DNA of 64,000 bases, taken from the NCBI GenBank assembly GCA_015232455.1, contig JADFZQ010000007.1:62001-126000 (forward strand). The letters run 5' to 3'. Both the position numbers and the translations under genes were made by a program. Source of the stretch: Desulfamplus sp. (GTDB taxonomy: Bacteria > Desulfobacterota > Desulfobacteria > Desulfobacterales > Desulfobacteraceae). This document shows positions 1 through 64,000 of the stretch, piece by piece; the first letter of the stretch is position 1; each line of letters begins with the position of its first letter. The notes under the pieces are model-generated. The model did not search any database. It was not told the DNA's origin and saw nothing but the letters and a program-made list of their open reading frames with translations.

Positions 1-171
1 ACTGATGCTCAAGGTGAGGTTACAGTCCGCCTAAGTGAAGATGGAATTGTTGCACTTGGAAAAGGTGCTGACCCTGATATTCTTACTGCAAGTGCATTGG
101 CTTATATCAATGGACTTAACAGGTTAGAGTATCTTAAAGAGAACCCTGTTGTTAGACCAGAGACGCTTTAG
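1..171 (+). CDS. leuA: 2-isopropylmalate synthase or citramalate synthase, C-terminal end (partial)
   Basis: The open frame enters from the left edge and ends at TAG 169-171, giving 56 residues. They match the end of the C-terminal allosteric (leucine- or isoleucine-binding) domain of LeuA/CimA enzymes: GEVTVRL, then a [23 protein letters not shown]-type segment that is the family's typical GADTDIIVASAKAYLNALN signature. LeuA condenses acetyl-CoA with 2-ketoisovalerate, the first step of leucine synthesis; CimA makes citramalate. The catalytic barrel lies outside the window, so the two cannot be told apart with certainty. LeuA is the more usual reading. Confidence 0.75.
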
Positions 172-266
172 GCATACGGAATCATCATTATACGATATGT
201 ATGTATTTGACGCCTTAAGCTAAAGCTATGGGCTAATTTATCAAGTCCTCTTAAGATGACTTACAA

Positions 267-300
267 ATTTCAGCCGATGGCTTTAGCCTACGGCTGAAAT
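267..300. repeat. Hairpin repeat downstream of leuA (GGCTTTAGCC type)
   Basis: The two arms are ATTTCAGCCGATGGCT and AGCCTACGGCTGAAAT. They pair over 16 bp with one 2-bp mismatch around a TT loop. The inner GGCT-TT-AGCC resembles the GGCTAAAGCC hairpin at 24427-24444, so this is probably a dispersed intergenic hairpin. There is no T-run after it, so it is not a classical terminator, though it could still stop transcription or protect the leuA mRNA end. Confidence 0.6.
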
Positions 301-382
301 ATTTGATAATAACGAAAATTATTTATGTAGAATTGCTGCAATCCTTGCTAAAAACATTCAAAAAAGGAGACCATCGTCTAAA

Positions 383-1306
383 ATGGATATACTGGGAAAA
401 CTGAAAAAAGGTCTTAGCAAAACAAAAGAGATTCTTTTAACTGATGTTGATGAGCTTTTTTCAAGGGAGCGAAAAATAGATGCCGCACTCCTTGAAGAGC
501 TTGAGGAGATTCTTGTAATGTCAGATATTGGTATTGATATTACTATGGAAATTATGGAAAAGGTGAGAAAAAAATCAGGTAATCTCTCTTCTGCAGATGA
601 GTTAAAATCAGTGTTCAAAGAAGAGCTTAAATCAATGTTTCCCAATTCATCTTTAGATAATGATTCAAAATCAACATCATCAACACCATTTATTAAACCT
701 CTTGTTATTATGGTTGTTGGAGTAAATGGAACTGGCAAGACAACAACACTTGGTAAATTGGCACTTAAATATTCATTAGAAGGGAAAAAAGTGCTTATTG
801 CCGCAGCAGATACCTTTAGAGCAGCCGCAATTGAGCAGCTTGAAATATGGGCAGATCGTGCGGGTGTTGGCATTGTGAAGCATAAAGCTGGTGCTGATCC
901 TGCGGCAGTTGCTTATGATGGCGTTGAGGCTTCTATTGCAAGAGGGATTGATATTTTGCTTATTGATACTGCTGGCAGACTTCACACTCAAAAAAACTTG
1001 ATGGAAGAGCTAAAAAAGATCAAGCGGTCAATCTCAAAAAGATTGATTGGTGCCCCTCACGAAGTTCTTATGGTTTTAGATGCCACAACTGGTCAAAATG
1101 CACTCTCTCAAGCAAAGTTGTTTAACGAGGCTGTGGAGATTACCTCTCTTGCCTTAACTAAACTTGATGGCACAGCAAAAGGCGGTATTGTGGTTGCAGT
1201 GGCAAATAGCATGAATGTCCCTCTTAAATACATTGGAGTTGGAGAGGGGATTGATGATCTTCAAGATTTTGATCCTGAAATGTTTGTTAATGCACTCTTT
1301 GATTAG
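383..1306 (+). CDS. ftsY: Signal recognition particle receptor FtsY
   Basis: SRP receptor GTPase that docks ribosome-nascent chain-SRP complexes at the inner membrane. The protein has 307 residues. A helical N domain covers about residues 1-90. The NG GTPase domain follows, with P-loop GVNGTGKT at 113-120, the SRP-GTPase DTFRAAA motif near 143-149, DTAGR at 195-199, and TKLDGTAKGG near the C-terminus. The long acidic A domain of E. coli FtsY is absent, as in many other bacteria. A short Ser/Asn/Asp-rich stretch (about residues 88-103) separates the N domain from the GTPase. The start ATG follows an AAAGGAGA site 12 nt upstream. It stands alone between leuA and the flagellin gene. Confidence 0.96.
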   Translation: MDILGKLKKGLSKTKEILLTDVDELFSRERKIDAALLEELEEILVMSDIGIDITMEIMEKVRKKSGNLSSADELKSVFKEELKSMFPNSSLDNDSKSTSSTPFIKPLVIMVVGVNGTGKTTTLGKLALKYSLEGKKVLIAAADTFRAAAIEQLEIWADRAGVGIVKHKAGADPAAVAYDGVEASIARGIDILLIDTAGRLHTQKNLMEELKKIKRSISKRLIGAPHEVLMVLDATTGQNALSQAKLFNEAVEITSLALTKLDGTAKGGIVVAVANSMNVPLKYIGVGEGIDDLQDFDPEMFVNALFD

Positions 1307-1372
1307 ATCAATTGTTAGATGAGCATATAAAAGATAACCATCTAAAATAATTAAATAATTACTATAATATAA

Positions 1373-1400
1373 GTAGAGACTTACAGCTGTGCGTCTCTAC
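1373..1400. repeat. GTAGAGAC...GTCTCTAC inverted repeat
   Basis: An 8-bp perfect stem (GTAGAGAC at 1373-1380, GTCTCTAC at 1393-1400) encloses a 12-nt loop containing CAGCTG. From memory it resembles the GTAGAGACGCA-type hairpins scattered through intergenic DNA of many bacteria. It lies in the 336-bp ftsY-fliC gap upstream of the flagellin promoter. No T-run follows. Confidence 0.5.
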
Positions 1401-1458
1401 AATTTAAGATTAAATTGAAATTTTTAAGCAATAAAATAAAAAATAAAAATTATTTTTC

Positions 1459-1485
1459 TAAAGTTTAATCTTACCCTGACGATCT
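1459..1485 (+). promoter_or_regulatory. Sigma-28 (FliA) promoter of the flagellin gene
   Basis: TAAAGTTT at 1459-1466 is an exact match to the sigma-28 -35 consensus. After exactly 11 nt comes GACGATCT at 1478-1485, which agrees with GCCGATAA at five of eight positions, including the CGAT core. Spacing and elements fit a FliA-dependent class III flagellar promoter. The predicted leader is about 150 nt. A second, weaker CCGATAA block at 1612-1618 has no matching -35 element. Confidence 0.75.
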
Positions 1486-1597
1486 TAATGCTTAAAAGGC
1501 AAAAGTAAAAATTTAAAGTAAAAGATTTTAAGACATTAAAAAAAACAAATTTAAAGATACTAACAAGAACAATTTTTTTTAAGTCAAACATAATTAA

Positions 1598-1613
1598 GGA
1601 GCAATGAGGCTCC
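1598..1613 (+). promoter_or_regulatory. Small hairpin in the fliC leader
   Basis: GGAGC (1598-1602) pairs with GCTCC (1609-1613) around the loop AATGAG, about 30 nt before the fliC start and 15 nt before its GGAGGAG ribosome site (1629-1635). It could stabilise the leader or modulate translation of this highly expressed mRNA. Function is unknown. Confidence 0.35.
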
Positions 1614-1642
1614 GATAACCTAATTCATGGAGGAGAACTACT

Positions 1643-4051
1643 ATGGCACTTACAATAAATACAAATGTGTCTGCATTAAATGCACACATGAACATGAAAA
1701 AAAATGATAATGCCCTTTCCGGCTCTTTGGAAAGACTTTCTACTGGTATGAGAATCAATAAGGCTGCTGATGATGCATCAGGCATGGCAATTGCCGATTC
1801 TCTAAAAGCTCAAGGGTTAGGACTTGGACAGGCAATCCGTAACGCAAATGACGGTATTAATATTGTTCAAACCGCAGACGGTGCTCTTGACGAAGCCATT
1901 AAAATCACAAACACCATCAAGACCAAAGCAATCCAAGCAGCTCAAGATGGTCAAACCTATGAATCAAGAAAGATTATCCAAGAAGATATTAATAAACTTT
2001 TAGAAGAGGTTGATCTGCTTGCATCTTCAACATCTTTTAACGGAAAGAAACTACTATCAGGAGAGTTTACAAACAAGAGTTTCCAAGTTGGTGCAAGTTC
2101 AGGTGAGGTTGCAAAAATCTCTATTGGTTCAGCAGAGACAGCAAAAACTGGTCATGTAACAACATCTAACATGAAGCTCAATGATACAGGGGAACTTGCT
2201 CTTAGTATCCATAGTAATACTGAAAATAAGGATTATAAACTTAATGGTGTAAATCTTCAGTTTAACAATTCAGCCGAAAATGGTGCTGCTGCTGTTGCCT
2301 CTGTTATCAACAAGATGTCAGACCAACTTGGTATTACTGCTCAAGCTGTTGTTGAAACATCTTCACGTGGAAGTATAAAAGGTGGAGAGATTAAAGACGA
2401 CTTTAAAATTAATGGCATTGATATTGGAGCTGTATCTGTTCAGGATAACGATTCAGATGGTGCATTGGCAAAAGCTATTAATACCAAAAGTGATCAAACT
2501 GGAGTTACTGCATCTGTTGATTCAACAGGTAAGCTCACCCTTAATGCTGCTGATGGAAGAGGAATTCAACTTGAAGGTGATCTAAAAAGTGTTATGACCA
2601 AAACTTCTGCTGAGATGTCAACTTTTGGTGAGATAAAACTTACACAGTTTGGTTCAAATTCACTTCTCGTTAATGATTCAGACAGTGGAGTCCTTACTAA
2701 AAATGACCTTACATCAACTGCGGACGTAAGTGTTGCCAACACTATGCTTGCTTCTAAAGGTTCAACAGTGTTAGCTGGCTCAACTCTTGCTGCTGGTACA
2801 AAATTAGGAGGAGATACAACAACACAAACATATACGCTTGTAGATGACGGCGTAAGTATTATGGATCATAATGTTGCTGCTGGCTCAACCATTCTTACTG
2901 GCTCTACTTTTAAAGCTGGAACAACTCTTGGTGGTGATGTTACTATCGGCGGAATGGATATTACCAAAGATGCAACCCTTGCTAAAGGATCAGTAATCAA
3001 AGCTGACAGTATCCTTGCTGCTGGAACTGTGCTTACAGATGACATTGTAAATGATGCTGATGAGGTTATCAAAGCTGGAACAACTTTAAGTGTCGCAACT
3101 ACGCTTAAAAATGATATAACCCTTACATCTGATATGACGCTTAAAGGCAGCACTGGTTTACCAAGCACGCTTGAAGCAGACTCTGTATTTGCCGTAGGTT
3201 CAACTATTAATGATGATGTTGAAAACTCAGCAGACACAACTGTAATAAAAGATTTTACACTTAAGAAAGACTCAACGCTATTATCAGGTTCTCAACTTTC
3301 TGCTGGTTCTGTTCTTGGTGCAAATGAAGCTGCAACCGGTGCTAATATAGTAGTTGCAGAAGAAGAGGGTATGGAAGTTGCTGCTGGTTCAATACTACTT
3401 AGTGGTTCAATACTATTAGAGGGTTCAACTCTTGGCGGTGATGTTACAGTAGGTGCTACAACCCTTGACAAAGATGCTCTGACAATTGGAGCTGGTAGTA
3501 CTCTTAAAACTGGAACTACCATTGCTGCTGGCACATATCTTACTAACGGAATTATGACTGCTGACGGACAGGTTGGACCTGGCGTTACTCTTGAGCAAGA
3601 TGCTGAATTAACTGAGGACCTGTTCCTCACAGAGGAGATGACGCTACAAAAAGATTCTGAACTTGCAGCAGATAGCGTTATAGCATCTACTGGTGGTGGA
3701 ACCGCATCTGACATCTCATTTGAAGACACAAAGGTTACAAGACTCAAAGATATTGATGTTACAAGTCAAGAAGGTGCCCAAATTGCAATCGCAGTTGCTG
3801 ACTCTGCTTTAAAAGATTACGACAAGATAAGGGCAAACTTGGGTTCTACTCAAAACCAGTTGACAGCAACCATTAATAACATAAGTGTAACTCAAGTAAA
3901 TGTTCAGGCTGCTGAATCTTCAATAAGAGATGTTGACTTTGCAGCAGAATCACAGAACTTCTCCAAACTTCAGATTCTTGCTCAATCTGGCTCTTATGCA
4001 ATGTCTCAAGCAAATGCTTCATCAAAGAATGTAATGAGTCTGCTTCAATAA
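1643..4051 (+). CDS. fliC: Flagellin with a very large repeat-rich central domain
   Basis: Filament subunit of 802 residues, against roughly 270-500 for most flagellins. The N-terminal D0/D1 region (about residues 1-170: INTNVSALNA, LSTGMRINKAADDASGMAIAD, ANDGINIVQTADGAL) and the C-terminal D0/D1 region (about 715-802: RANLGSTQNQLTATI, ES-IRDVDFA, QAN...VMSLLQ) are canonical. Between them lies a surface insert. From about residue 370 to 690 it carries many imperfect copies of a G-S-x-hydrophobic-x-x-G-(S/T)-x-L-x-(A/G)-G-(T/S)-x-L motif, often ending LGGDVT, which suggests a beta-solenoid. The start ATG follows TGGAGGAG. A sigma-28 promoter lies upstream and a strong terminator downstream. 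The two ends are certain; the solenoid fold is inference. Confidence 0.96.
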   Translation: MALTINTNVSALNAHMNMKKNDNALSGSLERLSTGMRINKAADDASGMAIADSLKAQGLGLGQAIRNANDGINIVQTADGALDEAIKITNTIKTKAIQAAQDGQTYESRKIIQEDINKLLEEVDLLASSTSFNGKKLLSGEFTNKSFQVGASSGEVAKISIGSAETAKTGHVTTSNMKLNDTGELALSIHSNTENKDYKLNGVNLQFNNSAENGAAAVASVINKMSDQLGITAQAVVETSSRGSIKGGEIKDDFKINGIDIGAVSVQDNDSDGALAKAINTKSDQTGVTASVDSTGKLTLNAADGRGIQLEGDLKSVMTKTSAEMSTFGEIKLTQFGSNSLLVNDSDSGVLTKNDLTSTADVSVANTMLASKGSTVLAGSTLAAGTKLGGDTTTQTYTLVDDGVSIMDHNVAAGSTILTGSTFKAGTTLGGDVTIGGMDITKDATLAKGSVIKADSILAAGTVLTDDIVNDADEVIKAGTTLSVATTLKNDITLTSDMTLKGSTGLPSTLEADSVFAVGSTINDDVENSADTTVIKDFTLKKDSTLLSGSQLSAGSVLGANEAATGANIVVAEEEGMEVAAGSILLSGSILLEGSTLGGDVTVGATTLDKDALTIGAGSTLKTGTTIAAGTYLTNGIMTADGQVGPGVTLEQDAELTEDLFLTEEMTLQKDSELAADSVIASTGGGTASDISFEDTKVTRLKDIDVTSQEGAQIAIAVADSALKDYDKIRANLGSTQNQLTATINNISVTQVNVQAAESSIRDVDFAAESQNFSKLQILAQSGSYAMSQANASSKNVMSLLQ

Positions 4052-4141
4052 CGTATAAATAAGAGTCGTAAATTATTAACTGAATTCTTGATGTTAATTG
4101 ATAGAAAATAAGTTTTGAAGAAGGTTAAATAGATTAAAAAT

Positions 4142-4174
4142 AGATTTGACAACTTTTCAAAAGTTGTCAAATCT
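4142..4174. repeat. 33-bp perfect palindrome, copy 1 of 3
   Basis: Arms AGATTTGACAACTTTT and AAAAGTTGTCAAATCT (16 bp, perfect) flank a single central C. The same element occurs at 23322-23354 (one G-T pair) and 34310-34342 (central G). This copy sits between fliC and its terminator. Being palindromic, it could act on either strand as an RNA hairpin; protein binding is equally possible. Confidence 0.85.
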
Positions 4175-4206
4175 TAAAAAAAATCTAAAGATGAAAATAA
4201 AAGTGC

Positions 4207-4241
4207 AACGCCTTGAAAATATTTTTTCAAGGCGTTTTTTT
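4207..4241 (+). terminator. Rho-independent terminator after fliC
   Basis: AACGCCTTGAAAA (4207-4219) pairs with TTTTCAAGGCGTT (4224-4236) around a 4-nt loop and runs into a T-tract. A 13-bp stem with a U-run is a textbook intrinsic terminator, placed 155 nt after the flagellin stop. Confidence 0.9.
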
Positions 4242-4246
4242 ATTAT

Positions 4247-4273
4247 TTAGATAAACTCTTTTAATGCCGATAG
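4247..4273 (+). promoter_or_regulatory. Possible sigma-28 promoter of fliD
   Basis: GCCGATAG at 4266-4273 matches the sigma-28 -10 consensus at seven of eight positions and lies 55 nt before the fliD start. The block at the expected -35 position (TTAGATAA, 4247-4254) is poor, so the call depends on the -10 element alone. Confidence 0.4.
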
Positions 4274-4328
4274 AATATATATAAATATCTAAAATCAGGG
4301 ATTAAATCTATATAACAGGAGGTGTAAT

Positions 4329-6077
4329 ATGAGTTCAGGAAGCATTACAAGTCTAGGTGTCGGTTCTGGTCTTGAGCTGCAAAGTATGCTTGAGCAGTTA
4401 AAAGCTGTGGATCAAAAACCTATAGATACCAAAAAAACAAAACAGACAGAACTTGGTCAAAAGGTTGAGGAGTTTAACTCAATCAAATCTTCTCTTTTGT
4501 CAATAAGGACAAAATCTCTTGATCTATCTTTAGGATCAAACTTTATTGAGAAAAAAGCCACTGTATCTGGAACATCTATTAATGCTACATCTGTTTCAGG
4601 TGCAAGAGAAGTTTCTCACAGTGTCAATGTTACATCGCTTGCTACAAGCAGCACTTGGAGTTCTGATGGAGTTTCAAGTAAAACCGCATCAATTGCCGCT
4701 ACAGATGGCACATTTTCTTACAAACTTGGACAGACTGGAAGTACAATCTCAGTTGATATAAGCTCTGGAACTACCCTTCAAGGGCTTGTTGACAAGATAA
4801 ATAGTGATAAATCAAATCCAGGGGTCATTGCAACAATTGCTGATACAGGTTTTGGAGATAATCCATACAAATTAGTTATCTCAAGCAAAAAGAGTGGGGA
4901 GGAGAACAGGATAACCATTGGCAGTCAATTGACAGGGCTTAAATTAACAGAGACTAACGGTGCTGGACATCTGCCGCCTTCAAGTGATAGTGCAGTCAAC
5001 ATAAGCGATACAGAACCTATTGATATTTCAGCAGCAAATGCAAATAACGAAATAGTATTTCGAGAGAGACTTGCAAATGGTGAACTTGGGGCTGAACGCA
5101 AGGCAACTATTGCAGATGGTAATTATACCAATGGAGATGATCTTGCTGCTGCTATCAAATCTGCAATGGAGTCTGCATCAACAAACGGAACAAAATTTTC
5201 TGTTCTCTTTGACACAAATACAAAAAAACTCACCGTAAAAGAAGATGGATCAAATTTGCATGAGCTTCAAATGGAATGGGGTAAGAGCAGTGCGGCATCA
5301 TCACTTGGATTTGACTCAGAAACAGACATTTACAAACCTTACGACTCAATACTCAATGCACGTTTTACAGTTGATGGTATTGATTATCAAAGACAATCTA
5401 ATAATGCCATAACAGATGTTGTGTCTGGTATAAGCCTTGATCTTAAAGATAGTGGATCATCATCTTTTAAAGTAGATTCTGATTTTGAGAAAGTTCAGAA
5501 AAGCTTAGAGGATATAATATCTACTTTTAACACTCTTGCTGCAGATATGTCATCAAAAAGTAAATATGATATAAGTACAGGTGAAAAAGGGATACTATTT
5601 GGTGAAACCGCTGTGTTGCGTATTGATGATGAACTAAAAAGTGTTCTAGGTCAAAAGATAGATACAGGAGGCTCTATAACAAGCCTCTATGATCTTGGAC
5701 TTGAGGTAGAAGAAGATGGAACGCTGTCAATTAATACCACAACATTGCAAAGCGTATTCTCTTCTAACTCAGAAGATGTAATAAAATTCTTCACTGGTAA
5801 TTCAGAAAAAGGGGTAGATGGCTTAGGTGATATTCTTTATGATAAAATTAATAAATACACTAATGCAAATGGTCTTATGACAACTGAGATAGAGACTGCC
5901 CAAACTCGTATAAACAAAATGGATATTGAAATTGAAGAAGATACAAAACGTCTTGATCAACGATACGAATCATTGACCAAACAGTTCGTAAAATTAGATT
6001 CTTATATTAGTCAGATGAAATCACAGGGAAGTTTTCTTGAGCAGATGTTTAGTGTCAATAATAGTGACGATAATTAA
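4329..6077 (+). CDS. fliD: Flagellar filament cap protein FliD (HAP2)
   Basis: FliD forms the pentameric cap that folds flagellin subunits at the filament tip. The 582-residue protein has the FliD N-terminal domain (about residues 5-105: LGVGSGLELQSMLEQLKAVDQKPI, then a VNVTSLA segment), a variable middle, and the FliD C-terminal domain from about 345 (ARFTVDGIDYQRQSNNA-type motif, LYDLGLEVEEDGTL, and a coiled-coil end with RINKMDIEIEEDTKRLDQRYESLTKQF). The start follows a strong AGGAGGTG site. It lies between fliC and the fliT-like/fliS/flaG genes, the usual late-flagellar order. Confidence 0.95.
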   Translation: MSSGSITSLGVGSGLELQSMLEQLKAVDQKPIDTKKTKQTELGQKVEEFNSIKSSLLSIRTKSLDLSLGSNFIEKKATVSGTSINATSVSGAREVSHSVNVTSLATSSTWSSDGVSSKTASIAATDGTFSYKLGQTGSTISVDISSGTTLQGLVDKINSDKSNPGVIATIADTGFGDNPYKLVISSKKSGEENRITIGSQLTGLKLTETNGAGHLPPSSDSAVNISDTEPIDISAANANNEIVFRERLANGELGAERKATIADGNYTNGDDLAAAIKSAMESASTNGTKFSVLFDTNTKKLTVKEDGSNLHELQMEWGKSSAASSLGFDSETDIYKPYDSILNARFTVDGIDYQRQSNNAITDVVSGISLDLKDSGSSSFKVDSDFEKVQKSLEDIISTFNTLAADMSSKSKYDISTGEKGILFGETAVLRIDDELKSVLGQKIDTGGSITSLYDLGLEVEEDGTLSINTTTLQSVFSSNSEDVIKFFTGNSEKGVDGLGDILYDKINKYTNANGLMTTEIETAQTRINKMDIEIEEDTKRLDQRYESLTKQFVKLDSYISQMKSQGSFLEQMFSVNNSDDN

Positions 6078-6230
6078 TCTCCTGCAAAATACATTTTACA
6101 TTCATAAACTTGATGGATCAATTCAAGTTTTGCGGGAAATCTAATTAATAAAATTGGACTAATTGTAGAGTGAATAAACATTTTATAATGAACAGATAAA
6201 ATTTTTACAAAAACTGCGGAGAAAAAGATT

Positions 6231-6656
6231 ATGGAGCATCGTGAGCTGAAGAGATATTTTATGGAGTTTAAAGCTATTCAGGATATACAAATAGCAACAT
6301 TTGATATTATTCATAATGGTTCTAATGATAAGATTAGCTATAACCAAAATATTAGGTCTATTAGCTCTAACTCAAATATAAGTGAGCTTGATTTAGATAA
6401 GATGCTCTTTGAAAGAAATAGAGCTTTTGAGAATTTAAGAAGTGCTATCTCCCTTGTTTCTCAATCTGTTCTTAAGAGGTTCAAAAATGATGCTGACGAT
6501 ATAATTTATAAAGACACTCTTTTTATGAAAAAACTTGAAGAGCAGAAAAACGAGATTTTGAAAAAGATAAACCAAAGTGCAAAAGGTAAACAACTCCTAA
6601 AAGGATACATGATAGCACCTAAAAAATCTTTGCGTTTTATGAATAATAAAATTTAA
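6231..6656 (+). CDS. Small helical protein in the FliT position (putative flagellar chaperone)
   Basis: A 141-residue, almost wholly alpha-helical charged protein with no transmembrane segment. The N-terminus (RELKRYFMEFKAIQDIQIATF) and the C-terminus (GKQLLKGY) recall FliT/FlgN-like export chaperones, which end in a short helix followed by K-G-Y. Position supports this: it lies between fliD and fliS, where FliT, the FliD chaperone, is normally found. Sequence similarity is too weak to name it. The start ATG has an upstream GCGGAGAAAAAG site. A poor Ser/Asn-rich segment (about residues 28-50) looks like one of the low-complexity inserts common in this window. Confidence 0.6.
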   Translation: MEHRELKRYFMEFKAIQDIQIATFDIIHNGSNDKISYNQNIRSISSNSNISELDLDKMLFERNRAFENLRSAISLVSQSVLKRFKNDADDIIYKDTLFMKKLEEQKNEILKKINQSAKGKQLLKGYMIAPKKSLRFMNNKI

Positions 6657-6680
6657 TAAATATCCACAAAATGCCGAAGA
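6654..6680 (+). promoter_or_regulatory. Possible weak sigma-28 promoter upstream of fliS
   Basis: TAATAAAT (6654-6661), 11 nt, GCCGAAGA (6673-6680). The -10 element matches six of eight positions and the spacing is right, but the -35 element is weak. It would give a leader of about 125 nt for fliS. Confidence 0.25.
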
Positions 6681-6813
6681 GTTATCTAAAAAACAGACAA
6701 ATAGGCAATACTATCTATAGTGGCACTTTAATTATATAGGTGGCGTAGAAAATAGAATTTGATTTACCTTTTATAACAAATTTAATATATAAAATTTTTT
6801 GGAGGCTTAGAAA

Positions 6814-7332
6814 ATGAAAACAACCGTTGGTATGCAAAAATACATGAATAATCACTATGAAGGTATGACTCCTGAGCAGCTTATTCTGATGCTTTACAAA
6901 GGGGCTATTTTCCGTCTTCAACTCGTAAAACAGGGAATTGAAGAGAAGAATATACAAAAAAGAGGGGAAAATTTGAGCAAAGTAATTGCCATAATTGCTG
7001 AATTAAGTGCCTCAATAAACCCTGAGATGACTGATGAAAGCACTAATTTTTTAAGGGGTTTATATAGTGCAATACTTATGGAGTTACCCAAAGTATCTAT
7101 TACAAATGACATTGAGATCGTTAATAGAACTGAAAGATATTTGTTAAAACTGAAAGATATTTGGGAAACTGATGTTATGGGAAAAAAGGCTACATCTACA
7201 CAACAACAAAATTTACAAAAAGTAACTCCAACACCAGAGCAGAGAAAATCTTTTCTTGGAATGCTCACTGGTAAGAGTAGTAGTAATTACGGTGCGGGCT
7301 ATCAGACTAAAATACACGCTTTTGCAGTATAA
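6814..7332 (+). CDS. fliS: Flagellin export chaperone FliS
   Basis: FliS binds the C-terminal helix of flagellin in the cytoplasm and keeps it unfolded for export. Residues 1-125 show the family pattern: a Y-x-x-N start, the E-G-M-TPEQLILMLYKGAIFRL segment, and helices with ERYLLKLKDIWE near 110-120. The protein is 172 residues, about 40 longer than usual. The extra tail is Gln/Thr-rich and probably unstructured. The start follows TTGGAGG. Order fliD-fliT-like-fliS-flaG is conserved in many flagellated bacteria. Confidence 0.93.
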   Translation: MKTTVGMQKYMNNHYEGMTPEQLILMLYKGAIFRLQLVKQGIEEKNIQKRGENLSKVIAIIAELSASINPEMTDESTNFLRGLYSAILMELPKVSITNDIEIVNRTERYLLKLKDIWETDVMGKKATSTQQQNLQKVTPTPEQRKSFLGMLTGKSSSNYGAGYQTKIHAFAV

Positions 7333-7357
7333 AATATTTGTTTTATGTAAAAAAATG

Positions 7358-7384
7358 TTGACAATAACAGGTAAAAACTACAAT
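7358..7384 (+). promoter_or_regulatory. Possible housekeeping promoter of flaG
   Basis: TTGACA at 7358-7363 and TACAAT at 7379-7384 are near-consensus sigma-70 boxes, but the spacer is only 15 nt. It would serve flaG, about 120 nt downstream. Confidence 0.3.
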
Positions 7385-7503
7385 TGTGGATAGCAATTTA
7401 TTATATGGCTTATTTCTAATTTATTGTCAGAGACAATAGATATTTCCCAATAGTATATAAATCCAACAGTATAATAATATAAATGAAGATCAAGGAGGAT
7501 ATC

Positions 7504-7962
7504 ATGAATATTAATTCAATAAAAACTGGCGACCCAATGGATATGCTCTCTCCATTACGCTCTGTAAAACAAACTCAAGAGAAAGCAGAGACAGTAAAAA
7601 CAACAAAGATTGACAATCAGCCCGCAGGAGCTGATACAGAAACTCAACTTAAAACAGAACAGGGAAAACAGCTTAAAAACGATACAAAGTTGCAAGGCAA
7701 AGAGAAAGAGGAAGATAAAAAACAGACAACCATGAAAGAGAAAGATGCTCAAAAAATGGTTGATGAGCTTAATGATTACATGGATGAACTTCAGACAAGT
7801 CTTGGTTTTTCAGTTACTAAAGACCCAGAAAATCAAATTATTTTTCAGATTAAAGATAGAACTACAAATGAAGTAATAAGGCAGATTCCTACTGAAGAGA
7901 TACAAAAAATAAAAGAAAAGATGAATGAGTTGACAGGATTACTTCTTGATCAACATGTATAG
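7504..7962 (+). CDS. flaG: FlaG family flagellar protein
   Basis: FlaG proteins affect filament length and sit near fliD/fliS. The 152-residue protein has a Lys/Gln/Thr-rich N-terminal half. A FlaG domain follows from about residue 80: VDELNDYMDELQTSLGFSV, then FQIKDRTTNEVIRQIPTEEI. The chosen ATG at 7504 lies 5-6 nt after AAGGAGG; an in-frame ATG at 7483 precedes that ribosome site and is therefore unlikely. The next gene starts at the end of this one, so the two may be co-translated. Confidence 0.88.
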   Translation: MNINSIKTGDPMDMLSPLRSVKQTQEKAETVKTTKIDNQPAGADTETQLKTEQGKQLKNDTKLQGKEKEEDKKQTTMKEKDAQKMVDELNDYMDELQTSLGFSVTKDPENQIIFQIKDRTTNEVIRQIPTEEIQKIKEKMNELTGLLLDQHV

Positions 7963-7969
7963 TAGAGCC

Positions 7970-8869
7970 ATGTCAGATACAGTAAGCGTAATCATTCCAA
8001 CATTTAATAGAGAATGGTCTGTTGTAGATGCTTTAAAATCAGTTTATGAGCAAGATTACCCTTCAGAAATTGAGATTATCGTTGTTGATGATGGATCAAC
8101 TGACAATACATTTGAGCTTTTAAAACAATTTATCAGAGATACAATATTCTCAAAAAACGAAGATCATGTCTCTGAAAACGAGTCTCTACCTTACAAAAAT
8201 ACTCTATTATCTAAAAAAAATATTAAAATTATTAGACAGACTAATAAAGGGGTTAGTGCAGCTCGCAATCTTGGTATCAAAGAGAGTAAAGGTGATTTTA
8301 TAGCCTTTTTAGATTCAGATGATCTCTGGTTACCTAATAAACTTTCATGCCAGATGGATTTTTTTCGTCAAAACCCTGATGCCATGATATGCCAGACCGA
8401 AGAGATATGGATAAGAAATGGTAAGCGTGTAAATCCAAAAAATAGACATAAAAAATTATCAGGCATGATATTTGAGCCTTCACTCCATCTATGTCTTGTT
8501 AGCCCATCAGCAGTTATGATGAGACGTCAATTTTTTGATATTAAAGGCTTTTTTGATGAAACTCTTATTGCCTGTGAAGATTATGATTTATGGCTTAGAA
8601 CCTCTATAGATATTCCTATATGGCTTGTCGATAAACCGTGTATTATTAAGAAGGGTGGACATGCTGATCAACTTTCGTCAAACCACTCGCTTGATAAGTA
8701 TAGAATCAAATCAATACAAAATTTGCTCAACTCTCCTAATATTGTTTTAAGCGATATGCAAAAAAGAGCTGCCATTGATGTGCTTAAAGAAAAATGTGCA
8801 ATATACAAGCAAGGTTGTCTTAAGAGAGGAAAAACAGTAGATAAAGAATATTGTGTTGAAAATTTCTGA
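7970..8869 (+). CDS. Family 2 glycosyltransferase
   Basis: Inverting GT-A glycosyltransferase of about 299 residues, predicted to move a sugar from a nucleotide-sugar donor. It shows VSVIIPTFNRE at the start, a nucleotide-binding VVDDGSTDNT, NKGVSAARNLGI, and the metal-binding FLDSDDLW. A low-complexity insert (about residues 55-85) splits the Rossmann half. The ATG at 7970 lies just after flaG; an alternative ATG at 7955 overlaps the flaG stop by 8 nt. Its place at the end of the flagellar filament genes suggests a role in flagellin glycosylation, which is inference; envelope polysaccharide synthesis is an alternative. Confidence 0.87.
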   Translation: MSDTVSVIIPTFNREWSVVDALKSVYEQDYPSEIEIIVVDDGSTDNTFELLKQFIRDTIFSKNEDHVSENESLPYKNTLLSKKNIKIIRQTNKGVSAARNLGIKESKGDFIAFLDSDDLWLPNKLSCQMDFFRQNPDAMICQTEEIWIRNGKRVNPKNRHKKLSGMIFEPSLHLCLVSPSAVMMRRQFFDIKGFFDETLIACEDYDLWLRTSIDIPIWLVDKPCIIKKGGHADQLSSNHSLDKYRIKSIQNLLNSPNIVLSDMQKRAAIDVLKEKCAIYKQGCLKRGKTVDKEYCVENF

Positions 8870-8904
8870 GCCAAAACTCTTGAGAATTGTCTAATTATTG
8901 CATC

Positions 8905-9975
8905 TTAAGACAACGCAACAATATTGAAAATTAGATCAATATTGTTTGTATCCTCTTTTTTAGAATCAAACATCTTTTCATTATTAGTTTCATATATTCT
9001 GCATCTTGATAAATTTTGTGTAAGAACCAACTTTGCCTTTTTCCCCGCCACATAAGTCCCTGACATCATCTTGGAGTTCACATTTATCTCTGCTTTTGGT
9101 TCGTTTTTTACGGCAAGCTCTTTAACACCTCTCTTTTTTAACTCTATCGCATTAATCTCATTTTCAATAGCTTCAACTCTACGCTGCTTTATAAGTATCT
9201 GCTCGGCAATTGGAGCTTGACGTTCAAATGCTTCATTAATAGTCTTTTCTGCTATCTCTGCCTTCTCTTTTAGCTCCTTTACAACCTTCATCATCTTTTG
9301 TACCTGCATAATATCTTCAGATGCCTCTATTGTGGGCAGCTGTTTTTCAATTTCTCTTAAATCTATCTGTGCACGATCTTGAACGTATAGAGCGTCAGAA
9401 ATCTTAATATGCAATATTTTTTCTTCAGATTCAAAGTCAGCTATATCTTTTTTGATAGCTTTTATCTCATCTGATTTTTTCTTAATTCTCATATCTAACT
9501 CAGACAGCATCATCTCAATTATTCCTTCAGCTCCAATTTGAAATTTTGACGGAGATGCTTTTTGAGTGCCAACCCGCCCAGCAACAACTCCACTTCGAGC
9601 ATTGATAAGTGAGGAGGTAATAAGACCATTTTTGTTAAGACACCGTCCACCAATAAATAACTCAGAATCAATAATCTCTTTTTGAACAACTATATTGCCA
9701 AGTGCTTTGATTTTTGAATTATTAATGTATTCAGCGTAAACATTGCCTCTAACCGTGATAGTATGAGCGTCAATAATTCCATGAGATACATGGAGATCGC
9801 CTGTAAGAGAAATCTTAGCTCCTTGAACCGATTGTGTAGAGAGGCTTGCACATTTTATATTACAGCCAGACTTTACAACACCATCAACAGTTACATCTCC
9901 ATTGAAGTTTATATCACCTGTATCACCATTAACATCTCCTCTTATATGCAGTTTAGGAAAATGCTCTTTATTCAT
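8905..9975 (-). CDS. DUF342/FapA-like polymer-forming protein, short form
   Basis: 356 residues. The first 150 contain short beta-rich repeats (GDVNGDTGDINFNGDVTVDGVV, GDLHVSHGIIDAHTITVRGNVYAEYI, GNIVVQKEI) and the R-C-L-N-x-x-G-L-I-x-x-S-x-I-x-A segment typical of FapA/DUF342 proteins, whose core is a right-handed beta-helix. A long coiled coil follows (about 155-270), then a second short beta part with SGTYVAGKKAKLVL. Most FapA proteins are 450-650 residues with an N-terminal domain before the helix; here the helix begins at once. FapA is linked to flagellar assembly or cell-surface control in Vibrio. It ends 35 bp from the convergent glycosyltransferase gene. Confidence 0.78.
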   Translation of the reverse strand: MNKEHFPKLHIRGDVNGDTGDINFNGDVTVDGVVKSGCNIKCASLSTQSVQGAKISLTGDLHVSHGIIDAHTITVRGNVYAEYINNSKIKALGNIVVQKEIIDSELFIGGRCLNKNGLITSSLINARSGVVAGRVGTQKASPSKFQIGAEGIIEMMLSELDMRIKKKSDEIKAIKKDIADFESEEKILHIKISDALYVQDRAQIDLREIEKQLPTIEASEDIMQVQKMMKVVKELKEKAEIAEKTINEAFERQAPIAEQILIKQRRVEAIENEINAIELKKRGVKELAVKNEPKAEINVNSKMMSGTYVAGKKAKLVLTQNLSRCRIYETNNEKMFDSKKEDTNNIDLIFNIVALS

Positions 9976-9976
9976 G

Positions 9977-12900
9977 CTATATCATCCTGTCAATCTCTTT
10001 ACATATTTCATCTAAACGAGCCGCAGAGACTTTTATTGCTGTCTTAAGCTCTTGAGCAAAAATAGAGACTTTATATTCCTCGATCATCCAAAAGAGGTTA
10101 TCAATAGCTTGAATCTTCTCTTTTGAACATTGAGATTCTAACTTATTGATTGTTTTCAACCTATCTGGCCGTTTATTATATCTATAGCTTTCCAGATAAT
10201 TATTTTGCCTCTCCCCAGCCCTCCCCAAGGGGAGGGAGTAATTATTATCCCCCTCTCCATTGGGGAGGGGGACGGGGGTGGAGCTAATAGAAGATAGTTT
10301 ATAAGATTTAAAAAAATCCACATACTTTGCAACTTCTGACCACCGTTTTTGATCTCGAACAGGATCAACAAAAGCTCTCTCTGCCCTAACTCTTATTGCT
10401 GAAATATATCTTTTTAGTTCAGGTATCTTATTGTATGGATATATTTTAAGAAAATTAGGTGGAACAAGCTCTTGAAGGTTTTGCTGTAAAATTCTCATAA
10501 GATTAAACAAAATTTTACGATCCATATTTTTTAGAGTGATATTTTGCAAAATAGTCTCTGTTGCTCGATACTCTTCACAAATTTCTGTAACTCTTGAGAT
10601 AAGCTCCTGCCCAGTTGAGTATATTTTAGGAAGAGTCAAAGAAGCATGTGCCTCAAAATCTTCTTTTGTTCTTATCTCATAACAGAAAAGATGTTTTGTA
10701 ATACAGTCATACAAAGCTTCATTCAATAGGTCAATACCCCCGAAAAATGTGGAGTATCCTTTAAGCCTTGCAGCACCTTTTATATCTTTTTTAAGAGCAT
10801 TCATATCATTTTCATAACAGATATAAAATAAAGCTCTAATTCCCTCTTTGTGAGACTCTTCTGCCTGTTGAGCTGTTGTAAAAAGCCTTAAAGAGACTCT
10901 ACTATCTGGCATATTATTCGAGGGTTCATAAGTAAGTGCTGGGAATAGTTCAAATGATATTTTATTTATATTATCACCAAAATCTAACCTGATTGATTTT
11001 GGAATAGATTTTTTGTTTGTTAAATTAGCAATTGCTTTAATGTTCATTGAAGTTGACTTAACGTTCGTTGGGATTAAATCAATTTTCTTTGAGATTGAAT
11101 CAATGTTTTTTGAAGATAATTCAATGTTTGTTGAGTCTGAAATTGATTTGAGCTTTAAAGAGTTTAAGAAATCCCAAGATGTTATATTTTCTATCTCCAA
11201 TTGCCTTTTTGCCGTTTCAAGGCTTTTATCATACAAGCTATTTTGAATTTCATAATTAGAAGATTCAAGATACTCTTGAAGAGTTTTTAAATCCCTTGAT
11301 GCAAAAATCTCTTTATCATCTTCATCTCTTATAGAAATTCTCATTTTAAGATGAGCCTCAATACCCTGATCAGACCATGCAGAAGGCGGAATATCAGCAT
11401 TAAACCGCTCTTTTACAAAAGAGCTTAACTCATAAAAGAGAGATTTTCCTCTGTTTTGAATCTCATTTGCAATAATGTCAGCTTTTTCAGATGCTGGCAG
11501 AAGTTTTACTCTGTGTGATTTTGGAAGATTTTTGATAAGTGCCATTATCTTTTCTCGAAAAAGCCCGGAAACTAACCAATCAATTGAAGATGCTGCACTT
11601 ATATTAGCATTAGAATTACCAAACGATAGAAGATGACCGGCAGAGAAAGCAGGCACTTTAACTGTTACCCCGTCAGTTTCAGAGTTAGGATTAAAATTAT
11701 ACTCTAAGTGAAAATCTAAATTTCCTATTCTAATTTTATCTGGAAAACCTGAAAGATGCTCTTTATCAACCTCTTTTTGCTGCAAATCTTCCAAAGTCAT
11801 TTTTAAAAAAGAGTCATCTTTTCTATCTTTGAGATATTTTGCAAATGTCTTGATGTTGTAAAAATCTCGGTCAAGTCGAGATCGGTAAAATAGATAAATA
11901 TCTTCATCTGTGATAAGAATATCACGCTTACGGGTCTTCTCTTCAAGTTTTTCAAGCTCATCAATTAATTTTTGATTATGCTGCATAAAGGCAAATTTTA
12001 TATCAATTTCACCCTGAACAAGGGCATGACGAATAAAAATTTCACCAGCTTCTGAAGGATTTATCTTTCCATAAGCAACTGTTCTTTCAGGCACAATTAT
12101 AAGTCCAAAAAGTGAGACCTGCTCTTTTGCTGCAACTTCGCCTCGTTTCTTCTCCCAATGAGGTGATGACCATGAGTATGAACATAAATCTTTTCCAAGC
12201 TCTTCAAGCCAATCAACGTTAATAGTTGCTGCACTTCTTGCAAATAACTGAGATGTTTCAACATATTCAGATGCAACAATCCAAGTGCCTGCTTTATTAA
12301 ATATAGATGAGCCGGGAAATATCACAGCTTTTTGACCTTTTGCAGCATGATAGAGGTTTTTCTCTTTTTTATGGGCAATGTTACTAAGATAGCCAGTCAA
12401 GATCGATTTATGAAGAGATTCATAAAGCTCTCCACCAATATCAAAACCACTATTTGCCCCGCCCACTTGCCCCCTCCCCGTTTGTAGAGGGGGATTCACA
12501 TCACGGACTCTACTTTGAGGAGGGCTGGGGAGAGGCTTTGTGCAACATGACTTACCTGTTATTCCATGCTCATTTAGAACAGAAATAATCTGGTTATGAA
12601 TATCGCTCCACTCTCTCATACGCCTAAAAGATAGGTAGTTATCTTTACAAAATTTTCTGACGCTATTACGGCTTTTTAGACTCTCTTTATCTCCATAACA
12701 GCTATTCCAGATATTAATAAGAGATATAAAATCAGAGGCAGGGTCTTTAAAAACTGCATGTTTTTGATCTGCTTGCTGTGCTTTATCTTGAGGTCTTTGT
12801 CTTGGATCAGAAATGGATAAAGCTGACGCAATGATCGCAGCCTCTTTAAGACAGCCCCGATCATTTGCTTCAATCAAGATTCGAGAAAGTTTTGGATCAA

Positions 12901-14473
12901 CAGGAATCCGTGCCATAATCTCTCCTTTTTCAGTTAGCACATAACCTCTTGCTGATTTTTTGCGACCTATCTTCTGATTTTTTCCTTTCCCTTCTTCTTC
13001 TGTAGGATTTATCTCTTCTATATTTCCTTTGTTAAGATTTATATTTTGACTATTTCTATCATTGAGGTTTTTGTCTAAGCCCAAGGATAGAGATTGCTTT
13101 TCAAGCCTAATTGCTCCAAGCTCAATAAGAGTGTCAAATCCATCTTTTATAGATTTTGGCGAAGGCATATCTATAAACGGAAATGATGACACATCACCAA
13201 GATTTAGTGAGATCATCCTTAAAATAACTTCAGCAAGGTTGCTTCTTAAAATCTCTGGAGATGTAAATAATGCCCTTGAGTTGTAGTTCTCTTCATCGTA
13301 AAGCCTGATACAAATTCCATTTTCAACACGACCACACCTACCTTTTCGCTGATCAGCACTGCTTTTTGATATTTGTGTTACAGGCAAAGCTGTTGTGCGT
13401 GTTCTTGGAGAATAGTGGGGGATTCTTGCAACTCCTGTGTCAACTACATATTTAACGCCGGGGATGGTTAAAGATGTTTCAGCTACGTTTGTTGAGACAA
13501 TAATTTTTCTTCCCACACCTCTTTGAAATATTTTTGCCTGTTCTAAAGCAGATAGGCGTGCATAGAGAGGCAGGACAGTAACACCAACCCAGTTTCTACC
13601 ACGCAAAAGCTCAATTGTCTCTGTAATATCTTGTTCTGTTGGCATAAATATCAAAATATCGCCATGCCGTGATTCTCTGTTAATTGCCTCAACTGCGTCA
13701 ACTGCTGCATCAACATAACTTTGTTCATCTTGATCAATGTCATATCTATTTTGGTTTTGTTGATTCTTACTAACAAAGCCTTCTGACAATAATAAACTAT
13801 CCTGATTTTGTTCAGGATCATAGCTTTGTGGAGGTAGATAACGCACCTCAACAGGATACATTCTGCCTGAAACTTCAATAATTGGTGCATTATTAAATGC
13901 GTTAGAGAACTTTTCAGTGTCAATGGTTGCTGATGTTATTATAACTTTAAGATCATTTCTCTTCTTTATAAGGGTTCTTAAAATGCCGAGTGTAAAATCT
14001 ATATTTAGGCTTCTTTCGTGTGCTTCATCAACAATTATGGTATCATACTCATTTAGAAATGGATCACGCTGTGTCTCAGCAAGCAAAATTCCATCTGTCA
14101 TAACCTTTATGATTGTGTTTGGATCAGAGGTGTCGTCAAAACGGATTTTATATCCTACAAATTGCTGGTTTGGGGAAGCTTGTTCAGCATTTCCCTCTCT
14201 TAGCTCCTCAGCTATTCTTGCAGCCACGTTGATTGCGGCAATTCTTCGAGGCTGTGTGCAGCCAATCTTTTTTCTAATACCTCTGCCTGCTGCAATACAA
14301 AATTTTGGAATCTGGGTAGTTTTTCCTGAACCTGTTTCACCAGCAATAATAACAACTCTATTTTTTTTTATAGCCTCAATAATTTCATCTCTTTTTTCTG
14401 TAATTGGAAGCTCTGGAATGTAGTTAATTGTTGGTATTTTTATATTTTTTCGATATTTTATTATTTTATTCAT
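9977..14473 (-). CDS. hrpA: ATP-dependent RNA helicase HrpA (DEAH box)
   Basis: Large DEAH/RHA helicase of 1498 residues (E. coli HrpA is 1300), acting on RNA and stalled or collided ribosomes. It shows Walker A GETGSGKT (45-52), TQPRRIAA, DEAH (149-152), the S-A-T motif, and the QRKGRCGR motif VI. HA2/OB regions follow, then the long HrpA-specific C-terminal part ending WMIEEYKVSIFAQEL. The extra length is explained by inserts: a Lys/Asn/Glu-rich stretch near 470-500, a GC-rich repeat read as protein near 646-673, five degenerate 7-residue repeats near 1110-1145, and a second GC-rich repeat near 1395-1430. All keep the frame. It ends 2 bp before the FapA-like start, so the two are probably co-transcribed. 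Confidence 0.95.
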   Translation of the reverse strand: MNKIIKYRKNIKIPTINYIPELPITEKRDEIIEAIKKNRVVIIAGETGSGKTTQIPKFCIAAGRGIRKKIGCTQPRRIAAINVAARIAEELREGNAEQASPNQQFVGYKIRFDDTSDPNTIIKVMTDGILLAETQRDPFLNEYDTIIVDEAHERSLNIDFTLGILRTLIKKRNDLKVIITSATIDTEKFSNAFNNAPIIEVSGRMYPVEVRYLPPQSYDPEQNQDSLLLSEGFVSKNQQNQNRYDIDQDEQSYVDAAVDAVEAINRESRHGDILIFMPTEQDITETIELLRGRNWVGVTVLPLYARLSALEQAKIFQRGVGRKIIVSTNVAETSLTIPGVKYVVDTGVARIPHYSPRTRTTALPVTQISKSSADQRKGRCGRVENGICIRLYDEENYNSRALFTSPEILRSNLAEVILRMISLNLGDVSSFPFIDMPSPKSIKDGFDTLIELGAIRLEKQSLSLGLDKNLNDRNSQNINLNKGNIEEINPTEEEGKGKNQKIGRKKSARGYVLTEKGEIMARIPVDPKLSRILIEANDRGCLKEAAIIASALSISDPRQRPQDKAQQADQKHAVFKDPASDFISLINIWNSCYGDKESLKSRNSVRKFCKDNYLSFRRMREWSDIHNQIISVLNEHGITGKSCCTKPLPSPPQSRVRDVNPPLQTGRGQVGGANSGFDIGGELYESLHKSILTGYLSNIAHKKEKNLYHAAKGQKAVIFPGSSIFNKAGTWIVASEYVETSQLFARSAATINVDWLEELGKDLCSYSWSSPHWEKKRGEVAAKEQVSLFGLIIVPERTVAYGKINPSEAGEIFIRHALVQGEIDIKFAFMQHNQKLIDELEKLEEKTRKRDILITDEDIYLFYRSRLDRDFYNIKTFAKYLKDRKDDSFLKMTLEDLQQKEVDKEHLSGFPDKIRIGNLDFHLEYNFNPNSETDGVTVKVPAFSAGHLLSFGNSNANISAASSIDWLVSGLFREKIMALIKNLPKSHRVKLLPASEKADIIANEIQNRGKSLFYELSSFVKERFNADIPPSAWSDQGIEAHLKMRISIRDEDDKEIFASRDLKTLQEYLESSNYEIQNSLYDKSLETAKRQLEIENITSWDFLNSLKLKSISDSTNIELSSKNIDSISKKIDLIPTNVKSTSMNIKAIANLTNKKSIPKSIRLDFGDNINKISFELFPALTYEPSNNMPDSRVSLRLFTTAQQAEESHKEGIRALFYICYENDMNALKKDIKGAARLKGYSTFFGGIDLLNEALYDCITKHLFCYEIRTKEDFEAHASLTLPKIYSTGQELISRVTEICEEYRATETILQNITLKNMDRKILFNLMRILQQNLQELVPPNFLKIYPYNKIPELKRYISAIRVRAERAFVDPVRDQKRWSEVAKYVDFFKSYKLSSISSTPVPLPNGEGDNNYSLPLGRAGERQNNYLESYRYNKRPDRLKTINKLESQCSKEKIQAIDNLFWMIEEYKVSIFAQELKTAIKVSAARLDEICKEIDRMI
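10183..10290 (+). repeat. GC-rich dispersed repeat, copy A, inside hrpA
   Basis: The left end TATAGCTTTCCAGATAAT is identical to the left end of the complete copy at 16147. Next come CTCCCCAGCCCTCCCC, AAGGGGAGGGAGTA and a second GC-rich hairpin (CTCCATTGGGGAG). No right terminal repeat is found, so this copy is one-ended. On the minus strand it is translated in frame as HrpA residues about 1395-1430 (for example VPLPNGEGDNNYSLPLGRAG). Its G-run-rich DNA is very different from the AT-rich surroundings. Confidence 0.85.
11039..11143. repeat. Five 21-bp tandem repeats inside hrpA
   Basis: Five consecutive degenerate 21-nt units (starts 11039, 11060, 11081, 11102, 11123), each beginning AA(T/C)(G/T)TT and continuing with TT-G-(A/G)-rich DNA. 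On the minus strand each encodes seven residues ending in N/K-I/V (for example ELSSKNI, DSISKKI, DLIPTNV). The array lies in a variable part of HrpA and preserves the frame. Confidence 0.7.
12455..12537 (-). repeat. GC-rich dispersed repeat, copy C, inside hrpA (opposite orientation)
   Basis: Read on the minus strand it begins GCCTCTCCCCAGCCCTCC and ends in a GGGGAGGGGGC hairpin arm, the same core as copies A, B and D, with a different middle. It is translated in frame as HrpA residues about 646-673 (PLPSPPQSRVRDVNPPLQTG). It lacks the TATAGCTTTCCAG end. Confidence 0.75.
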
Positions 14474-14667
14474 AATGTTTTTTAATGGGTTATTTAACTT
14501 TATTATAGTTAAGATTTTTGATCTTTATTAAAATTGGTTGACATGACATTGATAATAAGAGAAAAATATATCCCTTGGAATTGTGCGTCATAAAAACTTA
14601 TAAACTGTATATGCCCAATATGTAAACACATACCATAACATAATATAATATGGAGGAAATTTAAAGA

Positions 14668-15990
14668 ATGGGTGAAGCGGCAATTAAAATTGGAAGAAAA
14701 CACAAAAGTGTTTTCAAAGACAAGGTTATGGAGCTTCTGCCAAATGGTGGAAACCTAAATGCTTGTCTGACATGCGGTGCATGTGCATCAGGGTGTCCTG
14801 CTACTGGTCTTGAAGGAATGGACCCAAGAAAATTCTTGAGAATGGCAGCACTTGGAATGGACGAAGAGATACTTAGCACAAACTGGGTTTGGATGTGTTC
14901 CATGTGCCAGAGGTGCATATATGTATGCCCAATGGAGATCAATATTCCTCAGTTGGTATTTCATGCAAGAAAATCGTGGCCCAGAGATAAAAAACCAAGA
15001 GGTATCGCTGGTTCTTGTGATCAGGCTTTAAAAAATGACACATGCAGTGCAATGGGTGCAACAGAAGAGGATTTTGAGTTTGTTGTTAATGATGTTCTTG
15101 AGGAATACAGAGAAGGACAGCCAGAATTTGCTGAAATGACTGCTGATATAAACAGAGAAGGTGCCTATTATGTTTTAAACCAGAACTCAAGAGAGCCTGT
15201 AACAGAGCCAGATGAGATGGTTCCATTATGGAAAATCTTACACCTTGCAGGTGCAGATTGGACATATAGCTCAAAGGGTTTTGCAGCAGAAAACTACTGT
15301 ATGTTTATGGCAGAAGATGACAACTGGGAGCATATTGTAAGAGTAAAAGCAAAAGCAGTAGATGATTTAGGAGCTAAAGTTTGGCTCAACACTGAGTGAG
15401 GGCACGAACTATTTGCAGTCCTGGCAGGACTGAAAAAATTTAAAATTGAACACAAATTTGAGATTAAAAGTATAATCCAACTTTATGCCCAGTGGATAAG
15501 AGAAGGAAAACTCAAACCCAGCTCAGAGTGGAATAAAGAGAGAAAAATTAAATTCACAGTTCAAGACCCATGCCAGCTTGTAAGAAAAACCTTAGGTGAT
15601 CCTGTAGCAGACGATCTTCGTTATGTAGTTAAAGCTGTTGTTGGAGAAGAAAATTTTGTGGATATGACACCAAATAAATCTAATAACTTCTGCTGCGGCG
15701 GCGGCGGCGGTTTTCTCCAATCAGGTTTTCCAGAGGCAAGAAGAGCTTATGGGCAGACAAAGGCAAATCAGATACTTGCAACAAAAGCGGAATACTGCAT
15801 CACTCCATGCCACAACTGTCATGCACAGGTGCATGATTTAAGTGATGTTCATGGTCATGCATGGCAGACAGTTCATCTTTGGACACTTCTTTGTCTATCT
15901 CTTGGTATTCTTGGTCCAAAAGAGAGAGCATATCTTGGTGATGATCTTATTGATGTTGATGTCTTCCACCCTGAAATGGCAGATGAATAA
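14668..15990 (+). CDS. HdrD/GlpC-like iron-sulfur protein with in-frame UGA (probable selenocysteine)
   Basis: Read through the TGA at 15397-15399, the frame gives 440 residues. Two CxxCxxCxxxC [4Fe-4S] motifs lie at C33-C36-C39-C43 and C77-C80-C83-C87. A CCG domain follows: C302, C342-C343-G, C381-x-x-C384. The TGA is codon 244 in LNTE-U-GHELFA, where related proteins carry a CGH cysteine that probably ligates a cluster; C211 would belong to the same half-domain. Downstream, 86 codons run open in the same frame with no ATG, GTG or TTG before 15658, so the second half cannot be a normal separate gene. A hairpin of bacterial SECIS type starts 16 nt after the UGA. The role is likely electron transfer or disulfide reduction at the membrane or with flavoproteins; the partner is unknown. 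The start follows TATGGAGG. The alternative is a nonsense mutation. Confidence 0.88.
15397..15432 (+). promoter_or_regulatory. Sec UGA codon and candidate bSECIS hairpin
   Basis: After the UGA (15397-15399) and 16 nt comes a perfect 7-bp stem, CAGTCCT (15416-15422) with AGGACTG (15426-15432), capped by the loop GGC. Distance from the UGA and an exposed G in the apical loop fit the general bacterial SECIS model recognised by SelB. The hairpin is inside coding sequence, as expected in bacteria. Confidence 0.7.
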
Positions 15991-16084
15991 TAAAATATTC
16001 AATAATTTAAGATTATTAGCAAATTTATAATATTTAAGAATTAAAAAATAGGTTAGATACTATCTAATTTTTATTGATTTACAA

Positions 16085-16128
16085 AAATCCCGTTACAGAC
16101 TATGTTTCTGTAACGGGATTTTTTTTAA
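16085..16128 (+). terminator. Rho-independent terminator after the Fe-S selenoprotein gene
   Basis: AAATCCCGTTACAGA (16085-16099) and TCTGTAACGGGATTT (16107-16121) form a 15-bp stem with a 7-nt loop, followed by a run of T. It lies 95 nt after the stop and separates this gene from glpB. Confidence 0.92.
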
Positions 16129-16146
16129 ATTTTGACCAGATATAGA

Positions 16147-16275
16147 TATAGCTTTCCAGATAATTATTTTGCCCCTCCCCAGCCCTCCCCAAGGGGAGGG
16201 AGTATTTATTCCCCTCTCCATTGGGGAGGGGGTGGGGCAATAGGAATTGCCAATTTATTTATCTGGAATACTATA
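16147..16275. repeat. GC-rich MITE-like element, copy B (complete, with terminal inverted repeats)
   Basis: 129 bp. The left end TATAGCTTTCCAGATAA is mirrored by the right end TTATCTGGAATACTATA (reverse complement differs at two positions). The interior holds two GC-rich hairpins, CCCTCCCC-AAGGGGAGGG and CTCCATTGGGGAG. It has no coding capacity. A TA dinucleotide at each outer end would fit TA-target insertion. It ends about 45 bp before glpB and follows directly on a terminator. Confidence 0.75.
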
Positions 16276-16321
16276 GGTAGAAATCAAGGGTTATATTGTA
16301 TAACAATATTGGGGTGCAATT

Positions 16322-17833
16322 ATGGATAATAATGGAACTTTAACAACTATTAAATCAGATTTAAAAGAGATAAGGGCTATAAACGCTAATCTACAAGCTA
16401 CTAAAGCTGATCTGACCATTATCGGTGCTGGAATGGCTGGATTATCAGCCGCTCTTTTTGCAACTAATCGAGGGATTTCAACAGTCATTACAGGCAAAAG
16501 AAGCTCAATGAATTTTGCTACAGGTCTTATGGATTTAATGGGAGTTCACCCCTCAGGTGTTGAGAGGGATAACCCTTGGAAAGCTATTGAGGCAATAAGA
16601 AACGATATTCCAAAACACCCATACGCTTTTGTAAAAGACGAATATATAAAAGAGAGTCTTTTAGAGATGGTTCAATTTTTAAAAGCTCAGAGGCTCTTCT
16701 ATAGAGCTAATGGAGAGAATGTCAATGTCATAACCTCTCTTGGCACTGTAAAAAAGAGTTATTTAATACCTGAATCAATGTGGAAAGGCGTAGCAGCTTT
16801 TGAACAAAAAGCCCCATCACTAATTATAGATTTTGCTGGAATGAAGATTTACAGTGCAAAACAGATTGTCTCTACACTTTCTGGCAGTTGGAATAAACTT
16901 CAATCTGTTAGAATAGATTTTCCGGGTATGGAACAACTTGAAGAGGTCTATCCAGAGCATATTGCAAGAGCTTTAGATATTGAAGCTAATAGGATAAAAC
17001 TTGCAAATGTTGTAAAACCTATTCTTGAGAGAGGATTCATAAATGTAGAATCACCTTATGATCAATCTACTCAATCTTCTAATTGCAAGAACTCTTTTAA
17101 TAATGGTAGTAGTAATAACTATGGAGAGACTAAATTTGAGTATATAGGATTTCCCGCCCTAATTGGTATGTACAGAGCAGATAAAGCTATCAAACATTTA
17201 GAGGAACTTCTTGGAATTTCAATTTTTGAGATTCCAACACCTCCAGTTTCTGTTCCAGGAATAAGGTTACATGAAGCACTTACACAGGGACTTTTAAAAA
17301 ACAGCAACCTAATTTATGAGCCAGAGATGGTTGAAAGCGTTCAGCGTCTTGAAGATGGGACATTTAGAATTAAAATAGCAAACAGCATGGCAGAAGATGA
17401 GACCTACCACACTTTCAACTCAAATGAAAATAAAGATGACACCATAAAAGATGCTGCTCAAAATAGCAAAAAGATAATATACACAAGTGCTATTATTCTT
17501 GCTACTGGTCGTTTTATGGGAAAAGGTCTTACAGCAAAGAGAACTGGTATTAAAGAGTCTTTGTTAAATCTTCCAGTTACTCAGCCAGAAGAGAGAGAAA
17601 ATTGGCATCATAAAGATTTATTTAATCTACAAGGACACCATATAAACAGGGCTGGCATTGAAATTGACAATATGATGCGTCCTTTATCTAACATTGGAGA
17701 ACCATTTGCAAAGAATATATTTGCTGCTGGTTCAATTCTTGCCCACAGTGATTGGACAAGAATGAAGTGCGGATCAGGAGTTGCTATTGCAACTGCATTT
17801 GCTGCTGTAAAATCGTTGCAGAATCTTCTTTAA
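16322..17833 (+). CDS. glpB: Anaerobic glycerol-3-phosphate dehydrogenase subunit B
   Basis: Flavoprotein subunit of the GlpABC complex, which oxidises glycerol-3-phosphate to dihydroxyacetone phosphate with quinone. The 503-residue protein (E. coli GlpB 419) has the FAD-binding LTIIGAGMAGLSAALFA (about residues 31-47), the GlpB-type ATGLMDLMG, FPALIGMYRA, PPVSVPGIRLHEAL, and a C-terminal GSILAHSDWTRMKCGSGVAIATA. Extra length comes from a 30-residue N-terminal lead and Ser/Asn-rich inserts near 240-262 and 360-385. No glpA or glpC lies beside it. The upstream CCG protein is GlpC-like in architecture, but a terminator and a repeat stand between them. Confidence 0.88.
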   Translation: MDNNGTLTTIKSDLKEIRAINANLQATKADLTIIGAGMAGLSAALFATNRGISTVITGKRSSMNFATGLMDLMGVHPSGVERDNPWKAIEAIRNDIPKHPYAFVKDEYIKESLLEMVQFLKAQRLFYRANGENVNVITSLGTVKKSYLIPESMWKGVAAFEQKAPSLIIDFAGMKIYSAKQIVSTLSGSWNKLQSVRIDFPGMEQLEEVYPEHIARALDIEANRIKLANVVKPILERGFINVESPYDQSTQSSNCKNSFNNGSSNNYGETKFEYIGFPALIGMYRADKAIKHLEELLGISIFEIPTPPVSVPGIRLHEALTQGLLKNSNLIYEPEMVESVQRLEDGTFRIKIANSMAEDETYHTFNSNENKDDTIKDAAQNSKKIIYTSAIILATGRFMGKGLTAKRTGIKESLLNLPVTQPEERENWHHKDLFNLQGHHINRAGIEIDNMMRPLSNIGEPFAKNIFAAGSILAHSDWTRMKCGSGVAIATAFAAVKSLQNLL

Positions 17834-17951
17834 AGAGTTAAAGAGTTAAGAGATGAATCGTAAACTTTACTTAGATGCAGCCAACAAAACAGCTCATTGC
17901 CAAGCTGCTGCAAAATAGCTGCAAAATAAATTATGTTCAGGAGAATTAAAA

Positions 17952-19442
17952 ATGGTAGAGATGTTTGAAGAGAATCAAGAGAGTAGCGAAAAAGAAGAGA
18001 ATTTTGCAGACCTTTTAGATTCTTATGATGTAGGAGATAGTAACGATATAAGGCAGGGAGATAAGATCGAAGGCACTATTATATCTATTGGTAAGAGCAA
18101 TGTCTATGTTAGTACAGGCTCAAAGAGTGATGGTGTTGTTGAAAAAGCAGAGCTTATCAATGAAAATGGAGAGTTTCTTTATAAAGTTGGCGATAAGTTA
18201 AGCCTTTATGTGGTCTCTTTAAATGAGAGCGAAGTGATACTTTCCAAAGCTCTTTCAGGTTCTGGATATGCAGCTATGCTTGAAGATGCCTCTTTGAATC
18301 ACACCCCAGTTGAAGGAAAGGTGTCAGGTATTATCAAAGGTGGATTTAGTGTTGATATTATGGGCAAAAGAGCATTTTGCCCAGTAAGCCAAATTGATGT
18401 GAAGTATGTGGAAAACCAGGAAGAGTATCTTGGCAAAACACTAAGTTTTCTTATCACACGTTTTGCTGAAGGTGGTAAAAATATTGTAGTCTCAAGAAGA
18501 GACCTTATGAATCGCGATATACAAGAGAGCAGAGAAAATTATCTTAACACCATTTCTGAGGGTGATATTGTTAAAGGCAAGGTTACTAAAATAATGCCTT
18601 ATGGTGCTTTTATTGAACTTGCTCCGGGTGTTGAGGGAATGGTTCATATATCTGAACTTAGCTGGTCAAGAGTTGAAAAAACCAATGAAGCGTTGGTGCA
18701 AGATGAGCTTGTTAGTGTAAAGATACTCAAGATTGAGAAAAAAGATGGGCAAAATAAAGATAATAGACAAAATAAAGAGAACTCTTCTGCTCCTAAAATT
18801 TCACTATCCATAAGGCAGACCACACAAAATCCGTGGGAGCGTGCAGAAGAGACATTCTCAGCAGGGCAGCAGCTTACAGGAAAAGTTGTAAGGCTTGCCC
18901 CGTTTGGTGCTTTTATTGAGATTGCACCGGGTGTTGATGGGCTTGTTCATTTAAGTGAAATGAGCCATACAAAACGTGTCTTAAAAGCTGATGATGTGCT
19001 TAAGCAAGGAGAGATGGTTCAGGTAGTTGTTAAAGATGTTGATCTTAAAAATAAGAGAATATCGTTAAGTATAAAAGATACACATGGTGATCCTTGGAGT
19101 GGTGCCCAGTTAAAATATCCTGCTGGGAAAGTTGTTCAAGGAAAAGTTGAAAAAAGAGAAAAATTTGGTCTGTTTATCAATCTTGAAGCGGGTATTACCG
19201 GTCTTCTTCCAAATTCTGTCATAGCAAAATCTTCAGAACCTTCAAACTACGACAAGCTAAAACCCGGAGATATGGTTAATGTTATGGTCTCTGAGATAAA
19301 TGAAGAGAGTAGAAGAGTTAGCCTTGCACCACCTGATGCTAAAGAGAGTAATGATTGGAAACAGTTTGCGGAGAATGAAAATAAGAGTCAGAGTATTGGA
19401 AGTATGGGTGCATTACTTATGGAAGCTATGAATAAAAAATAG
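17952..19442 (+). CDS. rpsA: 30S ribosomal protein S1 (five S1 domains)
   Basis: S1 helps mRNA bind the small ribosomal subunit. The 496-residue protein has five OB-fold S1 repeats starting near residues 25, 110, 195, 288 and 375, the best being VKGKVTKIMPYGAFIELAPGVEGMVHISELSW and TGKVVRLAPFGAFIEIAPGVDGLVHLSEMS. E. coli S1 has six repeats and 557 residues; five is seen in other lineages. An Asn/Gln/Lys-rich insert (about 268-280) interrupts the third repeat. The start follows CAGGAGAAT. Confidence 0.93.
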   Translation: MVEMFEENQESSEKEENFADLLDSYDVGDSNDIRQGDKIEGTIISIGKSNVYVSTGSKSDGVVEKAELINENGEFLYKVGDKLSLYVVSLNESEVILSKALSGSGYAAMLEDASLNHTPVEGKVSGIIKGGFSVDIMGKRAFCPVSQIDVKYVENQEEYLGKTLSFLITRFAEGGKNIVVSRRDLMNRDIQESRENYLNTISEGDIVKGKVTKIMPYGAFIELAPGVEGMVHISELSWSRVEKTNEALVQDELVSVKILKIEKKDGQNKDNRQNKENSSAPKISLSIRQTTQNPWERAEETFSAGQQLTGKVVRLAPFGAFIEIAPGVDGLVHLSEMSHTKRVLKADDVLKQGEMVQVVVKDVDLKNKRISLSIKDTHGDPWSGAQLKYPAGKVVQGKVEKREKFGLFINLEAGITGLLPNSVIAKSSEPSNYDKLKPGDMVNVMVSEINEESRRVSLAPPDAKESNDWKQFAENENKSQSIGSMGALLMEAMNKK

Positions 19443-19495
19443 ATATAGTTCTAAGTTTCAAAACATTTTTTTATTTCAGGGCTGTAAAAAAAAAG

Positions 19496-19663
19496 TTGGT
19501 AGTCCTGAATTTAGATGATGATAATTTTTTTGCTGTCTGAATCAGGATGCTCAGGATTACTGGATATTGAGGATAGGTTATCATGCTTTATCCTTTTATC
19601 TTGGGTATCCTGATTCAGATTGTGGAATTTTTAAAAAACATCATCTTGTTGCAGGACTACCAA
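19496..19663. repeat. 168-bp fold-back repeat between rpsA and the SH3 gene
   Basis: Outer arms TTGGTAGTCCTG (19496-19507) and CAGGACTACCAA (19652-19663) are perfect inverted repeats. Inside, GATGATG pairs with CATCATC, and GTCTGAATCAGGAT pairs with ATCCTGATTCAGAT (one mismatch), so almost the whole segment folds on itself. The CTGAATCAGGAT...TCAGGAT words resemble dispersed repeats seen in many bacterial genomes. It fills the convergent gap and ends 4 bp before the next stop codon, so it may also terminate both genes. Confidence 0.75.
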
Positions 19664-19667
19664 AGAA

Positions 19668-20486
19668 TTAATCAAGAAGACCTCCGCCTCTTCTTCCTCT
19701 TGAAAAGCTCCTTCCTATAAACCACCCTGCTATTAAAACACCAGCTCCCGCACAAAACCATTTGATCATTGCTGTCTTTAGGATATCATCATCAGGTATA
19801 GCCACAATATCTTTCATATCTTGTGTTGATAGAAGAGAAGATTCTTCATTTTCAGAATCTTCATTTTTGGAACTAACTTCATTTTTTTGAAAGCTGCTTT
19901 CATCTTCTTTAAAGCTACTTTGTTCAACTGTTATCTTGCTTTGATCCGATTTTAAACTACGCAACTGAGCTTCAAGAAGTCTATTTTTTTCAAGCTGGGT
20001 GTTTAAAGTAGCTTCAAGGGATTTTATTTTGCTTAAACATTCTGATGCTTTAATATTTTCTGAATTGTTTATTAAAGGAGTAGTCTGGCTTAGCGATTCA
20101 ACACCTTGACCCGCAGTCTGACTTTTTTCAACATTAGGCTCTTTACCCTCAAGTTGTGCAATTCTTTTGTTTAACTGTTCGATAATCAACGCTTTAGGCA
20201 GCTCTTTTGTAATATATTGACTCTCAACCCAACCTAAGTCGCCTTCTTCTGTTTTTACTTTCAAAAATCTCTCTGTAGTCTCAACTATCTCAACTGGCAT
20301 ATTGCTTCTCAATGTTTTGATGGTGTTGTATTGTCTGCCAGGTCCCTCTTTAAGGCTTAAAATAAGCATATCAGAGACATATCCTGTCTCTGCAAATGAG
20401 GAAGTAATTGCTGTCAATGATGTTAATGCGAAGCATATTAAAGTTGACAATATATAAATAACGTAGTGTTTCTGGGTTGTTTTCAT
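19668..20486 (-). CDS. SH3-domain membrane protein (TIGR04211/YgiM type)
   Basis: 272 residues. An N-terminal signal or membrane anchor (about 8-32) is followed by a bacterial SH3 domain (34-95: ETGYVSDMLILSLKEGPG, ...GWVESQYI), the layout of the TIGR04211 family that includes E. coli YgiM. A coiled coil runs from about 100 to 190, then a Ser/Glu-rich linker that looks expanded (repeated SSF/ESSL words). A C-terminal transmembrane helix with a basic end closes it (WFCAGAGVLIAGWFIG then SRGRRGG). The SH3 part should face the periplasm. The exact role is unknown. Confidence 0.85.
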   Translation of the reverse strand: MKTTQKHYVIYILSTLICFALTSLTAITSSFAETGYVSDMLILSLKEGPGRQYNTIKTLRSNMPVEIVETTERFLKVKTEEGDLGWVESQYITKELPKALIIEQLNKRIAQLEGKEPNVEKSQTAGQGVESLSQTTPLINNSENIKASECLSKIKSLEATLNTQLEKNRLLEAQLRSLKSDQSKITVEQSSFKEDESSFQKNEVSSKNEDSENEESSLLSTQDMKDIVAIPDDDILKTAMIKWFCAGAGVLIAGWFIGRSFSRGRRGGGLLD

Positions 20487-20712
20487 TGTTATTTTCCTAT
20501 CTTGTTATGATTCAATGAACCGATCTCTATTTATCAAAGCACAATAGTAGAGGCGGTTAACCAATTTGCCAGCTATTTGCCTCTGAGTTCTATATTTAAT
20601 ACATAAATAACATCAAATATTTGATTTTTCGCTTTAATAACAGCCCTTCAAAAAATTTACAATACCAAAAAAGACCTTGCAAAGCTCTTTAAGTAAGTGT
20701 ATCACACCTGCC

Positions 20713-21423
20713 ATGATGAAACTTTTACACGAACGCGAAGAAATTATAAAATACTCACTTAAAATGGTCAAATCAGCTCTTACAACAGGCTCTGGTGGAA
20801 ACTTGAGTATCTTTAATAGAAGTGAAGGGTTAATTGCTATAACACCAAGTGGAATTGAATACCACGAGCTTACCCCTAACGATATTATTTTACTGGATAT
20901 TGATGGAAATATTATTTCACCTTCTAACTCTACACTTTTAAACTCTAACTTGCAGATTGCAAATTTTAACCTAAAACCCTCAAGCGAAGTGGGGTTTCAC
21001 CTTGCTCTTTATCGTAAAAGATCAGATATAAATGCTGTGGTTCACACTCACTCGCCTTATGCTACAACGTTTGCCTGCCTTAATAGAGAGATTATGCCTG
21101 TTCACTATCTTGTGGCTTTTGCAGGCAAAAAAGTGCCTCTTACCCCCTATGCCACATTTGGGACAAAAGAGCTTGCAGACAACATAGCTTCTACGATTGG
21201 TGATTACAATGCCACCCTTCTTGCCAATCATGGTTTAGTAGCAGTTGGCAAAAATATGCAACATGCCTTTAACATTGCCGAAGAGATTGAGTTTGTAGCA
21301 AGAATCTGTTATCAAACAGAGTGTATAGGGAAACCTATTATCCTTTCTGATGATGAGATGGATAGAGTTATTGAGAAGTTCAAGGATTATGGTTCAAGAG
21401 AGAAGATAGATTTGGTAAAATGA
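20713..21423 (+). CDS. Class II aldolase/adducin family protein (fuculose-phosphate-aldolase-like)
   Basis: 236 residues from the ATG at 20713; an in-frame TTG at 20677 would add 12 residues with no better ribosome site. It has the class II aldolase fold markers: TTGSGGNLSIFN near the start, a TPSGIEY phosphate-binding motif, the catalytic E of the PSSEVGFHLALYR motif, the zinc-binding HTHSPYAT, and LLANHGLVAVG supplying the third His. Such enzymes split L-fuculose-1-phosphate or related sugar phosphates with zinc; the substrate here is open. A poor Ser/Asn stretch (about residues 75-90) looks inserted. It heads a likely three-gene unit with the two genes below. Confidence 0.88.
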   Translation: MMKLLHEREEIIKYSLKMVKSALTTGSGGNLSIFNRSEGLIAITPSGIEYHELTPNDIILLDIDGNIISPSNSTLLNSNLQIANFNLKPSSEVGFHLALYRKRSDINAVVHTHSPYATTFACLNREIMPVHYLVAFAGKKVPLTPYATFGTKELADNIASTIGDYNATLLANHGLVAVGKNMQHAFNIAEEIEFVARICYQTECIGKPIILSDDEMDRVIEKFKDYGSREKIDLVK

Positions 21424-21473
21424 CACTTTATTAAATCTCACAAAGTTAAGATTATTGTAGTTAGGAAAAAAAT

Positions 21474-22913
21474 ATGTTCAAGGATAAATATTGCAACTTA
21501 GCTATTAAAAATATCTACAATGGTCTTGTTGAAGGGCTTTCAAACTTTTCTCAGCCAAGTAGAGTAGCATTGATATATTCTCTTTATCCCTCTGATCAAC
21601 TACGTATTTACGATCCTAATAAGCTCCTTAAAGGTCATGAACTAAGACTTAAAGAGATATATCTTGATGATGATTCGTGGAAAGAGAGTTTAGTTAATAA
21701 TATAAAAAATCAACCTCAAGGACACTTCATTACCCATGGAACTCTTCAGCTTGCTGGCACTATATCTTTTGGAGGCAGTTCAAGCTCATTTTTTTACCAA
21801 ATGTGGTTTACAGACCACCACCCTAATATGTGTTCAATCTCACCTACAGAACGATGGCTTGAACATGCAGGTTGGTTGATGTCTCAGAATTTTTCACAGG
21901 AGAATATGTCTATGGAGAATTCAGGATACGTTCTGCAAAGCTACTCTATTAATGCTATTGAAGATTATATTGTTGATGTTAGAAACAAAATACTTGGCAT
22001 TGATTCAAAGATGTTGATTAGACCAATACTTGATATGATTCTTAGACTCTCTAAAACAAAAGAAGAGGGCTATTGGCCCAGAGGACGTCTTGTTTTTGTT
22101 GATCCAGAGTTTTTGCCAGAACTTCATTTTCTTGCAAAGATTCATAGGCTAGAACGCCCATTTACAAGCAATATCAAGCATGTAAGAAAGTTGATGCTTG
22201 CTGTAGAGTATTCTAATAGAATATTGGTATCTGACGCTAAAAGAATCATTGGGATATCTGATTCTCCTGTCCCAGATTATGCGGTTTCTGCATTTTTCAA
22301 TGGAGATTACGGATTTGTTGAGCTTGCTGGACAACCGATATGCAGCTTTTTTGATGGGGCATTTCACTCTACAACAAGGCGGGCAAAACTTGTTGAGCTT
22401 GAGGAGCTGTTATTAGATTGCAGCAATGATACATTGACCTGCACAGAGCTTTTTCAAGTTGTCTCAAAACTTGTCCACACTGCACAAAACAAACGACATG
22501 GAGCGACTCTTGTATTAAATATCACTGATAATCCAGTAGTATTGTCAGGACACATACTTGAACCACCGCTTGATTTGCGTAGAGAGGAGTATTTTAATCT
22601 TGCCTCTTCTTTAATTAAAATTGACGGAGCATTGCATATTATGCCTAACTGCGATCTTATAGGGTTTGGCTGCCTTTTAGATGGTAAATCTATACCATCT
22701 GAAAATATAGGCAGAGGTGCAAGGTACAATTCAGCTCTAAGATTTACAGCAGAACATGAAGATGTAATTGTAGTTGTTGTATCGTCAGACAGACCTGTTT
22801 CTATTATTTATCGTGGCATAGAGATAACTAACAGATATGACTCTGATCCTATTAAAGAGTATCTATACCAACCAGAAACACTTAAAGAGTATTTGAATAT
22901 AAAGGATTATTAA
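21474..22913 (+). CDS. DisA_N-domain protein, predicted diadenylate cyclase
   Basis: 479 residues. The C-terminal third (about 340-465) looks like a DAC (DisA_N) domain, which makes cyclic di-AMP from two ATP: RHGATLVL, the DGA motif at 384-386 (KIDGALHIM), then GRGARYNSALR at about 414-424 and a VIVVVVSSDRPVSII strand. The canonical RHR triad is R417-Y418-N419, so the usual His is Tyr. The first 300 residues are of unknown fold; HFITHGTLQLAGTISFGGSS and WFTDHHP are distinctive and may form a sensor domain. No transmembrane segment is seen. It lies 50 bp after the aldolase and 1 bp before the His-rich gene. Confidence 0.75.
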   Translation: MFKDKYCNLAIKNIYNGLVEGLSNFSQPSRVALIYSLYPSDQLRIYDPNKLLKGHELRLKEIYLDDDSWKESLVNNIKNQPQGHFITHGTLQLAGTISFGGSSSSFFYQMWFTDHHPNMCSISPTERWLEHAGWLMSQNFSQENMSMENSGYVLQSYSINAIEDYIVDVRNKILGIDSKMLIRPILDMILRLSKTKEEGYWPRGRLVFVDPEFLPELHFLAKIHRLERPFTSNIKHVRKLMLAVEYSNRILVSDAKRIIGISDSPVPDYAVSAFFNGDYGFVELAGQPICSFFDGAFHSTTRRAKLVELEELLLDCSNDTLTCTELFQVVSKLVHTAQNKRHGATLVLNITDNPVVLSGHILEPPLDLRREEYFNLASSLIKIDGALHIMPNCDLIGFGCLLDGKSIPSENIGRGARYNSALRFTAEHEDVIVVVVSSDRPVSIIYRGIEITNRYDSDPIKEYLYQPETLKEYLNIKDY

Positions 22914-22914
22914 A

Positions 22915-23313
22915 ATGACACACCATCAAGAACATCACCATTCACACAGTTCACATAGCCATTCGCATCACCATTCAGATGGTTTAGATAGCCAAAGCCA
23001 CGCTCATGACCACTCACACGGCTCATGTAAACACTCTCATAACAATTCTCATGGCTCAGATAGCCATTCGCACCACCATCACTCAGAAGAAGAGCTATCT
23101 TTGGCTCAAAAGTTTTCCATGCTACTTAAACACTGGATTGACCACAACAATAGCCATAAGGAGAGCTATATTTCATGGGCTAATAAAGTTGATTCTGACA
23201 AGTCAGAATCAACCAATCTTTCAGAGGCTGCTAAACTCCTAAGGCAGACAGCAGAACTATCTGACAAAATAACTGAACATCTTGAAAATGCACTAAAATC
23301 TATAAAAGGTTGA
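22915..23313 (+). CDS. Histidine-rich metal-binding protein
   Basis: 132 residues. The first 58 contain about 27 His with Ser, Gly and Asp (HHSHSSHSHSHHH, HAHDHSHGSC, SHSHHHHSEE), a pattern of nickel, zinc or cobalt storage or delivery proteins and transporter loops. The C-terminal part is a helical module (LAQKFSMLLKHWIDHNNSHKESYISWANKV...HLENALKSI) that recurs with His-rich tails in other bacteria. The start codon follows the preceding stop by one base, so translation is coupled. A link to metal supply of the aldolase is possible but speculative. Confidence 0.75.
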   Translation: MTHHQEHHHSHSSHSHSHHHSDGLDSQSHAHDHSHGSCKHSHNNSHGSDSHSHHHHSEEELSLAQKFSMLLKHWIDHNNSHKESYISWANKVDSDKSESTNLSEAAKLLRQTAELSDKITEHLENALKSIKG

Positions 23314-23321
23314 ACCTGTTT

Positions 23322-23354
23322 AGATTTGACAGCTTTTTAAAAGTTGTCAAATCT
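23322..23354. repeat. 33-bp palindrome, copy 2 of 3
   Basis: Arms AGATTTGACAGCTTTT and AAAAGTTGTCAAATCT around T. One position differs from copies 1 and 3 but still gives a G-U pair in RNA. It sits in the convergent gap between the His-rich gene and the DMT transporter, where it could end both transcripts. Confidence 0.82.
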
Positions 23355-23358
23355 ATTT

Positions 23359-24342
23359 TTAGTTGTTCTCACACTTAATAGTGCTGTTTGATAATTTAGG
23401 AACAATATATGGATAAAGCTGAGACATAAGCATTCCCGTCATCATAACTACGCAGCCCAACAAAGAGCGTCCAGATAAGATTTCACCCAATATTATCCAA
23501 CCACCAATTGCGGCTATTACAGATTCAAGACTTAACAAAATTGAAGCGTGTGCAGGGTGGCTGGTCTTTTGACCATAAATTTGGAGAGAGTAGGCTATTC
23601 CAACAGAAAAAAAGCCGCCGTAAAGAATAGGCAAAGCCGCCATCTTTATCCCTTCAAATGTTATTGTCTCAACTATTAATGCAGCAAGAATGCTTAAAGC
23701 AGAGCATACCATTGATTGAATAAATGAGAGAGTCAAAGTATCCATACGTGTTCCAAGTTTTCCAACAAGATGAACATGTACAGCAAAACAAAATGCTCCA
23801 GCAAGCTCAAGAAGGTCGCCGTAACTAATTGTCATAGATTCAGTTACACTTAGAAGATAAAGCCCAATAGTTGCTAAGATAGCACCAATCCATGTTCCAG
23901 CACTTGTCTTATCTTTCCATAAAAGCCCCATTAGCGGCACAATAACCACATAAAGCCCAGTTATAAAACCAGCTTTACCAGCAGTGGTATAAACAAGACC
24001 TACCTGCTGAAGAGAAGCTCCAGCAAACAGAGCAATACCTGCAAATATTCCGCCTTTTAAGTTTGACTTAATATTATCATAGTTATCAGCTCTATCTTTT
24101 TTTAATGCTCTTTTGCTAAGAGCATTTTTACACAAATCATCTTCTATTTTTTCTGTTTTCTTGCCGCCTCCTTTTTTAGTAATTATGATAAGTGGAAGCA
24201 ATGAAAATGCACCAAGTGCAAAGCGGATTCCGTTAAAAGTATAAGGACCAACATGATCCATTCCCATTCTTTGAGCAACAAATGCAAGCCCCCAGATTGT
24301 TGCAACAAATAGCAAAATAAAGTCAGATTTCAGAGTTCTCAA
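23359..24342 (-). CDS. DMT-superfamily (EamA) transporter
   Basis: Inner-membrane exporter of 327 residues with two EamA repeats of about five helices each: residues 8-150 (FVATIWGLAFVAQ, GPYTFNGIRF, TTAGKAGFITGLYVVIVPLMG) and 165-310 (GDLLELAGAFCFAVHVHLVG, HAS-ILLSLESVIAAIGGWIILGE). EamA transporters move amino acids, nucleobases or drugs; the substrate is not predictable. The cytoplasmic loop between helices 2 and 3 carries a charged Lys/Asp/Asn-rich insert (about 57-93), one of many such inserts here. Confidence 0.9.
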   Translation of the reverse strand: MRTLKSDFILLFVATIWGLAFVAQRMGMDHVGPYTFNGIRFALGAFSLLPLIIITKKGGGKKTEKIEDDLCKNALSKRALKKDRADNYDNIKSNLKGGIFAGIALFAGASLQQVGLVYTTAGKAGFITGLYVVIVPLMGLLWKDKTSAGTWIGAILATIGLYLLSVTESMTISYGDLLELAGAFCFAVHVHLVGKLGTRMDTLTLSFIQSMVCSALSILAALIVETITFEGIKMAALPILYGGFFSVGIAYSLQIYGQKTSHPAHASILLSLESVIAAIGGWIILGEILSGRSLLGCVVMMTGMLMSQLYPYIVPKLSNSTIKCENN

Positions 24343-24710
24343 AAGTGTTACTCCTTGTTTGTATTATGTATCATAATATGCTGATTTTTACAGCCCCCAA
24401 ATAAATTTCAGGGCTAAGATAAAAGAAGTTGGCTAAAGCCGACTATAATAACAGTCCACTTTAGTGGACTTTATTGTGAGTTAGCCGTGCGATTTATCGC
24501 TCGGCTCATTTAACTATTTAAAAAAATTTCATGTTTTTACAAAATCTGCTATGTTTTGGCAATATTTTTTATATTGTGAGTTTTAGCTCATATATGGTAT
24601 GTCAAAAAATAGAATTGTAGAGATTCATAGAGGTTATATATCTATACATTTCATTTAAAAAGATTAAAAATAATTAGTGGTTAAAACAGAATTGAAAAGG
24701 AGAAAAAATA
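24343..24710. other. 368-bp intergenic region with several small hairpins
   Basis: The gap between the divergent transporter and dsrE-like genes has no convincing ORF. It holds three hairpins: 24427-24444 (AGTTGGCT-AA-AGCCGACT, one mismatch), 24453-24470 (AGTCCACT-TT-AGTGGACT, perfect) and 24484-24505 (GCCGTGCGAT-TT-ATCGCTCGGC, one mismatch). An AGCCC...GGGCT pair lies near 24392-24415. The regularity suggests a composite dispersed repeat. Promoters for both genes must also lie here but no clear box was found. Confidence 0.6.
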
Positions 24711-25085
24711 ATGGCAGAAAACGCAATTACAAACAATGTTCTTATTGCCCTATCATGCGGCACAGATAACCCAAACAGAAGCACAAGAGCTTTTCATCTT
24801 GCAACTGTTGCTCAGAAAATGGGTAAAAATGTTAAAATATTTCTGCTTGATGAGGCAGTATATCTTGCAAGACAAGGTGCTATGGAGCATATAAAAGCAG
24901 CTACTGGTGATGTTGCCGATGATTTACTTGCCCATCTTCAAGCTCACGAAGTTCCAATTCTTGTCTGCACACCTTGTGCTAAAGCAAGGTTTATAAAAGA
25001 GGAAGACCTTGCTGAAGGTTTTAGACTTGCACTTGCAAGCGAGCTTATTGAGCTATCTTGTAATTCGGCAGTTATAAGCCTTTAA
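24711..25085 (+). CDS. DsrE-family sulfur-relay protein
   Basis: 124 residues with the DsrE/DsrF-like alpha-beta fold: NNVLIALSCGTDNPNRSTRAFHLATVAQKMGKNVKIFLLDEAVYLAR, then VPILVCTPCAKARF with the conserved cysteine region. Family members carry persulfide sulfur or act as small sulfur-relay partners. It lies 13 bp before a CoA-disulfide-reductase-rhodanese gene, so the two should act together on per- or polysulfide sulfur. The start follows AAAAGGAG. Confidence 0.88.
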   Translation: MAENAITNNVLIALSCGTDNPNRSTRAFHLATVAQKMGKNVKIFLLDEAVYLARQGAMEHIKAATGDVADDLLAHLQAHEVPILVCTPCAKARFIKEEDLAEGFRLALASELIELSCNSAVISL

Positions 25086-25098
25086 AGTGAGGTGAGGT

Positions 25099-26841
25099 AT
25101 GCCAGAAAAAGTATTGATTATAGGTGCTGTAGCACTTGGTCCAAAGGTTGCTTGTAGGTTAAGGCGTATTAATCCTGATATTGATATAACCATGATTGAC
25201 AGAGATTCGTTAATCTCTTATGGCGGGTGCGGAATCCCTTATTATGTTGGTGGCGATGTTCAAGAGTTAGAGGGGCTTTACTCCACAATTGCCCATGTTA
25301 AGCGAGATGTCTCATTTTTTAAAAACGTTAAAGGTTTTAATGTTCTTACAAGAGTGGAAGCTGTTGAAATAAAGAGAAGAGAAAAAAAAGTTGTTGTTCG
25401 TTATTTAGATGAGGATAGGGTAGGGGAGCTTGATTATGACAAGTTAGTTATTGGAACAGGAGCAACTCCCATGCGTCCTCCTTTTCAAGGCTCTGATTTG
25501 CCAAAGGTGCATGTTGTCTCAAATCTTCACCATGCAAGTGCAATCAAAACTGCTATTTCAAATGGCGAAGTTGAACGGGCTGTGGTAATTGGTGCTGGTG
25601 CTATTGGAATTGAGATGGCAGAAGCATTAACAGACCTTTGGGGGGTTGAAACCACAATTGTTGAGATGGCAGATCAGGTTCTTCCGCAGGCACTTGGCAG
25701 AGATATGGCAAGAATTGTGGAGAAAAAACTTGAAGATAAAGATGTTAAACTTCTCTTGTCTCAAAAAGTTATTAAAATAAATGGAGATATAGAAAACGGT
25801 GCAGAGTCTGTTGAGGTTATTAATCAATTAGATTCTACACCAACTACTTTACCATGCGATATGGTTATTGTTGCTGCTGGTGTCCGTCCAAATTCTGAAC
25901 TTGCAGTAGGTGCTGGTCTTGCAATTGGCAGAAACAGAGGAATTTTAGTAAATAAATGTATGCAGACCACAGACCCAAATATTTACGCTGGCGGAGATTG
26001 TGCAGAGTTTACAAATCTTGTAAGTGGTTTAGATTGTGTTATGCCTTTGGGTTCTCTTGCAAATCGTCAGGGACGCATCATTGCAACTAACATAAATGGT
26101 GGTAATGAAAAGTTTACGGGAAGTGTCGGCTCATTTTGCATTAAAGTCTTTGATATTGGAGTTGCAAAAGCAGGATTGACTTTTAATCAGGCTCAAGCTG
26201 CTGGTTTTGATCCTGTCTATGCGGTTGTTGCTCAATCAGACAGAGCACATTTTATTCCTGATGCTGATTTTATGTTTATGAAGCTCATTGCAGATAGAAA
26301 AACAAGAACTGTGCTTGGTGTAGAGGCAGCAGGTCCTCAAGGCGATGCTGTAAAGGCAAGGGTTGATGCAGTTGCACCTCTTTTGAAGTTTGGAGTTGAT
26401 GTGAGCGAAATCTGTAATTTAGAGGTTAGCTACTCTCCGCCCTACGCCTCTGCTATGGATATTGTAAATAATGCTGGAAATGCTTTGGACAACACATTGA
26501 ATGGTAATCTTAAAGCCATTGATACCTTTGAATTTGTTGGGCTGTTAGAACAAGGTAATGTAAAGGTGCTTGATGTTAGAAGCCATATTCAGTCAGCACC
26601 GTTTGTTGAAAAATATCCTAAACAGTGGATAAATATTCCTCAAGATGAGCTAAGAGAGAGGTATGCTGAGCTTACTGCGGTGTTAAATGAGCTAAAAGAA
26701 TCCCCACTATATCTTATCTGTGGAACAGGTCCTCGCTCTTACGAAGCTCAAGTTTTTCTTAACAGCAAAGGAATAGCAAACACAAGAAATGTTCAAGGTG
26801 GTTATGGAATGATACTTGCCATTCATCAACCTTTAGTTTAG
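25099..26841 (+). CDS. CoA-disulfide/polysulfide reductase with C-terminal rhodanese domain
   Basis: 580 residues. Residues 1-440 are an FAD/NAD(P)-dependent pyridine nucleotide-disulfide oxidoreductase of the CoADR/NADH-oxidase type: FAD site VLIIGAVALGPKVACRL (the usual GxGxxG is altered to G-A-V-A-L-G), the single redox Cys in SYGGCGIPYYVGG (about 44), NAD site VVIGAGAIGIEMAEAL, and NIYAGGDCAE. Residues about 470-580 are a rhodanese domain with active-site loop CGTGPRSYEA. This matches CoADR-RHD or Npsr enzymes, which reduce CoA disulfide, CoA-persulfide or polysulfide with NAD(P)H. The DsrE-like gene upstream strengthens a sulfur role. Start after GTGAGGTGAGGT. Confidence 0.92.
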   Translation: MPEKVLIIGAVALGPKVACRLRRINPDIDITMIDRDSLISYGGCGIPYYVGGDVQELEGLYSTIAHVKRDVSFFKNVKGFNVLTRVEAVEIKRREKKVVVRYLDEDRVGELDYDKLVIGTGATPMRPPFQGSDLPKVHVVSNLHHASAIKTAISNGEVERAVVIGAGAIGIEMAEALTDLWGVETTIVEMADQVLPQALGRDMARIVEKKLEDKDVKLLLSQKVIKINGDIENGAESVEVINQLDSTPTTLPCDMVIVAAGVRPNSELAVGAGLAIGRNRGILVNKCMQTTDPNIYAGGDCAEFTNLVSGLDCVMPLGSLANRQGRIIATNINGGNEKFTGSVGSFCIKVFDIGVAKAGLTFNQAQAAGFDPVYAVVAQSDRAHFIPDADFMFMKLIADRKTRTVLGVEAAGPQGDAVKARVDAVAPLLKFGVDVSEICNLEVSYSPPYASAMDIVNNAGNALDNTLNGNLKAIDTFEFVGLLEQGNVKVLDVRSHIQSAPFVEKYPKQWINIPQDELRERYAELTAVLNELKESPLYLICGTGPRSYEAQVFLNSKGIANTRNVQGGYGMILAIHQPLV

Positions 26842-26923
26842 ATAGAATATAAAAATAGCAGTTTTGCGTTTGGTCATTTTAAAATCAATTTATTTAAAAA
26901 ATGTAGGATAAAATGTAGAAATT

Positions 26924-26951
26924 GTAGGGTTTAACCATGGTTAAACCCTAC
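26924..26951. repeat. 28-bp perfect palindrome
   Basis: GTAGGGTTTAACCA and its exact reverse complement TGGTTAAACCCTAC abut with no spacer, between the CoADR gene and the nitroreductase gene. There is no long T-run. It may be a dispersed repeat or a bidirectional RNA hairpin. Confidence 0.8.
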
Positions 26952-27022
26952 TACATATTATGACCTTTCTGGTTATAAATTACATACTTTTAACAAGATT
27001 AAACAATAAAGGCTAAAAAAAC

Positions 27023-27550
27023 ATGTTTTTTTCATTAATAGAAAAACGCAGAAGTATAAGAAAGTTTAAATCTCTGCCAATAGAAAAGGAAAAGATTGAC
27101 ACAATTATTGAGGCTGCCTTAAGATCGCCGTCTTCAAGAGGCTTTAATCCTTGGCGTTTTATTGTAGTTGATCGCCCCGAACTTCTTGACAGCCTATCTA
27201 AGGCAAAACCGCATGGTGCAACGTTTTTAAAAGATGCTCCTCTTGGAATTGTGGTTTGTGGTGATGAGAGTAAAACTGATGTCTGGGTTGAAGATACCTC
27301 AATTGCGACTATTTTTATTCAACTTGCGGCTCATTCGCTTGGTCTTGGAAGCTGCTGGATACAGATTAGAAATAGAGAGCATAATCACAATAAGTCAGCA
27401 GAGCTATATATAAGAGAAATTCTTAATATCCCAGAGAACTTTAGAGTTGAATCCATGATTGCTATAGGCTATCCTGACGAAAATAAAAATCCACACCCCA
27501 AAGAGTCGCTTGAAATGGAAAAAGTGTTTTGGAATGGCTTTGAAAAATAA
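27023..27550 (+). CDS. Nitroreductase-family FMN oxidoreductase
   Basis: 175 residues with the NfsA/FRP-like fold: FFSLIEKRRSIRKFKSLPIEKEKIDTIIEAALRSPSSRGFNPWRFIVVD at the start (the RRSxRxF and SPSSRG FMN-binding elements), then EDTSIATIFIQLAAHSLGLGSCWIQIR and a MIAIGYPDE end. Substrates of the family include nitro compounds, flavins and dehydrogenation intermediates; none can be assigned. There is no visible operon partner. Confidence 0.92.
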   Translation: MFFSLIEKRRSIRKFKSLPIEKEKIDTIIEAALRSPSSRGFNPWRFIVVDRPELLDSLSKAKPHGATFLKDAPLGIVVCGDESKTDVWVEDTSIATIFIQLAAHSLGLGSCWIQIRNREHNHNKSAELYIREILNIPENFRVESMIAIGYPDENKNPHPKESLEMEKVFWNGFEK

Positions 27551-27623
27551 TTTAAATTTTGATAAAAATAGTTATTTCAAATATTTTCAATACTCATAAA
27601 ATTCAAATATAAGGGAAATTAAA

Positions 27624-28490
27624 CTGGAACTTCAGAAAAGAATTATAACGCTGATTCAGCGAAACGATACAGAGCTTCCGAGTCTGCCTGTTGTGGTCAA
27701 TAAAATTTTAGATGTTGCTTCAGATGATAGCACTACAATTGACGAGCTTGCAGAGATTATCAGCTATGATCAGGGAATGACCAATAAACTCTTGCGTCTC
27801 TCAAACTCTGTTTATTATGGACAAAGAAGCGAGGTTGACAGCGTAAGAAGAGCTATTGCCGTAATAGGATTTGATGAGATTATAGGTATTGCCCTTGGTA
27901 TGAATGTTCTATCGGCTCTTACTGATAAAGAGTCTGGATTAAGCCTTGATATGAAAGCTCTTTGGATTCACTGTATCGGCTGTGCAACTGCTGCAAAAGA
28001 GATTGCTGCAAGAATCCACCCTGAAATTGCGGGAAAAATATTTATTCCGGGACTTTTGCACGATATGGGAAAGGTTATTCTCTCAGTCTATTTTAAAGAT
28101 GAATACCGTAAAGTTCGTTCTCTTGCAATGGAGCAGCAACAGCCTCTCTTCCGTGTTGAGAGAACAGTTTTTGATCTTGATCATGCGGTTCTGTCTGGTC
28201 TTTTAATGAAGCGGTGGCAATTTCCAGATCATATACTCTATCCAAGTCGATACCATCACAACCCTTCTGCCTGCCCATCTGCGTATCGGGAATATGCGTT
28301 AATAATTAACCTTGCAAACTATCTTTGCCACAAGGCAAATATTGGGCATAGCGGTAATCCAATGTCAGTTGCTGTAAAAAACTCTACACGTAAAGCAGGT
28401 ATTAACGAGATTGCTTTAAAACTTATACTCGATCAACTACGTCTCAAGCAGGAACAGATAAAAACTTTCTTTAACATTACAACAGATTAG
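27624..28490 (+). CDS. HDOD-domain signalling protein (probable CTG start)
   Basis: HDOD proteins are non-enzymatic or weakly enzymatic HD-like scaffolds in bacterial signalling. The domain (about residues 10-210) has ELPSLPVVVNKIL, SYDQGMTNKLLRLSNSVYYG, RAIAVIGF, and GLLHDMGKV. The only strong start inside the frame, GTG 27693, would remove the first 23 residues including the ELPSLP motif. Upstream, AAGGGA (27611-27616) is followed after 7 nt by CTG at 27624, giving a normal N-terminus (ELQKRIITLIQRND). CTG is therefore the probable start, giving 288 residues. No ATG, GTG or TTG lies in that stretch. A second HDOD gene follows. Confidence 0.85.
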   Translation: MELQKRIITLIQRNDTELPSLPVVVNKILDVASDDSTTIDELAEIISYDQGMTNKLLRLSNSVYYGQRSEVDSVRRAIAVIGFDEIIGIALGMNVLSALTDKESGLSLDMKALWIHCIGCATAAKEIAARIHPEIAGKIFIPGLLHDMGKVILSVYFKDEYRKVRSLAMEQQQPLFRVERTVFDLDHAVLSGLLMKRWQFPDHILYPSRYHHNPSACPSAYREYALIINLANYLCHKANIGHSGNPMSVAVKNSTRKAGINEIALKLILDQLRLKQEQIKTFFNITTD

Positions 28491-28570
28491 CCACAGTTAT
28501 ACTCTTTTAATCCTCCATATTAAGAACCCCGATATTATATAAAAAGTTATTTAGTATTTAAGGAAAAAAG

Positions 28571-29497
28571 ATGCCCTACAACAAAATAATGGCAAATATC
28601 ATAGCTCAGGATATTCTTGACTCAGGAATCAAAATTCCCTCCTTGCCAGCTTCTGCTAAATCTCTTATGGATATGATACAGATGCCTGTAGATAAAATTG
28701 AAGTTAACTTGCTTGAAAAACTTATTAAAAACGATCCAGTCCTTTTTGTCCAAATTCTTAAACTTGCCAATTCGTCTTATTATAGCAGAGGTGTTAAAAC
28801 AACATCATTACGCAGTGCAATAATGCGAATTGGACTTACTGACACTTTACACTCTCTTTATATGTATGTATTTAAAAATACGCTTCCTTCATTTCCTCAG
28901 TTAAATGGATTTTCCGATAAAGAGTATTGGGAAGAGGCTTGGGCTTGTGCAGTTGCAAACAGGAGGCTCGGAGACCCAAATCTTCTTGTAAAGTCACTTC
29001 CAGGCGAACTCTACATTGCTGGTCTTCTACAAGGAATTGGCAAATTAATTCTTGCCGTTTATAACCCAAGTAGTTTTGAGCAGTGCATAAATATTATCAA
29101 AACTACAGGGCAATCTTTAAGTGAGGCTGAATTGGAAATATTTGGAACAACAAACTCTCTTGTGGCTTACAAGATTTTAGAATCATGGAATCTTCCAACC
29201 AATATATGTGCTGCTGTTGGATATTGGCAAACACCTGAATCTGTTGAGTCACAATATTTAGAAATTGTTTCACTTACTCAGCTTGCCTGTTCTATTGTAA
29301 GAATATCAGGGCTTGTTAGCACCTTTGAATGGACGGAGAGAGCATCTTCAGACCCTTTTCTTACAGACCTTTCAAATATATATATATTGAGAACAGCTAC
29401 ACACCCTCTTGTAACTACAGGAAAGCATTATAAAATTGTTCAAGAAATTGTCTCTATTTTGGAGAAGAATTTAGGTGTTACTGATACTGAGGATTAA
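28571..29497 (+). CDS. HDOD-domain signalling protein (second copy)
   Basis: 308 residues, related to but clearly divergent from the previous gene: IPSLPASAKSLMDMI, KNDPVLFVQILKLANSSYYSRG, LRSAIMRIGL, and GLLQGIGKLIL, in which the HD pair of the GLLHDIGK motif is Q-G, so metal binding is lost. Paired HDOD genes are common in Desulfobacterota and may form hetero-oligomeric switches; that is inference. The start follows AAGGAAAAAAG. It ends against the convergent epimerase gene with an overlap of 4 bp. Confidence 0.85.
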   Translation: MPYNKIMANIIAQDILDSGIKIPSLPASAKSLMDMIQMPVDKIEVNLLEKLIKNDPVLFVQILKLANSSYYSRGVKTTSLRSAIMRIGLTDTLHSLYMYVFKNTLPSFPQLNGFSDKEYWEEAWACAVANRRLGDPNLLVKSLPGELYIAGLLQGIGKLILAVYNPSSFEQCINIIKTTGQSLSEAELEIFGTTNSLVAYKILESWNLPTNICAAVGYWQTPESVESQYLEIVSLTQLACSIVRISGLVSTFEWTERASSDPFLTDLSNIYILRTATHPLVTTGKHYKIVQEIVSILEKNLGVTDTED

Positions 29498-30615
29498 CTT
29501 TTTGATAATAACCACTCTTTAAGCCTTATAAGCCCCTCTTGTGTTGATACAATAGGGTAATATCCTAAATCTTTTTTTGCCCTTGAAATATCAAACCAGT
29601 GAGAAGTTGCAAGCTCTTTTGCCATGAATCTCGTCATAGGAGGTTCTTTTTTTATATTAAACAATTTGAATATTGTCTCCGTGATACTTCCCAATCTTTC
29701 CGCTGTTTTTAGAGATATTGAACCTCTAACTGGTGGTAAACCAGCAGCATCAAGCATATCATCTACCATTTTCCAAAGTAATACAGGCTCATCTTGACTT
29801 ATAAAATAGATATTGCCTGAAATAGATGTATCTATTTTCAATTTACCAGAGATTTTTAATTTCTCTTCATTTTTTAATCTGTCATAGATTTTGAAATCAT
29901 TACTGATTTTAAAAATATCATTTGGTATTGGGCTATGTTGATTAATCTCTTCTTTTAATTTATCTCCAGCAAGAATATGGGCATGGGCGGCATTATCAAT
30001 ATAAATAGTGTCAACTCTGTTTTTTCCAGCTCCTACTCTTTTTAGCCTTTTTGCTCTGGCAATAATTCCCGGCAAAAGGTGGTTATCACCTGGTCCCCAG
30101 ATAAGATGAGGTCTGAGGATAACAGTCTTTAATCCCCTTGAAGTTGTTGATGTGGCATTGATTATAATTTGTTCTGCCATTGCTTTGGTTTCAGGATAGG
30201 GTGCATGATAGAAAGCAGGGTAGGGGACAGACTCATTAACTCCCTCCATGTCATTGCCGTTAAATATAACACTTGGAGAACTTGTATGAACAATGCGGTT
30301 TATCCCATTTTTAAGAGCTGCTTTAACAACATTTTCAGTGCCAATTACATTTGCTTCAAAATAATCCTTCCATTTTCCAGAAACACCAGCTTTAGCAGCA
30401 ACATGAAAAACCATATCTATTCCAATGAAGGCTTTTTCAATAGAATTATAATCTGATATATCTCCTTGAAACTGCTTTACTCCCATTTTGTCTAATTCTG
30501 GATAGAAATTTCTAGAAAAACTTGAAACAACATCGCCTCGATCAACAAGCATCTTAACTATAGCTTTACCAAGAAATCCACCACCGCCAGTAACAAGGAT
30601 TTTATCTTTTTTCAT
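29494..30615 (-). CDS. NAD-dependent epimerase/3-beta-HSD family reductase (OleD-like)
   Basis: About 373 residues from the ATG at 30615. It is an extended short-chain dehydrogenase: ILVTGGGGFLGKAIV (NAD-binding), the H-V-A-A-K-A-G-V motif, and the Y-P-x-x-K catalytic pair in HAPYPETKAMAEQ. ILRPHLIWGPGDNHLLPGI is typical of the OleD/3-beta-hydroxysteroid dehydrogenase branch, which includes 2-alkyl-3-oxoalkanoate reductases of olefinic hydrocarbon synthesis. No oleABC lies here, so the substrate is unknown. A charged Lys/Asp/Ile-rich insert (about 225-260) looks like tandem-repeat expansion. A TTG at 30624 lies closer to AGGAG and is an alternative start. Confidence 0.82.
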   Translation of the reverse strand: MKKDKILVTGGGGFLGKAIVKMLVDRGDVVSSFSRNFYPELDKMGVKQFQGDISDYNSIEKAFIGIDMVFHVAAKAGVSGKWKDYFEANVIGTENVVKAALKNGINRIVHTSSPSVIFNGNDMEGVNESVPYPAFYHAPYPETKAMAEQIIINATSTTSRGLKTVILRPHLIWGPGDNHLLPGIIARAKRLKRVGAGKNRVDTIYIDNAAHAHILAGDKLKEEINQHSPIPNDIFKISNDFKIYDRLKNEEKLKISGKLKIDTSISGNIYFISQDEPVLLWKMVDDMLDAAGLPPVRGSISLKTAERLGSITETIFKLFNIKKEPPMTRFMAKELATSHWFDISRAKKDLGYYPIVSTQEGLIRLKEWLLSKS

Positions 30616-30697
30616 AATAAACAAAAAAACTCCTAACATAACAAAAGTATCTACTAATATTAAAAAGTGAAATAATTTTTTAAAACTATTCAAAAAG

Positions 30698-32281
30698 CTA
30701 ACAGACCATAACCTTGTTTTTACCACTTCTTTTAGCAGCATACAATGCAGAATCTGCACGTGAGATTAAAGTATCAATGTTATCCATAATTTTATAAGTT
30801 GTAATTCCAAGGCTTAAAGTAACACTACCTACAGTATCAAAAATATAAGATTCAATTTTTATACGTATATCTTTAGCAATGTAAGCTGCATCATCAATAT
30901 CAGTTTCTAAACAGATCACAATAAATTCTTCTCCACCCCATCTTCCAACTAAATCAGTTTTACGAGTCCTGCTGGCTATTATTTTAGCAACATCAACCAA
31001 GATTTTATCACCTGTCAAATGACCATAAGTATCATTAATACATTTAAAATTATCTATATCAGCAAGAATAATAGAGAATTTATTCTTGTATTTTTGAGAT
31101 TTTAGAATCTCCTTTGTCAAAACCTCATCTATCTTCACACGATTAAAGAGTCCAGTTAGTTTATCAGTTATTGCCAACTTGCTTATCTCAGCACGGCTAT
31201 CAAGTAATTTTGAGAGAACACCATTAAAAGCTGCTGTTAGGTGTCCAACCTCATCATTTCTAATTAAAGGGAGTGGTTCAAAAGGAATTTTTCCTTGACT
31301 CATTTTTTCGGCATGTTTTGCAGCCTTTCTAAGTGGGATTAGTTGGTATCGAAGTCCGATAACCATTAAAAGACAAAAGAGAGGAATTAGTATAGCCATA
31401 CTTTTTATAATGAAAAGACGCAAGTAACGTATTGGTGCAAATACTTCTTCAGTTGGCATACGTGCTACAAGAAACCAACCAGTGCTGGGAATGGAAGCAA
31501 TAGCTGCTAACTCTTCAACTCCACCTGCATTTACATCAATACCTACGCCACGAAAACCCTCCACTGCTCTATCATGCTGCTGATGGATTCCTTTATCTGG
31601 AGTTGGTTGAAGTGTCATATCCAAATCTGAAGCACTAATTACTAATTTATCGTGCGGTGAAACAAGAACAAGACCTCCTTTATTGCCAACACGAGTTATA
31701 TATAAATCTTTCATAAAATTTGAGGAACGAAGAGATGAGATTCCAACTATAATCGCATACACTTTTTCATTGCTATCAAACAAAGGTGCTGCCATAGGCA
31801 AAACAGGCATTTTTGAGACACGCCCTAAAACTGGACGCCCCATAGCATATTCGCCTTTGATAGCTTTTTGGAAATAATCACGATCTTTAAAAGAGATACC
31901 AATGTGAGATGGTAATTGAGGATAATCTGCCAATATCACACCAGAGAGATCAATTACAGCCAATCCTTTAGAGAATAAAGGATTTATCTCATGCCGTTCA
32001 CCTAACCATTGCCGTAACTCTTTCTCATTATGCAGTAAAGATTGTGGGAATTGCTTTGCTATATTTTTGAGTAATTCACGTCTTTCTAAAATATCGCGAT
32101 CAATATTATTAGCAACATAATTTGCTATTGTTAATAGTTGAGCAGAAGTTAATTTGGTGATGTCTCTACGCAGGTAAGAGGATAGTAGAAAAATTTGAGT
32201 AAAAGAGCTAAGGAGGATAATTGATAGACTCAATAAAATTAGCCGTATTGTAATACTATTTAGCTTAATTCTAAATTTCAT
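30698..32281 (-). CDS. Membrane diguanylate cyclase (dCACHE-HAMP-GGDEF)
   Basis: About 527 residues, predicted to make cyclic di-GMP. An N-terminal transmembrane helix (about 12-35), an extracytoplasmic sensor resembling a dCache domain (to about 290), a second helix (SMAILIPLFCLLMVIGL), HAMP (LIPLRKAAKHAEKMSQG), then a GGDEF domain with DKLTGLFNR, DIDNFKCINDTYGH and GGEEF near 449-453. RKTD five residues before GGEEF forms an inhibitory I-site, so product inhibition is likely. The gene begins about 30 bp after livM on the same strand, suggesting co-transcription with the transporter genes. TTG 32293 is an alternative start. Confidence 0.93.
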   Translation of the reverse strand: MKFRIKLNSITIRLILLSLSIILLSSFTQIFLLSSYLRRDITKLTSAQLLTIANYVANNIDRDILERRELLKNIAKQFPQSLLHNEKELRQWLGERHEINPLFSKGLAVIDLSGVILADYPQLPSHIGISFKDRDYFQKAIKGEYAMGRPVLGRVSKMPVLPMAAPLFDSNEKVYAIIVGISSLRSSNFMKDLYITRVGNKGGLVLVSPHDKLVISASDLDMTLQPTPDKGIHQQHDRAVEGFRGVGIDVNAGGVEELAAIASIPSTGWFLVARMPTEEVFAPIRYLRLFIIKSMAILIPLFCLLMVIGLRYQLIPLRKAAKHAEKMSQGKIPFEPLPLIRNDEVGHLTAAFNGVLSKLLDSRAEISKLAITDKLTGLFNRVKIDEVLTKEILKSQKYKNKFSIILADIDNFKCINDTYGHLTGDKILVDVAKIIASRTRKTDLVGRWGGEEFIVICLETDIDDAAYIAKDIRIKIESYIFDTVGSVTLSLGITTYKIMDNIDTLISRADSALYAAKRSGKNKVMVC

Positions 32282-32312
32282 CAAATGGATCAAACCCTTT
32301 CTTAGGCTTCAA

Positions 32313-33305
32313 CTAATTGGCTCTTTTATTATTGACTTTGATCCTATTTGAGTTTTTGCGTGAATGTTCATAAATATCAATCAATCCTCTTGTCAAACCT
32401 TGAGGCATAAAGATCATCACTACCATCAGAATAAGCCCAAAAATTATCATCTCATACTCCTCAAAGCTGTGTAACACTTCAGGTAATAATGTAAGAAGAG
32501 AAGAACCCAAAATTGCACCCCAAACGCTTGCCATACCGCCGATAACCACCATTGTAACCATTTTGACAGAGACCATAAAACCAAAAGAGTCAGGGCTTAT
32601 AAACATAACAAAATGGGCATATAAAAATCCAGCAATTGAGCCAAGTGCTGCACTAAACATAAAAATCTGAAGTTTCAAAAAATGGGTATTAACTCCAACT
32701 GCCATTGAGGCATTTTCGCCATCATGGATAGAGCGAAGGGCACGACCCATTCGTGAATTTAATATTCTTCGGCATAAAACAATCGCAACAAAGACAACTG
32801 CCCAAACTAAGAAAAAGTAGCTTCTGCCAGCTTCAAACACAATTGAACCCAACTCAAGCATTGGTATTCCAACAAACCCTGATGATCCTCCAGTTACAGA
32901 ACTCCATTCACGAAAGGTAATGTTTACAATCATGCCAAATCCAAGAGTTCCCATACCAAGATAGTATCCAGATAGTTTTAAGGTAGGAAGCCCAACAATA
33001 AATGCAACAAAGATCGCTCCACCAACAGCACAAACTAAGGCTATCCAGGGAGATAGCCCAAACGTTGTAGAGAGAATTGCAGTTGAGTATGCACCAATTC
33101 CGTAAAATGCAGCGTGTCCAAGGGAGACCTGTCCAGCATAGCCCATGAGCATATTAAGCCCTAAAGCAAGCAGTGTGTTTATTCCAATAAATGTCATAAT
33201 CTGGAGATAGTAGGTATTTTCTATCAAAAGACCACAGAGAATGACCGTAATAATAAAGAGAGTATGTTCAATAAATATTCGTTTTTGTTCAGCCACGATA
33301 ATCAC
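32313..33305 (-). CDS. livM: Branched-chain amino acid-type ABC transporter permease LivM
   Basis: 330 residues, about eight to nine transmembrane helices. It has the LivM signature MTFIGINTLLALGLNMLMGYAGQVSLGHAAFYGIGAY and the C-terminal coupling region RSIHDGENASMAVGVNTHFLK...FMFSAALGSIAGFLYAHF. A charged tail follows. It pairs with the livH gene 47 bp upstream. The ATPases LivG and LivF, normally next, are absent; a diguanylate cyclase follows instead. Substrate could be leucine-type amino acids or other HAAT substrates such as amides or aromatic acids. Confidence 0.93.
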   Translation of the reverse strand: MIIVAEQKRIFIEHTLFIITVILCGLLIENTYYLQIMTFIGINTLLALGLNMLMGYAGQVSLGHAAFYGIGAYSTAILSTTFGLSPWIALVCAVGGAIFVAFIVGLPTLKLSGYYLGMGTLGFGMIVNITFREWSSVTGGSSGFVGIPMLELGSIVFEAGRSYFFLVWAVVFVAIVLCRRILNSRMGRALRSIHDGENASMAVGVNTHFLKLQIFMFSAALGSIAGFLYAHFVMFISPDSFGFMVSVKMVTMVVIGGMASVWGAILGSSLLTLLPEVLHSFEEYEMIIFGLILMVVMIFMPQGLTRGLIDIYEHSRKNSNRIKVNNKRAN

Positions 33306-33352
33306 AATTTAAGATTAAAAATAGTTCTATTATTATAATAAAGAGACAAAAA

Positions 33353-34228
33353 TCAGAACCGTTTGGAGATTTTTGCAGAAAAAAGACCACCCGGACAAAT
33401 ATACAAAATTAAAAGAAGTAGAATAAAGGCAATAGCATCTTTAAGCCCTGAAGAGATAAGACCAGCTCCAAGAGATTCCAGCACACCAAGCAAGATTCCA
33501 CCAGCAAATGCCCCCCAAAGACTACCAAGCCCACCTATCATTGCAGCACAAAAACCTTTAAGTCCAAGCATTGTTCCCATGTCGTAACTGCTCATGGTAA
33601 TTGGGGCAATAAATATTCCAGCAGCAGCACCAGTTCCAGTGCTGATAATAAAGGCAAGGACTCCCATAGTTTCTGATGGAATCCCAGAAAGCCATGCAGC
33701 TTTTTTATTCACAGCACAGGCAACCATTGCCTTACCAGTTAGAGTCTGCTTGAAAAAGAGATGGATAGCACCAGCAAGAATAAATGCAGCAACAACAATA
33801 AAAAGGCTTTGAGGAACTAAAGCTGCTCCTGCAATCTCAATTGAGTCGTGAGAAGAGAATGGAGGAACGCTGAATGGGTCTTTTCCCCAAATTATCATGG
33901 CAACACCACGCAACAAAATTGATGCTCCAACAGTAATAATGACAAGTGTTATTGGTTGATGTTTTTTTGCAGTTCTTATGGCAAGCCGTTCAAAGAGCAT
34001 TCCCATAAAGGCAACGGCTGCCACAGTCAAGACAAATGCTAAAGGAAGAGGTAATGCTAAATGCACCCATATAGTAACAATTCCCATAGCTCCTAACATT
34101 ACAAATTCGCCATGAGAGAAGTTAATAAGTTCGGTTGAGCTATAAAGCATTGAAAGCCCTACAGCAATAACAGCGTAGATAGAGCCTGTTGTGATGCCAG
34201 AAAAAAGATATTGAATTATCTCTTGCAT
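33353..34228 (-). CDS. livH: Branched-chain amino acid-type ABC transporter permease LivH
   Basis: 291 residues with about eight transmembrane helices: LFSGITTGSIYAVIAVGLSMLYSSTELINFSHGEFVMLGA at the start, the LLRG motif, and the C-terminal GLKGFCAAMIGGLGSLWGAFAGGILLGVLES, all LivH-typical. It forms the membrane channel with LivM. It lies between livK and livM. The 160-bp gap before it holds the third 33-bp palindrome, which could reduce read-through from the abundant binding-protein mRNA. Confidence 0.93.
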   Translation of the reverse strand: MQEIIQYLFSGITTGSIYAVIAVGLSMLYSSTELINFSHGEFVMLGAMGIVTIWVHLALPLPLAFVLTVAAVAFMGMLFERLAIRTAKKHQPITLVIITVGASILLRGVAMIIWGKDPFSVPPFSSHDSIEIAGAALVPQSLFIVVAAFILAGAIHLFFKQTLTGKAMVACAVNKKAAWLSGIPSETMGVLAFIISTGTGAAAGIFIAPITMSSYDMGTMLGLKGFCAAMIGGLGSLWGAFAGGILLGVLESLGAGLISSGLKDAIAFILLLLILYICPGGLFSAKISKRF

Positions 34229-34309
34229 TAATTATACCTTAACATAATCTACAATTTAGGAGTTGTAATATTAAAAATTTGACAAAATAATTATTACAAA
34301 TAAATAGAA

Positions 34310-34342
34310 AGATTTGACAACTTTTGAAAAGTTGTCAAATCT
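34310..34342. repeat. 33-bp perfect palindrome, copy 3 of 3 (livK-livH gap)
   Basis: Arms AGATTTGACAACTTTT and AAAAGTTGTCAAATCT, central G; identical to copy 1 read on the other strand. It lies within the likely livK-livH-livM transcript, in the place where binding-protein operons often carry an mRNA-stabilising hairpin. Confidence 0.88.
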
Positions 34343-34388
34343 TAAATTTTATAAATAGTTAATATTATAAAAAAACTAAAAATTTAGA

Positions 34389-35558
34389 CTACTTACTAAG
34401 AAGTTTCCAAGTTCCATCTTTGATCTCAACCATAACAAAGGCATCTGGAGTTAAACCATTGTGGTCAGTTGCAGAAAAGTTAAATTCTCCAGTAACTCCC
34501 ATATATTTCTTTGTTGCTTCAAGAGCTGTCCTTATCTTCTCTTTATCTCCACCGCTTCCCTTGATTGCATTGGCAAGCATCACCATTGCGTCATAGGAGT
34601 ATCCACCAAAACCAGAGACATTGATGTTAAATTTTGCTTTATAGTCAGCTTCATACTTCTCAAGTATCTTTTTTTGCACATCAGAGGCATCAAGAAGTTT
34701 CGTTACAAGAATCTTTCCTGTAGGGAGAATAATTCCATTTGCCGCATCGCCTGCAAGCTCAATAAATTTTGGAGATGCAACTCCATGGCTCTGATAGAGT
34801 GGAATATCAATTTTTAACTGTTTAACATTTTTAGCAACAACAGCGGGTCCAGGATTTGTTCCCCAACATACAATAGCGTCTGGAGAGGCTGATTTGATTT
34901 TGGTCAATTGAGCGGTCGTATCAGTGTCGTTTGGTCCAAAACTCTCTTGCTGAACTACCGTAATGCCAAAATCCTTAGCCTGACCAATAAGCTGTTTTTT
35001 CCCACTCTCTCCAAAAGCATTTGCCACAGTTATAATGCCAATTTTTTTTATATTTCTTGCCTGCATGGTCTTGTAAATTGCAGCAACCGCTAAAAGATCA
35101 CTCTGAGCAGTCTTAAAAACCCAAGGCTTTATTGGTGATGTAATTTCAATACCAGCAGCACAACTTATAAGTGGAACTTTTGCTTTTTCAACAAAATTAA
35201 CAATTGCAAGGGTAGTTGGTGTGGTGCTAGGTCCAATAATGGCAAGAACATTATCTTTATGAAGAAGTTTATTTACAGCACTTACAGCTTTTGCAGGGTC
35301 TCCTTCTGAATCATAAATAACCGCTTCAACTTTTTGTCCATCAATACCACCAGCAGCGTTGATCTGCTCAACCATCATCTCCATAGTTTTCTTTTCAGGA
35401 TCACCGAGAAATGAGGCAGGTCCTGTTGAATCAAAGATTCCGCCTATTTTATAGGTAGATGCAGCCATAACTGACGAAGCTCCAATAATTGGTGCAATCA
35501 CGAGCATAGCTGAAATTGCCATTACCAAAATAAATACGTTGCTCTTTTTCTGTTTCAT
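34389..35558 (-). CDS. livK: ABC transporter periplasmic substrate-binding protein (LivK type)
   Basis: 389 residues with a signal peptide (about 1-32, Lys-rich start, hydrophobic core, ending SVMAAS). The mature part is a type I periplasmic binding fold: YKIGGIFDSTGPASFLGDPEKKTMEMMVEQINAAGGIDG, AVSAVNKLLHKDNVLAIIGPSTTPTTLAI and FGGYSYDAMVMLANAIKGSGGD. It captures a substrate for LivHM, probably a hydrophobic amino acid or a related carboxylate. The start follows AAAAGGAGAG. It is the first gene of the liv unit. Confidence 0.92.
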   Translation of the reverse strand: MKQKKSNVFILVMAISAMLVIAPIIGASSVMAASTYKIGGIFDSTGPASFLGDPEKKTMEMMVEQINAAGGIDGQKVEAVIYDSEGDPAKAVSAVNKLLHKDNVLAIIGPSTTPTTLAIVNFVEKAKVPLISCAAGIEITSPIKPWVFKTAQSDLLAVAAIYKTMQARNIKKIGIITVANAFGESGKKQLIGQAKDFGITVVQQESFGPNDTDTTAQLTKIKSASPDAIVCWGTNPGPAVVAKNVKQLKIDIPLYQSHGVASPKFIELAGDAANGIILPTGKILVTKLLDASDVQKKILEKYEADYKAKFNINVSGFGGYSYDAMVMLANAIKGSGGDKEKIRTALEATKKYMGVTGEFNFSATDHNGLTPDAFVMVEIKDGTWKLLSK

Positions 35559-35664
35559 TACAAATCTCTCCTTTTAAAATGTTGTTCTGTTAAAATCAAT
35601 ATACAATTTATAACGATAAAATAAGCAATATGAACATTAAAAACATATCCGCTTTATTTTCATT

Positions 35665-37548
35665 TCAAAATTTCTTACATACCCCACAACTACTACATTC
35701 AACCATAGGGCAATCAGGCGATGTTTTCTCCAACTCTGCCCGTTTTAACTCTTTTATCAAAAATTCTTTTTTAATACCTGTATCAAGAATATCCCAAGGA
35801 AGTGAGGCAGAAAGGTCAATTGCACTGAATATTATTTTTTCCGCATTTGTTTTTTTCATATTTGTTTTTTCAGGATTCTTCTTTTCAGTCTCTTTCATCT
35901 TTTTAAGAAACATCTCAGGATTTTCAACCATATCAGCCATACGCCTATCGCCCCTTGATAACATTGCATTTATCATGGCTGTTTTTGACGATTCTACGTG
36001 AATTGTGATATTTGATATTTTTTTTAATCCATCTTTGATAATAGCAGCTTTTTTCTTGAAATTGGAGATAGAGTCCATAGCACACCATTGAAATGGCGTG
36101 GTTGGCTTTGGAATAAATGGATTAATACTCAAAGTTATATTACCAATCTTTCTATTTTTTCTGCTCGCTTCAAGAAATACCTCTTTTATCTTTTCTGTAA
36201 GCGTTACAATCTGCCTGACATCATCTTCAAGCTCAAATGGTAAACCGACCATAAAATAGAGCTTTAAATTCATAATACCGTGTTCAACAAGGCGTTGAAC
36301 TGCTGAAAAAATCTGCTCTTCGCTGATTTTCTTATTGATGATGTTTCTCATTCTCTGAGAACCAGCTTCAGGTGCAATGGTTGCTGTCTTTACTGAAGAT
36401 GCAATAAGGTTCTCTATAGTGGCGTCAGTTAAAGCATCTAATCTTAACGAACTAAAACCAATCTCCAACTTATTATCAATGCCAGCATTGCAGATTGTGT
36501 TAATATCAGGGTGATCTGATACAGTTGGGCTAACAAGACCAATCTTATCTGTAATAAGCGTTGCTTGATTGATTGCATCAACTATGTTTTTCTCTGGGTA
36601 AAACCTTGAAGGTCTGTAGATAAATCCTGCACTGCAAAATCGACACCCATGATGACACCCTCGACCTATTTCAATAAGAAATGTGTTCTCAAATGTTGTG
36701 TCGTTAGTCAAAATTTGGGTAGTTGTAGCTATTTTACTTAAATCTTTTATATGCTGAACAGAAATTTTTGCAGGAATGTCATCATAAATAGGGGTGATGG
36801 CTGAAAAATTGCCATCTGTATCATAAAATGGCTGATAGAACTCTGGAATATATGCCCCATTAACCTTTACAGAGACCTGTTTTTTAATATTGTCGTAGGA
36901 GATATCATCAGTAGTCGAGTAACTTGGAATAAAAATATCAAGAAAAGCTGGCAGCATATATTCAGCTTCCCCAAGTAAAAAACAATCAATAAACGGGGCA
37001 ATAGGTTCAGGGTTAAGAAAACAGGCTATTCCTCCAGCAATTATAAATGGGTGGGAGGCGTTTCTATCAGATGCTCTTAGGGGGATACCTGAATTTTTAA
37101 GTATAGAGACAATATTAATGTAGTCATTTTCAAAAGATACTGAAAAGGCTATTAAATCAGATGATGAAAGGGGAATAGCTGTTTCACAACTTTTTATTTC
37201 AAACTTTTTATCATTGATATTTGGATATCTATCACTATTTGAGTATTTTTTGTTGCTATTTGGGTAATTTTGATTACTTTTTGACATAAAAAATCTGTTA
37301 CACGATACACGGGCATCTTTGTTTAGCATACCATATACAGATTGGAAACCAAGATTTGACATACCTATCTGGTATGTGTTGGGATATACAAGGGCAATGT
37401 TAGTAAGATGTTTTTGTTTTTTTGTAACACCGCCCTTTTCACATCTATTTATAGGAGGTCTTTTTTTTTCTATGGAGTCGCCCTTTTTGAACTCCTTAAT
37501 GAGATAGCCTCCTCCTTTGCTACTACTCAATTGTTTGTTCTTCCCCAT
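35665..37548 (-). CDS. B12-binding-type radical SAM protein (TIGR03960-like)
   Basis: 627 residues. Residues about 45-280 resemble the N-terminal half of TIGR03960 proteins (IALVYPNTYQIGMSNLGFQSVYGMLN; GGIACFLNPEPIAPFIDCFLLGEAE). The radical SAM core begins with IEIGRGCHHGCRFCSAG, whose three Cys bind the [4Fe-4S] cluster, and has APEAGSQRMR and YFMVGLPFE. The C-terminus ends in CPMVECSSCGVC, a likely extra Fe-S or metal site. The first 40 residues (KGGG, KKGDS, RPPINRCEKGG) look unlike the family and may be low-complexity or repeat DNA. Start 3 nt after the ftsZ stop, so probably coupled. The reaction is unknown. Confidence 0.85.
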   Translation of the reverse strand: MGKNKQLSSSKGGGYLIKEFKKGDSIEKKRPPINRCEKGGVTKKQKHLTNIALVYPNTYQIGMSNLGFQSVYGMLNKDARVSCNRFFMSKSNQNYPNSNKKYSNSDRYPNINDKKFEIKSCETAIPLSSSDLIAFSVSFENDYINIVSILKNSGIPLRASDRNASHPFIIAGGIACFLNPEPIAPFIDCFLLGEAEYMLPAFLDIFIPSYSTTDDISYDNIKKQVSVKVNGAYIPEFYQPFYDTDGNFSAITPIYDDIPAKISVQHIKDLSKIATTTQILTNDTTFENTFLIEIGRGCHHGCRFCSAGFIYRPSRFYPEKNIVDAINQATLITDKIGLVSPTVSDHPDINTICNAGIDNKLEIGFSSLRLDALTDATIENLIASSVKTATIAPEAGSQRMRNIINKKISEEQIFSAVQRLVEHGIMNLKLYFMVGLPFELEDDVRQIVTLTEKIKEVFLEASRKNRKIGNITLSINPFIPKPTTPFQWCAMDSISNFKKKAAIIKDGLKKISNITIHVESSKTAMINAMLSRGDRRMADMVENPEMFLKKMKETEKKNPEKTNMKKTNAEKIIFSAIDLSASLPWDILDTGIKKEFLIKELKRAELEKTSPDCPMVECSSCGVCKKF

Positions 37549-37551
37549 TAA

Positions 37552-38802
37552 TCAATCCGCTTTTCTCCGCAGGAATGTGGGAATCTCAAGATTGTCGCAA
37601 TCTACAAATGCGTTACGAACAGCGTTTCTTCCATCTTCATTTGCAGTTTTCTTATAAGTTGTTTTTTTAACTACAGGTTTTTCTTCGTCCCAATTTTCAA
37701 GTTCGTCAGGAGTTGGTACTCTTATTTTGGCTTGTGCTGCTGGATTAGCAATTGGAACTGGTGCATCTTGTTCAATTTTATGGAATCTTTTGTGGCGGAT
37801 ATTTTTATTCAACGGAAGAATGTTATTTGAACGAGATTCGTCCATACCAATACCAGTTGCAATCACTGTAACTCGCATTTCATCTCCAAGGGTCTCATCA
37901 AAAGTTTGACCCCAAATAATCTCAGCTTCTTCTCCTACCTCTTGATATATTCTGTCAGATGCTTCCATAACTTCGTCCATTGTAATATCTGACGAACAGG
38001 TGATATTCATAAGAACTCCCCTTGCTCCAGAAATTGAAATATCTTCAAGAAGTGGGTGGGAAATTGCTTTTTCAGCAGCTTCAACAGCTCTGTTTTCGCC
38101 ACTTGCAATACCAATACCCATCAAAGCCATACCAGCTTTTGACATAGTAGTTCTAACATCTGCAAAATCTAAGTTAATATGACCCGGAAGCATTATTAAA
38201 TCTGTAATACCTTTTACAGAGTGGTGTAAAATCTCATCTGCCTTGATATACATATCTCTCATCTTTGTTCCGGGAGATGCAAGACCTCTTAAGCGATCAT
38301 TTGGTATGGTAATCACTGTATCTGTAATATCACGCAGATTAGAAATTCCTTCTTCTGCCTGCATAGCTCTCTTTTTTCCTTCAAATGAGAAGGGTTTTGA
38401 TACTACTGCAACAGTTAAAATACCAAGTTCTTTGCATATTTCAGCAATTACAGGTGCAGCCCCTGTTCCAGTTCCTCCACCTAAACCAGCCGTAATAAAC
38501 ACCATGTGGCTATCAAGTAAAGCAGACCTTAGCTCTTCGATATTTTCTAAAGCAGCGTCTCTTCCGACATTTGGATTTGCACCAGCACCAAGTCCTTGAG
38601 TCAGTTGTGTACCTAATTGAATTTTTTTCTCTGCTTTTGAGCGTTCAAGAGCTTGGGCATCTGTATTGGCAACGATGAATTTAACGCCTTGAAGATTAGA
38701 GTCAATCATATTGTTTACAGCATTCCCACCAGCTCCACCCACACCTATTACTTTGATCTTTGCATTTGCATGAGTCTCGTTTTCCACGTAAGAAAAAGTC
38801 AT
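37552..38802 (-). CDS. ftsZ: Cell division protein FtsZ
   Basis: Tubulin-like GTPase that forms the Z ring. The 416-residue protein has IKVIGVGGAGGNAVN, GLGAGANP, the GGGTGTGA loop at 108-115, and the T7-loop NLDFADVRT. The C-terminal conserved peptide, NLEIPTFLRRK, binds FtsA/ZipA. A variable linker runs from about 325 to 400. It is the last classical gene of the dcw cluster, 110 bp after ftsA. Confidence 0.98.
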   Translation of the reverse strand: MTFSYVENETHANAKIKVIGVGGAGGNAVNNMIDSNLQGVKFIVANTDAQALERSKAEKKIQLGTQLTQGLGAGANPNVGRDAALENIEELRSALLDSHMVFITAGLGGGTGTGAAPVIAEICKELGILTVAVVSKPFSFEGKKRAMQAEEGISNLRDITDTVITIPNDRLRGLASPGTKMRDMYIKADEILHHSVKGITDLIMLPGHINLDFADVRTTMSKAGMALMGIGIASGENRAVEAAEKAISHPLLEDISISGARGVLMNITCSSDITMDEVMEASDRIYQEVGEEAEIIWGQTFDETLGDEMRVTVIATGIGMDESRSNNILPLNKNIRHKRFHKIEQDAPVPIANPAAQAKIRVPTPDELENWDEEKPVVKKTTYKKTANEDGRNAVRNAFVDCDNLEIPTFLRRKAD

Positions 38803-38912
38803 AAGTTACCTCATTATATATGTTAATTTTGATATTATTTTCTAATAGTTATAAATTTAAACTTGAAAAATCATCATTACATTACGCTACTTTTAAAACT
38901 TAAAAGTAGTAC

Positions 38913-40148
38913 CTAAAGAATATCTCGGAACCACTGACGCATTCTCTCTAAAAGACCTGAAAAACTAACGCGATCACTTTTTTTCAACTGAATCTTTGAG
39001 CTGTTTCTGCTGCCATAAATAACAAGCCCTACACCTGTCGCAAACGATGGATTTTTTACCACATCTTTTAATCCACCAATGTTTTGAGGCTGTCCAATTC
39101 TCACAGGAACGGAAAAGACAGATTCAACAACTTCAGCTATACCGTCAAGCATGGAGCTGCCCCCAGTCAATACAAGCCCTGATGGAAAGGCATTCTCAAG
39201 ACCATTGCTGTAGATTTCGTTTTTTAATATTGAGAACATCTCCTCAACTCGCGGCTCAAGTATCTCAGCCATAATCTCTCTTGGAACGGTTCTTGATTCA
39301 CGCCCTCCAACTCCTTTGACGTTAATTGTTTCACCTGATTTAATATTACTTAGAAGGCACGTTCCATGGGCAATTTTTAGTTTTTCAGCTTCAGCTACAG
39401 GTGTCCTTAAACCGATTGAAATATCATTAGTCAGATTATGACCACCCAGCGTTAATTCAAAAGTATGCTTAATATGGTTACCTTTAAAAAGTGCAAGATC
39501 AGTTGTGCCTCCACCAATATCAGCCAAAGCACAACCAAGCTCTCTCTCTTCACGATTTAAAACAGCCTCGCCAGATGCTAATGATTCTAAAACAATATCA
39601 CACACTTCAAGATTTGCTTTATTACAGCATTTTATTATATTTCTTGCAGAAGAGACTGCTCCAGTTACAATATGTATTTTGGTCTCTAAGCGAACACCAG
39701 TCATACCAACAGGATTTTGAATAGACTCCTGATCATCTACAATAAACTCCTGTGGAATAACGTGAATGGTCTCTCTATCCATAGGAATTGCAACAGCACT
39801 TGCAGCTTCAACCACTCTATCAACATCTTGTTCTGTTATCTCTCTACCTTTAATAGCAATAATACCATGGCTGTTAAATCCTTTGATATGCCCTCCTGCA
39901 ATGCCAACATAGACAGAAGATATTTGACACCCTGCCATAAATTCTGCCTCTTCTACTGCCTTTTTAATAGACTCAACAGTAGAATCAATGTTGACCACAG
40001 CACCTTTACGTAATCCAATAGAGGGGTGAGAACCCATTCCAATAATGTTGATCGAACCATCAACAACTTCGCCTACCACAGCACATATTTTTGTGGTGCC
40101 TATGTCAAGACCCACGATTATTTTATCATCTCCCTGCAAATCAAGCAC
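38913..40148 (-). CDS. ftsA: Cell division protein FtsA
   Basis: Actin-like ATPase that tethers FtsZ to the membrane. 411 residues: IIVGLDIGTTKICAVVGE (phosphate 1), the 1C subdomain near 84-165, ALADIGGGTTDLALFKG (phosphate 2), and VLTGGSSMLDGIAE (adenosine). The C-terminal LLERMRQWFRDIL is an amphipathic membrane-targeting helix. Its start overlaps the ftsQ stop by 8 bp, so translation is coupled. Confidence 0.97.
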   Translation of the reverse strand: MLDLQGDDKIIVGLDIGTTKICAVVGEVVDGSINIIGMGSHPSIGLRKGAVVNIDSTVESIKKAVEEAEFMAGCQISSVYVGIAGGHIKGFNSHGIIAIKGREITEQDVDRVVEAASAVAIPMDRETIHVIPQEFIVDDQESIQNPVGMTGVRLETKIHIVTGAVSSARNIIKCCNKANLEVCDIVLESLASGEAVLNREERELGCALADIGGGTTDLALFKGNHIKHTFELTLGGHNLTNDISIGLRTPVAEAEKLKIAHGTCLLSNIKSGETINVKGVGGRESRTVPREIMAEILEPRVEEMFSILKNEIYSNGLENAFPSGLVLTGGSSMLDGIAEVVESVFSVPVRIGQPQNIGGLKDVVKNPSFATGVGLVIYGSRNSSKIQLKKSDRVSFSGLLERMRQWFRDIL

Positions 40149-41304
40149 CTCCGTCTATATGTTCCGGCATAGCGTTGATGCCTTTCGGCAAACCATTTCC
40201 GGTAATATCTTTCACTTTAATAACAACATTCTCTGTGTTGATTAAATCAATTGACCAAACCTGTTTTTCAATTCTGTTTTTTTGCATATAATTTATAATA
40301 TGTCTAATTATTTTAAATTTTTCGTTATAATTATCAAACCCGATCTTTACTCTAACAGGGTTACTTACCAATGGTATTGGCTGTTGCTGAATCACATCAG
40401 ACAAAGGTAAGCCATCTTGTAGCATCGTCATAACGGGCTTAATTTTAGGTGTTGAGTTTATAACCATATCTATCTCAAGACCACTCTCTTCATCTGCTGA
40501 GATTTTTTGAATCACATAATCTTGTTTCATAAGGAGAAGATAAATTACAGATTCATAGAGCTTTCCGAAAAAACCATATAATTCACCGTTGTTTGATAAA
40601 GTAAGACCTGTAATAACGGGTAGTATTATATTTGCATTGTCGTTTTTACTTTGGCTCTCTATCTTATTACTTTGGTTTTCTGTTTCATTGGCTCTATTTT
40701 GTGTGTTTATAATTTTGTTATCATTATCAATTTTATTGTTATTATCAAAGCTATTACTATTGTTTACATCAATATTAACCATGCCTGTGCTATTTCTTAT
40801 ATCATTTACATATATATCACTTCCAATAGCATCATTTTCAGTAAATGGGACCCCTTTTCGGTTTAAAATTATATCAGCCTTATCTGGAATATGAACAACT
40901 GCAAGCGGTGACTCCTCCTTGATAGTGATAATAATCTTAGATGGCAGCGACCTTTTGACTGAAGCATCTTCTATCCAAGGGTGAGATATTATCCTAAGCC
41001 TGGTATGTCGAAGATTAACAGAAAAGATGTTATCCTCAGGATATAATTCAGCCTGCTCAATAACCTCTTCCTTAGATAAAATATTTGTCCCTGAAACCGA
41101 AATTTCTTTAATTGCCAAAAAGTTAGACTGTACGATTGTATTTTCAATAAATATGAAAAAAAGCGTGGTCAAACTCACAAGTATAGCAACCATCACAATT
41201 TTAAGGGCAACTTCAATACCGTGTATGAATTCAAATGCAGGTAGAGCTTTCTCTTTGTTTGTGTTCTGCCGAAATCTACTATTTCTGGGAGAGTGTTTAT
41301 TCAA
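40141..41304 (-). CDS. ftsQ: Cell division protein FtsQ
   Basis: Bitopic divisome protein of the FtsQLB complex. 387 residues (E. coli 276): a basic cytoplasmic tail, one transmembrane helix (about 33-53), a POTRA domain (FLAIKEISVSGTNILSKEEVIEQAEL) and the FtsQ beta domain (HPWIEDASVKRSLPSKIIITIKEESPLAVV). The additional length is a 60-residue Asn/Asp/Ser-rich block (about 170-225: many N, NNK, NQS words) inside the beta domain. The beta domain after it is complete (VKIGFDNYNEKFKIIRHII). This is one of the clearest low-complexity inserts in the window. Confidence 0.93.
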   Translation of the reverse strand: MNKHSPRNSRFRQNTNKEKALPAFEFIHGIEVALKIVMVAILVSLTTLFFIFIENTIVQSNFLAIKEISVSGTNILSKEEVIEQAELYPEDNIFSVNLRHTRLRIISHPWIEDASVKRSLPSKIIITIKEESPLAVVHIPDKADIILNRKGVPFTENDAIGSDIYVNDIRNSTGMVNIDVNNSNSFDNNNKIDNDNKIINTQNRANETENQSNKIESQSKNDNANIILPVITGLTLSNNGELYGFFGKLYESVIYLLLMKQDYVIQKISADEESGLEIDMVINSTPKIKPVMTMLQDGLPLSDVIQQQPIPLVSNPVRVKIGFDNYNEKFKIIRHIINYMQKNRIEKQVWSIDLINTENVVIKVKDITGNGLPKGINAMPEHIDGGA

Positions 41305-41357
41305 CTTGCTAATAACCTATACTTAACTTTTTGTTTAGCTTTTTAGAATTATTAAAT

Positions 41358-42623
41358 CTATTCGCCTTGTATAATAACCTCTTCTGAAAGCATGATTCCG
41401 AATTTTTCAAATACGCTCTCTTTTACAATATCTTTAAGAGTTATTATCTCACTTGCAGTTGCATTTCCAAGATTTAAGATAAAGTTTGCGTGTTTATCTG
41501 AGACCATAGCATCTCCAACTCTTCTCTTTTTAAGCCCTGCCATATCAATCAGTTGACCTGCTGATATTGTAGTTTGATTTGTCGATATTTGGGTTTTACT
41601 TGATAATTTGGTTTCACTTGATAATCTTGATAATGATAACATTGTATGCGGATTTAATGGCGTTTGTTCAATGTCAACTGAACATAAGTTATTATTAATA
41701 GGATTTTTAAAAAAACAGCCAGCAGATGGAAAGCCATGAGGTTGAGATGCTCTTCTCTTTTCAATCAATGTTCTCCAAGAGTGTTCGACTTTTTCTCTGC
41801 TTCCTTTTGTTAATAAAAATGATGCTCGTAAAATAATAGGTTTAATAGGAAAATTATCTTTATGCGAGAAGTTAGAAAATTTACATGATAAGTTAGAATA
41901 AAAATTAGAATAATTAGAACCGATTGAATCCATTGAGTCTGATAAATCTAAGTTTTTAAATTCAAGTTTGCGATGTGAAAATATAAGCTCAGATTTATCA
42001 AGAGTCTTAATATTATTATCTCTATCTAAAATATCAATTGAGGTAAGATAGTTTGAAATAGTGCCAAGCCCTGTTCCTGCATTCATCATAACAGCACCAC
42101 CAACTGTTCCGGGAATACCAGCAGCAAAACTTAAATCTTCAAGCCCAAGTTTGATTGTTTTTCTACAAAGTGTTGATAAATTTGTTCCAGCAGATGCTGA
42201 AACTTTAACTTGTTCACCATACTTTATCTCTTCACAGCTAATCTCGTCAGCTTTTTGATCAAACTCTATTAGTTTAGAGATTGTCATATTCTCTCTGACA
42301 TTATGAAAATCTTTAACAATTTGAATCTCATTTTTCATATAACCTAATGATATGACAAGACCTCTAATACCATTGTCTCTAACAAGAAGGTTTGTTCCCC
42401 CACCTATTATGGTGCATGGCATTCTATTTTCATTCAAACCATTTTTTCCATCAAGATTGCTTAAAGTTCCATGACTGAATTTAGCTTCACCAAAATTTTT
42501 TATAAGCAACATAAACTCCTCCAAAGAGGAAGGTTTAGCAAAATAGTCAGCCACACCACCAACTTTAAACGATGTGTGTCTTTTCATTGGAACATTTTTT
42601 TCTATTTTAATATCTGCTTTCAT
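41358..42623 (-). CDS. murB: UDP-N-acetylenolpyruvoylglucosamine reductase MurB
   Basis: FAD enzyme that reduces UDP-GlcNAc-enolpyruvate to UDP-MurNAc. 421 residues, longer than the usual 300-340. It has RHTSFKVGGVADYFAKP, IIGGGTNLLVRDNGI, the AGIPGTVGGAVMMNAG flavin motif, QPHGFPSAGCFFKNP with the proton-donating Ser, and AGQLIDMAGLKKRRVGDA near the end. Inserts at about 233-262 (Ser/Asn/Asp/Phe-rich) and 325-355 (repeated LSSETKLSSKTQ) account for the length. It lies between murC and ftsQ, the usual order. Confidence 0.95.
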   Translation of the reverse strand: MKADIKIEKNVPMKRHTSFKVGGVADYFAKPSSLEEFMLLIKNFGEAKFSHGTLSNLDGKNGLNENRMPCTIIGGGTNLLVRDNGIRGLVISLGYMKNEIQIVKDFHNVRENMTISKLIEFDQKADEISCEEIKYGEQVKVSASAGTNLSTLCRKTIKLGLEDLSFAAGIPGTVGGAVMMNAGTGLGTISNYLTSIDILDRDNNIKTLDKSELIFSHRKLEFKNLDLSDSMDSIGSNYSNFYSNLSCKFSNFSHKDNFPIKPIILRASFLLTKGSREKVEHSWRTLIEKRRASQPHGFPSAGCFFKNPINNNLCSVDIEQTPLNPHTMLSLSRLSSETKLSSKTQISTNQTTISAGQLIDMAGLKKRRVGDAMVSDKHANFILNLGNATASEIITLKDIVKESVFEKFGIMLSEEVIIQGE

Positions 42624-42713
42624 CTTGTAATGACCACTAATTTGTTGCTCAGGAATTTCAATCCAATTTTACATTGTATAGGCTTATATCCCGCGTCTAT
42701 ACTTACGTTTTAA

Positions 42714-44141
42714 TCATTTCATAATCATTTCAAGAAGTCTGTCCCCAAGTGTATGGACATTACCAGCACCAAGGGTCAAGACTAAATCATTGGGTCTGAT
42801 TCTCTCTAAAAGCATTTTTAAGCATGTATCAAAGTCAGGGGCAAAAGAGACATCTTTATGACCATGAGTTCGTATCTCTTTAGCAAGAGTTTCAGAATTA
42901 ACACCTTCAATCTCTGTTTCACTTGCTGCATAGATTGGCAGAACAATCAACATATCTGATTGGTAAAATGCCCTTGTAAAGTCCTCAAATAGAGCTTTGG
43001 TTCTTGAATATCTATGAGGCTGAAATACCACAACAATCCTTTTATCAGACCAATTTTCTCTTATTGCCATCAAAGTTGTTCTTATTTCAGTGGGGTGATG
43101 TCCATAATCGTCCATTACAAGGATATTATTTTTTACCCCTTTTTGCTCCATACGCCGCTTTACGCCTTCAATTTTCTCCAATGCACATTTAATGGTATTA
43201 AAAGGAATCTGCAATTCAAGAGCAACAGCAATAGCAGCCAAAGCATTGGTTATATTGTGTCTGCCAGATAGGCTGAGAGTAACATATCCAAGAGGTTTTC
43301 CATGGTGAACAACCTGGAATATTCCTTTGTTGTTGTCAAATGATATATCTTTTGCCTGAATATCTGCCTGAGCTGTATGTCCAAAGGTTGTGTATCTAAC
43401 CTGAATTTTTGGGATAATATTTTGTATGTGTTCATTATCAAGGCAAAGGACAGCAAGACCATAAAATGGGACTGAATTTATAAATTGAATAAATTTTTCT
43501 TTTATATCTTCAATATCTTTATAAAAATCAAGATGTTCAAGGTCTATATTGGTAACAACAGCAATTGCTGGAGAATATTTTAGAAATGAGCCATCACTCT
43601 CATCTGCTTCAGCAACAATATATTCACCTTTTCCGTGCAGTGCATTTGATCCAAGTGATTTTAAAAGCCCGCCAATTATAACGGTAGGTTCAACCCCAGC
43701 ACTGTTTAAAATTTGGGCAACCATAGATGTAGTTGAAGTTTTTCCATGTGCCCCTGAAACAGCAATTGAGTATTTAATTCTCATTAACTCCGCAAGCATC
43801 TCAGCTCTTGGAATAATTGGAATAGATTTGGATTTAGCTTCAAGAACTTCGGGGTTCTCTTTTGCAATGGCTGTTGATGTTACAATAACATTTGCTGGTT
43901 CAATACTCTTTTTTTCTTCTTTGTCATAGAGACCCTTTTGTTGATTCACTCTATAAATATTCTCTCTTTGATGTCCTTTATAAACTACTGCCCCAAGAGA
44001 TTTAAGCCTCTCTGTAATAGAGGAGGATGAGAGATCAGAGCCAGAGACAGTATATCCTAAACTTAAAAGAATTTCTGCAATACCGCTCATGCCAATGCCA
44101 CCAATGCCAACAAAGTGGATATGATAATCTTTTTGATACAT
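42714..44141 (-). CDS. murC: UDP-N-acetylmuramate-L-alanine ligase MurC
   Basis: Adds the first peptide-stem residue, L-Ala, to UDP-MurNAc using ATP. 475 residues of normal Mur ligase layout: Rossmann domain with HFVGIGGIGMSGIAEILLSLGY and SGSDLSSS, ATP loop SGAHGKTSTT near 116-125, EADESDGSF, NIDLEHLDFY, and C-terminal DDYGHHPTEI, VFQPHRYSRTKAL. It shows little sign of the inserts common in its neighbours. It lies 188 bp after murG, a gap filled partly by repeat copy D. Confidence 0.97.
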   Translation of the reverse strand: MYQKDYHIHFVGIGGIGMSGIAEILLSLGYTVSGSDLSSSSITERLKSLGAVVYKGHQRENIYRVNQQKGLYDKEEKKSIEPANVIVTSTAIAKENPEVLEAKSKSIPIIPRAEMLAELMRIKYSIAVSGAHGKTSTTSMVAQILNSAGVEPTVIIGGLLKSLGSNALHGKGEYIVAEADESDGSFLKYSPAIAVVTNIDLEHLDFYKDIEDIKEKFIQFINSVPFYGLAVLCLDNEHIQNIIPKIQVRYTTFGHTAQADIQAKDISFDNNKGIFQVVHHGKPLGYVTLSLSGRHNITNALAAIAVALELQIPFNTIKCALEKIEGVKRRMEQKGVKNNILVMDDYGHHPTEIRTTLMAIRENWSDKRIVVVFQPHRYSRTKALFEDFTRAFYQSDMLIVLPIYAASETEIEGVNSETLAKEIRTHGHKDVSFAPDFDTCLKMLLERIRPNDLVLTLGAGNVHTLGDRLLEMIMK

Positions 44142-44249
44142 ATAATTTTATTATTCCTTTGAAATTTTAATGCTATCTTCTTTGGTTTGAATGGTATTAC
44201 CTGATATTTGAACGCTATCATTTGACGTTTAAATAATCTCAATTATTTT

Positions 44250-44330
44250 GCCCCTCCCCGACCCTCCCCAAGGGGAGGGAGAGTAATTATTATCCCCCTC
44301 TCCATTGGGGAGGGGGTAGGGGGTGGGGCT
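44250..44330. repeat. GC-rich dispersed repeat, copy D, touching the murG stop codon
   Basis: ATTATTTTGCCCCTCCCC, CCTCCCCAAGGGGAGGGAG and CTCCATTGGGGAGGGGG repeat the cores of copies A and B. Copy D shares with copy A the longer middle (TAATTATTATCCCCC). The murG TAG (complement of 44329-44331) lies at its very edge, so its arrival may have set the present end of murG. Confidence 0.82.
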
Positions 44331-45549
44331 AAATTGAGTCAGCCGCCATTTTAATACATATTGAGGCGATCATCTCATCTGCAAAAGGTTTACCAAGCTC
44401 TTTTGCTTTTTGCCCCATTTTTGAAAGCTCTTCAGGGTGATTGTATGCAAACTCAATTTTTTCCTTTAGAACTTCTCCAGACAATTCTTTATCTGGAATA
44501 AACCAAGCTGCACCTTGTTCTTCAAGCTCTTTGGCGTTGTATGTTTGATGATCATCTGCTGCATAAGGATATGGGATTAAAATTGACGGCTTTCCAATAG
44601 CTGTAATTTCAGAAATAGTGCCAGCACCAGCACGACAAATAATAATATCTGAAATTGATTGAATTGTTGGTAAATCGTTAAAAAAAGCACTTGCAGATAC
44701 CTCAAAAGAGTCGGCAGATAGGTCAGAAGAGTTGGTTTCAAATATACTGTTAGGAGTTACTTTGACTCCCATTTTTCCGTATTCTTTTAAAACTCGCTCT
44801 TCATCTGTAGCACCAGTTTGGTGAATTATCCGATAATTCTCACGACATTTCATCAATTTAAGTGCATCAATAAAAGCAGAGTTTATACTCTTTGCCCCTT
44901 GGCTTCCACCAGTTACAAGAATAGTGAACTTATTAGATTTATTTTGATTTGTTTCAGAGAGTTCTACATCTCTTGCATCAATATCTCTTGTATTACTTGA
45001 ATCTGTCGGACTGCTTAAAGAGTTAGTTGACTCTTTTCTAATTGGGTTGCCTGTGTGAATCATCTTGTCAATTTTTGTAAGCCTTTTTGTCTCTTTAAAT
45101 GATGTGAATATAACATCAGCAAAATGTTCAAGTATTCTGTTTGTAATGCCCGCAATACTATTTTGTTCTTGAATTGCTGTTTTAACCCCGCAAAGTTTTG
45201 CCCCTAAAACCACAGCACCTGAAGAGAATCCACCCACACCAACAACCATATCTGGTTGGAAATTTTTTATAATCAAAACAGCCTGAATAATAGATAGTGG
45301 AATTTGAAAAATAGCCTTTATTTTCTCAAAAATTCCTTTTCCCTTTATGCCAGCAGAGCTTATCCGTTGATGGGCAAAGCCATATCTTGATAATGTCCGC
45401 AATTCAAACTCTTCTCCAATACCAACGAACAAAATTTCAGCATCTCTCTTTAATCTTAGAACAGCTTGAGCAATAGCAATACCGGGGAAAAGATGCCCAC
45501 CTGTTTTGCCACCCGCAATTATCATTTTAAGTTCTTTGTTCACTATCAA
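44329..45549 (-). CDS. murG: Lipid II-forming N-acetylglucosaminyltransferase MurG
   Basis: Adds GlcNAc to lipid I on the inner face of the membrane. 406 residues (E. coli 355): MIIAGGKTGGHLFPGIAIA (glycine-rich loop), VVGVGGFSSG, QEQNSIAGITN, FTILVTGGSQGAKSIN, ICRAGAGTISEITAIGKPSILIPYPYAADDHQTYNA (UDP-GlcNAc site). Inserts rich in Ser/Asp/Asn lie near 172-205 and in the middle of the second domain (about 266-285). The last residue is coded at the border of repeat copy D. Confidence 0.96.
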   Translation of the reverse strand: MIVNKELKMIIAGGKTGGHLFPGIAIAQAVLRLKRDAEILFVGIGEEFELRTLSRYGFAHQRISSAGIKGKGIFEKIKAIFQIPLSIIQAVLIIKNFQPDMVVGVGGFSSGAVVLGAKLCGVKTAIQEQNSIAGITNRILEHFADVIFTSFKETKRLTKIDKMIHTGNPIRKESTNSLSSPTDSSNTRDIDARDVELSETNQNKSNKFTILVTGGSQGAKSINSAFIDALKLMKCRENYRIIHQTGATDEERVLKEYGKMGVKVTPNSIFETNSSDLSADSFEVSASAFFNDLPTIQSISDIIICRAGAGTISEITAIGKPSILIPYPYAADDHQTYNAKELEEQGAAWFIPDKELSGEVLKEKIEFAYNHPEELSKMGQKAKELGKPFADEMIASICIKMAADSI

Positions 45550-45630
45550 TTATCCATTTGAAAAATGTTGTATTTTTTTAATTTTTTACAAAATATCTGT
45601 TAGCACTATTTTACAAAATGTCTGTTAGTA

Positions 45631-46743
45631 CTATTTCTTTTTATTAGCAGCAATGCTCATTAATATTCCCATTCCAGCCATATTCATAAGAAGTGATGTT
45701 CCGCCATAACTTAAAAAAGGGAGCGTAAGACCTTTTGTTGGTAAAAGTCCCATTGTTACTCCTGTATTTATGCTAACCTGTAACGCCAAACTTGCGGTAA
45801 TTCCAGTTGCTAAAAATGTTCCAAAAAGAGTATCTGATTCCCTTGCAATCCGTACCCCTTTAACAATAACAATTGCATAAAGTATAAGTATGCCAAGAAC
45901 CCCAACAAGACCCAACTCTTCACCAATTATGGATAGAATAAAATCAGTATGTGGTTCAGGCAGGTAGTGAAGTTTCTGTATTCCCATACCCATACCTTTG
46001 CCAAATAACCCCCCAGAGCCAAAAGCCTTGAGCGAGTGGGTAATCTGGTATCCAGTGTTCAATGGGTCAGCCCAAGGGTCTCTATATGCAAGTATTCTTG
46101 CTAATCTATACTCTACTTTATAGACTAAAAAATATAGTATTGGCATAATAATTGGCATAGGCGACAGTAAATGTATAATCCTGACGCCAGCAACAAACAT
46201 CATAATCCATGCAATAGAACCCATGATTACTACTGTGCCGAGATCAGGTTGAATTAAAATAAGCACTGCCAAAAGCCCTAAAACAAAAACATGAGGGAAG
46301 AAGCCTACCAAAAAAGATGATATTCTATCTTGTTTTTTGTTAAGAGAGTATGCAAGAAAAATTATCAAAGCAAGTTTTGCAAATTCCGAAGGCTGAAATG
46401 TAAAGCCTCCAAGATTAAGCCACCTGTAAGCCCCACCAGCCTTAATACCAAGTCCTTTAATTTGAACTGCCAAAAGAAATACAATTGCCGAAAACAAAAT
46501 AAAATATGCTAAAGAATTGAGAAGTTTATAAGGAGTCAAAGATGCAATGAACATAATCAAGATTCCCATTGAGCAGAATATAAACTGTTTCTTGACATAA
46601 TAGAGTGCTGTTCCATGCTCTGTAATGCTTATTGATGCACTTGCACTATGAACCATTATTATGCCAAGACCAGCGAGTATAATCACAGGAAATAGTATTG
46701 CTGGTTCGTTGAAAAATGGATATGTTTTGTTCGTAAACCTCAA
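45631..46743 (-). CDS. ftsW: Septal peptidoglycan polymerase FtsW
   Basis: SEDS glycosyltransferase that polymerises lipid II with FtsI. 370 residues and about ten transmembrane helices. It has the SEDS landmarks YRWLNLGGFTFQPSEFAKLALI, LIQPDLGTVVIM, the RDPWADPLNTGYQITHSLKAFGSGGLFGKGMG loop, HTDFILSIIGEELGLVG with the conserved acidic residue, and PFLSYGGTSLLMNMAGMGILMSI. It starts 2 bp after the murD stop, so the two genes are coupled. Confidence 0.97.
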   Translation of the reverse strand: MRFTNKTYPFFNEPAILFPVIILAGLGIIMVHSASASISITEHGTALYYVKKQFIFCSMGILIMFIASLTPYKLLNSLAYFILFSAIVFLLAVQIKGLGIKAGGAYRWLNLGGFTFQPSEFAKLALIIFLAYSLNKKQDRISSFLVGFFPHVFVLGLLAVLILIQPDLGTVVIMGSIAWIMMFVAGVRIIHLLSPMPIIMPILYFLVYKVEYRLARILAYRDPWADPLNTGYQITHSLKAFGSGGLFGKGMGMGIQKLHYLPEPHTDFILSIIGEELGLVGVLGILILYAIVIVKGVRIARESDTLFGTFLATGITASLALQVSINTGVTMGLLPTKGLTLPFLSYGGTSLLMNMAGMGILMSIAANKKK

Positions 46744-46744
46744 T

Positions 46745-48205
46745 TTATGGCCTTTCAGAGGAGTATAACTTGTTTACCTGTTTAATAAAATCTTCACCCC
46801 GTTCAGCATAGTTTCCATACATATCAAAACTTGCACAAGCAGGTGATAGCAAAACAGTATCTCCTGATTTGGCATGGTCAAAAGATAACCGAACGGCACT
46901 CTCCATGTTGTCAGCAAATATCATGTCGCAGGAGCCATAGAGTGCTTTATAAATTTTATCTTTTGTTTCGCCCATTAATACTACTTTTTTGATTCTATCT
47001 TGAACCCACTCTCTTAATACGGAAAAATCCATATTTTTGTCTTGCCCGCCCATAATTAGAATAGTAGTTTTTTCAAAAGGCTCTATTGCAAAAGAATCTT
47101 TTCTATCAAAAGCCTCAACAGCACGGGCAGTTGCATCTGTGTTTGTCCCCTTAGAGTCATTGTAGAAATCAACTCCATTAATAGTTGCAACATATTGGAT
47201 TCTATGTGGCAATCCATTAAAATTTTTAAGTGCTGTCTCTATTCCTTCCATTGACGCACCAGCAGACAAAGCTGCAATAATAGAAGCCTCAATATTTTCC
47301 TGATTGTGTTTGCCTTTTAGCTTAGATAGTTTTTTTTCATCCAAAAACAGCTTGTCAGAGCTTCCAAAATAGGTAATTTTTGATTTGAGCTTCATACTAG
47401 CCACTCTATCTTTTGAATTATCAATATTGCTGTTTATTATGGCATGACACTTCTCATTTTGATTTGCAAAAATACTCCATTTTGAATCTTCATAAGCATT
47501 AAAATTTGGATAACGGTTTAAATGGTCTTCTGTGATGTTCAAAAGTACCGCAACATTAGGGCAAAAGTTTTGAGCTGTATCTAATTGAAAGCTGCTCACT
47601 TCAGCTACAACCACGTCATAGTTTCTACTATTTAAAGGGTTCAACCTTATATTAGTTATACCTTTTGGATCGGGTGGATTATTTGGATCAGGTGAAGCAG
47701 TTATAAATTTAGAAAATTCTTCTGTTGCTGATTTGTCATCTTGATCTAAATACTCAATCAGAGGAGTTCCAATATTTCCACCTGTAAACACTTTCAGACC
47801 AGAACATTTTAGCATTTCGCTGATTAGAGTTGTAACAGTTGTCTTGCCGTTTGTTCCAGTAATAGCAACTATTGGCTCTTTTATATATTCAGCAGCAATA
47901 TCAAACTCGCCTCTAATTGAAACTCCCCTTTTTATTGCTCTTTTAAAATGTTCTCCATCAAGAGCAATTCCTGGACTTACAACGATAAGCTGTGCATTTT
48001 CAAAAGTTTCAATGTTATGAAATCCAATCTCTGTTTTTATCCCAAGTGCTTCAAGCTCTATTATTTTAGGATTCTCTTTTTGAGCAGGATTAATATCAGT
48101 AGCAACTATCTGAAATCCATGTTTTTTGAAAAAAGTGGCTGCTGATATACCTGATCTTCCAAGTCCTACGACAAGAATGTATTTATCAGTTGGTTGTGGA
48201 ATCAT
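46745..48205 (-). CDS. murD: UDP-N-acetylmuramoylalanine-D-glutamate ligase MurD
   Basis: Adds D-Glu to UDP-MurNAc-L-Ala. 486 residues (E. coli 438): GLGRSGISAATFFKKHG, ITGTNGKTTVTTLI (ATP loop, about 115-125), VVAEVSSFQLD, LLNITEDHLNRYPN, FYNDSKGTNTDAT, MGGQDKNMDFS and LLSPACASFDMYGNYAERGE. A Pro/Asn/Asp insert near 165-195 (PDPNNPPDPKG) adds length. It lies between mraY and ftsW. Confidence 0.97.
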   Translation of the reverse strand: MIPQPTDKYILVVGLGRSGISAATFFKKHGFQIVATDINPAQKENPKIIELEALGIKTEIGFHNIETFENAQLIVVSPGIALDGEHFKRAIKRGVSIRGEFDIAAEYIKEPIVAITGTNGKTTVTTLISEMLKCSGLKVFTGGNIGTPLIEYLDQDDKSATEEFSKFITASPDPNNPPDPKGITNIRLNPLNSRNYDVVVAEVSSFQLDTAQNFCPNVAVLLNITEDHLNRYPNFNAYEDSKWSIFANQNEKCHAIINSNIDNSKDRVASMKLKSKITYFGSSDKLFLDEKKLSKLKGKHNQENIEASIIAALSAGASMEGIETALKNFNGLPHRIQYVATINGVDFYNDSKGTNTDATARAVEAFDRKDSFAIEPFEKTTILIMGGQDKNMDFSVLREWVQDRIKKVVLMGETKDKIYKALYGSCDMIFADNMESAVRLSFDHAKSGDTVLLSPACASFDMYGNYAERGEDFIKQVNKLYSSERP

Positions 48206-48242
48206 TATTTAGTTATCCGTAATTGACTCAATTTATAAAAGT

Positions 48243-49319
48243 CTATCTTATCTTAAGCGTGCTAAGTGAAATTAACGCAAGTGTGATTGCAATTATCCAA
48301 AACCTTACAATGACCTTAGATTCAGGCCACCCTTTTAACTCAAAATGGTGGTGAAGTGGTGCCATTCTAAAAATACGTTTACCATGGCTTATCTTAAAAT
48401 ATCCAACTTGAATAATAACAGACATAGCCTCTATTACAAAAAGTCCGCCAACCACAAGCAATACAATCTCTTGTTTGGTAACTACAGCAATTGTTCCAAG
48501 AATAGCACCAAGTGGAATTGAGCCAGCATCACCCATAAATATTTGGGCAGGGTGGGCGTTAAACCACAAAAAACCCAAACCAGAACCAGCAAGAATACCA
48601 CATATAATGCTTATCTCTCCACATGAGGCAATATGCTGAATTTGCAGATAATTGGCTATCCTAACATGGCTGGTTACATAAGAAAAGAGCATATATGTTA
48701 CTGCTGCCACAATAATAGGACCTATTGCAAGACCATCTAAGCCATCGGTAAGATTGACTGCATTTGATGTCCCTACAATCACAAGAGTTGCAAACGGAAT
48801 ATACCATATACCAAGATCAGGTGAAAGCGATTTAATAAACGGAATAGTAATTCGCGTGCTAAAATCAGGACACTTGTATATAAGAAAACTTATTCCAAAT
48901 CCTGCTATTATCTGAAGGATAAATTTGCCTTTTGCAGTAAGTCCCAAATTTCTCTTTTTTAACACTTTCTGGTAGTCATCAATAAATCCGATAAAGCCAA
49001 AAGATAAAATTGTAAGTAGTATGATAGTTACATAATGGTTTGAAATCCTTGCCCAAAGAAGCGTTGAAGCAACAATTGAAAACATAATGAGAATCCCACC
49101 CATAGTAGGAGTTCCCTCTTTTTCAAGATGGCTTTTGGGTCCGTCATTTTGAATAAACTGACCTATCTGCATTTTTGCAAGTTTTTTTATAACAATAGGA
49201 CCAAGAAAGAAGCAGATAATAAAAGCGGTCAAGCCGCCATAAATTGTTCTAAAGGTGATGTATCTAAAAATATTAAAAAAAGAGATTTCTGTATGTAGAT
49301 TGTATAACTCGTAGAGCAT
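48243..49319 (-). CDS. mraY: Phospho-N-acetylmuramoyl-pentapeptide transferase MraY
   Basis: Makes lipid I from UDP-MurNAc-pentapeptide and undecaprenyl phosphate. 358 residues with ten predicted helices: EGTPTMGGILI, the magnesium-binding FIDDYQKVLKKRNLGLTAKGKF, NAVNLTDGLDGLA, FLWFNAHPAQIFMGDAGSI and MAPLHHHFELKGWPESKVIVRFWI. All catalytic Asp and the HHH motif are present. It follows the murE-murF fusion by 120 bp. Confidence 0.98.
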   Translation of the reverse strand: MLYELYNLHTEISFFNIFRYITFRTIYGGLTAFIICFFLGPIVIKKLAKMQIGQFIQNDGPKSHLEKEGTPTMGGILIMFSIVASTLLWARISNHYVTIILLTILSFGFIGFIDDYQKVLKKRNLGLTAKGKFILQIIAGFGISFLIYKCPDFSTRITIPFIKSLSPDLGIWYIPFATLVIVGTSNAVNLTDGLDGLAIGPIIVAAVTYMLFSYVTSHVRIANYLQIQHIASCGEISIICGILAGSGLGFLWFNAHPAQIFMGDAGSIPLGAILGTIAVVTKQEIVLLVVGGLFVIEAMSVIIQVGYFKISHGKRIFRMAPLHHHFELKGWPESKVIVRFWIIAITLALISLSTLKIR

Positions 49320-49439
49320 GATTTATCTTTTGGACTCCTTTTTGAAACTTTGCCGTCCGACCTTTGTATTATAAAACTTAAATAAGATTATATGCTTATT
49401 AGATTCTGTGTCTGACAATTTGCGTTATTTATTTTAATA

Positions 49440-52400
49440 TTATTCATTGCAGCTGTTTAAATATTTTGTAAGTTCATCAACAACTATCTCCATTTTCATG
49501 CCACGAGAACCTTTTATCAATATCCAGATATTTGTTTCACCTTTTTCTATCTCCTTATTATTTGGCTGTTCTTTTGTTTCTATCTCTTGTAAATTGCTAT
49601 TTCGTAAAGTGTTTTCTAATCTTTTAATATATTGCAATAGAGAGCTAATTATCTCTTCTTTAGTTCCATGAAATATGTTGCTCTCTAAAAGAGCTGTTTT
49701 ACCAATTTTAATAGCCTCTTTTGCCCCTCTTACAATCTCAAGAGCCATATCTCCATGTGCATAAAGCCTTGAAATTCCACTCTTTGCTGCCTCTTGACCA
49801 ATCTCAAAATGGAGCTGCGGGCTTTTTTTGCCAAGCTCCAACATATCCCCAAGCACAGCAATTGATTCTCCAGCAGAAATTGACTCTCCAACTTTGTTCA
49901 AGCGGATATTTTGACTGCTTAAACTCCTTAAAGTTTCAATGGCAGCTTTTACAGAACCTGGATTTGCGTTGTAGGTATCATTAATAATATGCAGCCATTG
50001 CAATGGATTAGAGAGCGATAAAGGGAAATCTATTATCTGCATTCTGCCAGAGGCAGGTTCAAAGTTAGAAAGCCCTTCTTGTATAGCTTGTTTTGGTATT
50101 TTTGCTGCAATGGCAGCAGCAGTTGCGGCAATGGCATTTTTAACCATGAATGGGGCAGGAGTCATTATTTTAATATTTTCAATTTTAGAATCCTCAATTT
50201 CAAGACTCTTGATTCTACGGTTATCAGTTCCAATATTCTCATTTATAAGATTATCAATGTTAGAATTCTTCAATTGAGAATTAATTTTAAAATTTTTGCA
50301 AAGATCAAAAGTAGTGCTATCTTGCTTTAGTGAGATATTAATTGCCGAAATATCACTATTTTCACTCTCTTCTAATCCAAAGAAAATCTTGTTGGAAATA
50401 TTGGGGCATTTATCAGCTTTTTCGGCAATAATCTGCCATCTTGGGTCATCACGATTAATTATAATGGTGCTTCCTTGATTCATTCCCTCAACAATTTCAG
50501 CTTTTGCCCTTGCCACATCTTCTACAGTTCCAAGCCCTTCTAAGTGTGCGTCAGTAGTGTTTGTTATAATCGCAATATCAGGACAGGCAATCTTTGATAA
50601 TCTGGAAATCTCTCCTGGGTGGTTCATTCCCATTTCAATAACAGCCCATTCATGTTCTTTAGATAACTTTAAAAGCGTTAAAGGCACTCCAATCTCGTTA
50701 TTTAGATTACCTTGGGTTGAAAGAGTAGTAAAATGTTGCTCAAAGATTGAGGCGGTCATTTTTCTTGTGGTTGTTTTTCCACTTGAGCCAGTAATTGCAA
50801 CTACTTTCACCCCTGATCTGACTCGTTGAAACCTTGCAGCCATTCCAAGTGCTTTTAGAGTGTCTTCTACTGGAAAAAAGCAAATGGGATGATTAGCAAT
50901 ATTATTTTCCAAACTGCTAATCATCTCTTTTTGTTCGTCTGTCAGCGATTCATAAAACACTTTTTCAACCACAAATCCTCTTACACCTTTATTTATCAAA
51001 TCAAAAATAAAGGTGTGTCCGTCAAAACGCTCACCCTTAAGAGCCACAAAAAGCTCATCTTTTGTTATTGTGCGTGAGTCAGTTGAAACCGAAGTGAAAG
51101 TTATCTCTTCAAAACTTGAGCTGCATTCAGATATTTTACTTGAACCACATGTAGATATTTCCAATGCGTTTAGAAGATCTGATACACTCCATGATATTGG
51201 CTTTTGTGGGGATTTTGCTTTTTGATAAGAAAGTTTTAATAGAGCATCTCTTAAAATGACTCTATCATCAAAATCAATTTTGCCTTGTGCTGTTATTTGA
51301 TAGGTCTCATGCCCTTTACCAGCCGCAACAATAATATCGTCTGGCTCTGAAATATTAACCGCAATTTCAAGAGCTTTTGCTCTATCTGGCTCAACGATTA
51401 TCTTCTTAGAGTCTATTTCTGGTATCCCTTTAACTATTTCGCTTATAATTGTGTCTGGATTTTCTGATCTTGGATTATCTGATGTAATGATGGTTATATC
51501 GCTGTAACGGCAGGCAATATCTCCCATTATTGGTCGTTTTGTTTTATCTCTATCTCCTCCGCAGCCAAAAATTGAGATAAGCCGTGCTGGAGCCCTCATC
51601 TTTAGGGTTTTAAGGATAGATTCAAGTGCGTCAGGGGTGTGGGCATAATCAACAAAAACATGGCGGTTAAATCCCAAAACTTCTATCCTCTCCAACCTTC
51701 CTGGGACACCATTACAAGATTCAATCCCATTTTTGATAATTTCAGGAGAGATACCAATTGCATGACAAGCCCCAACAGCACACAAAATATTTTCAAGGTT
51801 AAACTGCCCTGTGAGTTTGGATTGAAATGTTATAAAATTATCCGTACCGCCTTCTGAACTTATATGAAGGCTGCCCTTTAATCCTGAAATATTGTCTTTA
51901 ATGCTGCTTGACCAGATATTATTGAAAGTATGGGAACTCTTCGTTGGAATATCTGTCCCTACAGTAATAGTGCGGATTTCAAGCCCTGATTCAGTAATCT
52001 GCCGCCCATAGGAGTCATTCACGTTAATAACTGCAACGCTATTTTTACTCTTTTTTCCTTTTTTAAGCTGTTTTGTGAAAAAACTTTTTTTACAAGCAAA
52101 ATAGGCAGACATTGTTTTATGATAGTCAAGATGGTCTTGAGTAAGATTTGTAAAAACTCCAACATCAAACTCACAATCTCTAACTCTATGCAGATCAATT
52201 GCATGAGAAGATGCCTCCATTACAACATGAGTTACGCCAGCATCTCTCATAAGTGCAAGAATTTTGTGAAGATCAATAGATTCAGGAGTGGTTACTGGAT
52301 TTTCAAATACTTGGTCATTGTATCTATAATTTACTGTACCAATAACGCCTGTTTTGCAGCCAGCAGCTTTTAAAATGCTTTCAATCAAAAATGCGGTTGT

Positions 52401-52844
52401 AGTCTTGCCGTTTGTGCCTGTTATGCCGATAAGTGTAATGCTATCAGAAGGATTTCCATAAAACCTTGCTGCAATTGATGACATTGCTTTGCGAGTGTCT
52501 TGCACTTCAACTACAACGGGCTTTGAGGCTAAATATTTATTTGTATCAACTGAGTTTGAAAGAGATTTTTCAATCTCAGTTTTTCCAATCTTTTGTTCTG
52601 TGATAATGGCAACCGCACCATTTGAAATTGCCTGCCCAATGTAATTATGACCATCTGCCTTAAATCCTTTTATGGCAATAAAAAGTCCGCCTGTTTTTAC
52701 TTCACCAGCATTTGAATGAATAGATGTAATCTCTGGGTCATGGTTAGATAATATTTCATCTCCCATACTCAAGTGAGATAGATCAGGTTCAATTATCCGT
52801 CTCCAGACAGGACTGCAATTTTTTATTAAATAGGAGAGTTTCAA
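49440..52844 (-). CDS. murE-murF: MurE-MurF fusion (meso-diaminopimelate ligase plus D-Ala-D-Ala-adding enzyme)
   Basis: One 1134-residue frame. Residues 1-545 are MurE: ATP loop GITGTNGKTTT (140-150), NLTQDHLDYHKTM, VDYAHTPDALES, and DNPR in the SDNPRSENPD motif that selects meso-diaminopimelate. Residues about 550-1134 are MurF: TDSRTITKDELFVALKGERFDGHTFI, AITGSSGKTTTRKM, VIEMGMNHPGEISRL, INDTYNANPGSV and LGDMLELG. The joining codons contain no in-frame ATG, GTG or TTG near the MurF start, so it is a true fusion. A Ser/Asn/Ile-rich insert lies in the MurF half (about 850-895). The fused product would perform two consecutive steps. Confidence 0.97.
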   Translation of the reverse strand: MKLSYLIKNCSPVWRRIIEPDLSHLSMGDEILSNHDPEITSIHSNAGEVKTGGLFIAIKGFKADGHNYIGQAISNGAVAIITEQKIGKTEIEKSLSNSVDTNKYLASKPVVVEVQDTRKAMSSIAARFYGNPSDSITLIGITGTNGKTTTAFLIESILKAAGCKTGVIGTVNYRYNDQVFENPVTTPESIDLHKILALMRDAGVTHVVMEASSHAIDLHRVRDCEFDVGVFTNLTQDHLDYHKTMSAYFACKKSFFTKQLKKGKKSKNSVAVINVNDSYGRQITESGLEIRTITVGTDIPTKSSHTFNNIWSSSIKDNISGLKGSLHISSEGGTDNFITFQSKLTGQFNLENILCAVGACHAIGISPEIIKNGIESCNGVPGRLERIEVLGFNRHVFVDYAHTPDALESILKTLKMRAPARLISIFGCGGDRDKTKRPIMGDIACRYSDITIITSDNPRSENPDTIISEIVKGIPEIDSKKIIVEPDRAKALEIAVNISEPDDIIVAAGKGHETYQITAQGKIDFDDRVILRDALLKLSYQKAKSPQKPISWSVSDLLNALEISTCGSSKISECSSSFEEITFTSVSTDSRTITKDELFVALKGERFDGHTFIFDLINKGVRGFVVEKVFYESLTDEQKEMISSLENNIANHPICFFPVEDTLKALGMAARFQRVRSGVKVVAITGSSGKTTTRKMTASIFEQHFTTLSTQGNLNNEIGVPLTLLKLSKEHEWAVIEMGMNHPGEISRLSKIACPDIAIITNTTDAHLEGLGTVEDVARAKAEIVEGMNQGSTIIINRDDPRWQIIAEKADKCPNISNKIFFGLEESENSDISAINISLKQDSTTFDLCKNFKINSQLKNSNIDNLINENIGTDNRRIKSLEIEDSKIENIKIMTPAPFMVKNAIAATAAAIAAKIPKQAIQEGLSNFEPASGRMQIIDFPLSLSNPLQWLHIINDTYNANPGSVKAAIETLRSLSSQNIRLNKVGESISAGESIAVLGDMLELGKKSPQLHFEIGQEAAKSGISRLYAHGDMALEIVRGAKEAIKIGKTALLESNIFHGTKEEIISSLLQYIKRLENTLRNSNLQEIETKEQPNNKEIEKGETNIWILIKGSRGMKMEIVVDELTKYLNSCNE

Positions 52845-52881
52845 TGTTTTGGTTTTCCCATGTGTTTATCGTTTCACCATT

Positions 52882-55002
52882 TTACTGCTCTGATAATACT
52901 TTTTTTCCTACATCAGGTGCATTTTTGTATGAGTAGCGTGTCTTATGTTTTACTTGTTTCTCTTCGCCAATATCTGAAATTGGTCTGTTTTTTGAGACAT
53001 TGTCATTAGGTGATATTGCAGCATTAGAAGAACTCTTTGTATTTAGAACCTTTGTTGTTGGAGTAGTAGAAGGACTCTTTGTAGTTAGAGTAGTGTTGGA
53101 ATTTACAATATCTACTGTATTCATATCTGGTGGAATTTTAAGATAGTTAAAACATTCACTCATAATAGTTTTAACAGCAGGTGCAGCTACAATGCCTCCA
53201 TAGTGAGAGCGTGGAGGCTCATCAACAACTACAAGTACCGCAATTTTAGGACTCTTTTCAGGGGCAAATCCAACAAAAAGAGCTGTATATTTATCCTTTG
53301 AATATCCTCCACCATCTTTTGACGCTTTTTGGGCGGTTCCAGTCTTACCGCATACTGAATACCCTTCAATAGCAGAAGTTGTCGCTGTTCCCCCTGCTTC
53401 AACTACAGAACGCATCATGTCTCTAATAGTTTGGGCAGTCTCTTTTGAGATAACCTGCCTAACTGGCTCTATTTTAGATTCTTGTTTAACCTCTCCGGAC
53501 GCACTTAATACCTCTTTTATGATTCTTGGCTTGACTAAAAGCCCATCATTGGCAATAGCACTTATTCCTGTAATAAGCTGAAGTGCAGAAGATGTCATAC
53601 CCTGTCCAAATGAGATTGCGGCTGTATCAATTTTTGACCATCTTTTATAGTTACTAAGAGTACCTGTAGCGTCTCCTGGAGCTTCAATATTTGTCTTTTT
53701 ACCAAAACCAAATGAGGTAAGAGTATCATACAACATCTTTTTCCCCATAAGCTCAGTTAGCTTTATTGCTCCTATGTTGCTTGAATATTTAATGATCTCT
53801 TTTAGTGTCAACCATTCATACTTATGTGTATCTTTAACAGTTGCACCGCCTACCCTGTAAGCTCCATTTTCACAGAAAAAAAGAGATTTTGGTGTAGCAT
53901 ATCTATTTTCAACTACTGCTGCTGCAACAAACACCTTCATTGTTGAGCCTGGCTCAAAAGTGTCTGAAACTGATCTATTTCTCCATGTGCTTCTATCAAA
54001 ATCAGAAAAAGAGTTTGGATTAAAAGTTGGATAGTGTGCCATTGCAAGTATTTCACCTGTATCAGGTCTCATAACAATTGCTATGCCTGAAACAGCACTA
54101 TTATCCTCAACCGCCTTTTGCAAAGCATTTTCTGAAATAAACTGTATTGTGCTGTCAATGGTTAAAACTAAAGAATCACCTTTTAGGCTCTCTCTTATAT
54201 TTTTCTCTTCATTATAATATCTTCCAGCCGCATCTTTTGTGATCTGTATTTTTCTGCTTTTACCTTCAAGGTTTTTATTGTAGCTAAATTCAAGCCCTTC
54301 AAGTCCTTTTCCATCTGCCCCAGTGATCCCTATAACTTGTGCTGCAAGCTCTCTATTTGGGTGAAATCTTATAACATCATCTTTAAAAAAGATTCCATTG
54401 AGCTTTAGCTGTTTTATCTTATCTGTCTCAGCAGGTGATATTTTTCTTTTTATCCAGATAAAACTCTTTTTTGAGTTTAACTGCTTTTCAAGTAGATTTT
54501 TATCAATTCTAAGTATAGATGCAAGAGACCTTGCCGTATCTTGCTTATTATTAATTATTGATGGATCAGCAGCAACAGATACAGTATCAATCGTAGTTGT
54601 TAGACGTTTTCTGTTTCTATCCATAATATCGCCGCGTTTCCCCTGAATTGCTATATTTTTAATATACTCTCTTTCAGCCTTCATAGTAAGATCAGTTGAT
54701 TTGAAAATCTGTATATCAACTGCCTTCATAGCAAGAAGAGAGATTACAGATATAAAAATCCACTGAATCACTGCAATTCTAAGATTTAGATTTTTATGCC
54801 TCTCAACCGCTGCAACAAGTATTTTTTGTTTTTCTGCTGCTATATTAACGCTTTTGGGTTTTTCAAATTTTTTTGTATCAATCTTAGGTTTATTAGTTGA
54901 TATATTAGTTTTCTGAATTCTTAGGTTTCTATCAGTTGGAACAGTTATCCTTCTTTTACTTTGTTCAACTTTATTAAAACTCCTTAGTTTTTCAGGAACC
55001 AT
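52882..55002 (-). CDS. ftsI: Septal penicillin-binding protein FtsI (PBP3)
   Basis: Division-specific transpeptidase of 706 residues (E. coli 588). An unusually long basic cytoplasmic region (about 1-70), a transmembrane helix (75-95), a PBP dimerisation domain (KRGDIMDRNRKRLTTTI), and the transpeptidase domain: active Ser in EPGSTMKVFVA, the SSN motif in KYSSNIGAIKL, KTG in GKTGTAQKA. The end is a Ser/Thr/Asn-rich tail closing with APDVGKKVLSEQ, which looks like the first residues of a PASTA domain cut short. It lies between ftsL and murE. Confidence 0.96.
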   Translation of the reverse strand: MVPEKLRSFNKVEQSKRRITVPTDRNLRIQKTNISTNKPKIDTKKFEKPKSVNIAAEKQKILVAAVERHKNLNLRIAVIQWIFISVISLLAMKAVDIQIFKSTDLTMKAEREYIKNIAIQGKRGDIMDRNRKRLTTTIDTVSVAADPSIINNKQDTARSLASILRIDKNLLEKQLNSKKSFIWIKRKISPAETDKIKQLKLNGIFFKDDVIRFHPNRELAAQVIGITGADGKGLEGLEFSYNKNLEGKSRKIQITKDAAGRYYNEEKNIRESLKGDSLVLTIDSTIQFISENALQKAVEDNSAVSGIAIVMRPDTGEILAMAHYPTFNPNSFSDFDRSTWRNRSVSDTFEPGSTMKVFVAAAVVENRYATPKSLFFCENGAYRVGGATVKDTHKYEWLTLKEIIKYSSNIGAIKLTELMGKKMLYDTLTSFGFGKKTNIEAPGDATGTLSNYKRWSKIDTAAISFGQGMTSSALQLITGISAIANDGLLVKPRIIKEVLSASGEVKQESKIEPVRQVISKETAQTIRDMMRSVVEAGGTATTSAIEGYSVCGKTGTAQKASKDGGGYSKDKYTALFVGFAPEKSPKIAVLVVVDEPPRSHYGGIVAAPAVKTIMSECFNYLKIPPDMNTVDIVNSNTTLTTKSPSTTPTTKVLNTKSSSNAAISPNDNVSKNRPISDIGEEKQVKHKTRYSYKNAPDVGKKVLSEQ

Positions 55003-55012
55003 TTTGAGAACC

Positions 55013-55363
55013 TTACATATCCATATAGATAAGTTGATTTGGTGCTGGAATTATCAGATTAAGCCTTGTTGTGGCAATATAGGCTATTCTTTCTGGAGAG
55101 AGTAGCCTGTCATTTTCCATGCTTAAGGCATCTGTATATCCTTTAAGAGCCTTCTGTTTCTCTTTATGTTGAGAGATTCTAAATCCTGTCTCTGTATAAC
55201 TCACCCTGCACCATGTATAGAGAAATAGCTCACCAAATAAAATAGCAATAATTGCTAACCATTTAATAAGACTTACCTTATTTTGCAAGGTTCTGCCATT
55301 AGTAATACTTTCTGTTTTATTACTCAAACTACCCTCAGAACTTAGTTTTCCTCTTTCGCTCAT
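55013..55363 (-). CDS. ftsL: Cell division protein FtsL
   Basis: Small bitopic protein of 116 residues: a Ser/Lys/Asn-rich cytoplasmic tail, one transmembrane helix (about 33-51: WLAIIAILFGELFLYTW) and a periplasmic coiled coil with a leucine pattern ending ERIAYIATTRLNLIIPAPNQLIYM, typical of FtsL. Identity is set mostly by position between rsmH and ftsI and by topology. It forms the FtsQLB complex. Confidence 0.9.
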   Translation of the reverse strand: MSERGKLSSEGSLSNKTESITNGRTLQNKVSLIKWLAIIAILFGELFLYTWCRVSYTETGFRISQHKEKQKALKGYTDALSMENDRLLSPERIAYIATTRLNLIIPAPNQLIYMDM

Positions 55364-55464
55364 GGACTATCCTTATTTTTATAAAGTTAGAAAATGGGTT
55401 ACTCTATTTTAAAAAATAAACTTACTAACTTACTTGATTAATTGAAATAAGTTTATTTAGTGAG

Positions 55465-56421
55465 TTAAAGTTTTTCAGCAACCCTAAGTTTAGCACTCCT
55501 TGATAGTGGATTTAGATTTATCTCTTTTTGACTTGGTATAATTGGTTTTCTTACTACGGCTTTAAATTTAGGAACAAATCCGCAAAGACATTCTGGCAAA
55601 TTTTTATGGCATGTGCAGCCATTTTCCCATGACCTTATGGAGTGCTTAACAACTCTATCTTCTAAAGAGTGAAACGATATTACACAAAGCCGACCGCCTT
55701 TATTAAGCATATTTGGAACATTGGCTATGAAATTTTTAAGATGTTCAAGTTCTCCATTCACCTCTATTCGCAATGCCTGAAATATACGGGTAGCAGGGTG
55801 AATTTTTTGGGTCTTCAAAAGTTTTACCGGCATCACTTGTTTCACAATATTTACCAAATCTATAGTTGTAGTTATGGGAGAGACTGTCCTTTTTTCAACA
55901 ATCTTATGAGCTATTCTTTTTGACATACGCTCTTCACCATACTTAAAAAAAATATCTGCTAAAGCTGATTCACTATATTGATTTATAATATCTGCCGCAG
56001 TAGTTGTGTTTCTATTATCCATTCTCATATCCAAAAACTCATCTTTTTGAAAAGAGAACCCTCTTTGACTCTCCATTAATTGGTGAAAAGATAGTCCCAG
56101 GTCAAGCAATATGGCGTCAACACCAGTTAATCCAAGTAAATCAAGAAATTTAGGCAATTCAGAAAAATTGCCATGAACAATGTTTATTCTATTATCTATT
56201 AAATTGCCTAAAGATTTGGATAATACTACTTCTGCATTTTTAATAGCATCTATATCTTGATCAATGCCAATAAATCTTCCATTCGGAAATATATACTTAA
56301 TGATTGATCTTGCATGTCCACATCCACCTAAAGTTCCATCAACACAGATTGAGCCGGGTTTTAGATTCAAATAGTGGCAAACCTCTTCTTGAAGAACAGA
56401 TATGTGAGTGAAAGGTTGCAT
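55465..56421 (-). CDS. rsmH: 16S rRNA m4C1402 methyltransferase RsmH
   Basis: SAM-dependent N4-methylation of C1402 in 16S rRNA. About 318 residues from ATG 56421 (HISVLQEEVCHYLNLKPGSICVDGTLGGCGHA, LGLSFHQLMESQRGFSF, MRMDNRNTTTAADIIN, HPATRIFQALRIEVNGEL, VISFHSLEDRVVKHS), all family signatures. A TTG at 56445 would add eight residues and overlap mraZ. The ATG just downstream of the mraZ stop (56426) suggests translational coupling. Confidence 0.96.
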   Translation of the reverse strand: MQPFTHISVLQEEVCHYLNLKPGSICVDGTLGGCGHARSIIKYIFPNGRFIGIDQDIDAIKNAEVVLSKSLGNLIDNRINIVHGNFSELPKFLDLLGLTGVDAILLDLGLSFHQLMESQRGFSFQKDEFLDMRMDNRNTTTAADIINQYSESALADIFFKYGEERMSKRIAHKIVEKRTVSPITTTIDLVNIVKQVMPVKLLKTQKIHPATRIFQALRIEVNGELEHLKNFIANVPNMLNKGGRLCVISFHSLEDRVVKHSIRSWENGCTCHKNLPECLCGFVPKFKAVVRKPIIPSQKEINLNPLSRSAKLRVAEKL

Positions 56422-56425
56422 ATCG

Positions 56426-56866
56426 TTATAAGCCAAGTGCTGCAATCTCCTCTTTTACTTCAGGTTTTTCAAGCTCTTGTTCCATTCGTCTGTTTTCCTC
56501 GTCCCATCTTGAGCGTGACCATATCTCAAAATGGTCAAGAACACCTACAAGAACTACATCAACATCAAGTTCTGCATACTCTCTTAATGGCGGTGGAATA
56601 AGTATCCTGTCTTGTTTATCACATAAACACTCACACGCATTGCCAAGAAAAAATCTCTTAAAGTGGCGTAAGTGGATGTTTTTGGCAGAAATTATCTTTT
56701 TTTCTATCTCTTTCCATTCATTAAATGTATAGGCATATAGGCAGTTATCCATATTGGTTACCATTACTCCGTTACTTCCGCTGACTCTAAGGTAATCCCT
56801 AAACCTTGCTGGAATTATAAGGCGACCTTTTGGATCAATGGTATGAAAAGAGCTTGACCTAAACAT
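56426..56866 (-). CDS. mraZ: Transcriptional regulator MraZ
   Basis: AbrB-like DNA-binding protein and first gene of the dcw cluster. 146 residues with two MraZ repeats: HTIDPKGRLIIPARFRDYL and FFLGNACECLCDKQDRILIPPPLREYAEL, the second containing the D-K-Q-x-R-I-L-I-P-P motif. It represses its own operon in E. coli by binding direct TGGGN repeats. Three TGGAG repeats precede it here. A 389-bp gap separates it from the divergent siroheme gene. Confidence 0.96.
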   Translation of the reverse strand: MFRSSSFHTIDPKGRLIIPARFRDYLRVSGSNGVMVTNMDNCLYAYTFNEWKEIEKKIISAKNIHLRHFKRFFLGNACECLCDKQDRILIPPPLREYAELDVDVVLVGVLDHFEIWSRSRWDEENRRMEQELEKPEVKEEIAALGL

Positions 56867-56877
56867 TGTTTACTCAA

Positions 56878-56906
56878 CTCCATTAACTTAACTCCACAAA
56901 ACTCCA
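56878..56906 (-). promoter_or_regulatory. MraZ-box-like direct repeats upstream of mraZ
   Basis: On the minus strand three TGGAG words occur at 56902-56906, 56892-56896 and 56878-56882. The first two are spaced exactly 10 nt, start to start, as in mraZ boxes (TGGGN-N5-TGGGN). The third is 14 nt further and also serves as the ribosome site of mraZ. This suggests autoregulation of the dcw cluster. Confidence 0.6.
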
Positions 56907-56918
56907 CTTTTCTTGCCA

Positions 56919-56946
56919 ATTTTGCGGAAAAAGGGTATTAAGTCAA
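56919..56946 (-). promoter_or_regulatory. Sigma-70 promoter of mraZ and the dcw cluster
   Basis: On the minus strand TTGACT (56941-56946), 16 nt, CAAAAT (56919-56924). -35 matches five of six and -10 four of six. The start site would fall just upstream of the TGGAG repeats, so MraZ binding there would repress. Confidence 0.5.
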
Positions 56947-57255
56947 GTGAAATCTTTAAATAGGAGAGTTTTTTTTATGCAATCTTAAAGGTTTTTATCT
57001 TTATATATAACTGCAATATAGCTATTGCTTATTTGATATAAAAACAATAAGTTATAATATGTTTTATCTTCTTTAACTATTAGTTAATGCTGTGTTGTTA
57101 TGACAATAAGCGTTATAAATTATGATGTTTAAAAAAAAGTGGAGTATTGTGGATTATAAATATCACCTATTAATTTATTGTTGACATATTTAAGCTAATT
57201 GTAGTTCACTATCTGCTATTTTTTATGTTCATTCTATCCAAAGAGGATTGGCAAC
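56947..57255. other. Remaining intergenic DNA between mraZ and the siroheme gene
   Basis: 309 bp of very AT-rich DNA with no ORF and no strong hairpin. A perfect TTGACA at 57181-57186 lies on the plus strand, but no good -10 element is found at 16-18 nt, so it is not called a promoter. Confidence 0.5.
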
Positions 57256-58059
57256 TTGAAACAAAAGGGTAATAGTAAAATAGACAATAATATTTCTACC
57301 CTTCAATATTATCCAATAGCACTTGATGTTAAAGGTAAAAATTGCCTTGTGGTGGGTGGAGGTAGTGTTGGTGCAAGAAAAGCATTAACCCTTGCAAGAT
57401 GTGGGGCAATTGTGAGTGTGGTAAGTCCTATTTTTTCTGATGAATTTCATAAAAATATCATAGATACTCATCATAAACTCATAAGGTGTATTCAAAAACC
57501 TTACGAACCAAATGACCTTAACTCAATTTTTTTAGTGATTGGTGCAACTAATAACATTTGTGTGAACCGCCAGATTGCAAATGATGCTCGTGAAAGGCAG
57601 ATTTTATGCAATATTGCAGATTTCCCAGAGGGAAGCTCTTTTGTTTTACCCTCAATTGTAAGCAGAGGCGATCTTGTAATTACAGTTTCAACATCTGGTA
57701 ATAGCCCAGCTTTTGCTAAAAAATTGAGAAAAGAGCTTGAACTTCAATTTGGTGAAGAGTATGCAGTTTTTCTTACTTTGATGGGCAAAATAAGAGATTG
57801 GCTGCTATCTAAAAAGAATTCACAAGAAAAGAATTTACAAAATGATTTAAGAGATAAACATTCACAAGTCCTACCTATTTCACAGAAGATCAACTCTGAC
57901 ATTTTTAGAGAGCTTGTAAATTCAGAACTACTTGAAAATATTGCATCAGGAAATTATTCAGAAATAGATAGAACAATTAAGATAATTTTGGGCAAACACT
58001 TACAGCCAATGGATAATATTAGCTTGCCTTCATATCAAGACTTTATATCTGGAGAGTAA
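57256..58059 (+). CDS. Precorrin-2 dehydrogenase/sirohydrochlorin ferrochelatase (CysG N-terminal type)
   Basis: Converts precorrin-2 to sirohydrochlorin with NAD and may insert iron, on the route to siroheme (needed by sulfite reductases) or heme. 267 residues: YPIALDVKGKNCLVVGGGSVGARKALTLARCGAIVSVVSP (NAD-binding), NIADFPEGSSFVLPSIVSRGDLVITVSTSGNSPAFAKKLRKELE, the family hallmark. An Asn/Gln/Ser-rich insert lies near 183-205. The start is TTG with AGAGGA 8 nt upstream. It overlaps no gene and ends 1 bp before the cytochrome-assembly gene. Confidence 0.92.
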   Translation: MKQKGNSKIDNNISTLQYYPIALDVKGKNCLVVGGGSVGARKALTLARCGAIVSVVSPIFSDEFHKNIIDTHHKLIRCIQKPYEPNDLNSIFLVIGATNNICVNRQIANDARERQILCNIADFPEGSSFVLPSIVSRGDLVITVSTSGNSPAFAKKLRKELELQFGEEYAVFLTLMGKIRDWLLSKKNSQEKNLQNDLRDKHSQVLPISQKINSDIFRELVNSELLENIASGNYSEIDRTIKIILGKHLQPMDNISLPSYQDFISGE

Positions 58060-58060
58060 C

Positions 58061-58921
58061 ATGACATTGGATAACATAGAACGCATATTGTCTATAATTG
58101 CAGCCGTAACTTATACTGCAAGCATGGCAGCATATATTTTCTATCTTTTTAAGCAGAAAGATGAGTTTCAAAATTATGGATTTTTTCTAATCTGTGTTGG
58201 TGCGGCACTCCATTTTTTAGGTGTATGTTTAGAAACTATTATGATGGGAACTTTGCCTGCCTATAACCTTCAACAAACCCTATCTATTGCAGCTCTTGCT
58301 CTTTCTGGAACATTTATCTTTCTTAATCAAAAATTTAATTTAAAGATTCTTGGACTCTTTGCATCACCTTTACTTGTAATAATTATGAGTGCATCTATTA
58401 TATTGCCCAACACTCTACCTTCCCAACCCCTTTTTTTAAATGATTTAGGGTTACGGTCAATATCTCATTTTTGGCTTATCTCACATATTGTAATGATATT
58501 TACAGGGGAGGCAGCTTTAGCTTTAGCTTGCGGTGCTGGGATTCTCTATCTTATTCAGGAAAAAGCAATTAAAGAGAAGAAAAGAGGATTTTTCTATAAA
58601 CGACTACCATCACTTGCTCTTCTCGATAATACAAGTTACACCAGTATCATAACAGGCTTTACAATGCTGACAGCAGGTTTAATAACAGGGCTTATATATG
58701 CAAAAAATGTATGGGGAACATTCTTAAGCTGGGATCCCAAGGAGATATGGTCAGCAGTAACTTGGCTTATTTATGCAGCTCTGCTTCATGGGCGTCTTGC
58801 CTCAGGCTGGAGAGGAAGAAAATCTGCAATAATGACTATTATTGGATTTGCCGTTCTTCTCTTCACACTTTTTGGAGTCAATCTATTTATTGGCGGGCAT
58901 CATCAATCTTTTACAAAATAG
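58061..58921 (+). CDS. CcsA/HemX-type cytochrome c assembly membrane protein
   Basis: 286 residues and eight predicted transmembrane helices. It has the heme-handling tryptophan-rich motif WGTFLSWDPKEIWSAVTWLIYAALLHGRL and conserved His (GAALHFLG, SHFWLISHIVM), typical of the CcsA/CcmC/HemX superfamily. Placed between the siroheme gene and hemA, it most resembles HemX, whose gene often precedes hemA. HemX modulates glutamyl-tRNA reductase levels or moves heme; which applies here is open. Confidence 0.88.
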   Translation: MTLDNIERILSIIAAVTYTASMAAYIFYLFKQKDEFQNYGFFLICVGAALHFLGVCLETIMMGTLPAYNLQQTLSIAALALSGTFIFLNQKFNLKILGLFASPLLVIIMSASIILPNTLPSQPLFLNDLGLRSISHFWLISHIVMIFTGEAALALACGAGILYLIQEKAIKEKKRGFFYKRLPSLALLDNTSYTSIITGFTMLTAGLITGLIYAKNVWGTFLSWDPKEIWSAVTWLIYAALLHGRLASGWRGRKSAIMTIIGFAVLLFTLFGVNLFIGGHHQSFTK

Positions 58922-59010
58922 AAGGGTTTGCGGGTCTGTAATATGATTTGCTAATTTACGTATCTTAAAAAACTGATAGAATCAAAAAAACACGACTTAC
59001 TGGAAGTTAA

Positions 59011-60531
59011 ATGTCAGAAATCACACTTATTGGACTTAATCACAAAACAGCAGCAGTTGAACTTCGTGAAGCACTTGCTTTCACCGCAGAAGAGTCGGCT
59101 AATGCCCTTAAATCTCTTATAGGTAACAGCAATAATAAGATAAAAGAGGCGATGATCTTCTCAACCTGTAACCGTATGGAAATACTTTTTATATCATCAG
59201 ATAAAAGCTGTAGGGCATCTCAATCAATCTGCAGCACTGGCTCAAGCAATAACACTGGATCAAGCGATAGCTCTGAATCAACCGATAACACTGGCTCAAG
59301 TGATAACACCCAAGTTGTGATTAATTTTCTATCTGAATATAAAAAATTGCCCGTAATCCGTTTTCAAGACTCTCTTTACATTTACAATGGCAATGATGCT
59401 GTCAGACACATTTTTAGAGTTGCATCAAGCCTTGACTCCATGATTATTGGAGAACCTCAAATCTTAGGTCAAGTTAAGGCAGCATATCGTTTAGCAGCTT
59501 TAAATAAATCTTCTGGTGTTGTTATAAATCGGCTTATGCACAAAGCATTTAGCATTGCTAAAAAGGTCAGAAGAGAGACAGGCATCGGAGACAATGCTGT
59601 CTCAATTAGCTATGCAGCAATTGAGCTTGCCAATAAAATCTTCAATGATCTAAGCGAACGGTGTGTAATGCTTCTTGGAGCTGGTGAAATGGCAGAGCTT
59701 GCAGTTGAACATCTTATTTCGCATGGAGTTAAAAAGATATTTGTCGCAAATAGAACTTTTGAGAATGGCGTACTGCTTGCAAAAAAGTTCAATGGAATTA
59801 AGGCTGTTTACGGAAGTAATAGAAGCTGTGCTATCCAAGAATTTGAACATAGCAGCGATATGGTTCAAGATAGTGATAATAATTCCAGAAATAATAAAGA
59901 CAATTTTAGTAAAAATAGAGAAAAAGATATTGTAAATGCAGAGGCAGTAAGATTTGAAGAGAGGGAGCGGCTACTTCAAGAGGTTGATATTATTATAAGT
60001 TCAACTGGTGCAACTGAATATGTTTTAACCGCAGCTCAAGTTAAAAAAAGCATGATTTTTAGGAAAAACAGACCTCTTTTTTTGATTGATATTGCAGTTC
60101 CAAGAGATATTGACCCTAAAATCAATAAAATCGACAATGCCTATCTTTATGATATTGACGATCTACAAAATATTGTTGATGATAACATGGAAGAGAGAAA
60201 AAAAGAGGCTCTCAAAGGCGAACGGCTTGTTGATGAAGCTGTTATAAAATTTGAAAAATGGCTTGAAAATCTTGATGTAGTTCCAACTATTGTTGCAATA
60301 AAAGAGAAGATTGAAAAGATAATTGAATCAGAGACAGAAAAGACTCTAAATTCTCTGAACCTAAGAGAAGAGGAGCAAGATGCCATAAAAAGAATGGCAC
60401 AAGCAATTACAAATAAAATAATGCACGATCCAATACAATTTCTAAAAAATAGTGGAAACCATAGGGACGATGTATTTTACTTGAATGCGGCAAGAGAGAT
60501 TTTTAATATTAATAATATGAATGGAGATTAA
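59011..60531 (+). CDS. hemA: Glutamyl-tRNA reductase HemA, with repeat inserts
   Basis: First committed step of C5 tetrapyrrole synthesis: glutamyl-tRNA to glutamate-1-semialdehyde. 506 residues (E. coli 418): TLIGLNHKTAAVELRE, catalytic Cys in STCNRME, RVASSLDSMIIGEPQILGQVKAAY, GAGEMAELAVEHLISHGVKKIFVANRTFE (NADPH), DIAVPRDIDP, YDIDDLQNIV and the dimerisation helices. Two inserts explain the length: four 6-residue units (TGSSNN type) at about 76-99, and an Asn/Asp/Ser/Lys stretch near 275-310. It follows the HemX-like gene. Confidence 0.96.
   Translation: MSEITLIGLNHKTAAVELREALAFTAEESANALKSLIGNSNNKIKEAMIFSTCNRMEILFISSDKSCRASQSICSTGSSNNTGSSDSSESTDNTGSSDNTQVVINFLSEYKKLPVIRFQDSLYIYNGNDAVRHIFRVASSLDSMIIGEPQILGQVKAAYRLAALNKSSGVVINRLMHKAFSIAKKVRRETGIGDNAVSISYAAIELANKIFNDLSERCVMLLGAGEMAELAVEHLISHGVKKIFVANRTFENGVLLAKKFNGIKAVYGSNRSCAIQEFEHSSDMVQDSDNNSRNNKDNFSKNREKDIVNAEAVRFEERERLLQEVDIIISSTGATEYVLTAAQVKKSMIFRKNRPLFLIDIAVPRDIDPKINKIDNAYLYDIDDLQNIVDDNMEERKKEALKGERLVDEAVIKFEKWLENLDVVPTIVAIKEKIEKIIESETEKTLNSLNLREEEQDAIKRMAQAITNKIMHDPIQFLKNSGNHRDDVFYLNAAREIFNINNMNGD
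59236..59307. repeat. Four 18-bp tandem repeats inside hemA
   Basis: Units start at 59236, 59254, 59272 and 59290. The type unit is ACTGGCTCAAGCAATAAC. They encode TGSSNN, TGSSDS, SESTDN and TGSSDN. The array is in frame and lies in a surface loop between the catalytic Cys region and the IGEPQI motif. Confidence 0.9.
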
Positions 60532-60686
60532 TTTAAAAAATAAAAGATTCTTTAACGTTATACTGATCAAGGTCATAAATTGAGTTCTACTTAAATAGAA
60601 AAAGCTCAATTAATGCCCGCTTAGAGTATATTAAGCCTATTTTAAATATATCTACATTTTAATAATTTAAGTAAAGGATAAACAAT

Positions 60687-61049
60687 ATGGAAGATAAAGA
60701 GTTAGAATTTTTCAAAAACCTTTTGAATGAGAGACTTAAAGACCTTATTTCTCATGCTGATGAAACCGTAAATGAGATGACAATACCTAAAGATAACTTT
60801 GCAGATCCAACAGATAGGGCATCACATGAGGCTGAACGCAACTTTGAACTTAGGATAAGAGACAGAGAGCATAAGCTGATTAAAAAGGTAAAAGAGGCGT
60901 TAATTAGAATTGAAAACAATACTTATGGAATTTGTGAAACCTGTGGAGATGATATTTCCATAGCAAGGCTCAAAGCAAGACCAGTAACAACTCAATGTAT
61001 TGAGTGCAAAACCCGTGAAGAGGTTATGGAAAAAGCACTTGGAATCTAA
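60687..61049 (+). CDS. dksA: DksA/TraR-family RNA polymerase-binding zinc finger protein
   Basis: 120 residues: a coiled coil (about 5-80) with the D-x-x-D-x-A tip in DNFADPTDRASHEAERN, then a C4 zinc finger ICETCGDDISIARLKARPVTTQCIECK. DksA enters the secondary channel of RNA polymerase and acts with ppGpp to control rRNA and amino acid promoters. Slightly shorter than E. coli DksA (151). Acidic residues at the tip (DPTD) support DksA activity. The start follows TAAAGGATAAAC. Confidence 0.9.
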   Translation: MEDKELEFFKNLLNERLKDLISHADETVNEMTIPKDNFADPTDRASHEAERNFELRIRDREHKLIKKVKEALIRIENNTYGICETCGDDISIARLKARPVTTQCIECKTREEVMEKALGI

Positions 61050-61106
61050 TAAATATTAGAGTTTAACTAAAAAACGAATTTAGAGAAATCAACAGAGAAA
61101 TATATA

Positions 61107-62846
61107 GTGATCGATCTACACATACACTCAACAGCATCTGATGGCTCTTTTACTCCTATTGAGATTGTTAATATGGCAATCAATAGAGGATTGAGTGCGA
61201 TTTCAATTACAGACCATGATACTATTGATGGAGTCAAAGAGGCTATTGAAGCTGGCATTCCTCATAATATCGAGTTGATAACTGGGGTTGAACTTAGTGT
61301 TCAGCCTCCGCTTAACTATGAAGATAGCGGGAGTATCCATATTCTTGGCTATGGGTTTAGCATTTATGACAAAGATATGAATGCTACCCTCATAAAACTT
61401 AGAGATGCTCGTGCAAACAGAAATCCTTTGATACTTGAAAGGCTAAGTCAATTAGGGTTTCCTCTTACAATGAGCGAGGTTATAGATATATGTGGAGAAG
61501 GTCAGATTGGTCGCCCCCACATTGCAAAAGCTATGGTTGAAAAAGGTTATGTTCCATCTTTTGACTATGCTTTTGATAACTATCTTGGAAAGGGCAAACC
61601 TGCATATATAGATAAATTTAGGCTCTCTTGCAAAGATGCAATTAAACTAATTCTTGATGCTGGGGGTATTCCCGTGCTTGCACACCCTGGTCTTATCAAA
61701 ATTCAAACTCTTTCTCCGTTTAGATATAATTCAGATAGCAACTGCTCAAATATCAATTATTCAACTAACTATCCAAATGAATATTATCCATTGGAATATT
61801 TTATCTCTCAGCTTATTGGTATGGGACTTATGGGTATTGAAGTGTTTCATACAGATCACTCAAAAGAAGAGAGTAACTATTTTGAGAAGTTTGCAAAAAG
61901 AAAAGCTCTTCTGGTTACTGGTGGTTCTGATTTTCATGGAACGCTTAAACAAGGTGTTGAGATTGGTATTGGTAAGGCTGAGGCTGGTATTAATATTGGT
62001 AAGGTTGAGGAGAACTATAGAGGCAACCTTTCAATTAGCTTTGATTATTATAAGAACCTATATATTGCGGTTGAGAAAACAAGAAGGGCTAATAGCAACA
62101 TAGAAAAACTTCAGGATAATTTTTGTTACTCATTTAAAGAGCAATCATTGCTTAAGACAGCTCTAAGGCATAGCTCTTATGTTAATGAGATGCAAAGTCC
62201 TAATGTTGTTGATAATCAAAAATTATTGGATAATCAAAGATTATCAGACAATCAACGGCTTGAATTTTTAGGAGATGCTGTTCTTGGGCTTTCTATTGCT
62301 CAACTTTTGATGCAAAAATTTCCTGACATGAAAGAGGGGGACTTATCAAAATTACGCTCAAATCTTGTAAGTGAATCGTCTCTTGCATCAATGGCACGAT
62401 ATATGGACGTTGGAAGATTTATACTGCTTGGAAAAGGAGAACGTCTCTCGCGTGGTTCAGAAAAAAACTCAATTCTTGCGGACACATTTGAGGCTATTAT
62501 TGCTGCAATCTTTCTTGAGATTGGCTTTGAGGCAACTTGTGAGCTTATATCTCTATATTTTGACAATCAGATAAGCCAGATAACATCGAATAGCGATACC
62601 TGTGATTATAAAAGTATGCTTCAGGAGATGGTTCAAGAGATGGGCAATTTTGCTCCGTGTTATAAAATTTTAAAAGAGTTGGGTCCAGACCATGATAAAA
62701 TGTTTGAGGTGGTTCTAAATGTATGTGATATAGAGGCAAGAGGAGAAGGTAAAAACAAAAAATCAGCAGAACAAAATGCAGCTGCAAATGCGATTGCTAT
62801 AATTAATAAAAATAAGCTATTAAAGGGAGATTCTTCATGCTCGTAA
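61107..62846 (+). CDS. PHP-domain phosphoesterase fused to ribonuclease III
   Basis: One 579-residue frame, GTG start. Residues 1-325 are a PHP phosphoesterase of the YciV/RNase AM type: DLHIHSTASDGS, SITDHDTIDG, AHPG, FHTDHS and GSDFHG supply the metal-binding His/Asp. Residues about 331-579 are RNase III: TALRHSSYVNE, the NQRLEFLGDAVL signature (about 381-392), FEAIIAAIFLE with the catalytic Glu, and a dsRNA-binding domain (about 495-575: YKSMLQEMVQE ... SAEQNAAANAI). No in-frame ATG, GTG or TTG lies near the RNase III start. RNase AM trims 5' ends of 5S rRNA and small RNAs in E. coli; RNase III cuts rRNA precursors. The fusion would couple two RNA-maturation activities. Confidence 0.95.
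   Translation: MIDLHIHSTASDGSFTPIEIVNMAINRGLSAISITDHDTIDGVKEAIEAGIPHNIELITGVELSVQPPLNYEDSGSIHILGYGFSIYDKDMNATLIKLRDARANRNPLILERLSQLGFPLTMSEVIDICGEGQIGRPHIAKAMVEKGYVPSFDYAFDNYLGKGKPAYIDKFRLSCKDAIKLILDAGGIPVLAHPGLIKIQTLSPFRYNSDSNCSNINYSTNYPNEYYPLEYFISQLIGMGLMGIEVFHTDHSKEESNYFEKFAKRKALLVTGGSDFHGTLKQGVEIGIGKAEAGINIGKVEENYRGNLSISFDYYKNLYIAVEKTRRANSNIEKLQDNFCYSFKEQSLLKTALRHSSYVNEMQSPNVVDNQKLLDNQRLSDNQRLEFLGDAVLGLSIAQLLMQKFPDMKEGDLSKLRSNLVSESSLASMARYMDVGRFILLGKGERLSRGSEKNSILADTFEAIIAAIFLEIGFEATCELISLYFDNQISQITSNSDTCDYKSMLQEMVQEMGNFAPCYKILKELGPDHDKMFEVVLNVCDIEARGEGKNKKSAEQNAAANAIAIINKNKLLKGDSSCS
62211..62264. repeat. Three 18-bp tandem repeats in the RNase III signature
   Basis: Units start at 62211, 62229 and 62247 and encode DNQKLL, DNQRLS and DNQRLE. 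The third belongs to the conserved NQRLEFLGD motif, so the first two look like duplications of the motif's own codons, placed just before it. Confidence 0.85.
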
Positions 62847-62875
62847 ATTAGAAGCAGCATAAGAAATTTATATAA

Positions 62876-64000
62876 GTGCAAAGGTCATATACCACATTAA
62901 AACCCCTTATTATCCCAATATTTATCCCTCATTCAGGTTGTCCTCACCAATGTGCTTTTTGCAATCAATCCATTATTACTGATACATCGCACAACAAAGA
63001 TAAAAACAAACTATATCTACTTCCATCTCAAGAAGAAATAAGGCATGAAGTAGATCGTTTTCTTCTCTATAAAGGAGTAAGAAAAGAGGTTGAGCTTGCA
63101 TTTTTTGGCGGCAATTTTCTTGGTCTTAAACAAGACGAGATAATTTTCTTGCTCTCATCTGCTAAAGAGCTTGTAAAGGATGGGAAAATTGACTCTATTC
63201 GATTCTCCACACGACCAGACACAATCACAACAGAGCGGCTTGAACTCATATCACAATACCCTGTCTCAACAATTGAGATTGGTGTTCAATCTATGGATAA
63301 TAGAGTGTTAAAACTTGCAAAGCGGGGACATACAGCAGAGGATACTATAAAAGCCGCCTCCCTGTTAAAAGATATTAAGCAATATGGCGACTTTAGAGAA
63401 TCATCTTTGATAGCTACAGATATTGCTCCAATATCTACTACTGAGACAAAAATATGTAAATCTATTACAAAGACAAAACCATTTAAAATTGGTATGCAGA
63501 TGATAGTTGGGCTTCCTGAAGATAACGATAAAACAGCTCTTGAGACAGCAGAAAAGATAGCTCAACTTAAACCTGATTTTGTTCGTATCTACCCTCTGAT
63601 TGTTTTAGAAGGCAGTCTAATTGCTAAGTGGTATCGTGAAGGAAAGTATGAGCCAATCTCATTGGAGTCATCTGTTAAACTTGTAAAAGAGATATTTCTT
63701 ATATTTCAGAGACACGGCATTTCCGTAATTAGAATGGGACTTCAGGCATCAGACTTGCTTCAAGATAAGCTCTCAATGGTTGCAGGTCCTTGGCATCCAG
63801 CCTTTGGGCATTTAGTCTATTCTGAGATTTTTTTTGATAAAGCTGTTGACTTGATTGCGAAGCTCGGGTTCATACCCCGCCCCTTGCAGCGGAAAGTTTT
63901 CATTAATAAAGAATTGTCCTATGAAGATTTAGGTATAAATCAAGAGAATAAACAAGAGAGCCAAATTATCACTTTGGCTGTTCACCCAGCATCAATATCA
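62876..64000 (+). CDS. Radical SAM protein, Elp3/COG1243-like (partial)
   Basis: An open frame begins with GTG 62876 directly after an in-frame TAA (62873-62875) and runs off the right edge (375 codons seen). It starts TTLKPLIIPIFIPHSGCPHQCAFCNQS, whose Cys triad binds the radical SAM [4Fe-4S] cluster. FFGGNFLG, RFSTRPDTI, IEIGVQSMDNRVLKLAKRGH, MQMIVGLPED and VRIYPLIVLEGS follow, as in Elp3-related and coproporphyrinogen-oxidase-like radical SAM enzymes. The ribosome site is weak. A Ser/Thr/Lys-rich insert lies near residues 170-200. The reaction is unknown. Confidence 0.85.
   Translation, partial: MQRSYTTLKPLIIPIFIPHSGCPHQCAFCNQSIITDTSHNKDKNKLYLLPSQEEIRHEVDRFLLYKGVRKEVELAFFGGNFLGLKQDEIIFLLSSAKELVKDGKIDSIRFSTRPDTITTERLELISQYPVSTIEIGVQSMDNRVLKLAKRGHTAEDTIKAASLLKDIKQYGDFRESSLIATDIAPISTTETKICKSITKTKPFKIGMQMIVGLPEDNDKTALETAEKIAQLKPDFVRIYPLIVLEGSLIAKWYREGKYEPISLESSVKLVKEIFLIFQRHGISVIRMGLQASDLLQDKLSMVAGPWHPAFGHLVYSEIFFDKAVDLIAKLGFIPRPLQRKVFINKELSYEDLGINQENKQESQIITLAVHPASIS

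Follow-up and report, generated by a model that had tools for sequence, protein, structure and literature searches.

A DACND-DACNH-DAC protein with a conserved R-Y-N motif in place of RHR, paired with a His-rich protein in one clade of Desulfobacteraceae

The window, by which we mean the whole 64,000-nucleotide stretch of DNA analysed here, comes from a 4.35 Mb draft genome that is 98.5% complete, and its closest named relatives, among the best 80 of 368 relatives in GTDB r220, are Desulfamplus MAGs with 94–96% protein identity, which makes a species of Desulfamplus (Desulfobacteraceae) the most likely host. At the locus, three genes on one strand encode a class II (zinc-type) aldolase, a DAC protein and a small His-rich protein, with 50 bp between the first two genes and 1 bp between the last two (Table 1). 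The initial annotation had described this gene set, including its 1-bp gap, and we find it as described. For comparison, 112 distinct DAC ORFs were collected. They come from three sets, namely 58 relatives, 296 phylum genomes and the 80 top-ranking among 368 relatives encoding DACND-type proteins in a scan of GTDB r220. Two flanking genes, encoding an SH3_and_anchor protein and an EamA transporter, served as synteny markers, and their homologue clusters occur in 37/112 and 18/112 loci, respectively. An Rfam scan of the window returned no riboswitch or other RNA at gathering scores. Further downstream (24711–26841), a DsrE-like gene (Pfam match) precedes one of the flavin disulfide-reductase type whose end resembles rhodanese (assigned by eye), the two forming a sulfur-handling pair.

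Table 1. Genes, domains and motifs at the locus (window positions; residue numbers refer to the DAC protein).
Feature	Position	Strand	Evidence
SH3_and_anchor gene, divergent, upstream	19668..20486	-	TIGR04211, 92.4 bits, cut-off 65
Class II (zinc-type) aldolase gene, L-fuculose-phosphate aldolase family	20713..21423	+	PF00596, NF005302
DACND-DACNH-DAC protein gene, 479 aa	21474..22913	+	Pfam matches, model, dN/dS
DACND domain, residues 6–176	21489..22001	+	PF21749, E 2.4e-66, 222.9 bits, cut-off 27
DACNH domain, residues 184–284	22023..22325	+	PF21750, E 6.3e-25, 87.6 bits, cut-off 27
DAC domain, residues 334–448	22473..22817	+	PF02457, E 6.7e-12, 45.5 bits, cut-off 27
DGA motif, residues 384–386	22623..22631	+	Asp in 111/111 rows, Ala in 110/111
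RGARYNSA block, residues 414–421, replacing xGTRHRAA	22713..22736	+	Register by alignment
S-x-D, residues 437–439, replacing canonical SEE	22782..22790	+	Ser437 and Asp439 in 111/111 rows
His-rich small protein gene, 132 aa	22915..23313	+	ORF; adjoins DAC gene in 40/44 clade rows
Conserved C-terminal domain of the His-rich protein, HWIDHN-SH motif	23101..23310	+	Alignment A3
Terminator-like hairpin, 16 pairs and T run, just 3' of the His-rich gene	23321..23355	+	Pattern match only
EamA transporter gene, convergent, downstream	23359..24342	-	PF00892

In the DAC protein, DACND, DACNH and DAC all score above their Pfam cut-offs and follow one another in the order that defines DACND-DACNH-DAC proteins; judged by this domain content, it is a sensor-type DAC of a known architecture. 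The class is thus already known, if little studied. Its sensor-domain names, DACND among them, are said to stem from work such as that of Burroughs in 2015 and Galperin in 2023. Our literature search under the names DACND, DACNH, DACNV, DACNG and DACNK found no relevant paper, and an earlier description may exist. What had been called a 300-residue N-terminal domain of unknown fold therefore consists of DACND and DACNH, both of them already named in Pfam, although a search by sequence found no solved relative for the region. The protein is predicted to be soluble. With Pfam, no transmembrane domain model was found in it, and there is no match to CdaA_N either.

An AlphaFold2 model of the protein (77 sequences; the structure alignments A4 and A5 comprise 77 and 71 rows) has a mean pLDDT of 86.9, falling below 50 in the loop that carries Arg414. 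With VIA-align, its DAC domain aligns with the solved structures of CdaA, DacM and DisA, the top match being a DacM (7dfx_B; Z 14.5, rmsd 3.1, 131 residues). The protein therefore shares the DAC fold, as well as the DGA motif, with CdaA/DacA and DisA, but differs from them in having R-Y-N for RHR and SSD for SEE and in lacking a CdaA_N match. Modelled by itself, the DACND domain reaches a pLDDT of 84.9; against solved structures, its top Foldseek E-value is 0.011 and its top VIA-align Z is 7.6, and no family stands out. Roadblock, longin and GAF domains are found among the many tied rows, which makes them only a lead. The dN/dS of the DAC gene, 0.05–0.12 against four relatives, is low, indicating that the gene is under purifying selection and not there by chance.

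We followed the active-site motifs through an alignment of 111 DACND proteins from many families, including that of the window and drawn partly from the 80 top-ranking GTDB relatives. Canonical DACs from the same genome and from relatives carry xGTRHRAA or close variants (with RHR, RHV or RHQ), whereas the aligned segment of the DACND proteins reads RGARYNSA or RGARFNSA, with no shift in register. In the window protein, GARYNSA is found at the place of the canonical GxRHRxA (GTRHRAA in canonical DACs), and VSSD at the place of (V/I)SEE, with the acidic residue retained as Asp in 111/111 rows; the initial annotation had noted the DGA motif and the R-Y-N. Invariant throughout the 111 proteins are Asp384, Arg414, Ala416, Arg417, Asn419, Ser420, Arg423, Ser437 and Asp439, while residue 418 is Tyr in 68 and Phe in 43. 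We rejected decay as the origin of R-Y-N because of this invariance and the low dN/dS; the motif is, to judge from its conservation, a class signature rather than the mark of a dead enzyme.

According to a published account (PMC7288161, section 7), ATP is contacted in Listeria CdaA by Asp71 at the ribose and by Thr102, Arg103, His104 and Ser122 at the phosphate, with Glu124 binding Mg. In our alignment, Asp71, Arg103 and Ser122 have identical counterparts in the window protein and the metal ligand Glu124 has an Asp counterpart, while Thr102 and His104, two phosphate-contact side chains, and the Leu of GALI are changed. The site is thus rewired from Thr-His-Arg to Ala-Tyr/Phe-Asn, with an extra invariant Arg before the Gly, around the retained Asp, first Arg, Ser and acid. 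The retained residues would include those that a metal-dependent cyclase needs, and the changed ones would be expected to affect phosphate and base recognition.

The same block is also found outside this family. A search of plasmid proteins with the window protein returned one DACNH-DAC protein, from Priestia, and a second search with the latter returned 7 records, including its own. RG[AS]R[YF]NS[AG] is present in 6/7 of these DACNH-type DACs, which come from Bacillota, Bacteroidota and Pseudomonadota, and the seventh, from Phycisphaera, has RGARLNA; all 7 carry DACNH, 4/7 carry DACNG and none (0/7) carries DACND. Two of them, on plasmids of Citrobacter (L289) and Gluconobacter (L292), reach 803.8 and 712.2 bits with the DS-2 DAC model NF053872 (cut-off 630), and the genes adjoining the former exceed the cut-offs of the DS-2 phospholipase and nucleotidyltransferase models. 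The DS-2 DAC (DACNG-DACNH-DAC) therefore resembles the window protein in DACNH, DAC and the RG[AS]R[YF]NS[AG] block, but it has DACNG in place of DACND, DGT instead of DGA in both L289 and L292, and a neighbouring phospholipase and CD-NTase, which are absent at the window locus. For the DS-2 DAC, defence is reported to be lost when two residues predicted to be catalytic are mutated (PMC13092281). Though indirect, this is the strongest evidence at present that sites of this kind work. Together with the conservation of the motif, it makes a working, rewired site in the window protein appear more likely than a dead one, and it weakens the earlier suggestion that the cyclase may be inactive, as do the invariance of the motif's Arg and Asn (111/111) and its presence in DACNH-type DACs of other phyla. 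On a Priestia megaterium plasmid (L288, 429–1217 and 1898–3418), an annotated nucleotidyltransferase lies near a DACNH-type DAC and is divergent from it, possibly a further CBASS-DAC arrangement.

To follow the gene neighbourhood, a tree was built of the DAC ORFs of at least 400 aa (111 rows including the window; quick IQ-TREE mode, SH-aLRT support, midpoint root), leaving out the truncated L046 and L071; L130 has no DAC ORF. One clade of 44 (SH-aLRT 100) contains every row with a linked His-rich gene, 40/44 inside it against 0/67 outside within the sequence covered, where L155 has just 23 bp downstream. The two genes lie on the same strand, and a 4-bp overlap between them is common among the loci. 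Three of the four exceptions within the clade are sister rows of the Desulfobacter type, and the fourth is a Desulfamplus with its His-rich gene elsewhere in the genome; outside the tree rows, the truncated DAC ORF of L046 is also followed by a His-rich gene. DAC and His-rich gene are therefore a conserved, clade-wide fixed pair in Desulfobacteraceae, and it is in the window protein's clade alone, among DACND-DACNH-DAC proteins, that this pairing is found. The initial annotation had treated a lack of co-occurrence in relatives as evidence against a link among the three genes; for this pair, relatives show the opposite. The 67 outside rows have no common DAC neighbour, the largest cluster confined to them comprising 5 loci. 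In two Desulfobacter-type loci without the His-rich gene (L037, L038), a NagZ-like gene of glycoside hydrolase family 3 lies directly 3' of the DAC gene on the same strand, and one 24 kb contig (G038, C17) has two identical DACND genes near its ends in opposite orientation (L064, L065), a duplication that is possibly an assembly artefact.

Among the first 57 residues of the window's His-rich protein, a count by eye gives about 23 His, a composition that predicts binding of Ni, Co or Zn. Its conserved C-terminal domain spans the last 65 to 70 residues, and neither for the domain nor for the whole protein did a Pfam or NCBIfam model score above cut-off. This domain occurs in 42/58 relatives and 99/296 phylum genomes, compared with 39/58 and 21/296 for DACND; as it is the commoner of the two in the phylum, it represents a more widespread family, whose linkage to the DAC gene arose a single time. 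Across 40 other stretches with the domain, many copies carry His-rich tails and we found no common neighbour. Loci L197–L215 and L216–L255 outline an apparently unnamed family of small proteins with an HW(I/V)xHN--H domain, present in a third of the sampled phylum genomes and often bearing His-rich tails at either terminus; in a few loci (L218, L240; L225, L227, L235), neighbours resemble cobalamin-pathway genes by eye.

Two DAC genes were found in the genome, one for the DACND protein and one for a CdaA-type protein with GTRHRAA, while in G044, a relative with a complete, single-contig genome, the sole DAC match is a DACND protein. A search for c-di-AMP phosphodiesterases, which the initial annotation had proposed, yielded one 7TM-HD (PgpH-type) protein and six DHH matches in the genome of the window. 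As a test of c-di-AMP synthesis by DACND proteins, PgpH proved uninformative: PF07698 is found in 24/26 chosen genomes, including all 7 in which no DAC was detected (G012, G013, G022, G039, G040, G051 and G054), and PgpH-type proteins, being present also in such DAC-free relatives, say nothing on the product of the DACND protein.

At a probability of roughly 0.5, we favour a reading in which the window protein is a soluble sensor-type DAC with a rewired, conserved and working site, paired with the His-rich protein. DACND and DACNH would act as signal receivers that switch a nucleotide cyclase dependent on metal, which would use ATP and make c-di-AMP or a close relative of it; the DAC and His-rich genes, whose order we observe directly, are probably co-transcribed as an operon in the Desulfobacteraceae clade, and, more speculatively, the His-rich protein may determine the metal state of the cyclase or of its pathway. 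Against this reading stand the changed counterparts of Thr102, His104 and the GALI Leu, the low-confidence modelling of the Arg414 loop, and the DGT of the DS-2-type L289 and L292. The main competitor, which we regard as possible but doubtful, is a pseudo-cyclase whose DAC domain would bind, without catalysis, either a nucleotide or the c-di-AMP that CdaA makes, the protein signalling as a receptor through DACND and DACNH. Of RHR, the His and the second Arg are gone, which speaks for it, as does the canonical CdaA encoded in the same genome, and a study on M. tuberculosis DacA reports that changing RHR to AAA ended ATP binding and activity (PMC3328451). On the other hand, the acidic metal-site residue and the Asp of DGA are invariant, and a mere binder would need them less; in DS-2, a site of this type reportedly depends on residues predicted to be catalytic (PMC13092281); and in G044 the sole DAC match is a DACND protein.

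Besides the site, the neighbourhood admits other readings. The aldolase exceeds the cut-offs of both PF00596 (E 2.7e-54) and NF005302 (282.8 bits, cut-off 264), which agrees with its earlier description as zinc-type and places it in the L-fuculose-phosphate aldolase family; direct reading finds the segments SSEVGFH, VVHTHSP and LANHGL, which we take, after E. coli FucA, to hold the three His that bind zinc together with the catalytic Glu. A homologue of MtnA is encoded in the genome (406.1 bits, cut-off 279), which makes it conceivable that the aldolase is one that acts in deoxy-sugar salvage. Were the three genes a true unit, the aldolase would supply or remove the sensed metabolite and the His-rich protein would supply the aldolase with zinc. 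Their common strand and close spacing fit this, and all three stand together in 16/44 clade rows, deep branches included. However, of the three-gene link that the initial annotation had drawn, only the DAC/His-rich half holds up across the clade: the aldolase adjoins the DAC gene in just 17/44 rows and is not beside it in 27/44, although in four of these the contig ends less than 500 bp upstream. Moreover, the aldolase (P0002) found no match in several genomes of the Desulfotignum and Desulfobacula types in which the pair is present, and close homologues are unlinked in others (such as G023, G028, G033, G043 and G044). We thus consider a three-gene unit very unlikely; most likely, the aldolase is a nearby metabolic gene that the system does not require. 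A role in phage defence, as a chromosomal relative of the DS-2 DAC acting in or with a CBASS-like pathway, would account for the DACNH domain and RG[AS]R[YF]NS block held in common with DS-2 DACs, but hardly seems probable at all: the window protein reaches 54.5 bits with NF053872, far from the cut-off of 630, PADLOC defence models gave no match, BLAST with the L289 proteins found nothing related to the DS-2 phospholipase or CD-NTase, either at the DACND loci or within the window, and the gene shows a steady, vertical-looking inheritance with fixed housekeeping neighbours. Phage records contained no relative of the query proteins P0001 and P0004.

A bolder extension of the preferred reading, that of a working sensor-type DAC, is that the DACNH-linked RG[AS]R[YF]NS DACs constitute a separate catalytic class in which rewired contacts to phosphate and base lead to a product or substrate different from canonical c-di-AMP, and which in Desulfobacteraceae would be metal-gated by the His-rich protein after the two were tied together once; we consider this unlikely. 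If true, a nucleotide signal would here encode the status of a trace metal. The named classes of DAC enzymes rest on RHR, and here a conserved class dispenses with it, from sulfate reducers to phage defence, which turns the product of RHR-less DACs into a directly testable question. The His-rich family offers a concrete genetic partner in cultivated species such as Desulfocicer vacuolatum DSM 3385 (L108) and Desulfospira joergensenii DSM 10085 (L122).

The canonical CdaA of the genome (L048, 6764–8215; G000, contig C9) has YbbR (CdaR-type) domains within the same protein; in Bacillus, CdaA and its CdaR-type partner are encoded by separate genes.

Follow-up and report, generated by a model that had tools for sequence, protein, structure and literature searches.

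A PHP phosphoesterase domain fused to RNase III in Desulfamplus and related Desulfobacterales

The window analysed here is a 64,000-nucleotide stretch of Desulfamplus sp. DNA, in which a single open reading frame encodes a PHP phosphoesterase domain, an RNase III catalytic domain and a dsRNA-binding domain (dsRBD) in one chain. The gene, its parts and its two neighbours are the following:

60,687 to 61,049, plus strand: upstream neighbour, a DksA/TraR-like zinc-finger protein, named by sequence
61,107 to 62,846, plus strand: fused gene for PHP phosphoesterase, RNase III and dsRBD (579 residues, GTG start, single frame)
61,107 to 62,036, plus strand: PHP domain of the RNase AM/Cv1693 type, about residues 1-310, recognised by profile matches, alignment, predicted structure and fold match
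62,037 to 62,096, plus strand: junction, a predicted helix at residues 312-328 followed directly by the RNase III N-terminus
62,097 to 62,586, plus strand: RNase III catalytic domain, about residues 331-493, with E386, D390, D459 and E462
62,604 to 62,816, plus strand: dsRBD, about residues 500-570 (Pfam dsrm)
62,876 to 64,000, plus strand, continuing past the window end: downstream neighbour, a radical-SAM-like protein with a CxxxCxFC motif

The PHP half, which covers about residues 1-328 once its C-terminal helix is included, carries an insertion domain (about residues 92-175) and a low-complexity insertion (about residues 200-224). Pfam domains were located at residues 3-70 (PHP), 346-482 (Ribonucleas_3_3) and 501-564 (dsrm, 53.9 bits against a cut-off of 23), and TIGR02191, the model for bacterial RNase III, scored 221.6 bits, above its curated cut-off of 166.25. 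Judged by sequence, the RNase III half passes every test made, in score, in its four acidic residues and in its dsRBD. Both domains are folded in the AlphaFold model (mean pLDDT 86, pTM 0.77), and its confidently predicted junction helix is the equivalent of the tail (GDLxVPYxLYExL) at the C-terminus of unfused PHP proteins. In fold, the first half of the model came closest to V. cholerae RNase AM (9etk) and the second half to bacterial RNase III, and no solved chain with both PHP and RNase III domains was found among the 50 matches listed. A tandem DNQKLL-DNQRLS-DNQRLE repeat lies just N-terminal of the catalytic signature RLEFLGD (window about 62,214-62,266, residues about 370-386); locus L034 has one copy only.

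Named matches were Desulfamplus MAGs (69-93% identity), classified as Desulfobacteraceae by NCBI. The radical-SAM-like neighbour was also found downstream in L034 and in L054, a locus of the family member G020. Further upstream in the window, a glutamyl-tRNA reductase-like open reading frame (59,011-60,531) bears a Ser/Asn/Thr-rich insertion (SSNNTGSSDSSESTDNTGSSDN) at residues about 75-100, which is absent from its L054 homologue; the PHP half of the fused gene likewise has its low-complexity insertion.

The window genome is 98% complete and encodes a single RNase III, the fused protein; a search for a second, stand-alone RNase III found none in this genome, so the cell's RNase III must be the fused chain, whole or processed. 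The same genome also encodes RNase J and two RNase E/G. The PHP half is thus not the only candidate trimming enzyme, and a role as the sole 5'-3' exonuclease of the cell was rejected because RNase J is present.

At the local base composition, a stop-free run of 579 codons has a probability of about 1e-18. Codons 247-347 contain no in-frame ATG, GTG or TTG, and the next possible start, a TTG at codon 348, already lies within the RNase III fold. A separate RNase III start is therefore impossible without losing part of the fold, and an internal restart in the window gene was rejected. Six of the eight members of the Desulfamplus clade lack an in-frame start codon in the junction. Of the 47 fused loci, 33 have some start codon, accompanied in 13 by a weak SD-like stretch; G157 (f50) is among several relatives that may therefore produce RNase III on its own as well.

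The fused php-rnc gene was recovered in 39 sampled loci of the window's family, a group of sulfate reducers, from independent assemblies that include five single-contig genomes (G023, G033, G090, G129 and G151), and every php-bearing family locus (39 of 39) is still fused. Within the 35-50-codon junction, pairwise dN/dS was 0.04-0.32 in those family pairs that allowed a calculation, close to the values of the domains, so the junction is under purifying selection. Taken together, these data exclude an assembly or sequencing error for the window lineage, and with it the frameshift or lost stop codon named in an earlier note on this DNA as what would overturn the fusion. The single frame and the junction devoid of a usable start codon, both described in that note, hold. 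One family member departs from the pattern: in G020, rnc (L054, 2,318-3,019) comes immediately after the DksA-like gene and no PHP sequence intervenes. This is an apparent secondary loss of the PHP half, which is therefore dispensable in G020.

Close relatives, for which the note had advised a check for two adjacent genes, are fused within the family, and elsewhere in the order php and rnc are separate neighbours. In each of the 71 unfused order loci included in the tree, php immediately precedes rnc on the same strand, the two genes overlapping, touching or spaced by up to about 300 bases. They share a frame in 18 of these loci, and in 11 of the 71 a single stop codon separates the in-frame open frames. 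The stretch from the last PHP motif to the first RNase III motif measures 62 residues in fused proteins (median), against medians of 32 for the PHP tail and about 28 for the RNase III head in unfused proteins, indicating an end-to-end joining in which nothing was lost and no linker was added. A few order members have an rnc that php does not adjoin (L067, L069, L070 and L116). Outside the order, php adjoined rnc in none of 18 rnc loci sampled from other parts of the phylum, and neither a fused frame nor an adjacent php-rnc pair was found among the matches listed for 51 genomes of a Blautia MAG's phylum. Long RNase III frames of G227, G260 and G293 (648-689 residues) were considered as PHP fusions and rejected. 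Frames of this length, 648-689 codons, end in RNase III elsewhere in the phylum at L137 (1,075-3,084), L138 (1,204-3,147) and L139 (1,112-3,178); their first 430-480 codons, devoid of Pfam domains, are possibly just long open frames of GC-rich DNA.

Trees were built from joined PHP and RNase III alignments with the junction left out, using FastTree on 118 loci and IQ-TREE in quick mode on 97. By Fitch counts, which do not distinguish gain from loss of fusion, the fused state changes seven times on both trees. Since php and rnc are adjacent yet separate across most of the order, and php is not found beside rnc in other classes, gain is the simpler reading. The window's family groups as a single clade (SH-aLRT 100). 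Fusion also occurs in f24/g79 and f25/g38, with two genomes each, and in f27/g49, f27/g90, f46/g77 and f50/g91. Of these lineages the first five lie among unfused members of the taxonomic family to which each belongs (support 93-97), and the placement of f50/g91 is weakly supported. Two or more genomes thus back the fusion in the window's family and in the f24 and f25 cases, while each of the single-genome fusions (G073, G156, G157 and G120) comes from one assembly and could be an error. We conclude from the Fitch counts and SH-aLRT support that the php-rnc pair has fused independently about seven times.

Both active sites are conserved. The metal ligands of E. coli RNase AM (H13, D20, H45, E72, H83, H198, D255 and H257; PMC9410882) align with H5, D12, H37, E62, H78, H193, D275 and H277 of the fused protein, and all eight are invariant in the 118 loci, fused and unfused. 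So are R102, R105, R136 and F156, the counterparts of the 5'-phosphate pocket (R107, R110 and R141) and the stacking F161 of RNase AM. The RNase III acids E386, D390, D459 and E462 are present in all 47 fused proteins, and, position 196 excepted, neither domain varies in its catalytic residues within this set, in agreement with the note's description of two complete domains. By counts, the D459 position is Asn (14) or Gly (2) in 16 of 71 unfused Desulfobacterales RNase III loci; in fused RNase III it is Asp throughout.

The exception at position 196 concerns the phosphate-bridging Arg201 of RNase AM, which is L196 in the window protein and Leu, Ile, Phe or Ser across the clade, in fused and unfused proteins alike; with this Arg lost, chemistry or substrate may differ from those of RNase AM. 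The PHP half scored 162.5 bits on the RNase RNM equivalog NF047791 (cut-off 375) and slightly higher, 178.1 bits, on NF041577, the 3',5'-nucleoside bisphosphate phosphatase (cut-off 400), and no characterised PHP equivalog gives it a score above cut-off. Among solved structures, Cv1693 is its closest match in sequence. Neither the family score nor the Arg201 position identifies it as RNase AM, so on sequence grounds we name the PHP half RNase AM-like and not RNase AM. The kinship to RNase AM proposed in the note thus stands through the 9etk fold, the ligands and the pocket, and identity with it does not; given the sub-cut-off scores and the Arg201 loss, 5'-end trimming by the PHP half is something we infer.

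Known systems share one half or the other with the fused protein. RNase AM (YciV, Rnm; E. coli and V. cholerae; 7ug9, 9etk) has the same PHP fold with insertion domain, three-metal ligands and phosphate pocket, but is a stand-alone protein of about 290 residues that keeps Arg201, whereas the fused protein has Leu or Ile there and falls far below the RNase RNM cut-off. Cv1693 of Chromobacterium violaceum (2yb1, 2yb4) belongs to the same PHP subfamily as the PHP half; it too stands alone and, unlike the PHP half, has Arg at the Arg201 position. Ordinary bacterial RNase III (1o0w, 1yyk, 7r97) shares the RNase III domain, the dsRBD, the four catalytic acids and the TIGR02191 score, but known examples have no N-terminal enzyme domain. 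The php-rnc pair of other Desulfobacterales comprises the same two proteins in the same order and adjacency, but as two separate chains. In the open-licence papers searched, no RNase III with an attached PHP domain was found to be described, in line with the note's remark that no described enzyme has this layout. Both domains are known; by this search, their union is new.

RNase III products carry 5'-phosphate ends. We consider it an even call that the fused protein is a housekeeping RNase III with an N-terminal RNase AM-type PHP 5'-end nuclease, which cuts and then trims the new 5'-phosphate end. This reading builds on a single chain with intact sites that is the sole RNase III of its genome, on the family-wide presence and recurrence of the fusion, and on selection at the junction. 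From these we infer what the enzyme acts on, in which order the steps occur and that the product is handed over. Against the reading stand the lost Arg201, the sub-cut-off scores of the PHP half, RNase J and the two RNase E/G as possible performers of parts of the work, and G020, which lacks the PHP half. The RNase III part would dimerise as usual and cut double-stranded RNA, pre-rRNA processing stems above all, to leave 5'-phosphate ends; the metal-dependent PHP site beside each RNase III subunit would then remove nucleotides from the new 5'-phosphate end, whereby rRNA 5' ends would be matured or short 5'-phosphorylated fragments cleared. The fusion would fix a 1:1 ratio of the two activities and let the product be passed on locally. 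Pre-rRNA of E. coli is processed by RNase III, and once endonucleases have cut, RNase AM takes the final nucleotides off the 5' ends of 5S, 16S and 23S rRNA (PMC9848016, PMC8406224). A wider version, in which a cut-and-trim enzyme arose independently about seven times in one class and rRNA 5' maturation is carried out largely by RNase III itself, is plausible, if somewhat short of probable.

The strongest rivals concern the evolution of the fusion and the chemistry of its PHP half. Stop codons lost now and then between end-to-end operon neighbours could have joined the two genes with no functional gain, the domains working independently; the 11 unfused loci one stop codon away from fusion, the additive length of the junction, G020 living without the PHP half and the possible internal start codons left in several fused relatives all fit such a history. 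We nevertheless consider a neutral fusion quite improbable, as about seven fusions occurred and one was kept family-wide, in 39 of 39 php-bearing loci, with a junction that is under purifying selection and that lacks a start codon in most Desulfamplus-clade members, although a fusion that does no harm and is difficult to undo would fit these points as well. An artefact of assembly or sequencing is scarcely credible as the source of the frame: the fusions outside the family that come from one assembly each would fit it, but it is contradicted by the independently assembled family loci, the five single-contig genomes and junction dN/dS values below 0.35.

As for chemistry, the PHP half might work on small molecules or nanoRNA, perhaps as a pAp or 3',5'-bisphosphate nucleotidase in the manner of Cv1693, an enzyme that acts on nucleotides, and would then recycle nucleotides and tiny oligonucleotides of RNA decay instead of acting on RNase III products as such. 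Its highest score, albeit sub-cut-off, is on the bisphosphate phosphatase model (178 against 162 bits), Cv1693 is its best solved sequence match, and the Arg201 of RNase AM is lost. However, Cv1693 itself keeps an Arg at that position, so the loss lends no support to a Cv1693 activity; the closest fold is RNase AM, and repeated fusion to RNase III in particular points to a shared substrate. We therefore regard a nucleotidase as rather unlikely.

Only recently was RNase AM recognised as the E. coli enzyme that completes the 5' ends of rRNA, and the step from RNase III cleavage to 5' trimming is still being worked out. The recurrent fusion of exactly RNase III and a PHP domain suggests, as natural evidence, that the two act in sequence, and the fused protein offers a testable single-protein system in which a cut would be followed by trimming. 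The recurrence also suggests that, in the many Desulfobacterales where php neighbours rnc, its product takes part in RNase III processing too, in bacteria that also have RNase J. The repeated joining of these neighbouring genes in relatives thus suggests that cutting and trimming work together.
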